Source of the DNA: Bacteroidota bacterium
Lineage (GTDB): Bacteria > Bacteroidota > Ignavibacteria > UBA10030 > F1-140-MAGs086
Assembly (NCBI GenBank): GCA_005792205.1
Contig: SXSO01000138.1
Span: 1-36,575, forward strand
Direction: 5' to 3'
Length of the DNA: 36,575 bases
Part shown: positions 1 through 36,575 of the stretch, piece after piece
Layout of the letters: each line of letters opens with the position of its first letter
How positions within the stretch are numbered: position 1 is the stretch's first letter
The notes under the pieces: model-generated
What the model was told of the DNA's origin: nothing
What the model saw: the letters and a program-made list of their open reading frames with translations, nothing else
The model's database searches: none
Translations under genes and position numbers: made by a program

Positions 1-2
1 AT

Positions 3-83
3 AATCTAAACAGTGGAATTTATTTTTATAAACTCACGACAAATAACTTTTCCGAAATGAAGAAAATGATTTTAGTAAAATAA
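3..83 (+). CDS. 3' end of a T9SS cargo protein (type A C-terminal sorting domain), truncated by the window edge
   Basis: Frame reads NLNSGIYFYKLTTNNFSEMKKMILVK-stop, almost identical to the C-termini of the 572..4555 and 18615..21131 proteins. Confidence 0.85.
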   Translation, partial: NLNSGIYFYKLTTNNFSEMKKMILVK

Positions 84-115
84 GTTTTTAGTCGTTATCG
101 TCGTTAAAAGAAAAT

Positions 116-146
116 GGGATACAAAGTTTTTTGTGTCCCATTTTTG
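116..146 (+). terminator. Rho-independent terminator of the truncated T9SS gene
   Basis: GGGATACAAA-GTTT-TTTGTGTCCC stem-loop (10 bp, one T-G wobble) followed by ATTTTTG. Confidence 0.8.
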
Positions 147-203
147 TTTTTGGGAAATTGGAAAATTGGTTTAATAATGACAAATTATTTCTCTAAAAAT
201 TGG

Positions 204-413
204 AGTGTTTTTTCACATAAGAAGAGAGTTTTTCCTCGTCGGAATGGTTTACTTTTGACCGAAACGGTGCTAATTTATTGAGTGAAATCGCCATATTACA
301 TAAACTCATTATATTACAATATCAATCGATTTGACAGGAAAAAATTTCCACTTTATTATAATAAATAGGAAAATTTTTCCGTTCCAAATTATTTCTCAAA
401 ATAACGATTTTGG
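204..413 (+). repeat. Intergenic 21-bp-phased repeat element, copy A (10 units)
   Basis: Reads in 21-mers: AGTGTTTTTTCACATAAGAAG / AGAGTTTTTCCTCGTCGGAAT / GGTTTACTTTTGACCGAAACG / GTGCTAATTTATTGAGTGAAA / TCGCCATATTACATAAACTCA / TTATATTACAATATCAATCGA and so on; aligns unit-for-unit with copy B. Confidence 0.8.
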
Positions 414-571
414 ATAGTAAATACCAATATAAAGTAACAATCAAATTTTTTAAAAGTAAAATATGACTTTAAGTATTTCTAACAATTGTATTTCGTTTGT
501 AAATAAATAATATTTGTTATATCTTCTACAAATAACAATCCCTTTTTTAAACATTATTTTTTTTGTGTTAT

Positions 572-3500
572 ATGCAATTACGACTAATTTATTATCTGTT
601 AATTATCAGTTTGGTCACTCTTTTCACAGGAGAACATTTTGCTTATTCACAAACTGTTAATTTTCCTTTTCCACAACATTTCACTTATACCGAAGGGACT
701 ATTTTCCCGTCAAATTATACTCAGCAACAACTTGATGATTCTACTTCTGTCTTTTACACGCGATGGAAAGAACGATATCTAATCAACGGTTGCGAACCGA
801 ATCAATATTATGTTTTCTGGAATTATGAAGGAGGTGGAAATCCACCAAATAGTATATCTATTTCCGAAGGACACGGTTACGGAATGATAATTACTGCGTT
901 GTTTGCGGGTTTCGATGTAAATGCAAAAAATTATTTTGATGGATTATACCGATACTTCAAAACTCATCCCACTGAAAGCGATTCTTTCTTAATGGCATGG
1001 AATCAAATTACCGGATGTGTCAATGCCGCAAACGGCGGAACAAGTGCTACCGATGGGGATTTGGATATTGCATACGCATTATTGCTTGCAGATAAACAAT
1101 GGGGAAGCAACGGAGAAATTGATTATCTCGCAGAAGCAAAAAATATACTTTTATCGCTTGAACAAAATTGTATAAATCCGATAACGTCAACAGTGACATT
1201 AGGAAATTGGGTAAATTCTTCCAATCAAAATTATTACTACGGAACACGAACCTCCGATTTTATGTTCTCGCATTTTCAATCATTTACGCTTGCATCGAAG
1301 AATCCGAAATGGAATCAAGTGAAAGATAAATGCTACGAACTTATTTCTTCCATTCAGAATAATTATAGCGCATCAACTGGCCTTCTTCCCGATTTTATCT
1401 ATCAGGTGAACACACAACCGAAACCCGCTCCTGCAAATTATCTCGAAGGAAATAATGATGGAAAATATTATTACAATGCTTGCCGCGTTCCGTGGAGAGT
1501 TGCTATGGATTATTTACATTACGGAGATATACGCGCAAAAAATTCTTTGGAAAAAATAAATACGTTCATCAAATCCACAACAAATTCTTCTCCGCAAAAT
1601 ATACTTCCAGGTTACGCGCTCAACGGAACGCCAATTCACACCGATTATGTAGATTTACCGTTTATCGCGCCGTTTGCCGTAAGTGCAATGACTGATTATT
1701 CGCATCAGCAGTGGTTAAACTCTATGTGGAATTATCTGCTGACGTTTTCGTTGAATGACGCATCGTATTATGGCAACACACTCAAACTTCTTTCAATGAT
1801 TGCCGTTTCCGGCAATTGGTGGAATCCACAAATTCTAACGTTTGGAAATTCTCTGTATGTTTCTACAAATGGAAACGATAATAATCCCGGAACAGAACTG
1901 TTGCCGTTGAAAACTGTTCAGCGAGCATTGAATATTGCTTCTGCGGGAACTACAATTTTTGTGAAAGAAGGAATCTATAACGAAAAAATTACATTCACTC
2001 ATTCGGGAAATGTGAACGATGGATTTATTACGCTTCGCAATTATGGAGGCGATACTGCAATTCTCGATGGAACAGGAAAAATGGGAGAACAAATGATTTT
2101 GATTGAAAATAAAAGTTATCTCAAAATCATCGGTTTGGAAATACAAAATAATTTGAATCAATCATTTGGTTCGGGAATTTGGATAAAAGGAAACGGAACA
2201 CATATCGAAATCCGCAACAATCGTATTCACGATATGAAAGCAACGACCAACGGTGACGCGATGGCGATTTCTGTGTACGGAACAAACGCAACTCCGTTTT
2301 CCAATATTATCATTGACAGTAACACAATTTACAATTGTCAACCGGGACACAGCGAAGCGCTTACTTTGAACGGAAATGTTGATACGTTTCAAATCACTCA
2401 CAATATCGTTCACGACGTAAACAACATTGGCATTGATATGATTGGCGGCGAAGGAACGTGTCCCGATGCAAATCAGGATGCGGCAAGAAATGGAATTTGC
2501 AGAAACAATATTGTTTATAATGCACATTCCAATTACGGCGGAGGATATGCAGCGGGAATTTATTCTGATGGTGGAATCAATATCATAATTGAAAACAATC
2601 TTGTCTTTTCTTCTGATGCTGGTTTTGAAATCGGCTGTGAAAATCAAGGAAGGATTTCCTCGGGAATTATTTTGCGAAATAACATAGCATATAACAATGA
2701 TAAACGTGGAATTGGAATCGGCGGATATAATTTTCCGCAAACGGGAAAAGTTATCAATTCGTATATCGTGAACAATACACTTTTTAATAATGATATTCTG
2801 AATACAACTGAAGGAGAATTGGTTGTGGAATACACGCAAAATTGTTGGTTTGAAAACAATATTTTTTATGCTTCATCGCAAAATCGGTTGTTCGTAACAA
2901 CAGTCGGAAACAATAGTGGAAATATTTTCAATCACAATACTTGGTATTCTCCCGGTGGAAATTCATCTGTAACGATAGATTTCAACGGAACGATATATTC
3001 TTCATTTACTGCGTATCAGAACGGAACGGGACAAGACGGAAATTCAGTTTTCGGAAATCCCCTCTTCATTTTTCCATCTTCGTCGTTTCCCGATTTTCAT
3101 CTTCTCAATAATTCTCCCGCAATAAATATTGGCAATAATTCGCTTTCAACAATATTAGGAAATTTTGATTATGATGGAAACGAACGAATCCAAAATGGAA
3201 TTGTTGATTGTGGCGCGTTTGAAATGAACACGAATGCGCCAAATCCGCCACAAAATTTAACTGTTGCTGGAAATGATTCGCTGGTAATTTTGCGATGGAA
3301 TAAAAATTCAGAAAATAATATTCTTCGCTACAGAATCTACGGAAGTACAACGTTTCATCCGATTTCACAAATTGATTCTACAACTGATACTTCAATTACC
3401 ATTGTGAATTTACAACGCGGAGTGCAATACTATTTTCGCATCACATCAGTAAATACAGAAATTTTGGAAAGCGGTTTTTCTAATGAAGTTAATTTTACTA

Positions 3501-4555
3501 CGCTTGCGTTTCAAATGTTTCGCACATTCAAATCGGATACTTCGCTTTCAAAAAAAGCAAATAAAGTAAAAATAAAAAAGAATGTTATAACAGTTTTTCC
3601 AAACATCGCAACGGTTATTGAAAATATTTTCATAACAAATGGAAAAATATTTAGACTGAATTTGGGAATTCCTCAAACATCTACAAATACAAAGAAATAT
3701 GCGTGGTTACAATTTAAAAAGTCGTCAGAAATTGGAAACCTTTATACGTCATCTCACACGGATAATGGAATTGCGTATCCAATTGATTCACTTCGCAGTG
3801 GAACGAAAGCAAAAAAAATGTCAAAAGCAATTACACCAACAAGAAAAAATTTTGACAACATTGCGTTTGAGCAAGGAGTTGTTTTTAAAATGAACATTGT
3901 TGCAAGTGAAGACACAATTCTTCCGTATGGATTTGGAGATTTGATTTTGGACACTTCATTTGTGTTTATTGGCAAAAATTTAAATGGAATGGCATTAAAA
4001 AATATTGCAATTTATTTTGATTCCGTTATGACGTATTGGGAAATTTTTGGAATAAATAATCAAACTCAATATGAAAATTTGTATTCATTTTCAAAACATA
4101 TTTTGAAGCGAATTAACGATGGTTTTTTTGCTCTAATGGATACATCAAATTATGAAATTGACAAAAATGTAATTGTAAAAAAACCGTATTCTGTGAAATT
4201 GGATGGAGTAAAACTCGCTTCTGAAATTGGAATTATAAAACAATTTACCGAAAAAAATATTTCTAACTTTTCAGAGGAAAATAATTTTCTCGATAAATTT
4301 TCATTGAAACAAAATTATCCAAATCCATTTAATCCGAAAACAAAAATAAAATATGAAATTGCAAAAAGTGGATTTGTAAATTTAAAAGTGTTTGATGTTT
4401 TAGGTCGTGAAATAAAAACACTTGTAAATGAATCTCAAAATGTTGGAACTTACGAAATTGATTTTGATGCGAGTCATTTGAACAGTGGAATGTATTTTTA
4501 CAAACTCACGACAAATAATTTTTCTGAAATGAAGAAAATGATTTTAGTAAAATAA
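572..4555 (+). CDS. Secreted multidomain protein: GH8 glycoside hydrolase + right-handed beta-helix (DUF1565-like) + fibronectin-III-like + unassigned domain + T9SS C-terminal sorting domain
   Basis: ORF 563..4555; the ATG at 572 is preferred over the TTG at 563. GH8 motifs SEGHGYGMIITALFAG and DGDLDIAYALLLADKQWG; LYVSTNGNDNNPGTELLPLKTVQRALNIA beta-helix start; FSLKQNYPNPFNPKTKIKYEI...MKKMILVK sorting domain; N-terminal signal peptide. Confidence 0.9.
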   Translation: MQLRLIYYLLIISLVTLFTGEHFAYSQTVNFPFPQHFTYTEGTIFPSNYTQQQLDDSTSVFYTRWKERYLINGCEPNQYYVFWNYEGGGNPPNSISISEGHGYGMIITALFAGFDVNAKNYFDGLYRYFKTHPTESDSFLMAWNQITGCVNAANGGTSATDGDLDIAYALLLADKQWGSNGEIDYLAEAKNILLSLEQNCINPITSTVTLGNWVNSSNQNYYYGTRTSDFMFSHFQSFTLASKNPKWNQVKDKCYELISSIQNNYSASTGLLPDFIYQVNTQPKPAPANYLEGNNDGKYYYNACRVPWRVAMDYLHYGDIRAKNSLEKINTFIKSTTNSSPQNILPGYALNGTPIHTDYVDLPFIAPFAVSAMTDYSHQQWLNSMWNYLLTFSLNDASYYGNTLKLLSMIAVSGNWWNPQILTFGNSLYVSTNGNDNNPGTELLPLKTVQRALNIASAGTTIFVKEGIYNEKITFTHSGNVNDGFITLRNYGGDTAILDGTGKMGEQMILIENKSYLKIIGLEIQNNLNQSFGSGIWIKGNGTHIEIRNNRIHDMKATTNGDAMAISVYGTNATPFSNIIIDSNTIYNCQPGHSEALTLNGNVDTFQITHNIVHDVNNIGIDMIGGEGTCPDANQDAARNGICRNNIVYNAHSNYGGGYAAGIYSDGGINIIIENNLVFSSDAGFEIGCENQGRISSGIILRNNIAYNNDKRGIGIGGYNFPQTGKVINSYIVNNTLFNNDILNTTEGELVVEYTQNCWFENNIFYASSQNRLFVTTVGNNSGNIFNHNTWYSPGGNSSVTIDFNGTIYSSFTAYQNGTGQDGNSVFGNPLFIFPSSSFPDFHLLNNSPAINIGNNSLSTILGNFDYDGNERIQNGIVDCGAFEMNTNAPNPPQNLTVAGNDSLVILRWNKNSENNILRYRIYGSTTFHPISQIDSTTDTSITIVNLQRGVQYYFRITSVNTEILESGFSNEVNFTTLAFQMFRTFKSDTSLSKKANKVKIKKNVITVFPNIATVIENIFITNGKIFRLNLGIPQTSTNTKKYAWLQFKKSSEIGNLYTSSHTDNGIAYPIDSLRSGTKAKKMSKAITPTRKNFDNIAFEQGVVFKMNIVASEDTILPYGFGDLILDTSFVFIGKNLNGMALKNIAIYFDSVMTYWEIFGINNQTQYENLYSFSKHILKRINDGFFALMDTSNYEIDKNVIVKKPYSVKLDGVKLASEIGIIKQFTEKNISNFSEENNFLDKFSLKQNYPNPFNPKTKIKYEIAKSGFVNLKVFDVLGREIKTLVNESQNVGTYEIDFDASHLNSGMYFYKLTTNNFSEMKKMILVK

Positions 4556-4587
4556 GTTTTTAGTCGTTATCGTCGTTAAAAGAAAAT

Positions 4588-4618
4588 GGGATACAAAGTT
4601 TTTTGTGTCCCATTTTTG
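4588..4618 (+). terminator. Rho-independent terminator of the GH8 gene
   Basis: GGGATACAAAGTTTTTTGTGTCCCATTTTTG, identical to the hairpin at 116..146. Confidence 0.8.
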
Positions 4619-4675
4619 TTTTTGGGAAATTGGAAAATTAGTTTAATAATGACAAATTATTTCTCTAAAAATTGG

Positions 4676-4988
4676 AGTGTTTTTTCACACAAGAAGAGTA
4701 TTTTTCCTCGTCGAAATGCTTTACTTTTGACCGAAACGATAGTGTTTTCGTAAAAATACACTCTATTTTCGGGAAAGTGTAATCAAATCGGTCAAAAAAC
4801 GCTTCACCGAGACGAAAATGAAGTCATTTTTGACCGAAACGGGACGAAATTATTGACTAAAATCTCCATATTACAAAAAGCCATTTTATTACAATATCAA
4901 TCGATTTGATAGGAAAAGATTTCCTCTTTTAGACAACAAAACGATAAATTTTTCCGTTCCAAACTTGTTCTCCAAAACAACGAGTTTA
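4676..4988 (+). repeat. Intergenic 21-bp-phased repeat element, copy B (15 units, one 2-bp deletion)
   Basis: AGTGTTTTTTCACACAAGAAG / AGTATTTTTCCTCGTCGAAAT / GCTTTACTTTTGACCGAAACG / ATAGTGTTTTCGTAAAAATAC / ACTCTATTTTCGGGAAAGTGT / AATCAAATCGGTCAAAAAACG / CTTCACCGAGACGAAAATGAA and so on; length 313 = 15x21-2. Confidence 0.8.
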
Positions 4989-5107
4989 GACAAATAAATA
5001 TCACTCCAAAATCTGGTTTCATAAATAAAAGAAAATCCATTTACAGAAAAATAAAACTGGATTTACAAGTTTAAAATTTTATTTCCAATTTCAATTTATC
5101 AAAATAA

Positions 5108-5142
5108 AAAAAGGCAATTCAAAAAATTTGAGTTGCCCTTTT
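5108..5142 (-). terminator. Probable Rho-independent terminator of the amidohydrolase operon
   Basis: Minus strand AAGGGCAACTCAAATTTTTTGAATTGCCTTTTTTT: imperfect stem followed by a T-run, downstream of the stop at 5225. Confidence 0.6.
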
Positions 5143-5224
5143 ATTTTTAAATCAATGTCTTCAATTTACAAACCAATAATTAAATTGATAAACAAAAATT
5201 AAATTCACAATACAAAAAATTTTT

Positions 5225-6523
5225 TTACACAAATAAATTTTTATTTCTCATATCTTTTTTATACTTTTCATATAACATTGTTTGATGACTTGTTAAATCA
5301 ATTTTTTTTCCGTCAATAAATTCCATTTCAACATTTGAACGAATATCAAAAATATCTCCATTCACAATAATTAAATTTGCGTCTTTTCCAATTTCTAACG
5401 ATCCAATTCTATTATCAACACCAAAAATTTGTGCGGGAAAAAGTGTAATGGATTTCAATGCAATATCTTTTGGAAGTCCATGAGCAATAGCAGTTCCAAC
5501 TTGATATGGAAGATTGCGATAATTTCCATCTCCACCTTCGTCTGCAGAAAAACAAAATTGGATTCCATTTTCATACAATTTTTTTGGAAGTAAAAATGGT
5601 TCGTTATACTGTTCCCAATTTCTATCGGGAAGTCGATGAGTCATATTTGCAACAACAGGAATTTGTTTTTCTTTCAAAAGATTTGCAATTCTCCAACTGT
5701 CATTTCCACCTGCAATTATTATGCGAACGTCATATTCTTCTGCAAACGCAACTGCAGATTGAATTTGTAAAATATCAAATGCCCAAACAAGAAGTGGAAC
5801 TTTTTTTTCAAAAACATTTATCATTGCGTCAAATTTTGCATCATATTTTTGTAGTGAATTATTTTTCTTTGCAACGAAATATGCTTTTGCATCTTTGAAA
5901 AATATTTGTAGTTCGTTTACAGATTTTTCATTTTCTTTTTTTTGGTCTTCTTCACTTCTTGTTTCCCACCACGCAGTATTTATTTTCATACTTGGGAAAT
6001 TCAAAACCATTGCTGACATTGATTTTACAAGCATATCTTCATAAGTCCATCCGTCAAGATTTACTGTTGCAATACTTCCAGAAATAATTCCACTTTGTGG
6101 TAAAACATTTACAGTTGTAATTCCATTGAAACGAGTTACAGGAATCAATTCGCTTTCAGTATAAACGGCAACTTCTGTTTTTAAATTCGGATTAAATTTT
6201 CCACCTTCAACATTATCGTGAGTTGCGCGAAGTGCTTGAACTTCATTTAATCCAAGAGTTGTGATTGAACTAAAAAGTCCGGGATAAATATGTTTTCCAC
6301 TTGCATCAATAATTTCATATTCAGAAGTTAAAGAAAAGTTTTTTCCAACAAATTCAATTTTTCCATTGCGAAAAGTTATTGTTCCTTTTTCAATTATTTC
6401 ATTTGCCGTGAAAACAGTTCCATTGATAATTGCAATTGGTTTGATTTGTTTTTTTGCAGGAATTTGATCGTTGCAAAAAATAATTTTGACAAAAAATAAA
6501 AAGAGAATAAAGTTTTTTTTCAT
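5225..6523 (-). CDS. Amidohydrolase-fold protein, apparently lacking the canonical HxH metal motif
   Basis: NGTVFTANEIIEKGTITFRNGKIEFVGKN...GKHIYPGLFSSITT and C-terminal FPAQIFGVDNRIGSLEIGKDANLIIVNGDIF are amidohydrolase signatures. Confidence 0.8.
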   Translation of the reverse strand: MKKNFILFLFFVKIIFCNDQIPAKKQIKPIAIINGTVFTANEIIEKGTITFRNGKIEFVGKNFSLTSEYEIIDASGKHIYPGLFSSITTLGLNEVQALRATHDNVEGGKFNPNLKTEVAVYTESELIPVTRFNGITTVNVLPQSGIISGSIATVNLDGWTYEDMLVKSMSAMVLNFPSMKINTAWWETRSEEDQKKENEKSVNELQIFFKDAKAYFVAKKNNSLQKYDAKFDAMINVFEKKVPLLVWAFDILQIQSAVAFAEEYDVRIIIAGGNDSWRIANLLKEKQIPVVANMTHRLPDRNWEQYNEPFLLPKKLYENGIQFCFSADEGGDGNYRNLPYQVGTAIAHGLPKDIALKSITLFPAQIFGVDNRIGSLEIGKDANLIIVNGDIFDIRSNVEMEFIDGKKIDLTSHQTMLYEKYKKDMRNKNLFV

Positions 6524-6528
6524 GGCGA

Positions 6529-9486
6529 TTATTTATTTTTTTCGTTTAAAATTTTTTGAATAAGAGTTGAACGAACTTCTTGAATTTTTTGATTTAATAT
6601 TTTATTTTCTTCAATATCAAAAAATTTTTTTCCATCAATCCAAGTTTGTTCGCAAATTGAATATGTGGAAAGTGGGTTTCCATTCCACACAACAAAATCA
6701 GCATCTTTCCCAATCTCTAATGAACCAACACGATTATCTATTTGAAGTTGTTTTGCGGGATTTATTGTTACAAAATTTAGTGCTTCTTCTTCTGAAAGAT
6801 TTCCATACTTCACTGCTTTTGCTGCTTCTGTATTTAATCTTCTCGCCATTTCATCACTATCAGAATTGAACGAAACCACAATTCCTTCATTATGCATCAT
6901 TGTTCCATTAAAAGGAATTGCATCAACAACTTCATATTTATATGCCCACCAATCAGAAAATGTAGACGCACCAACTTTATGATTTGCCATTTCTGTTGCA
7001 ACTTTATATCCTTCTAAAATATGTTGAAATGTTGCAATGCGAAAATTAAATTCTTCTGCAACTCTAATCATTGCTAAAATTTCATCTTGTCTATATGAAT
7101 GACAATGCACTAATCTTTTTCCATCTAAAATTTCTACAATTGCATCAAGTTCTAAATCACGACGAATTGGAAATTGTTTTTCACTACGATTTTGAAAAGA
7201 TAATTTGTAATCAATTGCTGCTTTAAACTCAGAACGAATCAATTCATTTACTCCCATTCTTGATTGCGGAAAATGATTTGAATTATTTTCTCCCCAATTG
7301 CTGTGTTTTGGATTTTCTCCGAGAGCAAATTTAATTCCCTCTTTTGCATTTTCAAATTTCATTTCATCAGGAAGAAAACCCCAACGAAGTTTTATCACTT
7401 GATTTTGTCCTCCAATTGAATTTGCAGAACCATGTAAAGCATTTATTGTTGTTACACCTCCTGCAAGTTCGCGATAAATTGAAATATCTTCTGAATCAAT
7501 TACATCTCCAATTCTAACTTCTGATGTTATGATTTGTCCCGTTTCATTCACGCTTCCACTTACAGCAGAATGCGAATGACAATCAATTAAACCACTTGTT
7601 ATGTGTTTTCCATTTGCTTCAATCACAAAAGAATTTTTTGGTTTGGAAAGATCTTTTCCAATTTCTTTTATTTTTCCTTTGTGAATTATTATGTCTCCAT
7701 TTTCAATTTTTCCAAGTAGAGATGAAGTCCAAATTGTCGCATCATTTATGAAAATGTATTCTACTTGTTCAGGAAATTTATCTTTTCCAAATGCTGTCAT
7801 TGGAAATGTGATTGGAAAAGACGTAAGCGAAATTTCAATTTCTTTTTTGGATGAGTCAAATTCTATTTTTGGTTCTGAAATTTTTTTTCCATTTAGAAAT
7901 AAAATTTTTCCATTTGGAAGTTGCAAAGTACCAAAGAAATTATTTTGAGAAAATGTTCCGTCAAGTAAAATTTTTCCTTTTACATCAATAGAATCACCAT
8001 CAAATGAAATTGATGAAAGCGTATTGTTTATTGATATTTTTGCTTTAATAGAATTTTGTATAGAATCGTTTTTTGAAATATTTGCAGAAAAATTTTCTTC
8101 TTTAAATTTTATTTCTATAAAAAAATTTTCCAACAACGTTTCATTTGAATTTAATTTCCAAATTCCACAAACAGATAAATTTTTTTCTTTTTCAATTTCA
8201 AATTCTTTTCCTTCAACCCAAACACTTAAAATTTTTCCATTTGAAAATATATTTCCATTTGATACAATTAGATTTGCAATTTTTCCTTTTTCAACCGTTC
8301 CCAAAATTTTTTCAACATTTAACATTTTTGCAGGAACTGTTGTAAGTGACGAGAGAGCAATATTTTCTGGAAGTCCTTTTTTAATTGCAAGTTTTAAATT
8401 TTTAAAAAAATCATTTTTTGAATTTTGTGATGTGAGAGAAAATTCAATTCCGTTTTGAAAAAATATTTTTGGATTTTCTGATGCATATTCCCAATGCAAA
8501 AGTTCAGAAACATCAATATCCAACGACTTTTCATAAGTATCAACATTTGGTGTTTTTGGAAAATTGAGTGGCAAAATAAATTGTGTTTTCAAATTTTTTA
8601 TTGCGTCAATTCTTTTATATTCATTTCCACTTCCCAATAAAATTAAATTCAAATTAAATTCATCAGCAATTTTTTTTGCACGAAAAACTTCTAAATGATT
8701 TGAAGTTTCAATCACAAACGGTTGTTTTTTTTGAATTACATTTTGAAGCGATTCTAAACTATTATTTATTTCAATTGGTTTTAGAGAATTTTTTTCAGAA
8801 AATAATTTTGCATCTTTATACCAAATTGCATCATAAAGTGTTTGTCGCAAAAGTGAGATTACTCCCATATTTGAATTTGGATAATTTTCTCCTTCAACAT
8901 TTTCAACTTTGAGTGTAGAGTGCATAAAAACATTTTCTCTAATCACTAAATTTGGAATTTCTGTTTCCTCATTTAAATTTAAAAGAGCACTTGTTCCTTT
9001 TATATTTCCTTTTTGCAAAATAAATAACGCAGAAGTAAATCCAAGTTTACGAAGTTCATTAAATTTATTTTCGTCTTTTGAAAATTCTTCCAAAACATTT
9101 TTGTGAGATAAAACTTTTTTGTTCCAATAAATCGCATTTGTAGAAGGTGATTGTTGTTGTTGCGGTGATTTATTTTTTTCTTTTTGCTCCACAATAGAAT
9201 ATGATTCAATAAATCCTGGATAAATTGTTTTGCCTTTTAAATCAATTACAAAAGCATCGTTTGGAATAGAAATATTTTCACCAACATTTTCAATTACGCC
9301 ATTGTGTATCAAAAGAATTCCATTTAAAATTGTTTTTGTTGGCGATTGCACAATAGTTGCATTTTTCAACGCAAATACAGTTGATTTATTTGTGCGAATT
9401 CCCTGTTGAGAATTTGTTTGAGAATTTATTTTATTTAGAAAAGTATTTCCAATTAAAAATAAAAAAAGAAAAAAAATTTTTTGCAT
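6529..9486 (-). CDS. Secreted tandem amidohydrolase (two amidohydrolase modules in one polypeptide)
   Basis: First module ...GKTIYPGFIESYSI...AKMLNVEKILGTVEKGKIANLIVSNGNIF; second module ...GKHITSGLIDCHSHSAVSG...PAKQLQIDNRVGSLEIGKDADFVVWNGNPL; signal peptide. Confidence 0.85.
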   Translation of the reverse strand: MQKIFFLFLFLIGNTFLNKINSQTNSQQGIRTNKSTVFALKNATIVQSPTKTILNGILLIHNGVIENVGENISIPNDAFVIDLKGKTIYPGFIESYSIVEQKEKNKSPQQQQSPSTNAIYWNKKVLSHKNVLEEFSKDENKFNELRKLGFTSALFILQKGNIKGTSALLNLNEETEIPNLVIRENVFMHSTLKVENVEGENYPNSNMGVISLLRQTLYDAIWYKDAKLFSEKNSLKPIEINNSLESLQNVIQKKQPFVIETSNHLEVFRAKKIADEFNLNLILLGSGNEYKRIDAIKNLKTQFILPLNFPKTPNVDTYEKSLDIDVSELLHWEYASENPKIFFQNGIEFSLTSQNSKNDFFKNLKLAIKKGLPENIALSSLTTVPAKMLNVEKILGTVEKGKIANLIVSNGNIFSNGKILSVWVEGKEFEIEKEKNLSVCGIWKLNSNETLLENFFIEIKFKEENFSANISKNDSIQNSIKAKISINNTLSSISFDGDSIDVKGKILLDGTFSQNNFFGTLQLPNGKILFLNGKKISEPKIEFDSSKKEIEISLTSFPITFPMTAFGKDKFPEQVEYIFINDATIWTSSLLGKIENGDIIIHKGKIKEIGKDLSKPKNSFVIEANGKHITSGLIDCHSHSAVSGSVNETGQIITSEVRIGDVIDSEDISIYRELAGGVTTINALHGSANSIGGQNQVIKLRWGFLPDEMKFENAKEGIKFALGENPKHSNWGENNSNHFPQSRMGVNELIRSEFKAAIDYKLSFQNRSEKQFPIRRDLELDAIVEILDGKRLVHCHSYRQDEILAMIRVAEEFNFRIATFQHILEGYKVATEMANHKVGASTFSDWWAYKYEVVDAIPFNGTMMHNEGIVVSFNSDSDEMARRLNTEAAKAVKYGNLSEEEALNFVTINPAKQLQIDNRVGSLEIGKDADFVVWNGNPLSTYSICEQTWIDGKKFFDIEENKILNQKIQEVRSTLIQKILNEKNK

Positions 9487-9656
9487 AGTAAAATGATTTT
9501 AAAAAAAGTTGCATAAGTTACAAAACTATTTTTTAAATACAAAGGATTTTAAAAAAAAATATAAATAAAAAAACATCAATAAAATCAGTATTATTTGCAC
9601 ATTTAATTTTTTTTGAATATGTTTAATCGCATTAATTAACACAATCAAAATAAATT

Positions 9657-9944
9657 ATGGCAAAAACCAAAGGTCAAGTTATCGCACATTTAGCAGAAAA
9701 AACTGCAACAACAAAAAAATTGGCAACAACTTTTCTTGATGAGTTTGTTGGACTTGCATATAAAGAAGCAAAGAATTCTTTCACAATTCCAGGTCTTGGA
9801 AAATTAGTTCTTGTAAATAGAAAAGCAAGAATGGGAAGAAATCCTGCAACTGGTGCAACAATAAAAATTCCTGCAAAAAAAGTTGTGAAGTTTCGTGTTG
9901 CAAAAGCATGTAAAGATGCTGTGCTTGGTGCAAAGAAAAAATAG
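9657..9944 (+). CDS. HU/IHF-family DNA-binding protein
   Basis: MAKTKGQVIAHLAEKT...FTIPGLGKLVLVNRKARMGRNPATGATIKIPAKKVVKFRVAKACKDAV is a typical HU sequence. Confidence 0.95.
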   Translation: MAKTKGQVIAHLAEKTATTKKLATTFLDEFVGLAYKEAKNSFTIPGLGKLVLVNRKARMGRNPATGATIKIPAKKVVKFRVAKACKDAVLGAKKK

Positions 9945-9963
9945 TTTATACTGTTTTTTAAAT

Positions 9964-9996
9964 AAAAAGGTAAGTTGAAAAACTTACCTTTTTTAT
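9964..9996 (+). terminator. Rho-independent terminator after HU
   Basis: AAAAAGGTAAGTTgaaaAACTTACCTTTTTT perfect stem and T-run. Confidence 0.85.
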
Positions 9997-10060
9997 TTTA
10001 TAGAACACTCATTTTAGTGCCATATTTATTGACTGAAATTATGATTTGTATCATATGAAT

Positions 10061-10312
10061 GGAGTGGAAAGTTTTTCCGTTCTGATATGTTTTTTATAGA
10101 AATTTATTATATAATACAAAGAAATTTCACTCAATAGATTTGGTGTTTTTTCGAAACAAAATGACTTCATTTTCGTCTCGGTGAAGCGTTTTTTGACCGA
10201 TTTGATTACACTTTCCCGAAAATAGAGTGTATTTTTACGAAAACACTATCGTTTCGGTCAAAAGTAAACCATTCCGACGAGGAAAAACACTCTTCTTGTG
10301 TCACAAAACACT
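10061..10312 (-). repeat. Intergenic 21-bp-phased repeat element, copy C (12 units, inverted relative to A/B)
   Basis: Minus strand reads as 12x21 = 252 bp: AGTGTTTTGTGACACAAGAAG / AGTGTTTTTCCTCGTCGGAAT / GGTTTACTTTTGACCGAAACG / ATAGTGTTTTCGTAAAAATAC / ACTCTATTTTCGGGAAAGTGT and so on; 111 bp identical (inverted) to copy B. Confidence 0.8.
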
Positions 10313-10475
10313 CCGAAATTTTCAAAATAAACCCCAAAAAATCATCAATAATTACAGTGCTTTACGAGACAACGTCAACTCAATCAATTTTACAAAATAA
10401 AATTTAATTTCATAAAAAATATTTTGCAAACAAATTTTATCTCTTCGTATATTTTAGAAAAAAAATTATAAATTT

Positions 10476-10904
10476 ATGGCAACCAAAAAAGCATTTCTCA
10501 AACAATTAAGAGGCACAACTTTAATTGCAAAATCAGATTCAAATCATTGGGTTGTAATGGACGGAAGTGAAACATTTGGCGGAAGTAATTCGGGAAGTTC
10601 TCCAAAAGAACTTTTATTTATGGCACTTGGTGGATGTACTGCAATGGATGTGATTCCAATTTTTAAAAAAAAGAAAATTGATTTGAAAGGATTTGAAATA
10701 AACTTAACCGGAAATGTGAGAGAAGAGCATCCGCAAATTTTTACCGATATAAATATTGAATATATTTTTTACGGAAAAAAAATAAGTGAAGACGATGTAA
10801 AAAAAGCAATTGAACTTTCAACAACAAAATATTGTTCAATATCTGCAATGCTAAAAGCGACTATAAATATTACACATTCGTATAAAATTGTAGATGAAGA
10901 ATAA
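10476..10904 (+). CDS. OsmC/Ohr family protein
   Basis: GGSNSGSSPKELLFMALGGCTAMDVIPIFKKKK...KYCSISAML. Confidence 0.9.
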   Translation: MATKKAFLKQLRGTTLIAKSDSNHWVVMDGSETFGGSNSGSSPKELLFMALGGCTAMDVIPIFKKKKIDLKGFEINLTGNVREEHPQIFTDINIEYIFYGKKISEDDVKKAIELSTTKYCSISAMLKATINITHSYKIVDEE

Positions 10905-10907
10905 AAA

Positions 10908-11693
10908 TTACAGTTCGTAAAAATTTTTTTTTCTATCAAAAAATAAATCATTGAGTTCATTTATTTTTTTATTTTCTGCTTGACGTAAATCAATTTCAAC
11001 AGTTGCAATTTCAGGAAATTCATTTCCCAAACGACATAAAATATTTCCGTTCGGTGAAACAATTTCACTCAATCCAATAAATGTAAAATTGTTTTCTCCT
11101 CTAAATTCTTTTCCAACACGATTTGCGGTTGCGCTAAAAATTTTATTTTCCAAACATCTTGTAATCATTGCGTTTGGACAATATTCCATCACCAAATTTG
11201 AAGGATGTAAAATTAAGTTTGCCCCTTTCAATGCAAGTGTTCTTGCACTTTCAGGAAAATACCAATCAAAGCAAATCATCATTCCAATTTTTCCAAATTC
11301 AGTTTCAAAAATTGGAAATCCTAAATTTCCAAATTCAAAAAAAATCTTTTCTTTGTAAAACAAATGCACTTTTCTATAATGCCCAACAATTCCATTTTTA
11401 TTTACAATCAATGATGAATTGAAAAATTTTCCATTTTCATTTTCAGCAAATCCATAACACACATAACAATTTTTCTTTTTTGCAAATTCAAAAATTTTTT
11501 GATATGTAAAACCAAAAATATTTTCGGAAAGTTTTTCAACTTCTGTTTTATCAATAAAATTATAACCCGTTGAAAAAAGTTCCGGCAACACAAAAAAATC
11601 TGATGATATAGAACTCATTAATTCTATTGCATCAATTATATTTTTTTTTATTTCACCAAATTCTGGATTTGTTTGAACAACGGATAATTTCAT
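10908..11693 (-). CDS. Carbon-nitrogen hydrolase (nitrilase superfamily)
   Basis: FVLPELFSTGY (Glu), YRKVHLF (Lys), GMMICFDWYFPE (Cys) catalytic triad context. Confidence 0.92.
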   Translation of the reverse strand: MKLSVVQTNPEFGEIKKNIIDAIELMSSISSDFFVLPELFSTGYNFIDKTEVEKLSENIFGFTYQKIFEFAKKKNCYVCYGFAENENGKFFNSSLIVNKNGIVGHYRKVHLFYKEKIFFEFGNLGFPIFETEFGKIGMMICFDWYFPESARTLALKGANLILHPSNLVMEYCPNAMITRCLENKIFSATANRVGKEFRGENNFTFIGLSEIVSPNGNILCRLGNEFPEIATVEIDLRQAENKKINELNDLFFDRKKNFYEL

Positions 11694-11796
11694 TATACTA
11701 AAACATTTTTGAAAATATATTTAATTTAAATCAAATTTAGTTTTTTTTAAAAAATATATCTTTAAAATTATTTTTTGTATTTTTAAAAAGTTATTT

Positions 11797-12084
11797 ATGT
11801 TAAGTTATTGTTTTGTAAAAATTATTGGAAGAGTTCAAGGTGTTGGATTTAGATATTTTATTTTTCAAAACGCAAAGCGATTAAATTTATTGGGAACAGT
11901 TCGAAATCATATTGATGGAAGCGTAGAAATTGAAGTTGAAGGTAAAAAAAATAATATTGAAATACTTTTAGAGAAAATTAAAATTGGTCCAATAGAAAGT
12001 TACATAGAAGAAGTTCAAGTTGAATGGAAAAATTATCACAACGGATATGACGGTTTTAAAATAATTAAAACAACAAAAAAATAG
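11797..12084 (+). CDS. acyP: Acylphosphatase
   Basis: VKIIGRVQGVGFRYFIFQNAKRLNLLGTVRNHIDGSVEIEVEG. Confidence 0.95.
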   Translation: MLSYCFVKIIGRVQGVGFRYFIFQNAKRLNLLGTVRNHIDGSVEIEVEGKKNNIEILLEKIKIGPIESYIEEVQVEWKNYHNGYDGFKIIKTTKK

Positions 12085-12085
12085 A

Positions 12086-12568
12086 ATGAGTTATAGAGTT
12101 GGAACGGGAAGCGATATTCATAAATTAACTATTGGAAAAAAAATGTTTCTTGGTGGAGTTGAAATTCTACACAAAAAAGGATTTGAAGGTCATTCTGATG
12201 CAGATATTTTGCTTCATTCAATTTGCGATGCTTTGCTTGGAGCTAGTTCGCTTGGAGATATTGGAAAACATTTTCCAAACACCGATAAAAAATATAAAGA
12301 CATTTCTAGTTTGGTTTTATTGAGTGAAGTAAATAAAAAGATTTTGAAAAAAAAATATAAAATCATAAACATTGATTCTACAATACTTTTAGAAAAACCA
12401 AAAATTCAAAATTATATTCCACAAATGCAAAAAAATATTTCCTCTGTTTTAAACATTTTGATTGAACAAATTTCCATCAAAGCAACAACAACTGAACAGC
12501 TTGGATTTGTTGGAAAAGAAGAAGGGGCAATTGCAACATCTGTAGTACTTTTAAAAAAAATAAAATGA
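12086..12568 (+). CDS. ispF: 2-C-methyl-D-erythritol 2,4-cyclodiphosphate synthase
   Basis: YRVGTGSDIHKL...GHSDADILLHSICDALLGASSLGDIGKHFP...KATTTEQLGFVGKEEGAIATSVVLL. Confidence 0.97.
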   Translation: MSYRVGTGSDIHKLTIGKKMFLGGVEILHKKGFEGHSDADILLHSICDALLGASSLGDIGKHFPNTDKKYKDISSLVLLSEVNKKILKKKYKIINIDSTILLEKPKIQNYIPQMQKNISSVLNILIEQISIKATTTEQLGFVGKEEGAIATSVVLLKKIK

Positions 12569-13296
12569 AAAAAATTTTTATTTTAAGTTTTGTTCTTGTT
12601 TTATTTTTTTCTTCTTTTTCACAACACAAAACTCTCACTGAAAAAAAAGATACAACAAAAGTTGAAATTTATATTCAAGAAATCTTGGATTGGTTAGAGC
12701 ATCAAGATGAGGTTTGGATATATGTTATAATTTCATTTTTTGCTTTTGTAGAAAATATTTTTCCACCGTCTCCAAGTGATGTGATTGTGGTATTTGGTGG
12801 CTTTTTAAGTGGAACGGGAAAAATTTCAAATTGGGCATTAATTTTTTTTACAACAATTGGAAGCACAATTGGATTTGTGTTAGCATATTATATTGGGTTT
12901 AAAAGTGCTTCAAGAAAATTTTCCAACTTCAAAAAAAAATTTATTTCACCTGCTTCAATGAGAAAAGTTGATTCTTGGTTTACAAAATATGGTTACGCTT
13001 TGATTGTGATAAATAGATTTCTTCCAGGAACAAGAGCTGTTGTTTCATTTTTTGCGGGAATGATGAAACTTGATTTGCGAAAGACAACTGCTCTTTGTTT
13101 TATCAGTGCATTTTTTTGGAATTTATTTTTAATTGATTTAGGAAAATCTCTTGGAAAAAATTGGAAGATTGCGTTGGATTATATTTCCACATTTAATAAT
13201 GTAATGTGGATAGTAATAGTTTTTGTTGTGATTTTGGTGTTTCTTTTCATATTGCTTAAACGTCATAAAAGTAAACGGTTGAAAAAAAATGTTTGA
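12565..13296 (+). CDS. DedA-family (SNARE-associated/VTT) membrane protein
   Basis: VENIFPPSPSDVIVVFGGFLSGTGKI...FTKYGYALIVINRFLPGTRAVVSFFAGMMKL. Confidence 0.9.
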   Translation: MKKIFILSFVLVLFFSSFSQHKTLTEKKDTTKVEIYIQEILDWLEHQDEVWIYVIISFFAFVENIFPPSPSDVIVVFGGFLSGTGKISNWALIFFTTIGSTIGFVLAYYIGFKSASRKFSNFKKKFISPASMRKVDSWFTKYGYALIVINRFLPGTRAVVSFFAGMMKLDLRKTTALCFISAFFWNLFLIDLGKSLGKNWKIALDYISTFNNVMWIVIVFVVILVFLFILLKRHKSKRLKKNV

Positions 13297-13849
13297 AAAA
13301 TTTTTGGAGGTTGATAAAATAATTTTCAAATTTTTTAATCAACAGTTTACAAATTCGTTTTTTGATTTTTTGATGCCATTTATCACCGATATAAATAAAA
13401 GTAAAATTTTTATTTTTTTAATTTCACTTTTTGTAACATTTGTTTTTTGGAAAGGAGATAGACGAACAAGAACTATAATTTTGTTTTTAATTCCAACCGT
13501 TATTTTTTCTGATCAAATAAATAATTTTATTAAACAAAGTTTTGAGCGACTGCGTCCATGTAATGATATTTCTTTCAAAGAAAATGTGCGACTTCTTGTA
13601 AGTTGCGGAAGCGGATATTCTTTTCCCTCATCGCATGCAGTAAATAACTTTGCAGGAGCAAAATTTTTAAGCAATTTTTTCCCCAATAAAAAATTTATTT
13701 TTTATACAATTGCATTTGTAATGGCATATTCACGTGTTTATGTTGGAGTTCATTTTCCAAGTGATGTAATTGTTGGAAGTTTATCTGGTATTGCAATTGG
13801 AATTTTATTTTCTTTTCTTACAAAAAAAATTATATTCAAAGAAAAGTGA
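13289..13849 (+). CDS. PAP2-family phosphatase
   Basis: KQSFERLRPC...SGYSFPSSHAVNNFAGA...YSRVYVGVHFPSDVIVGSLSG. Confidence 0.92.
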   Translation: MFEKFLEVDKIIFKFFNQQFTNSFFDFLMPFITDINKSKIFIFLISLFVTFVFWKGDRRTRTIILFLIPTVIFSDQINNFIKQSFERLRPCNDISFKENVRLLVSCGSGYSFPSSHAVNNFAGAKFLSNFFPNKKFIFYTIAFVMAYSRVYVGVHFPSDVIVGSLSGIAIGILFSFLTKKIIFKEK

Positions 13850-15399
13850 AAAAAAGTTTTTCTCTTATAATTTCTGGAATTTTATTTGGAATTTCTTTTC
13901 CACCAGATTCAATTGGAGCAATTGCATTTTTTTCATTTACTCTATTTTTATTTGTAATTAAAAAAGAAAAAAATTATTTTTCAGCAGTTAGAAGTTTTTA
14001 TATATTTTTTCTTATTGCAAATCTTATTGCACTTTATTGGATTAGTGGTTTTACACATTTGAAAGATGGATATTTGGTATTAGCTGGAATTTTAACAATT
14101 GTTGTTCATCCATTTTTTTTTCTTCCAGCAATTTTACTTTTCACATTTTTTAGAAACCAATTAGGTGAAACAATTGCTATGAGTTTATTTCCATTTCTTT
14201 GGACTTCATATGAATGGTTTCGCTCTTACACAGAATTTGCGTTTCCATGGCTTACAGTTGGAAACACACAAACATACGATTTACAATTTATTCAGATTAG
14301 TTCTGTTTTTGGTGTTTATGGAATTTCATTTTTAGTTTTATTGATAAATGTTTTATTTGTGTTTTTATATGAGTTTAAAGATGAAAGTAAAATAAAATCA
14401 ATTTCGATTGCTTTGGGAATTTTACTTTTGTATTTTATTCCAAAAATTTATGGAAATTATATTTTAGAAAATCAAAAAATTTCTGAAACGGAAAAAATTT
14501 CTGTTGCAATTATTCAACCAAATATAGATCCGTTTGACAAATGGACAAATAGCGTTGAAAAACAAATTACAGTTTTGAAAGAGATGTCAAACATTACAAA
14601 TATATTTAATCCTGATTTGATTGTATTTCCAGAAACTGCAATTCCAAAATATCTAAATTTAGAAGAAAATTATTTAGGAAATGAAAAAATATATTCTGAA
14701 CTCAATTCAATAGGAAAACCAATTTTAACTGGAGTTCCATTTTTTAAATATGTTTCAGAAAATACTTTTGGAGCAAAACAAATTTCAAATACAAATAGTT
14801 TTTATCAAGCGTTCAACTCTTCAATGCTTTTTTTTCCCAATAAAAAAAAATTTTATACATATTCTAAAATGCAACTTGTTCCATTTGCTGAACATGTTCC
14901 GTATTCACAAAATTTTTCTTTTCTTAAAAATTTTGGTTGGGGATTTGGAATAAGCGATTGGAATGTTGGAGATAAATACACAGTTTTCAAAATTCAAAAC
15001 ACGAAATTTGCAAATATAATTTGTTTTGAATCAGTATTTCCGCATCATTTTACAAAGTTTGATGGTGCTGAATTTTTTACAATAATTACAAACGACAGTT
15101 GGTGGGGAAATACAAGTGGTGCAATTCAACATTATCGTTTTGCAATTTTAAGAGCAATTGAAAATAGAAAATGGATTGTTCGTTCAGCAAATGGTGGAAT
15201 TTCTTGTTTCATAGATCCATTTGGGAATGTTCATAAACCAACTCAATATGACACAAAAAAAATAATTTTTCAAAATATTTTTCCAAATAGTGAAAAAACT
15301 TTTTATGCAAATCATATAGATTGGTTTCCGATTTTTTCTACAATTTTTTTATCTTTTGCTTTCGTGTTTTCAATCATAAAAAAAATTAATGTGAAATGA
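13846..15399 (+). CDS. lnt: Apolipoprotein N-acyltransferase
   Basis: Multi-TM N-terminus; VAIIQPNIDPFDKW...DLIVFPETAIPKY...KMQLVPFAEHVPY...NIICFESVFP; GTG start overlaps the upstream stop. Confidence 0.93.
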   Translation: MKKSFSLIISGILFGISFPPDSIGAIAFFSFTLFLFVIKKEKNYFSAVRSFYIFFLIANLIALYWISGFTHLKDGYLVLAGILTIVVHPFFFLPAILLFTFFRNQLGETIAMSLFPFLWTSYEWFRSYTEFAFPWLTVGNTQTYDLQFIQISSVFGVYGISFLVLLINVLFVFLYEFKDESKIKSISIALGILLLYFIPKIYGNYILENQKISETEKISVAIIQPNIDPFDKWTNSVEKQITVLKEMSNITNIFNPDLIVFPETAIPKYLNLEENYLGNEKIYSELNSIGKPILTGVPFFKYVSENTFGAKQISNTNSFYQAFNSSMLFFPNKKKFYTYSKMQLVPFAEHVPYSQNFSFLKNFGWGFGISDWNVGDKYTVFKIQNTKFANIICFESVFPHHFTKFDGAEFFTIITNDSWWGNTSGAIQHYRFAILRAIENRKWIVRSANGGISCFIDPFGNVHKPTQYDTKKIIFQNIFPNSEKTFYANHIDWFPIFSTIFLSFAFVFSIIKKINVK

Positions 15400-16430
15400 A
15401 AAAATTTATTGATTTAAGAAGTGATACTGTCACAAAACCATCTCAACAAATGAGAGAAGCGATGATGTTAGCAGAAGTTGGAGACGATGTTTTTGGAGAA
15501 GATACAGCAACAAATTTATTGCAAGAAAAAATGGCAAAAATGTTGGGAAAAGAAAAATCTCTTTTTGTTCCATCTGGTTCAATGAGCAATCAAATTTGTA
15601 TCAAAGTTCATACTGAAATTGGAGACGAAATAATTTGTGAAGAAGGGTCTCACATTTTCAATTACGAAGTTGCAGCGCCAACAGTTTTATCATCTGTGCA
15701 AGTGAAAACAATAAAAGGAGTTGGTGGAGTTTTTACTTTGGAAGAAATTAAAAAACATATTCGTCCAAAAGTATATTATATGCCAACAACAAAATTAATT
15801 GAAATTGAAAACACACACAATAGAGCAGGAGGAACAATTTTTCCAATTGATGAGATTAAAAAAATTTCTGAGTTTGTAAAATCAGAAAATATAAAAATAC
15901 ATTTAGATGGTGCGCGACTTTGGAACGCATCTATTGAAACGGGAATTAGTTTGAAAGAATATGCAAGTTATTTTGATTCGGTTTCTGTATGTTTTTCAAA
16001 AGGATTAGGAGCTCCTGTTGGTTCGCTTCTTGCGGGGAGTTTTGAGTTTATGGAGAAAGCAAAAAAAATCAGAAAACTTTTTGGAGGAGGAATGAGACAA
16101 TGTGGAATTATTGCTGCTGCTGCAATGTATGCAGTTGAAAATAATTTTGAACGATTAAAAGAAGATCATAAAAAAGCAAAATTTTTTGCAGAAGAAATTT
16201 CAAAATTAAATTCACTTCACATTGATTTAGAAAGCGTGCAAACAAATATTGTTTTAATTGAATTTGAAAAAACAAAAAAATCACAAGTTGAAATTTTAAA
16301 TCTTCTAAAAGAAAATAAAATTCTTTTAACTTCTGGAAACTATAATAGCCTTCGTGCAGTTTTTCATCTTGATGTTGATATGGAAGAAGTAAAAAAGGGA
16401 ATTGAAATTTTTAAAATGTTATTTGAATGA
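15396..16430 (+). CDS. ltaE: Low-specificity L-threonine aldolase
   Basis: FIDLRSDTVTKPSQQMREAMMLAEVGDDVFGEDTATNLLQEKMAKMLGKE...HLDGARLWNA...SVCFSKGLGAPVGS. Confidence 0.95.
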   Translation: MKKFIDLRSDTVTKPSQQMREAMMLAEVGDDVFGEDTATNLLQEKMAKMLGKEKSLFVPSGSMSNQICIKVHTEIGDEIICEEGSHIFNYEVAAPTVLSSVQVKTIKGVGGVFTLEEIKKHIRPKVYYMPTTKLIEIENTHNRAGGTIFPIDEIKKISEFVKSENIKIHLDGARLWNASIETGISLKEYASYFDSVSVCFSKGLGAPVGSLLAGSFEFMEKAKKIRKLFGGGMRQCGIIAAAAMYAVENNFERLKEDHKKAKFFAEEISKLNSLHIDLESVQTNIVLIEFEKTKKSQVEILNLLKENKILLTSGNYNSLRAVFHLDVDMEEVKKGIEIFKMLFE

Positions 16431-16891
16431 ATATAAAAATTCGTAAAGCAACAGAAACCGATTTAAATTGTATTTACACATTTAATAAAAATATAGCATT
16501 TGAAACTGAACACATTTTTTTGGATGATGAAAAAATACAAAATGGTGTAATAAATCTTTTGAAAAATCCTTCATATGGATATTATATTGTTGCTGAAATT
16601 GAAAACAAAATTGTTGGGCAACTTATGATAACTTTTGAATGGAGTGATTGGAGAAACGGACTTTTTCTTTGGATTCAAAGTGTTTATGTTTTGCCGGAAT
16701 TCCGCAATAAAGGAATTTACCGTACATTATATAATTATGTTTTAACTAATGCGAAGAGTAATAAAAATGTTTGTGGAATAAGATTGTATGTAGAAAAAAA
16801 TAATAAAACAGCTCGATCCGTTTATAATAAACTTGGAATGAACGAAGCGGAGTACGCTATGTATGAAACAGATTTCGTAATAAAACGATGA
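16427..16891 (+). CDS. GNAT-family N-acetyltransferase
   Basis: IRKATETDLNCIYTFN...LWIQSVYVLPEFRNKGIYRTLYNYV...VEKNNKTARSVYNKLGM. Confidence 0.9.
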   Translation: MNIKIRKATETDLNCIYTFNKNIAFETEHIFLDDEKIQNGVINLLKNPSYGYYIVAEIENKIVGQLMITFEWSDWRNGLFLWIQSVYVLPEFRNKGIYRTLYNYVLTNAKSNKNVCGIRLYVEKNNKTARSVYNKLGMNEAEYAMYETDFVIKR

Positions 16892-17331
16892 TGGAAAAAA
16901 ATATTTTCAAATTTTGTTCGCAAATTGGTGTTCGCAATTACGAAGTTGATTGGCAAGGAATTGTGCATAATGCAAATTACTTATTGTATTTTGAAGTTGG
17001 AAGAATTGAGTATTTAAAAAATTTGAAAATACAAATTGATTTAAAATCAATTCAAACAAATTCAAAAATTGTGCTTGTGAGAAATGAAATCAACCATCTA
17101 ATGCCTGCAAAATTTGATGAAACATTAAATATTTACACACGAATTTCCGAAATTAGAAATAGTAGTTTTGTGTTTGAAGGAATTTTAGAAGAAAAAAATT
17201 CAAAACGAATTATTGCAGAAAATGTTGCTTATCATGTTTGGTTGAATCCAAAAAATAATAAATCAAAACGTGTTTCAAATAGTTTTAGAAAAATTGTAAA
17301 AGAGTTTGAAAAAGAGAATTTGAAAATATAA
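16888..17331 (+). CDS. Acyl-CoA thioesterase, 4-hydroxybenzoyl-CoA thioesterase/YbgC type
   Basis: VRNYEVDWQGIVHNANYLLYFEVGRIEYLKNL. Confidence 0.85.
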   Translation: MMEKNIFKFCSQIGVRNYEVDWQGIVHNANYLLYFEVGRIEYLKNLKIQIDLKSIQTNSKIVLVRNEINHLMPAKFDETLNIYTRISEIRNSSFVFEGILEEKNSKRIIAENVAYHVWLNPKNNKSKRVSNSFRKIVKEFEKENLKI

Positions 17332-18252
17332 TTAAAAGTTTTTTCCCAAAATATTTTTTAATAAAACCCCATAACGCAAACCACAAGTTGAAACAATTAT
17401 TTTTTCCCAATTAAAAAATTTCATCACTTCGTAGAGTATTAAAACCCCTGAAAATATTATATCTTCTCGCCCTTTTGTAATTGTTGATAAATTTAAAATT
17501 TCTTTGTGATGCATTATTTTTAGTTTTTCAAAAAAAAACGTTACATCAGAAAAATTTAAATTTGTGTTGTGAATTTCTCTTTCATCAAAAAATAAAATTT
17601 TTTGTTTTAATCCCGCAACAGTTGTAACAGTTCCAGCAACTCCAATTGCAATTGAATTTGAAATCGAATTCTTATCAAACTTTTGCAATTCATTTTGAAT
17701 AAATTTTCTTGCATTTTCTATTTCAAAATTCTTTGGAATTTCATTTTCAAAAAATTTTTCTTTCAATCTCACAGCACCAACATCAATTGATTTTGCAATT
17801 AAATTTTTTTCAACCAAAGTTGTAATTTCTGTACTTCCTCCACCGATGTCAAAAACAGAAATTTTATTTTTATTTTCCAAATTCAAATTGTGAAGTGCTC
17901 CAATGAATGTGAGTTTCGCTTCGTTGTCACCGCTTAAAACTTCAATTTCCAAATCGGTTTCTGTTTTTATAAAATTTAAAATTTCAATTTTAATTTTTGT
18001 ATCACGAAATGAACTTGTTGCAACAACAAAAATTTTTTCAACACAAAAATTTGAAATGATTGATTTATATTCAATCAAAACATTTTTCAATTTTTCCTGT
18101 GATATTTTTGAAATCAAATTTGTTTTATCAACATTTTCTCCGCTTCTTGGAAAACGAATTGCATTGAAAAGTGAAACCAAAGAATTATTTTGAATCTCGG
18201 CAATAAGCAGTAAACATGTGTTTGTCCCGATGTCAATTGAGGCAACTCTCAT
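17332..18252 (-). CDS. Ppx/GppA exopolyphosphatase family protein
   Basis: MRVASIDIGTNTCLLLIAEI...SVFDIGGGSTEIT...VGAVRLKEKF...GREDIIFSGVLIL. Confidence 0.92.
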   Translation of the reverse strand: MRVASIDIGTNTCLLLIAEIQNNSLVSLFNAIRFPRSGENVDKTNLISKISQEKLKNVLIEYKSIISNFCVEKIFVVATSSFRDTKIKIEILNFIKTETDLEIEVLSGDNEAKLTFIGALHNLNLENKNKISVFDIGGGSTEITTLVEKNLIAKSIDVGAVRLKEKFFENEIPKNFEIENARKFIQNELQKFDKNSISNSIAIGVAGTVTTVAGLKQKILFFDEREIHNTNLNFSDVTFFFEKLKIMHHKEILNLSTITKGREDIIFSGVLILYEVMKFFNWEKIIVSTCGLRYGVLLKNILGKNF

Positions 18253-18370
18253 AAAAAAATTGAGTATAAAAATAAGAAAGTTTTATTGAAAGAATTTGTT
18301 TTAACACATTTAAACTCGTAAAAATAAATAATTATTTTTCTTTTATTGAATTTATTTTGAAAAATTTTGG

Positions 18371-18538
18371 TGTGTTTTTTCCCAAAAGAAGAGTGTTTTT
18401 CTTCGTCAAAATGGTTTACTTTTGACCGAAATGATGATATTTTTGCAAAAATACATTCTATTTTTGGAAAAATATCATCATTTCGGTCACAAACATAGTA
18501 TTCCGAATCAATAGATTAAACAGGAAAAAATTTCCTCT
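18371..18538 (+). repeat. Intergenic 21-bp-phased repeat element, copy D (8 units)
   Basis: TGTGTTTTTTCCCAAAAGAAG / AGTGTTTTTCTTCGTCAAAAT / GGTTTACTTTTGACCGAAATG / ATGATATTTTTGCAAAAATAC / ATTCTATTTTTGGAAAAATAT / CATCATTTCGGTCACAAACAT / AGTATTCCGAATCAATAGATT / AAACAGGAAAAAATTTCCTCT. Confidence 0.75.
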
Positions 18539-18551
18539 TTAAAACAAAAAT

Positions 18552-18582
18552 AAAAAAGGGACACAAAAAAACTTTGTATCCC
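18552..18582 (-). terminator. Rho-independent terminator of the SBBP/T9SS gene
   Basis: Minus strand GGGATACAAAGTTTTTTTGTGTCCCTTTTTT; same hairpin as at 116 and 4588. Confidence 0.8.
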
Positions 18583-18614
18583 ATTTTCTTTTAACGACGA
18601 TAACGACTAAAAAT

Positions 18615-21131
18615 TTATTTTACTAAAATCATTTTCTTCATTTCAGAAAAATTATTTGTCGTCAATTTGTAAAAATAAATTCCACTGTTTAAATTTGTTG
18701 CATCAAAATCAATTTCGTAAAATCCACTTTCCATTTCTTCATTATTTATTAGTGTAGAAATTTCACGTCCAAGAACATCATAAATTTTTAACGACACATT
18801 TTCAACATCAACTAACGAAAATAAAATCGTTGTCTTCGGATTAAATGGATTTGGATAATTTTGTTGCAAAGAAAATTTCGTCGGTGAAAAATTTTCTGCA
18901 TCAAGAAAATCTTCGTTTAAATTTTTCCCTGAATTATCTTTTACAATTGGAACATCAATTGAAGGATATGCAACTCCATCAAGTGTTACTGCATAAGATT
19001 TTTTCAAATTTAAAACAGCATTTTGATCAACAGTATAGTTTGATGTATCAAATGTTGCACTGAATCCTTCATTTATTCTTCGCAAAATATTTTCAGAAAA
19101 TGAATACAAATTTTTATACGCATCTGAATTTGTTACACTATTCAAAGACCAAAATGTTGCAAGTGAATCCATATAGTTTGCAATTTGTTTTAAAGATAAT
19201 CCATAAATATCTCGTCCCATAAACGTAAATGAAGTATCTAAAATTAGATCTTCAAATCCATTTGGTGTAACAAAAACTTTACTTGCAGCAATGTTAAGTT
19301 TAAACAACATTCCTTGTTCCAAAAATTTATTATTGTAGTTATCGCGTTTTGGTTTTATTGCTTTAGCAAGTTTTTTTCCCGTAGATTTTCCTGTTGAAAC
19401 ATTTCTCACATAATCAAGTGGGAATGATGTGTCAGAAATTGTGTGAGAAGAAGTATAAAGTTTTCCTAAATCAGTTGATTTTTTAAATTCAATCCACGCA
19501 ATTGTTTTTGCTAAAGTTGTATTTGTTGTACTTACACCAAATACAACTGCACTTCCTTTTGGTGTTTGTGATTGAAATACGTTTTCAACTGCTGTAACAA
19601 GATTGGGAGCAGTTTTAAATGTAACTTTATCTTTGTTGTAAACAATTTTTTTTAATTTATCTGAAAGAGAAATTTCAGATTTGAATGTTCTATATTTTCC
19701 TGAAATGTTTTGTTCAAATCCATATTTTGCAATAAAAATATCATATGAACTATGTGAATTAGTTGTCATAACAGAATCAAATGTCATAACTTGACTATCA
19801 TAATATCCTGTTATGAAATAATTTCCATCGGTATCAACTGTTATACTTTGACCTTTATCTAAATCACCACCACCACCATTTTCAACTAATACAACATTTC
19901 CATTTGCATCATATTTTGCAATGAAAATATCTGATGATGTTGTAGATGTATTTGTAATTGTAATTGTACCAAAACTTGCTGATGTTCCTGAAAAATATCC
20001 CGTGATAAAACTATTTCCACTTCCGTCTACAAAAATATCCCAACCAAAATCATCACTTGTTCCTCCTGCACTTTTTACCCATTTAAAAATTCCATTTGCA
20101 TCATATTTTACAATAAAAATATCGCTTCCACTTCCTTGATGGTTTGTTACAGAACCACTTCCAAATTCAATTGAATTACTTTTGAAATATCCAACTGTAT
20201 AAACATTTCCATTGTCATCTACATCAAGTGAATATGTTTTATCTTCATCTCCACCAACTCCACTTTTTGCCCAAAGAACTTCTCCATCTGCATCAAACTT
20301 TGTAATGAAGACATCTGCATCTCCATCATTGGTTAAAGTTGCCGTTGTATCAAATGTAAGTGTTGAGCTATAAAAAAATCCAGAAATAAAACTATTTCCA
20401 CTGTTGTCAACTGTGATTCCACTTCCAACATCGTTATATTCTTCACCAAAACTTTTTGCCCACGTAATTTCACCATCAGCAGTTGAAAGTTTTGCAATAA
20501 AAATATCTCCACTTACAGTTGTATCACTATTATTAAACAAAGCAGAGTTTCCAAACGTAATTGTGTTACTATAAAAAACACCAGTGATATACACATTGTT
20601 ATTATCTGTTGCAATGTCTAAACTATAATCTGCGTTTTCATTTCCAAATCTTTTTGCCCATTCAACTTCACCATTAGCAGAAGAAAGTTTTGCAATAAAT
20701 ATATCTTCATTTCCTGCAGATGTTAAAGTTGTTGAGCCAAATTCAATAGCATTTTTAAAATATCCTGTAATATAAATATTTCCATTGTCATCAATATCTA
20801 TATTTTTACATTCATCTGTATTTGTTCCACCAAAACTTTTTGCCCAAACAACATTTCCACTTGAATTATATTTTACAACGAAAACATCTGCAAGTCCATT
20901 ACTTGTCAAAATTGTTGAACCAAAAGTTGTTATTTCCGAACTTTCAAAATATCCTGTAATATAAATGTTTCCATTGTTATCCGTAACAATACTTTGTCCA
21001 TAATCATTTCCATTTCCTCCAGAAGTTCTAGCAAATTGCCATTCAGGTGTTTGTGAAAAAGTTTCAGTAAAAAATGCAACACAAATTAAAATTGTTGCAA
21101 TAATATTTTTAGTTTTTAACGTAATGTTCAT
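18615..21131 (-). CDS. Secreted SBBP-type beta-propeller protein + unassigned domain + T9SS C-terminal sorting domain
   Basis: Repeated D..GN.YITGYF.S..ITFG...L.......DIFIAK(L/Y) units; FSLQQNYPNPFNPKTTILFSL...YFYKLTTNNFSEMKKMILVK; signal peptide. Confidence 0.9.
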   Translation of the reverse strand: MNITLKTKNIIATILICVAFFTETFSQTPEWQFARTSGGNGNDYGQSIVTDNNGNIYITGYFESSEITTFGSTILTSNGLADVFVVKYNSSGNVVWAKSFGGTNTDECKNIDIDDNGNIYITGYFKNAIEFGSTTLTSAGNEDIFIAKLSSANGEVEWAKRFGNENADYSLDIATDNNNVYITGVFYSNTITFGNSALFNNSDTTVSGDIFIAKLSTADGEITWAKSFGEEYNDVGSGITVDNSGNSFISGFFYSSTLTFDTTATLTNDGDADVFITKFDADGEVLWAKSGVGGDEDKTYSLDVDDNGNVYTVGYFKSNSIEFGSGSVTNHQGSGSDIFIVKYDANGIFKWVKSAGGTSDDFGWDIFVDGSGNSFITGYFSGTSASFGTITITNTSTTSSDIFIAKYDANGNVVLVENGGGGDLDKGQSITVDTDGNYFITGYYDSQVMTFDSVMTTNSHSSYDIFIAKYGFEQNISGKYRTFKSEISLSDKLKKIVYNKDKVTFKTAPNLVTAVENVFQSQTPKGSAVVFGVSTTNTTLAKTIAWIEFKKSTDLGKLYTSSHTISDTSFPLDYVRNVSTGKSTGKKLAKAIKPKRDNYNNKFLEQGMLFKLNIAASKVFVTPNGFEDLILDTSFTFMGRDIYGLSLKQIANYMDSLATFWSLNSVTNSDAYKNLYSFSENILRRINEGFSATFDTSNYTVDQNAVLNLKKSYAVTLDGVAYPSIDVPIVKDNSGKNLNEDFLDAENFSPTKFSLQQNYPNPFNPKTTILFSLVDVENVSLKIYDVLGREISTLINNEEMESGFYEIDFDATNLNSGIYFYKLTTNNFSEMKKMILVK

Positions 21132-21280
21132 AATCGTTTATGTTTTTGTGAATAAAATTTCTTTGAAGAAGTTAAAAAAAATTATTTATTTACAAAAATT
21201 TTAAATTGGTTTATGTTAAAAAACATGTTTTTTTAAGAGAAATAAATGTGTAGAAAAAGAAATTGGTTTTAAAAAAATAT

Positions 21281-22123
21281 CTAATCAATTTTTTCCAAAC
21301 AAAATGCAATCCATTCATTTTCTTCAATTTGTTCAATTATGTTGAGTGAATGTTTTTCAAACTGAGAAACTAAATTTTCATATTCAGTTTTGAGTAATCC
21401 TGAAAGCAAAATTTTTCCACCAGTTTTTGTTTTGAGTTTTATCTTGTTTAAAATTGGTAAAATCACAGACGATTGAATGTTTGCAATTATTAAGTCAAAA
21501 CTATTTTCCAAAACATCTTCAATTGTTCCCAAAGAAATTTGAACTTTATTTTCTACAAAGTTTTTTTCTACATTTTCATTTGCATTTTGAATTGACCACT
21601 CATCATTATCAATTGCAACACAACGTTTTGCACCAAGTTTAACTGCAACAATTGAAAGTATTCCACTTCCAGTTCCAATATCTAAAATAGAATTTTCTTT
21701 TTGTAAAAATTTTTCAATTAGTTTTGCAATTAGACGAGTTGTTTCGTGATGTCCAGTTCCAAATGACATTTTTGGATCTATAATAATTTCAATTTTATTT
21801 TTAATAGATAAATTTTTCCATGATGGTTTTACAATTATATTTTCAGTGATTTGAATTGGTTCAATTGAGTTTTCCCAAATATCATTCCAATTTTTATTTT
21901 CCAATTCTAAAATTTTAACTTTACTTTTTTCAATTTTAAATTCGTTTAATAACTCAAAAAATTCAATTTGAAAAATTTCATTCCAATCATTTTTTTCCAA
22001 ATAGCATTTCAAAAAAGTTTTGTCTTCCCAAAAGTTTTCAAATCCAATTGAAATTAATTTTGCAATTAAAATTTCATTTTCAAACGAAGCATTTTCAATT
22101 GAAATTTCTAAAAAAGTTTTCAC
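21281..22123 (-). CDS. prmA: Ribosomal protein L11 methyltransferase
   Basis: IIDPKMSFGTGHHETTRLIAKLIEKF...ILDIGTGSGILSIVAVKLGAKRCVAIDNDEW...DLIIANIQSSV. Confidence 0.93.
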   Translation of the reverse strand: MKTFLEISIENASFENEILIAKLISIGFENFWEDKTFLKCYLEKNDWNEIFQIEFFELLNEFKIEKSKVKILELENKNWNDIWENSIEPIQITENIIVKPSWKNLSIKNKIEIIIDPKMSFGTGHHETTRLIAKLIEKFLQKENSILDIGTGSGILSIVAVKLGAKRCVAIDNDEWSIQNANENVEKNFVENKVQISLGTIEDVLENSFDLIIANIQSSVILPILNKIKLKTKTGGKILLSGLLKTEYENLVSQFEKHSLNIIEQIEENEWIAFCLEKID

Positions 22124-23061
22124 TGTGTGTAAATTATTTTTAATATAACTTTTCCAATTTTTTCCAAACTTTCACCACTACAATTTTCTGGAATATCTTG
22201 TGTTGTGTGCCAAAATTTATTTGTTTCATCAGGATACTCAAAATCAATGATATCAACGGTAGGAATTCCAATTTCATTGAATGGAATGTGGTCATCTAAA
22301 AGAGCACTTCCTTCGTTAAATTCAAATTCATAAATTCCAATTTCGTTTGCGGTATTCCAAATTAAATCAACAATGTTTGGGGCAAAATAAATTGAATTTT
22401 TTTCTTTTAAAATTTTTAAGTTTTTATCTCCAACCATATCAAGTAAAATTCCAAATTGCGGTTTCGTTTTGAACAAAAAATTTTTTGCAAAATATTTTGA
22501 ACCAAGCAAATAATTTTCCGTTCCTTCTTTTCCAAAATCCTCTCCATCAACAAACAAAATATCAACACCACAATTTGGTTTTTGAATTTTTAAAATTTTT
22601 GCAATCTCCAACAAAACACTAACTCCACTTGCTCCATCATTTGCTCCAAGAATTGGTAAATTTTGTTTTTTTAAAATTTCATCTCTATCAGCAAATGGAC
22701 GTGTATCCCAATGTGCAATTAGAAGAATTCTGTTTTGTCTTTGAATTTCAAATTGCGCAAAGATATTTGTGAGATTTAAGTTTTGGGTTTCAATTTGTTG
22801 AGAAAAATTTTGAAGAATAACAGTATCAGCAAATTTTTTTAATTCGCTATGTAAAAAATTCAAACACAAATTATGCGATTGCGTATTTGGAACTCTTGGA
22901 CCAAATTTAGTTTGTGCAATTAAATAATTGAAAGAATTTTCTTTATTAAATATTGGAATTGAAATTTCTTTTTTGATGTCAATTTTATTTTCAGAAGTTT
23001 TTTTTTCACATGAAAAAAATAAAATTGACAAAAAGAAAATTATTATTTTAAAATTTTTCAT
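22120..23061 (-). CDS. M28-family lipoprotein peptidase / glutaminyl cyclase-like
   Basis: ORF 22120..23076; the internal ATG (MKNFKIIIFFLSILFFSCEKK, lipobox) is preferred. FGPRVPNTQSHNLCLNFL...LLIAHWDTRPFADRD...LGANDGASGVSVLLEIA...DILFVDGEDFG. Confidence 0.88.
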   Translation of the reverse strand: MKNFKIIIFFLSILFFSCEKKTSENKIDIKKEISIPIFNKENSFNYLIAQTKFGPRVPNTQSHNLCLNFLHSELKKFADTVILQNFSQQIETQNLNLTNIFAQFEIQRQNRILLIAHWDTRPFADRDEILKKQNLPILGANDGASGVSVLLEIAKILKIQKPNCGVDILFVDGEDFGKEGTENYLLGSKYFAKNFLFKTKPQFGILLDMVGDKNLKILKEKNSIYFAPNIVDLIWNTANEIGIYEFEFNEGSALLDDHIPFNEIGIPTVDIIDFEYPDETNKFWHTTQDIPENCSGESLEKIGKVILKIIYTQ

Positions 23062-23914
23062 TTTCAAAAGCAGCACTAAATGTATTTTTCACCAACATTG
23101 CAATTGTCATTGGACCAACTCCTCCGGGAACAGGAGTTATTGCACTCACAATTTCTTTTACGTTTTCAAAATCAACATCTCCAACAATTTTTTTATCAGT
23201 TGTTCTATTTATTCCAACATCAATCACAACACAATTTTCTTTTACCATTTCTTTTGTAACAAAATTTTGTTTTCCAATTGCAGCAATTAAAATATTTGCT
23301 TCTTTTGTAAAACTGGAAATATTTTTTGTTCCTGTATGAATAATTGTAACTGTTGCGTTTCCACTATTTTTTTGAAGTAAAAGATTTGCAATTGGTTTTC
23401 CAACAATGTTACTTCGCCCAATAATTACAATATGTTTTCCACTTGTTTCAATTTGATAGCGAAGCAAAAGTTCATAAATTCCAAGTGGAGTACAAGGAAT
23501 AAAACATTTTTGTCCCAACACAAGTTTTCCAACATTTATTGGATGAAATCCATCTACATCTTTTTTGTAGTCAATTGCTTCAATGATTTTATTTTCGTCA
23601 ATATGTTTTGGAAGTGGAAGTTGAACAAGAATTCCATGAATACTTTTGTTACTATTGAATTTGTTGATTATGTTCAATAAATCCGATTCAGAAATTTTTT
23701 CATCAACTCTTTCTATAGCGGAATGAAACCCAAGTTCATTGCATATTTTTGCTTTTGAAGAAACATAAATTTGTGAAGCAGGATTATTTCCAATTAATAT
23801 AAGAGCAATTCCTGGAATTATATTTTTTTTTTTTTTTAAAATTTCAAATTCAATTTTTATTTCTTCTAAAATTTTTTTTGAAATCAATTTTCCATCTATA
23901 ATTTTTGCTGACAT
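23048..23914 (-). CDS. folD: Methylenetetrahydrofolate dehydrogenase / methenyltetrahydrofolate cyclohydrolase
   Basis: YVSSKAKICNELGF...GILVQLPLPKHIDE...DVDGFHPINVGKL...IIGRSNIVGKPIANLL...TPVPGGVGPMTIAMLVKNT. Confidence 0.96.
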   Translation of the reverse strand: MSAKIIDGKLISKKILEEIKIEFEILKKKKNIIPGIALILIGNNPASQIYVSSKAKICNELGFHSAIERVDEKISESDLLNIINKFNSNKSIHGILVQLPLPKHIDENKIIEAIDYKKDVDGFHPINVGKLVLGQKCFIPCTPLGIYELLLRYQIETSGKHIVIIGRSNIVGKPIANLLLQKNSGNATVTIIHTGTKNISSFTKEANILIAAIGKQNFVTKEMVKENCVVIDVGINRTTDKKIVGDVDFENVKEIVSAITPVPGGVGPMTIAMLVKNTFSAAFENEKF

Positions 23915-23917
23915 AAA

Positions 23918-24709
23918 TTAAAATTTTGGAAAAATTATTTGTTCAAACTTAATTGCTTTTCCTGTTTCTTTTTCAATTTGAATAAATGCTCCACAAAAGC
24001 GAACATCTTCACTTGCCATTTCATATTTATGTGGAGTTTGTGTGATAAATCTTTTTATTGCAATTTCTTTTTTCATTCCAAGGGAAGAATCATATGGACC
24101 AGTCATTCCAACATCAGTTATATATGCAGTTCCGTTTGGAAGAATTTTTCCATCAGCAGTTGGTGTGTGAGTGTGAGTTCCACAAACGGCACTTACTCTT
24201 CCATCTAAATACCAACCGAGAGATATTTTTTCAGCAGTTGCATCAGCATGAAAATCTACAAAAATAATTTTTGTTTCTTCCGATATTTTTGAAATTGCCC
24301 AATCAGCAACTTTAAATGGGCAATCAATTGGTGACATATAAATTCGTCCTTGTAGATTTAAAACACCAACTTTTACATTTTCGTTTACGTTAAAAATTGT
24401 GTATCCGTTTCCGGGATTTTCTTTTGGATAATTTAGAGGACGAAGCACATTTTTGTATTTCGCTAAAACTTTTCTGCTTTCCCAATTATCCCAAAGATGA
24501 TTTCCCGATGTTATCACATTTACGCCTAATTCAAAAAGATTTTTTGCATCATCCATTGAAATACCTTTTCCATTGGCAATATTTTCACCATTTGCAATGC
24601 AAATATCAATTTTGTATTCATCTAAAAATTTTCTCAAAAATTTTTCAATAATTTGATATCCAACTTTTCCAACAATGTCACCAATAAATAAAACATTTAC
24701 AAAATTCAT
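23918..24709 (-). CDS. TIGR00282/YmdB-type metallophosphoesterase
   Basis: VLFIGDIVGKVGYQIIEKFL...NGENIANGKGIS...VNVITSGNHLWDN...VCGTHTHTPTADGKILPNGTAYITDVGMTGPYDSSLG. Confidence 0.95.
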   Translation of the reverse strand: MNFVNVLFIGDIVGKVGYQIIEKFLRKFLDEYKIDICIANGENIANGKGISMDDAKNLFELGVNVITSGNHLWDNWESRKVLAKYKNVLRPLNYPKENPGNGYTIFNVNENVKVGVLNLQGRIYMSPIDCPFKVADWAISKISEETKIIFVDFHADATAEKISLGWYLDGRVSAVCGTHTHTPTADGKILPNGTAYITDVGMTGPYDSSLGMKKEIAIKRFITQTPHKYEMASEDVRFCGAFIQIEKETGKAIKFEQIIFPKF

Positions 24710-24773
24710 TTACAAAATTATTTTTTAAATATAAAAATAAGTTCTTGTGTATATTTTAAAAATTTTTTTGAAA

Positions 24774-26552
24774 ATGAATTTACAAATTAGAAATAGAGAA
24801 AACATAATTGCAATTTCAATTTCAGTTTTTGCATTTGTGATTTATTTTTTTACAGCATCAAGAACGGTTTCATTTATTGATGCAGGAGAACTTGCAACGG
24901 TTTCTCTCACTCTTGGAATTGCTCATCCAACAGGTTATCCACTATTTACAATTTTAGGAAATTTGTGGAGCAAACTTCCATTAGGAATTTCAAAAATTTT
25001 TCAACTCAATTTATTATCGTCTTTGTTATGTTCATTGAGTTTATTTTTCTTTTTCAAATTTTTGATTTTTATTTTCAAAAACAATTTTAAAGTTAAAAAT
25101 GAAACCATCCTAATTTTTTCGGCAACAATTTCAACGTTGCTTCTTGCGTTTTCAGAAACGTTTTGGCAACAATCTATTATTATTGAAGTTTATTCACTTC
25201 ATATTTTATTTATTTCCATTTTGCTTTTTCAATTTGTAAAATTTATTTCTACGAAAAAATTGCATGATGGAATTTTATTTGCATTTTTTTTGGGACTTAG
25301 TTTTGCAAATCATTTGACGACAATTTTATTTGCTCCTGCATTTTTATTTTTATTTTTTAAAACATTTGGATTTAATAAAAATTCATTTCAAAAAATTTTG
25401 TGGTTTATAATTCCATTTGTAATTGGACTTTCTGTTTATGTTTATCTTCCACTACAAGCAAAAAATTCTCCAACGTATAATTGGGGAAATCCAATTGATT
25501 GGGAAAAATTTTTACGACATACAAGTGGAAAACAATATCGCGGTTGGTTTTTTTCTTCAATTGAGACAATGAAAATTCAACTTAAATATTTTTTCTCTGA
25601 TTTGCTAAAAGAATTTTCTTACGTGTCAATTCCTATTGTATTTATTGGTGTTTTTCAGTTATTAAAAAAATCAAAGTCAATTTTTATTTTTGTTTTACTC
25701 TTATTTTTATTTTGTATTTTTTACTCTTCAAATTACGATATTCATGATATTGATTCATATTTTTTGTTTGCATATTTTTCAATTGCAATTTTATTTTTTT
25801 TCGGAACGCAATTTCTTTTGGAAAAAAATTATTCCAATTTAAAAATTGCAATTTTTTCTGTAATTGGAATCGTTCCACTTTTTGCGAATTATCTAAATGT
25901 GGATGAAAGTAAAAATTTTGCTGCGGAAGATTATACAAAAAATATTTTTTCTTCAGTTGAAAAAAATGCAATTATTATTTCGTATCAATGGGATTTTTTT
26001 GTTTCACCATCTTATTATTTTCAAGAGATTGAAAATTTGCGAAAAGATGTTATTGTCATTGATAAAGAACTACTTCGTCGTTCATGGTATTTTAATTATC
26101 TCAAAAAAAAATATCCAGAAGTTGTAAAAAAATCTCAAAAAGAAATTGACGATTTTTTAGAATCTCTAAAACCATTTGAAAATGATTTACCTTTTGATGG
26201 AAATTATATTGAACAATTTTATCAGAAACTTATCACAAGTTTTATTGAAAAAAATATTGACGAAAAACCAATTTATATTTCTCCGGAAATTGAAAAAGAA
26301 TATGTAAAAAACTATATTTTAATCCCATCGGGATTGGTGTTTAGAGTGTTTAAATCTCCGAATGAAATTACTTTTACTCCGAAATTTTTTGAGTTTCGTC
26401 CAATAGAAAATAAAGGACGTTTGACAAATTCAATTTTACAGTTTTATTCAAAGAGTTATAAAAATCAAGCAAAATTTTCTTCACAAATTGGAGACACAAT
26501 AAATACAAAAAAGTTTTTAGAAAAATTAAATGAAATAGAAACGATTGAATAA
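24774..26552 (+). CDS. DUF2723 multi-pass membrane protein (putative protein O-glycosyltransferase)
   Basis: SFIDAGELATVSLTLGIAHPTGYPLFTILGNLWSKLP; many TM segments. ORF starts 24747 (GTG); the ATG at 24774 is preferred. Confidence 0.88.
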   Translation: MNLQIRNRENIIAISISVFAFVIYFFTASRTVSFIDAGELATVSLTLGIAHPTGYPLFTILGNLWSKLPLGISKIFQLNLLSSLLCSLSLFFFFKFLIFIFKNNFKVKNETILIFSATISTLLLAFSETFWQQSIIIEVYSLHILFISILLFQFVKFISTKKLHDGILFAFFLGLSFANHLTTILFAPAFLFLFFKTFGFNKNSFQKILWFIIPFVIGLSVYVYLPLQAKNSPTYNWGNPIDWEKFLRHTSGKQYRGWFFSSIETMKIQLKYFFSDLLKEFSYVSIPIVFIGVFQLLKKSKSIFIFVLLLFLFCIFYSSNYDIHDIDSYFLFAYFSIAILFFFGTQFLLEKNYSNLKIAIFSVIGIVPLFANYLNVDESKNFAAEDYTKNIFSSVEKNAIIISYQWDFFVSPSYYFQEIENLRKDVIVIDKELLRRSWYFNYLKKKYPEVVKKSQKEIDDFLESLKPFENDLPFDGNYIEQFYQKLITSFIEKNIDEKPIYISPEIEKEYVKNYILIPSGLVFRVFKSPNEITFTPKFFEFRPIENKGRLTNSILQFYSKSYKNQAKFSSQIGDTINTKKFLEKLNEIETIE

Positions 26553-26597
26553 TAATAAAAACTTTTTCCAATTTACCTTGTAAATATTGTGTGAAAA

Positions 26598-26807
26598 CGA
26601 CTTTACATGATGTAAAAACCACTTTACCTATTAGGTAAATGACTTTTTATGACATGTAAACTACTTTACATGTCAAGTAAACGACTTTTTATATCATAAA
26701 CGGTGTATTTTATGCCATGTAAACCACTTTTTATGTCAAGTACATCACTTTTTGTGTCATAAAATTGACTTTTTGTATAGTAAAAAGTGGTTTTTTGAAC
26801 CGAAACG
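26598..26807 (+). repeat. Intergenic 21-bp-phased repeat element, copy E: ten contiguous, gap-free 21-mers
   Basis: CGACTTTACATGATGTAAAAA / CCACTTTACCTATTAGGTAAA / TGACTTTTTATGACATGTAAA / CTACTTTACATGTCAAGTAAA / CGACTTTTTATATCATAAACG / GTGTATTTTATGCCATGTAAA / CCACTTTTTATGTCAAGTACA / TCACTTTTTGTGTCATAAAAT / TGACTTTTTGTATAGTAAAAA / GTGGTTTTTTGAACCGAAACG. Confidence 0.92.
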
Positions 26808-26866
26808 GGATTTTTTTATATTAAATAAATGATATTTTTTCTCATCTTTAAAAAATTTTTTTTGAG

Positions 26867-27763
26867 TTGATTTACATTTTTTTGTCAATTTTTTTATTTC
26901 TAATTTTATTTTCAATCATTGCCTATTTGATTGGAAAGAAAAAACTTATTTATCCACATCGCACAACTTTCACATATTACAAAAAAAATAATAAACCATA
27001 TCATCCGTCTCATTTAAATCTTCCATATGAAGAAATTGATTTTGAGTTGGAAAAAAATCTCAACACCAAAATTTGGTTGATAAAAAATCCCAATTCAAAA
27101 AAAATTGTGATTTATCTTCACGGAGTTGAAGAGAGTAAATTATTTGGTTTGCCGTATGCAAAATTTTTATATGAAAATAATTTCAATGTTGTGTTATTTG
27201 ATTTTAGAAGACACGGAAATAGCAACGGAAAATTTTGCACATATGGGTTTTATGAAAAATATGATGTGAAAAAAATTATTGATTTTATTTTGCAAAGAAA
27301 TGATTTTCAAAATAAAAAAATTGCGTTGATGGGAATTTCAATGGGAGCAGCAATTGCAATTCAAACTGCTGTAATTGATGATAGAATTAGTTGTATGATT
27401 GCAGAAAATTCTTTTACAACTTTAAGAAAAATTTTTGATGATTATCAAAGAAGAATTATCAAACTTCCATTTCATTATTTGAGAAATTTAGTTTTTTCTC
27501 GTTGTGAAAAAATAGCAAACTTTAACTCAAAACAAATTTCTCCAATTGAGGATATTACAAATCTCAAAATTCCAATTTTATTTATCGCAAGTCAAAGTGA
27601 TGATAGAATTGCACCAAAATATTCTGAAGAGTTGTATGAAAAAGCAACTTGTGAAAAAGAAATTTTACGAATTGAAAATGCAAATCACATAAATGCAATT
27701 GATGTTGAAAAAGAAAAATATATTTCAACTGTCATTTCTTTTTTAGATAAAAACTTAAAATAA
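26867..27763 (+). CDS. Alpha/beta hydrolase (membrane-anchored)
   Basis: IVIYLHGVEESKLFGLPYAKFL...DFRRHGNSNGKFCTYGFYEKYDV...ALMGISMGAAIAIQTA (GxSxG); apparent TTG start. Confidence 0.88.
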   Translation: MIYIFLSIFLFLILFSIIAYLIGKKKLIYPHRTTFTYYKKNNKPYHPSHLNLPYEEIDFELEKNLNTKIWLIKNPNSKKIVIYLHGVEESKLFGLPYAKFLYENNFNVVLFDFRRHGNSNGKFCTYGFYEKYDVKKIIDFILQRNDFQNKKIALMGISMGAAIAIQTAVIDDRISCMIAENSFTTLRKIFDDYQRRIIKLPFHYLRNLVFSRCEKIANFNSKQISPIEDITNLKIPILFIASQSDDRIAPKYSEELYEKATCEKEILRIENANHINAIDVEKEKYISTVISFLDKNLK

Positions 27764-27767
27764 ATTT

Positions 27768-28655
27768 TTATAATTGTTTTTCTGCGTGATAACTGCTTCG
27801 CGTAAAAGGAGAACTTTCCACATGTTTAAAACCAAGTTCGGTTCCAATTTTTTTCCACTTAATAAATTCATCTGGGATTACATATCTTTCAACTGGCAAA
27901 TGGTTTTTTGTTGGTTGAAGATATTGTCCAAGTGTTAAAATATCACAATCAACTTTTCTTAAATCTTTCATTACTTCAAAAATTTCATTTTCTTTTTCAC
28001 CGAGTCCAAGCATCATTCCCGTTTTTGTTTTAAAACCCTTTTGTTTTGCTCTTTGAAGAAGTTGGATTGTCCAATTATATTTTCCTTGCGGTCGAACTTT
28101 TTTATAAAGCCGTGGAACAGTTTCTACATTATGATTTAGAATATCGGGAAACGCATCCAACACATTATTCAAAGCAAATTCTTCTCCTTTAAAATCTGGA
28201 ATTAAAACTTCAATTGTTGTATTTGGATTTTGATTTCGCACTTCACGAATTGTTTCAGCAAAAATCATTGAACCACCATCATATAATTCATCACGATTTA
28301 CAGATGTAATTACTGCGTGTTTTATTTTCATCATATGAATTGCTTTTGCAACTCGTTTTGGTTCATCTACATCAAGTTCAGTTGGCATTCCAGTTTTCAC
28401 ATTACAAAATCCACAACTTCTTGTGCAAACATCTCCCAATATCATAAATGTTGCAGTTCCTGCGTTCCAACATTCAGCAATATTTGGACATCTTGCTTCT
28501 TCACAAACTGTGTGAAGAGAATTTTTTTCAATTACATTTTTTAGAAAAGAATAATTTTCTCCAGATGGAATTTTTGCTTTCAACCAGTTTGGACGCGAAG
28601 AAGTTTTTATTTCAGAGATTTTTTCTGAATCTATTTCAGCAATTACAAATGACAT
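27768..28655 (-). CDS. lipA: Lipoyl synthase
   Basis: RPNWLKAKIP...CEEARCPNIAECWNAGTATFMILGDVCTRSCGFCNVKTG; two Cys clusters. Confidence 0.97.
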   Translation of the reverse strand: MSFVIAEIDSEKISEIKTSSRPNWLKAKIPSGENYSFLKNVIEKNSLHTVCEEARCPNIAECWNAGTATFMILGDVCTRSCGFCNVKTGMPTELDVDEPKRVAKAIHMMKIKHAVITSVNRDELYDGGSMIFAETIREVRNQNPNTTIEVLIPDFKGEEFALNNVLDAFPDILNHNVETVPRLYKKVRPQGKYNWTIQLLQRAKQKGFKTKTGMMLGLGEKENEIFEVMKDLRKVDCDILTLGQYLQPTKNHLPVERYVIPDEFIKWKKIGTELGFKHVESSPFTRSSYHAEKQL

Positions 28656-28657
28656 AA

Positions 28658-29968
28658 TTAAATTGCGTTTTTGAAATTAAAATTTTCAATGTTGCGAATA
28701 ACTGACATTAAAAATTGCCCTCCAATTGCTCCATCAATTATGCGATGATCAAATGAAAGTGTAAAATATGAAATTGAACGAATCGCAATTGCATCATTGA
28801 TTACAACTGGTTGTTTTTTAATTGCACCAGTTCCAAGTATTGCAACTTGTGGTTGATTTATTATTGGCATTCCAATTATATTTCCAAATACTCCATAGTT
28901 TGAAATTGTAAAAGTTCCATTTTCAATATCACTCATTTGAAGTTTTTTAGTTCGTGTTTTGAGTGCTAAATCATTGATGTTTCTTGCGATTCCTAAAAAG
29001 TTTTTTTCTTCTGCATTTTTTATTACAGGAACAATAAGACCTTGTTCACTTGCAACAGCAATTCCAAGATTGATAAATTTTTTGAGAATTATTTTATCAC
29101 CCTCAACTGATGAATTTACAATTGGAAATTCTTTCAATGCTTGCACAATAGCATTTGCAATGAAAGGCATAAATGTAAGTTTAAAACCCTCTTGTTTTTC
29201 AAATTCAATTGCATTTATTTCACGGAATTTTGCAATCTCAGTAAAATCGCAAGTGTGAATTGCTTGAACATGTGGTGATGTTTGAACGCTTTTTACCATA
29301 TGTTCAGCCATTTTTTGAAGAACATTTGACATTTGAAGAATTTCATATTGTGGTTGTGGATATTTTTTTATGAGTTCTCCACTATCAACATGTTTTAAAG
29401 TTGTTTCAATTTTTTGTGTAGATAAAGAAGAGGAAATTGTTGAAGAAACTTTTCCATGTTTTTTTGCTTCCACATACGCAAGAATATCTTTTTTAGAAAC
29501 TCTTCCATTTTCTCCCGTTCCTGCAATTTGTTCTAATTCACTCATTGAAATATTTTCTGTTCGTGCTATGTTTAAAACAAGTGGAGAATAAAATCTTCCC
29601 GGTTGTGGTTTTTCAAGTTTTTGAACTGGAGAAGAAACAGAAATTGGTTTTTCAATTTCTATTTTTGTTTCAACTTGTTTTACTTCTTCTTTTTTTTGTG
29701 GAATATCTTTTTGAGATACGTTGCTTGCATCTGTTTCAATTTCAGCAATTATAGTTTTAATTGGAACAGTTTTTCCTTCTTCAAAATAAATTTTTGAAAC
29801 AACTCCACTTGTTGATGATGGAATTTCTGAATCTACTTTATCAGTTGAAATTTCAAGTAGTGTTTCATCTTTCTTGATTGTGTCACCAACTTTTTTATTC
29901 CACTTTATAATTGTGCCTTCGGTTAAACTTTCGCCAAGTTGTGGCATTGGGATTTCTATTTTTGCCAT
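28658..29968 (-). CDS. 2-oxoacid dehydrogenase dihydrolipoyl acyltransferase (E2), single lipoyl domain
   Basis: MPQLGESLTEGTIIKWNKKVGDTIKKDETLLEISTDKVDSEIPS; PSBD SPLVLNIARTENISMSELEQIAGTGENGRVSKKDILAY; C-terminal SFDHRIIDGAIGGQFL. Confidence 0.96.
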   Translation of the reverse strand: MAKIEIPMPQLGESLTEGTIIKWNKKVGDTIKKDETLLEISTDKVDSEIPSSTSGVVSKIYFEEGKTVPIKTIIAEIETDASNVSQKDIPQKKEEVKQVETKIEIEKPISVSSPVQKLEKPQPGRFYSPLVLNIARTENISMSELEQIAGTGENGRVSKKDILAYVEAKKHGKVSSTISSSLSTQKIETTLKHVDSGELIKKYPQPQYEILQMSNVLQKMAEHMVKSVQTSPHVQAIHTCDFTEIAKFREINAIEFEKQEGFKLTFMPFIANAIVQALKEFPIVNSSVEGDKIILKKFINLGIAVASEQGLIVPVIKNAEEKNFLGIARNINDLALKTRTKKLQMSDIENGTFTISNYGVFGNIIGMPIINQPQVAILGTGAIKKQPVVINDAIAIRSISYFTLSFDHRIIDGAIGGQFLMSVIRNIENFNFKNAI

Positions 29969-30054
29969 AAGATTTTTTTTATTTAAATATTTTAAAACTT
30001 TATCAATTTACAAATTATTTTATGCTTGAAATATTTTACTTTTTAGAAATGGAT

Positions 30055-31029
30055 TTAATATTTTGCTAAACTTTTTAATGCACTTAAAACTTTTTTTGTA
30101 TTTGGAAGAAAATGGTCTTCCAATGTTGGAGCAAACGGAATTGGAGTATCAGGTGATGCAATGCGTTTGATTGGAGCATCTAAAAACTCAAAACAATTAT
30201 CTGAAATCAATGCTGCAATTTCACCTCCAATTCCTCCAGTTAAAGTATCTTCGTGAACGATTAAAATTTTTCCCGTTTTTTTCACAGAAGAAAAAATTGC
30301 TTCTTTATCAATTGGAATTAAACTTCGCAAATCCAAAACTTCTACATCAATATTTTCTTCTTCTAAAATTTTTGCTGCTTCCAAACTCCAATGAACTCCC
30401 GTTCCATAAGTAATAATTGAAATATCATTTCCATTGCGTTTGATATCGGCTTTTCCAATTTCAACAGTGTAATCATTAGTTGGAACTTCACCTTTAATTC
30501 TGCGATATAGAAATTTACTTTCAAAATACAATATAGGATTATTGTCGCGAATTGCTGATTTCAAAAGTCCTTTCGCGTCATATGGAGTTGATGGAGCAAC
30601 AAGTTTTAATCCCGGAATATGAAAAAACCATGCTTCAGGATTTATAGAATGATATGGACCTCCATGAATTCCACCACCACTTGGAAGTCGCACAACCATT
30701 GGAACAGGAATATTACATCTCCAAAAAATTTTTGCAGAATTATTCACAAGTTGATTGAAACCATTTGAAACAAAATCGGCAAATTGAATTTCAGCAATAG
30801 GACGCATTCCCATCATTGCAGCACCAGTTGCAGCACCAATTATTGCATTTTCCGCAAGCACAGTATCTATTACTCGCTCTTCGCCAAAGTGTTCGTGAAA
30901 ACCTTTTGTAACTTTAAACGCACCACCATATTTCCCAATGTCTTCTCCTAAAAGAAAGACATTTTTATCTCGTTCCATTTCTTCCCAAAGTGCTTCAGAA
31001 ATTGCTTCTATGTAAGTTAAAGTTTTCAA
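30055..31029 (-). CDS. 2-oxoacid dehydrogenase E1 beta subunit
   Basis: YIEAISEALWEEMERDKNVFLLGEDIGKYGGAFKVTKGFHEHFGEERVIDTVLAENAIIGAATGAAMMGMRPIAEIQFADF. Confidence 0.95.
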   Translation of the reverse strand: MKTLTYIEAISEALWEEMERDKNVFLLGEDIGKYGGAFKVTKGFHEHFGEERVIDTVLAENAIIGAATGAAMMGMRPIAEIQFADFVSNGFNQLVNNSAKIFWRCNIPVPMVVRLPSGGGIHGGPYHSINPEAWFFHIPGLKLVAPSTPYDAKGLLKSAIRDNNPILYFESKFLYRRIKGEVPTNDYTVEIGKADIKRNGNDISIITYGTGVHWSLEAAKILEEENIDVEVLDLRSLIPIDKEAIFSSVKKTGKILIVHEDTLTGGIGGEIAALISDNCFEFLDAPIKRIASPDTPIPFAPTLEDHFLPNTKKVLSALKSLAKY

Positions 31030-31055
31030 AGTGGATTTATTTTAAAAATTTATTT

Positions 31056-32072
31056 TCATTCTGCAAAAACTTTTTCATTCGCATCTTCCCAAACTGGAAA
31101 TGGTGAATTTAAAGCAACATCACTTGCTTCATCTAATTGCCTTTGTATTTCACTTAAAATTTCGTTTTTCTTTTTATCGCTTAAAATTTTTTCCGCAAAA
31201 AGTTTTTTTTCATAAACTACAATCGGATCTTTTTTCTTCCAATAATCCATTAACTTTTTTGGAACATACGAAGCATCATCGTGAATTGCGTGTCCTTGCA
31301 TTCGCATTGTAACACTTTCAATCAGTGTTGGTCCATTTCCTTTGCGAGCATTTTCAACAGCATCTTTTGTGGTTTTATATACAAGTTCAACATCTGTTCC
31401 ATCAATTGTAATTCCATTGATTCCATAGCCAATTGCTCTATCGGAAAGTTTTTCTACAATAAATTGTTTTGATATATGAGTTGAATATGCATATTGATTA
31501 TTTTCTATTATTAAAATAAGTGGAAGTTTCATAACGGAAGCCATTACAAGTGCTTCGTGAAAATCACCAATACTTGAACCACCATCTCCAATATAATTTA
31601 AAACAACGGATTTTTCTTTCTTCATTTTGCTTGCAAGTGCAACTCCATTTGCAAGTGGAATCATTGCTCCAAGCGGAGATATGTTTCCAAAAATTTTTAA
31701 CTTCATATCAGCATAATGTCCAGTTCCATCATGTCCTCTTGCGGGAGATTGGGATTTTCCCAAATAGTTTAACATCAAGTTTTTCACCGATTGACCTTTT
31801 ACAAAATGTGCTCCAATATCGCGATGCATTGGAAAAAGGTAATCGTTTTTTTCTAATGCAAACGCACTTCCAATTGCAGTTGCTTCGTTTCCTTCACTGC
31901 TGTATGCACCACCAACAACTTTTCCTTGACGATAAAGTTTGAAAACCGTTTCTTCAAATTTTCTCATCAATTGCATATGATAATAAAATTGCAATTTCAT
32001 ATTTGAAGAAATATGATTATTCTTTTTTATCAAATATGTTTTAGAAATTTTTTTTGTGGTTTTATTTTTCAA
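31056..32072 (-). CDS. 2-oxoacid dehydrogenase E1 alpha subunit
   Basis: YHMQLMRKFEETVFKLYRQGKVVGGAYSSEGNEATAIGSAFAL...YIGDGGSSIGDFHEALVMASVMKLPLILIIENNQYAYST (TPP motif). Confidence 0.95.
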   Translation of the reverse strand: MKNKTTKKISKTYLIKKNNHISSNMKLQFYYHMQLMRKFEETVFKLYRQGKVVGGAYSSEGNEATAIGSAFALEKNDYLFPMHRDIGAHFVKGQSVKNLMLNYLGKSQSPARGHDGTGHYADMKLKIFGNISPLGAMIPLANGVALASKMKKEKSVVLNYIGDGGSSIGDFHEALVMASVMKLPLILIIENNQYAYSTHISKQFIVEKLSDRAIGYGINGITIDGTDVELVYKTTKDAVENARKGNGPTLIESVTMRMQGHAIHDDASYVPKKLMDYWKKKDPIVVYEKKLFAEKILSDKKKNEILSEIQRQLDEASDVALNSPFPVWEDANEKVFAE

Positions 32073-32096
32073 CTTATTTTTCTTCTGAAAATTAAA

Positions 32097-34139
32097 TCAA
32101 TACTTTGCCAATTTTTCCAAAGCATTTAAAATATCTTGTGTTTGTGGAAGTATTGCCATTTCAATTGATGGAGCATATGGAACGGGAGAATCTTTTGCTG
32201 CTACACGAAGAATTGGTCCATCAAGATATTCAAATGCTTCACTTGAAATAATTGCTGCAAGTTCGCCACCAAATCCACTAAATAAAGTGTCTTCATGTGC
32301 AATTAAAATTTTTCCCGTTTTCTTTGCGGAATTTAAAATTGTATCATAATCAAGTGGATTTAAAGTTCGCAAATCAATAACTTCTACACTCACTCCTTTT
32401 TCTTCCATTGTTCTTGCTGCTTCAAGTGAACGTTGAACCATAATTCCATAAGTTAAAATTGTAATATCATCTCCAACTTTGCGAACTTTTGCAATTCCAA
32501 ATGGAAGAAGATAATTTTCATCTGGTTCAGGAGTTGCTGCAAAATTTTGGCGATACATTCCTTTGTGTTCTAAAAACATTACAGGATCGTCACATCTAAT
32601 TGCATATTTTAAAAGTCCTTTTGCATCGCTTGCTGTTGATGGAAATACAACACGAAGTCCCGGAATGTGTGTGAAGAAATTTTCAATAGATTGACTATGA
32701 TACACTCCTCCGTGAATATAACCTCCAACTGCAACACGAATCACAAGTGGACAATTCCAACTTCCATTTGAACGATAATGAAATGTAGAAATTTCATTTC
32801 TAATTTGCATAAATGCTGGCCAAATGTAATCACCAAATTGAATTTCAACAACGGGTTTAAAATCGCCACGAAGTGCAAGTCCCATTGCAAGTCCCGCAAT
32901 ACTTGCTTCTGCAATTGGAGAATTGAAAACTCTATCTTCTCCAAATTGTTTTGTAAGACCTCTTGTTGCTGTAAAAACGCCACCTTTATCACCTGCAACA
33001 TCTTCTCCAAAAATTAGCATTTTAGGATTATGTTTTAATTCTTCTGCAAGTGCGTGATTTATTGCATCCACAAGCACTATATTATTTCCTTTATGTTCAG
33101 GTTCAACAAAATTATCTTTTGAAACAATTTCATTTGAAGAATAAACATAAAGTTCGCAAGTTTCTTGTGATGGTTCAGAAGCGGTTTCTGCATAATAAGC
33201 AGATGAATTTACTTCTTCAATAACTTCTTCTTTTATTTTTTGAATTGTTTTTTCATTTGCAATTTTATTTTTCAAAAGAAAATTTTCAAAAATTGGAATT
33301 GGATCTTTCTTTTTGTCTTCTTCAATTTCTTCTTGCTTTCTATATTTTTTGTGATCATCAGAAGATGAGTGTGGAAGCAAACGAACGCAATCACTCCAAA
33401 TGAGAACAGGACCTTCTCCATTTCTTAGTTTTTTTGTAGCATCAAGTGCAATATCATATGTATTAAAAAAATCAACTCCATTTGCGTGATAACGATTTAA
33501 ACCTTTATATCCTTCTGTGAGAGTGTAAATTGAACCCGTTGTAACTTGTTCGTGAAGTGGAACTGAAATTGCAAATCTATTATTTTGAATGTGAAATAAA
33601 ACTGGAAGTTTATCTCGTGTTGACCAATTTAATGCTTCCCAAAATTCACCTTCACTTGTTGTTCCTTCTCCCGATGAAACATATACAATTTCTTTACTCG
33701 TATTTTTCTTTGCTCCCATTGCTGTTCCAACTGCTTCAAGAAATTGAGTTCCCGTACAACTTGATTGTGATGGAATGCGAAGATGTTTTGAACTGTAATG
33801 ACACGGCATCATTCTTCCTCCATGATTTGGATCTTCTGCACGATGAAGTGCTGAAAGCAAAATATCTTTTGAAGTGAGACCAAGTGAAAGAGATAAACTT
33901 AAATCTCTATAATAAGGAAATGCCCAATCAACAGTTGGTTTTAAAGTCATTCCAACGGCAATTTGTGCTGCTTCATGTCCTGGAGCACCAATATGAAAAA
34001 ATTGTTTTCCTTGTTTAGTATAGATAAGTTGTTTTTCATCTAACTTTCTCGAAACCAACATCAGACGAAATATTTTTAACAATTCTTTTTCATTTAATCC
34101 ACTGAATGGATTTTTTGCAGAAATTTTTTTTGATGACAT
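32097..34139 (-). CDS. Fused E1 alpha-beta 2-oxoacid dehydrogenase (branched-chain-type)
   Basis: N-half FRLMLVSRKLDEKQLIYTKQGKQFFHIGAPGHEAAQIAVG...VSSGEGTTSEGEFWEALNWSTRDKLPVLFHIQNN; C-half VDAINHALAEELKHNPKMLIFGEDVAGDKGGVFTATRGL... Confidence 0.95.
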   Translation of the reverse strand: MSSKKISAKNPFSGLNEKELLKIFRLMLVSRKLDEKQLIYTKQGKQFFHIGAPGHEAAQIAVGMTLKPTVDWAFPYYRDLSLSLSLGLTSKDILLSALHRAEDPNHGGRMMPCHYSSKHLRIPSQSSCTGTQFLEAVGTAMGAKKNTSKEIVYVSSGEGTTSEGEFWEALNWSTRDKLPVLFHIQNNRFAISVPLHEQVTTGSIYTLTEGYKGLNRYHANGVDFFNTYDIALDATKKLRNGEGPVLIWSDCVRLLPHSSSDDHKKYRKQEEIEEDKKKDPIPIFENFLLKNKIANEKTIQKIKEEVIEEVNSSAYYAETASEPSQETCELYVYSSNEIVSKDNFVEPEHKGNNIVLVDAINHALAEELKHNPKMLIFGEDVAGDKGGVFTATRGLTKQFGEDRVFNSPIAEASIAGLAMGLALRGDFKPVVEIQFGDYIWPAFMQIRNEISTFHYRSNGSWNCPLVIRVAVGGYIHGGVYHSQSIENFFTHIPGLRVVFPSTASDAKGLLKYAIRCDDPVMFLEHKGMYRQNFAATPEPDENYLLPFGIAKVRKVGDDITILTYGIMVQRSLEAARTMEEKGVSVEVIDLRTLNPLDYDTILNSAKKTGKILIAHEDTLFSGFGGELAAIISSEAFEYLDGPILRVAAKDSPVPYAPSIEMAILPQTQDILNALEKLAKY

Positions 34140-34843
34140 TATGTTAATTGTAATTTGTTATTTAATCTTCCTATAAATTCTTCTTTTATTTCTTCTATTT
34201 TTACATTGAAAACTCGACTAAAATTTTCCACTAATTTTTTTTGAACTTCACTTAAATTTATTTTTTTGTTCAAAACTTTTTCTATTGAAGTTACTCCTTT
34301 GTGAAAAATTCCACACGGAATAATTTTTTCAAAATGATTCAAATTTGTATTTACATTTAAAGCAAATCCATGCATTGTTATCCAACTTTTTACTTTAATT
34401 CCAATTGCAGCAATTTTATTTCCTTCAACCCAAACACCTGTAAAATCACTATCTTTTTTTCCTTGTATATCAAAATATTTCAAAGTCAAAATTATTACTT
34501 CTTCAATATCTCGAAGATATTTATGAATATCCAAATAATAATTTTCTAAATTTAAAATTGGATAACCTACAATTTGTCCAATTCCATGAAATGTTATATC
34601 ACCACCTCTATCAATATTGTAAGTATTTATTCCATCAATTTTTAGTTCACTTTCATTTGCAAGAAGATGCGTTTCACTTCCATTTCTCCCAATTGTATAA
34701 ACACTATTGTGTTCAGTTAAAATTAGAACATCTTCAATTTGATTTTCTTTGCGAAGAGAAAAAATTTCTTTTTGTAAATTCCAAATATCATAAAAATCTG
34801 TTATACCAAGTGAAAGTAATTTTACAGTTTTACTTTTCATCAA
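34139..34843 (-). CDS. lipB: Lipoyl(octanoyl) transferase
   Basis: VLILTEHNSVYTIGRNGSETHLL...NIDRGGDITFHGIGQIVGYPILNL...GIKVKSWITMHGFALNVNTNL. Confidence 0.95.
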   Translation of the reverse strand: MMKSKTVKLLSLGITDFYDIWNLQKEIFSLRKENQIEDVLILTEHNSVYTIGRNGSETHLLANESELKIDGINTYNIDRGGDITFHGIGQIVGYPILNLENYYLDIHKYLRDIEEVIILTLKYFDIQGKKDSDFTGVWVEGNKIAAIGIKVKSWITMHGFALNVNTNLNHFEKIIPCGIFHKGVTSIEKVLNKKINLSEVQKKLVENFSRVFNVKIEEIKEEFIGRLNNKLQLT

Positions 34844-36252
34844 ATGTGAATTGATTTTCCATATGCATTTTCTGCTGCTTCCATAATTGCTTCGGAAAGT
34901 GTTGGATGTGCATGAATTGTATGTGCAATTCCCTCCACTGTTGTTTCAAGTGTTTTTGCAACAGAAAGTTCGGCAATCATTTCAGTTGCCTCACTTCCTA
35001 AAATATGTGCTCCAAGAAGTTCACCATATTTTTCATCAAATATAAGTTTGACTAATCCATCTGTTTTTCCAATTGCTCTTGCTTTTCCACTTGCGGAAAA
35101 TGGAAATCTTCCAACTTTAATTTTATATCCATTTTGAATTGCTTTTTCTTCTGTCATTCCAATGCTTGCAACTTGCGGTTCGCAATATGTACAAGATGGG
35201 AAGTTTTCCCAATCAATTGGGTTTGGATTTTTTCCCGCAATTTTTTCAACGCAAATGATTCCTTCTTTTGAAGCAATGTGAGCAAGAAGTGGTGGTCCTG
35301 CAACATCTCCAATTGCATAAATTCCATCTACATTTGTTTTTCCAAAATCATCTACAACAATAAATCCTTTTTCTATTTTTATTCCAACATTTTCTAATCC
35401 AATGTTTTCAATATTTGCTTGAATACCAATTGCATTCAATACAATTTCAGATTCAATTTCTTTCTTTCCACTTTTATTTGAAATAACTGTTTTTATTTTT
35501 TTTCCTTCAACAACATTTTCAACTTTTGTTTCGGTTAAAATTTCAATTCCTTGTTTTTTGAAATTGCTTTCCAAAAGTTTTGAGATTTCTTTATCTTCCA
35601 TCGGAAGTATATTTGGAAGCATTTCAATAAGTGTAACTTTTGTTCCAAATGTGTTATAGAAATACGCAAACTCAATTCCAATTGCTCCAGCACCAATTAT
35701 TGTCATTGATTTTGGAAGTGTTTTTAATGTCATTGCTGTTTTACTTGTGATAACATTTTTTTCATCCACCTTTATTGTAGGAATTGTTTTTGCTCTTCCT
35801 CCAGTTGCAATGATTATATGTTTTGCTTTTATTTCTTCAACAACTTTTCCATCTTTTGAAATTGTAACTAAATTCTTTCCTAAAATTTTTCCACTTCCTG
35901 AAATGTGCTCAATTTTATTTTTTTTCATTAAGTATTCAATTCCTTTGGAATTTATTTGAGCAACATTTCTACTTCTTTCAATAATTTTTTTGAAATCAAA
36001 TTTTAGTTCTTTATGTGTAATTCCAAATTCATCAGAATGTTTAAAATAGTTATACACTTCTGCATTTTTGAGAAGTGCTTTTGTTGGAATACATCCCCAA
36101 TTTAAACAAACTCCACCGAGTTTTTCTTTTTCTACAATAGCAGTTTTAAAACCAAGTTGAGATGATTTAATTGCGGCAACATAACCTCCCGGACCTCCTC
36201 CAATAACTAATATATCAAACTCTTTTTTGGACATTTTTTTTAAAATTTTCAA
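34840..36252 (-). CDS. lpdA: Dihydrolipoyl dehydrogenase (E3)
   Basis: DILVIGGGPGGYVAAIKSSQLGFKTAIVEKEKLGGVCLNWGCIPTKALLKNAEV...HAHPTLSEAIMEAAENAYG. Confidence 0.97.
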   Translation of the reverse strand: MKILKKMSKKEFDILVIGGGPGGYVAAIKSSQLGFKTAIVEKEKLGGVCLNWGCIPTKALLKNAEVYNYFKHSDEFGITHKELKFDFKKIIERSRNVAQINSKGIEYLMKKNKIEHISGSGKILGKNLVTISKDGKVVEEIKAKHIIIATGGRAKTIPTIKVDEKNVITSKTAMTLKTLPKSMTIIGAGAIGIEFAYFYNTFGTKVTLIEMLPNILPMEDKEISKLLESNFKKQGIEILTETKVENVVEGKKIKTVISNKSGKKEIESEIVLNAIGIQANIENIGLENVGIKIEKGFIVVDDFGKTNVDGIYAIGDVAGPPLLAHIASKEGIICVEKIAGKNPNPIDWENFPSCTYCEPQVASIGMTEEKAIQNGYKIKVGRFPFSASGKARAIGKTDGLVKLIFDEKYGELLGAHILGSEATEMIAELSVAKTLETTVEGIAHTIHAHPTLSEAIMEAAENAYGKSIHI

Positions 36253-36334
36253 AAAATATATGAAAATGTTTAAGAAATTTTAGGTTTATATTCGTACACT
36301 TAAATTCCATAATAATAATACCACTTATATATAA

Positions 36335-36371
36335 ATAAAAATCATAAAAAACTGGCAAACCAATTGCCAAT
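36335..36371 (-). terminator. Possible Rho-independent terminator for an off-window minus-strand gene
   Basis: Minus strand TTGGCAAttggTTTGCCAGTTTTTTATGATTTTT: short stem and T-run; upstream gene not visible. Confidence 0.4.
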
Positions 36372-36442
36372 AAAATAAAATCGTTATTTGGAAAGAACCA
36401 GTTGACGGGAAAAGTTTTGGTTTGTTTATTTTACCAAAAAAT

Positions 36443-36575
36443 CCCGTTTCGGTTAAAAAGTGTTCACGTGACATGTAAAGTGGTTTACGGATAGTGTAAA
36501 GTCATTTATAGAAATTGTAAGAAAATGAACTTCTATAATATGGCAATTTCACTCAATAATTTCGTCCCGTTTCGG
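36443..36575 (-). repeat. Intergenic 21-bp-phased repeat element, copy F (truncated by the window edge)
   Basis: Minus strand ...CCGAAACG / GGACGAAATTATTGAGTGAAA / TTGCCATATTATAGAAGTTCA / TTTTCTTACAATTTCTATAAA / TGACTTTACACTATCCGTAAA / CCACTTTACATGTCACGTGAA / CACTTTTTAACCGAAACGGG (one 1-bp deletion); joins A/B-type units to E-type units. Confidence 0.8.

Follow-up and report, generated by a model that had tools for sequence, protein, structure and literature searches.

An array of palindromic 21-bp units as the probable core of a dispersed, BOX-like composite repeat in an Ignavibacteria genome

The window analysed here, a stretch of 36,575 nucleotides of DNA, carries an intergenic array of palindromic 21-bp units (array E, positions 26598-26807) which probably forms the tandem core of a composite element that is non-coding, dispersed, specific to its lineage and BOX-like in architecture, and that would spread non-autonomously and grow by whole units. 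Pattern, end-string and covariance-model searches of one genome (an Ignavibacteria-class MAG of 1.24 Mb, 62% complete, in 155 contigs) placed the array family at about 18 unrelated, mostly intergenic sites on 16 contigs, and the further genomic matches that the original prediction had expected from such a scan were thus obtained. The class assignment of the genome is based on its E1 dehydrogenase, which shares 81% identity with the enzyme of Ignavibacteriales MAG CROMO_A_84. The element appears to be a repeat family new to the literature; no described repeat of such kind was found in the Ignavibacteria literature.

The interval 26598-26807 consists of ten contiguous 21-bp units without indels, with unit starts from 26600 to 26789. 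Cut every 21 bp from 26600 on the plus strand, units 1-5 read ACTTTACATGATGTAAAAACC, ACTTTACCTATTAGGTAAATG, ACTTTTTATGACATGTAAACT, ACTTTACATGTCAAGTAAACG and ACTTTTTATATCATAAACGGT, and units 6-10 read GTATTTTATGCCATGTAAACC, ACTTTTTATGTCAAGTACATC, ACTTTTTGTGTCATAAAATTG, ACTTTTTGTATAGTAAAAAGT and GGTTTTTTGAACCGAAACGGG; the unit at 26705 is degenerate. The first nine (26600-26788, plus strand) keep exact register and follow the consensus ACTTTACATGnCATGTAAACn, each with a TTTAC...GTAAA dyad. The tenth had also been taken for a degenerate unit, at 26789, and is instead the conserved terminal unit of the element: the right end of E (26789-26816, plus strand) is formed by the 21-bp unit GGTTTTTTGAACCGAAACGGG followed by ATTTTTT, the T-run stopping at about 26816. 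On the left, comparison of sequence and register with other copies delimits a degenerate edge at 26571-26598 (plus strand), made up of the degenerate dyad TTTACCTTGTAAA (at about 26573-26585) and the unit-like TGTAAATATTGTGTGAAAACG. The self-identity of 26598-26807 was 0.60 at lag 21, 0.61 at lag 42 and 0.61 at lag 63, with 0.15-0.41 at the other tested lags, and the best lag-21 stretch (68/105) exceeded the maximum of 54 seen in 20 Markov-resampled copies of the whole window. The coordinates and the register predicted for ten gap-free units were therefore right. Tandem Repeats Finder reported a period of 21 (score 108) together with a 63-bp higher-order repeat (score 175), and E holds a 63-bp (three-unit) internal duplication.

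E is flanked by two plus-strand genes: one, TMEM260-like (DUF2723), ends at 26552, and the other, encoding an alpha/beta hydrolase, starts at 26867. No tRNA was found at the array interval. As predicted, there are neither spacers nor an open frame, the units being contiguous and stops occurring in all six frames; a CRISPR array was rejected, as unique spacers are absent. The stops also bear on the reading that E is a decayed coding repeat of heptapeptides, 21 bp corresponding to seven codons. That 21 is divisible by three and that two frames of the consensus unit are without stops would fit such an origin, but it conflicts with the stops in every frame of E and leaves both the palindromic covariation (see below) and the shared non-coding end unexplained, and we find it scarcely credible.

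The copies have a common anatomy: a left hairpin module (which E is without) comes first, palindromic units of 21 bp follow, 1-10 in number, and the right end is fixed, ...CCGAAACGGG/ATTTTTT. Read from the left, full copies comprise a left module GTATTTATTGaCTAAAA...GGAACGGAAAAATTTTCCTATTTATTGTCTAAAAGAGGAAATTTTTTCCTGTTTACT, a transition AAGTTTTACTATCCGTAAAtg, n units ACTTTACATGnCATGTAAACn, often ACTTTTTGTATAGTAAAAAGT, and then GGTTTTTTGtcCCGAAACGGG plus ATTTTTT, so that, as in a composite repeat, different left and right modules surround a tandem core of variable unit number. Candidate end strings of the element are CCGAAACGGGATTTTTT and GTATTTATTGACTAAAA; the former, the right-edge string of E, has five exact occurrences in the genome and several others that differ by few changes, these being located beside 21-bp arrays. 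The five copies with both ends measure 166, 186, 186, 270 and 314 bp and thus differ by about whole units. Within any one array all units have the same orientation, and in the copies compared the 21-bp register is kept to the end, except for a 1-bp deletion in the second copy of this window (36436-36516, minus strand), which is short, with one 20-bp unit and the right end CCGAAACGGGATTTTTT. The copies lie on contigs C28, C35, C53, C63, C77, C88, C106, C110 (two), C112, C114, C126 (two, both in this window), C129, C138, C139, C142 and C147. Those on C88 and C138 are degenerate, the end motif of C138 being oppositely oriented, and the C114 copy and the start of contig C129 have an almost identical left module. 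Judged by eye, two MITE-like segments of the window (10000-10140 and 280-430) appear to end in inverted repeats ATTTATTGAnTGAAAT..., an end that the left module of the array element seems to share.

Given this anatomy, the single-locus platform (iteron or segregation site) that was first envisaged gives way to a composite repeat dispersed over many sites, its right end fixed and its left module optional. E shares with the iteron arrays of plasmid origins a tandem arrangement and a pitch of roughly two helical turns. However, its units are palindromic and about 18 copies are dispersed among ordinary genes; no replication or partition gene was seen in the readable flanks of the arrays, which are housekeeping, transport or type IX-secretion genes, and blastn against plasmids and phages returned short or weak matches, none of them convincing or spanning most of the array. 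That E is an iteron or partition site, belonging to a plasmid or to an integrated replicon, is accordingly very unlikely.

The dyad within the units, likewise predicted, is real and covaries. Columns 3-9 pair with columns 13-19 in 84.0% of cells compared to 79.9% in shuffles, and double changes number 25 compared to 10 in shuffles, none of which reaches 25; when the partner is slid by 1-3 columns, pairing falls to 24-51%. It should be underlined that the units are related, so that this covariation is supportive rather than a strict probability. For the dyad that spans the 4-base linker, pairing did not exceed that of shuffles when wobble pairs were counted, whereas strict Watson-Crick pairs alone did. 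T-G and A-C departures are about equally common in the dyads, adding plus-strand or minus-strand wobbles gave similar excesses, and no strand-specific wobble was seen in the array units as a sign of RNA. Since the in-unit dyad covaries without strand preference, we place the constraint at the DNA level. Moreover, E folds about equally on its two strands (z of -3.9 and -3.6), which makes the dyad look like a DNA feature; in several other copies the minus strand folds better.

The same data weigh on the proposal that the array acts as a structured RNA or a 3' UTR/terminator, in which run-off transcripts would be stabilised or terminated by folding into a series of hairpins. Copies do sit behind genes, the folds of most arrays are better than those of shuffles whichever strand is taken, and folding of the ancestral end TCCCGAAACGGGATTTTTT gives a terminator-like hairpin. 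Palindromic DNA yields the same folding scores, however, the array has no Rfam match at the gathering threshold, and no terminator-like site was called in E, the right-end hairpin of which is too weak. As both strands beat shuffles and the pairing changes, wobbles included, are strand-neutral, this part of the original prediction is not favoured and we judge it quite improbable.

Next to the dyad, the spacing of the units was considered. With strict gap costs the arrays have 0.003-0.010 indels per substitution compared to 0.033-0.034 for the family-2 repeat of the same genome, and with a lax gap cost the rates are 0.060 and 0.074, respectively; taken together, these rates indicate that the spacing of the array units is probably, not certainly, constrained. 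The selection on spacing put forward earlier is in this respect suggested by the strict-gap rate alone, which is 3-10 times lower than that of family-2. In the array at C63:2000-2240 (minus strand) half of the units now differ widely from the consensus (e.g. CGTTGTAATGGCATGTAAACC), yet all are exactly 21 bp, a strong hint of a constraint on spacing. The family-2 repeat itself is a hairpin element containing GACCGAAAyGAT, present at about 23 places in the genome (6 behind type IX-secretion genes) and in this window at 4660-4850 (+), 10158-10322 (-), 18360-18493 (+) and 188-266 (+); TTTTG motifs recur every 21 bp in some of its copies.

An exact pitch across diverged units, the low strict-gap indel rate (compared to 0.033 in family-2), the in-unit covariation and the persistence of register in the drifted C63 copy are all consistent with a binding platform of the host, where a dimeric DNA-binding protein would sit on each 17-bp dyad and the 21-bp pitch would present the same face every two turns, possibly for cooperative assembly in chromosome organisation, silencing or the expression of neighbouring genes. 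On the other hand, the lax-gap rates are similar, unit number varies from 1 to 10, the repeat is absent from relatives, and no convincing solitary 21-bp-dyad sites were found elsewhere in the genome. We therefore regard such a platform as rather unlikely. Protein binding as such is possible, in which case the array would most plausibly be the site of a mobilising or host protein.

The composite element that we prefer has a traceable copy history. Compared unit by unit, E and the copy at C110:5630-5865 are 77% identical at corresponding units and 61-65% at other offsets, and E, this copy and that on C106 have an equal distance of 179 bp between a TTAGG/ATAGG-type unit and the CCGAAACGG end, though they have diverged. 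The C147 copy consists of successive 42-bp dimers, and those at C110:10984 and on C142 have unit types of their own. The correspondence between E, C110 and C106 together with the internal duplications indicates that arrays are copied whole and also amplify locally by whole units; they would lengthen by duplicating, and shorten by losing, two or three whole units at once.

Outside this genome the family was not encountered. Among 393 other genomes of the class there was no match at E<=0.001 under strict filters, which can lose weak matches, and when 39 relatives, two of them from the same family, were searched more laxly, three lone matches (E 0.009-0.036) emerged, which are probably due to chance. 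The exact patterns were not found in species-genome and viral collections, from which records of the own genome may be absent. At the hydrolase locus of two same-family genomes, the DUF2723 gene does not adjoin in the stretches compared. Terminal inverted repeats were at shuffled level in four of five full copies and at the 95% level in one, none being convincing; in the test for target duplications, the words shared near the ends were 4-6 bases long in AT-rich DNA, and there was no empty site. A Y1/RAYT transposase (PF01797) had no match in the own genome, the assembly of which is 62% complete. As the searches yielded neither an empty site nor target duplications, and neither convincing terminal inverted repeats nor an enzyme for mobilisation, we infer mobility from the dispersal of the copies and their shared ends. 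Spread would be non-autonomous: either a putative transposase would act in trans on hairpins and ends, or the repeated 3' cassettes of type IX-secretion genes would recombine with one another. Constraint at the DNA level would maintain both the palindromes and the two-turn pitch of 21 bp, probably because equivalent dyads on one helix face are required for cruciform extrusion or by a protein that mobilises or binds the element, and copies may persist mainly because gaps behind genes tolerate them.

With regard to genomic setting, nine of the 18 arrays have a match to the type IX secretion sorting domain (PF18962) whose 3' end is 85-197 bp away, and none of the 18 lies on the 5' side of such a match. 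By our estimate about 0.3 arrays would be expected behind PF18962 by chance (45 windows of 450 bp, one for each match passing the cut-off in the assembly, 1.24 Mb, 18 arrays); an expectation for intergenic DNA only is above 0.3, though short of nine. The right neighbour gene runs toward the array in 10 of the 12 copies where it is readable. E is an exception, in that it occupies a co-directional gap between ordinary genes and does not adjoin a type IX-secretion gene. The 3' ends of the sorting-domain genes are repeated sequences in their own right, with the protein end TTNNFSEMKKMI followed by a GGGACACAAA...TTTGTGTCCC hairpin, and owing to this shared descent of 3' cassettes the copies behind type IX genes are not all independent. 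In the window, the 3' ends of two type IX-secretion genes (1-270 and 4480-4740) are near-identical over about 200 bp, a duplicated 3' cassette spanning the downstream hairpin and a family-2 element. Elsewhere in the window two adjoining amidohydrolase-family genes (5225-6523 and 6529-9486, minus strand) are probably a tandem pair.

One could go further and regard the arrays as a DNA scaffold, two-turn-locked palindromic operators behind type IX genes that a putative lineage-specific protein binds cooperatively; if so, this protein would organise type IX loci or promote the exchange of C-terminal sorting-domain cassettes. We consider this an unlikely, speculative extension. Repeats behind type IX genes with near-identical 3' cassettes do suggest a route by which sorting domains could spread between secreted proteins. 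Moreover, 10 of the 26 type IX-secretion genes examined end within 280 bp of a contig edge, which means that assembly breaks cluster behind these genes and that such repeats matter for assembling these genomes.

Among known systems, REP/BIME repeats with RAYT transposases (PMC2817692) resemble the array element as short extragenic palindromes in mosaic, species-specific clusters; they differ in that the array units are uninterrupted and of single orientation, and that no Y1/RAYT was found in the 62%-complete genome. A BIME was rejected because its units alternate in orientation (PMC2817692), all units of an array pointing one way. MITEs (Correia elements, RUP, Nezha) are similarly AT-rich, non-coding, dispersed and strongly base-paired (PMC2229807, PMC3049150), whereas the array element has a tandem core and no detected terminal inverted repeats or target duplications; the failure of full copies to show terminal inverted repeats, by which MITEs are defined (PMC3049150), led us to reject this class. 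The closest architecture is that of the pneumococcal BOX element of Streptococcus pneumoniae, boxA-boxBn-boxC (PMC3049150). Both are composite, dispersed and non-coding, with tandem core units that vary in number and are enclosed by two different end modules, predicted folding, enrichment between convergent genes and lineage restriction. The array element differs from BOX by its strictly phased 21-bp palindromic core, its optional left module, the lack of detected terminal inverted repeats and the location of half of its copies behind one gene class. The two come from different phyla and seem to be unrelated in sequence, and we claim likeness for architecture only: an apparently undescribed repeat family from a poorly studied class, combining a BOX-like architecture with a strict two-turn palindromic core.

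Follow-up and report, generated by a model that had tools for sequence, protein, structure and literature searches.

The window, the whole stretch of 36,575 nucleotides analysed here, is the entire contig C126 of a MAG of 155 contigs (1.235 Mb, estimated to be 62% complete), and the genome-wide counts given below rest on searches and retrieved loci of this MAG. Near its right end lies lpd (34840 to 36252, minus strand; probable start ATG at 36234), which encodes dihydrolipoyl dehydrogenase (TIGR01350, 1.9e-176) and has its best match among named relatives, with 77% identity, in Ignavibacteriales-type MAGs. Upstream of lpd the final 140 bases, at the physical right end of the contig, form a repeat copy dubbed F, which is separated from the gene by a terminator-like hairpin on the minus strand (36371 to 36351; 8 pairs, 6 T; one found versus 0.2 expected). 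In the nearest named relative (locus L095, lpd 77% identical) the intergenic DNA upstream of lpd could not be aligned; it contained no module of the repeat and offered no empty site for comparison.

Further left the window encodes a T9SS-sorted protein of 1330 amino acids (563 to 4555) which combines a glycoside hydrolase of family 8 with a parallel beta-helix-like part and with fn3. Between 19721 and 21032 there are internal coding repeats of about 190 bp, in the gene of an SBBP beta-propeller protein that carries a T9SS sorting domain. Five other repeat copies, A to E, lie in the window.

Modules of the repeat family

Searches with module sequences found about 38 copies in 1.2 Mb, all of them between called genes, relative to which they run in either direction; the exceptions are a few small reading frames that overlap the repeats and are probably spurious. 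The copies are built from the modules L (an imperfect palindrome of 160 nt), K (73 nt), R (about 120 nt), U (a tandem unit of 21 bp) and T (about 50 nt). Type 1 has the order L-K-R and is represented by copy B (4674 to 5030, plus strand), which is complete, and by copies on the contigs C134, C135, C16 and C31; several copies consist of L alone. Type 2 has the order R(inverted)-U(n)-T (C106, C110, C112, C114, C28, C35, C53, C77 and C129, some cut by contig ends), with one to at least eight U units, and many copies of the family are devoid of U. U-T without R is found in E, at C110:5651, in C147 and in C63.

The remaining copies in the window depart from these orders in different ways. Copy A (202 to 433, plus strand) is L(1-63)-K-R, the interior of L having been deleted between two TTTTGACCGAAAC repeats; A and C135a lack exactly the stretch between these two repeats. 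Copy C (9991 to 10314, minus strand) is L followed by a diverged R-like tail, and in copy D (18369 to 18550, plus strand) L is followed directly by the initial part of R, without K. Copy E (26600 to 26816, plus strand) is of type 2 without R and has at least seven 21-bp units and a long T end.

The first-pass annotation, made from the letters of the window, had united A to D and E into one family by way of F. One family it is, and inside the window F is indeed the sole link, since E is without R. F is nevertheless dispensable for this purpose because R is common to both types elsewhere in the genome: R (GACAGGAAAAAATTTCC...AACGGAAAAATTTTCCGTTCC...) closes the type-1 copies and, inverted relative to the U-to-T direction, opens at least eight type-2 copies. 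In some copies K and the inverted U-T end also have stretches in common, e.g. TACAAAAAGTCATTT, judging by eye.

The annotation had further proposed shuffling at the level of units. This holds for the type-2 arrays, in which 57 units in 15 arrays follow each other in steps of exactly 21 bp, a regularity that supports unit-wise change as read from the sequence, but the other rearrangements are at the level of modules. In one array (C147:147-303, locus L010) units of the sequences ACTATATG and ACTACATG alternate with a super-period of 42 bp, which suggests that units were duplicated pairwise.

Copy F and its junction

Read on the minus strand, F has the order CCGAAACGGGACGAAATTATTGAGTGAAATTGCCATATTATAGAAGTTCATTTTCTTACAATTTCTATAAATG / ACTTTACACTATCCGTAAACC / ACTTTACATGTCACGTGAAC / ACTTTTTAACCGAAACGGGATTTTTT. 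Its first part (36575 to 36504) is the type-1 core K, which begins with CCGAAACGGGACGAAATTATTGAG, is truncated by the contig end and is 81-90% identical over 72 nt to the cores in C87, C120, C134, C135, A and B. In a blast search of the own genome C87 was the best match (90% over 72 nt, E=1.7e-22), with B at 82% and A at 81%; F thus begins like A and B, as had been claimed. Within this part there is no independent 21-bp register. There follow two E-type U units, ACTTTACACTATCCGTAAACC and ACTTTACATGTCACGTGAAC(A), spaced by 21 bp (36502 to 36461), and for the second half of F the best match was C106 (91% over 52 nt, E=8.6e-14). The claimed passage in register into E-type units is borne out by the two units and their spacing, except that the second is 1 nt short (GTGAAC-ACTTTTT), so that the register slips at its end.

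F is closed by the T end ACTTTTTAACCGAAACGGGATTTTTT (36461 to 36436), the last seven letters of which, ATTTTTT (36442 to 36436), lie beyond the range 36443 to 36575 assigned to F in the first-pass annotation. That F ends as E does is right in so far as AACCGAAACGGGATTTTTT terminates F, E (26797 to 26816) and most type-2 copies, but the T end of F is the short form without the CACTTTTTgtatagtAAAAAGTG hairpin, as in C28, C77 and C114, and that of E is the long form. Each of the two halves matches far above chance, and the hybrid is genuine in the assembled sequence. Exact matches to the 12-mer ACCGAAACGGGA number eight in the 1.2 Mb, whereas the reversed control sequence gave none.

A per-base comparison with K-R and U-T copies confined the switch in F to 36510 to 36504 (minus strand), with C87 and C106 as best parents: uninterrupted identity to K ends at position 65 of F and similarity to K at position 72, and identity to U of C106 begins at position 70. 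The interval corresponds to about one third of a 21-bp unit and touches the 4-nt linker TGAC, a contact expected by chance in about half of all cases (simple geometry). Because of this, and because F is a single K-U-T copy, the junction says little on whether breakpoints fall at unit boundaries, and it adds little to the evidence for unit-wise change in the arrays. Among the about 38 copies the combination K-U-T is found only in F, where K and U-T are joined tail to tail, R is absent and the motif CCGAAACGGGA stands at both outer ends. An 8-bp inverted repeat beside the junction (TTATAGAA/TTCTATAA) was considered and judged likely to be due to chance in such AT-rich DNA.

Could F be an assembly chimera, in which two repeat copies were misjoined at the contig end? 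F makes up the final 140 bases of C126, breaks in or close to these repeats are common among the contigs of this MAG, and C16 contains a suspicious join at TTTTTCCGAAAT close to its own left end. Against this, neither half of F is identical to another copy in the assembly (90% and 91% at best), which shows that no known copy was duplicated into the join, and from the two units through the short T end the sequence runs without a break into the unique region upstream of lpd. We therefore regard a misjoin as unlikely.

In C16 (positions 1-262, locus L040, near the left end of the contig) an inverted type-1 copy meets the end of a T9SS gene at a common TTTTTCCGAAAT, which is either a microhomology join or an assembly chimera. 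Contig ends in or near repeats are found at positions 1 and 36575 of the window and in C24, C112, C124, C129, C134, C140, C146, C147, C35 and C59; with so many contig ends in or beside repeats, the real copy number is probably above that observed.

Our preferred reading, to which we give a probability of roughly 0.75, is that F is a mosaic copy within an interspersed repeat family that is MITE-like, non-coding and intergenic, restricted to the species or genus as far as the searches reach, and made up of the modules L, K, R, U and T. A type-1 (K-R) and a type-2 (U-T) copy would have become joined tail to tail, R being lost in the process. The family would initially have been dispersed by a transposition enzyme acting in trans, which did not turn up in the assembly, and its present reshaping would be mainly due to slippage or recombination between short direct repeats; F itself would be without a function of its own. 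The two-part anatomy, the common modules, the copy-number steps of 21 bp and one direct-repeat deletion (in A and C135a) are directly visible in the copies. Against the mosaic MITE reading stand the absence from the assembly of the three transposase families searched for, the lack of a recognised target duplication, the weakness of the type-1 terminal inverted repeat and the fact that the only hybrid lies within 140 nt of a contig end.

Pairing within units and at the ends

The U unit has dyad symmetry, TTTACATG-N-CATGTAAA, and pairing across the 4-nt linker is possible between adjacent units as well. Unit-centred Watson-Crick pairing amounted to 156 versus 144.8 expected, with 6 of 2000 column shuffles as good, in units that are related by tandem duplication; linker-centred pairing was 150 versus 140.6 (24 of 2000 shuffles as good), again with units that are not independent. 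In the arms CTA/TAG are swapped in for ATG/CAT.

These properties would fit an array of protein-binding sites, in which the copies would be kept for binding to the dyad: the period is strictly 21 bp, equal to two helical turns, and the arms match beyond shuffles, the CTA/TAG swap included. The shuffle test, however, was made on units that arose by tandem duplication, arrays range from a single unit to at least eight, many copies are without units, and orientation to genes is not fixed; all of this makes selection for binding an improbable reason for the existence of the arrays.

Several arrays fold better than shuffled sequences (C106, z -7.2; C147, z -8.0), the minus strand mostly being the more stable. 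Since the T end is also terminator-like and many copies adjoin gene terminators, the copies might serve as RNA hairpins or terminators in 3' regions of genes. They stand in both orientations to genes, however, the two units of F do not fold beyond shuffles (z 0.2), the family has no match in Rfam, and in L, where a stem is present, a compensatory change was found in just one of 25 pairs, so that conserved RNA structure of L is not apparent. We consider a role in RNA quite improbable. The pairing and folding results as such fail to separate a role as DNA site from one in RNA.

The ends of type-1 copies form a weak, imperfect inverted repeat (TTTTNGAGTG on the left, CACTCYAAAA on the right). In type 2 no terminal inverted repeats were seen, and inspection of the copy flanks by eye revealed no recognisable target-site duplication. 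L contains CGTCGG inside an arm that is able to pair with CCGACG in many copies.

Distribution, related elements and T9SS gene ends

In 60 relatives no convincing copy was found; the two weak matches (42 nt in G008 and 46 nt in G024) were rejected as family members, being AT-rich, partial and located in unrelated sequence. There was also no copy in the genome_contigs set and in viral contigs when searched with exact degenerate patterns, and none in phages and plasmids when searched with blastn. As far as searched, the repeat is restricted to this species or genus. Domains of transposases (PF01797, Y1; PF01609, DDE_Tnp_1; PF01527, HTH_Tnp_1) are absent from the 62%-complete assembly, in which a RAYT or a DDE transposase as partner was thus looked for without success.

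The best reading of the anatomy, likened by architecture, is that it would work like that of BrickBuilt, BOX and BIMEs and that the repeats represent a new family of a known kind. BrickBuilt is a MITE of Porphyromonas gingivalis, species-restricted and always intergenic, with about 19 copies in which tandem 23-nt units stand between a leader and a tail; some copies lack either of these, and the number of units changes by whole units (PMC4596501). The present repeats are likewise short, non-coding, intergenic and numerous, and type-2 copies and F have a tandem array, changing in whole-unit steps, between non-repeated ends. They differ in the units (23 nt there versus 21 nt and palindromic here, compared by description), in a second form, L-K-R, without unit array, which this family has in addition, and in the terminal inverted repeats, which BrickBuilt has in common with known IS elements (PMC4596501) and for which no such counterpart was found here.

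The pneumococcal BOX element is an intergenic composite of the form boxA-boxB(n)-boxC, in which the middle modules vary and stem-loops are predicted (PMC3049150). The likeness to it is one of architecture only: composite build, a variable middle, location between genes and predicted stem-loops. Number, sizes and order of the modules are different, and BOX has terminal inverted repeats and target-site duplications (PMC3049150), which are not established here. BIMEs, or REPs with their RAYT, consist of palindromic modules in alternating orientation and are enriched downstream of genes (PMC2817692, PMC3733652). The present family is likewise a mosaic whose palindromic modules alternate in orientation and which is over-represented downstream of genes, but the modules are longer, an unpaired GTAG/CGTC tag is not established, and the RAYT (Y1_Tnp) gene is missing from the 62% assembly.

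The copies cluster beside genes ending in a T9SS sorting domain (PF18962). Of these gene ends 23 have sufficient sequence downstream, and 20 of the 23 have a repeat copy within about 110 bp; eight further ends are cut off by the end of their contig. With a roughly guessed background of 18 copies in some 1000 other gaps, a Fisher test gives p ~1e-28, a value for which the number of gaps was estimated and which co-duplication inflates. Different modules in different orientations abut the gene ends, so that one co-duplicated cassette cannot explain all cases.

The 3' end of T9SS genes, together with its terminator GGGACACAAA..TTTGTGTCCC, is a repeat at the DNA level, 76-98% identical, found in the window at 4517 to 4617, 45 to 145 and 18552 to 18653 and at about 28 other places (loci L178-L207). 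Codons for the same residue are identical in a fraction of 0.76-0.86, versus 0.58-0.71 by codon usage, and not just near the repeat. The idea that the domain is copied only as a short 3' tail was discarded, the excess of identical codons over the usage expectation extending along all of the about 80 codons. A more far-reaching proposal is that the repeats and the conserved coding end of the C-terminal domain act as homologous blocks by which secretion tails are exchanged between T9SS cargo genes or duplicated, which would be why the repeats sit behind nearly all of these genes, and that F and other hybrids are by-products; we hold this to be a rather doubtful proposition.

The analysis shows how the two forms of the family are linked, and it calls for caution with MAG contigs of the organism, which are prone to end in such repeats. 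A poorly studied group, whose nearest named relatives are Ignavibacteriales-type MAGs, thereby gains a family of mosaic repeats in which the 21-bp units are palindromic. Should the association with T9SS cargo genes hold up in a closed genome, it would point to a route for copying secretion tails between genes.
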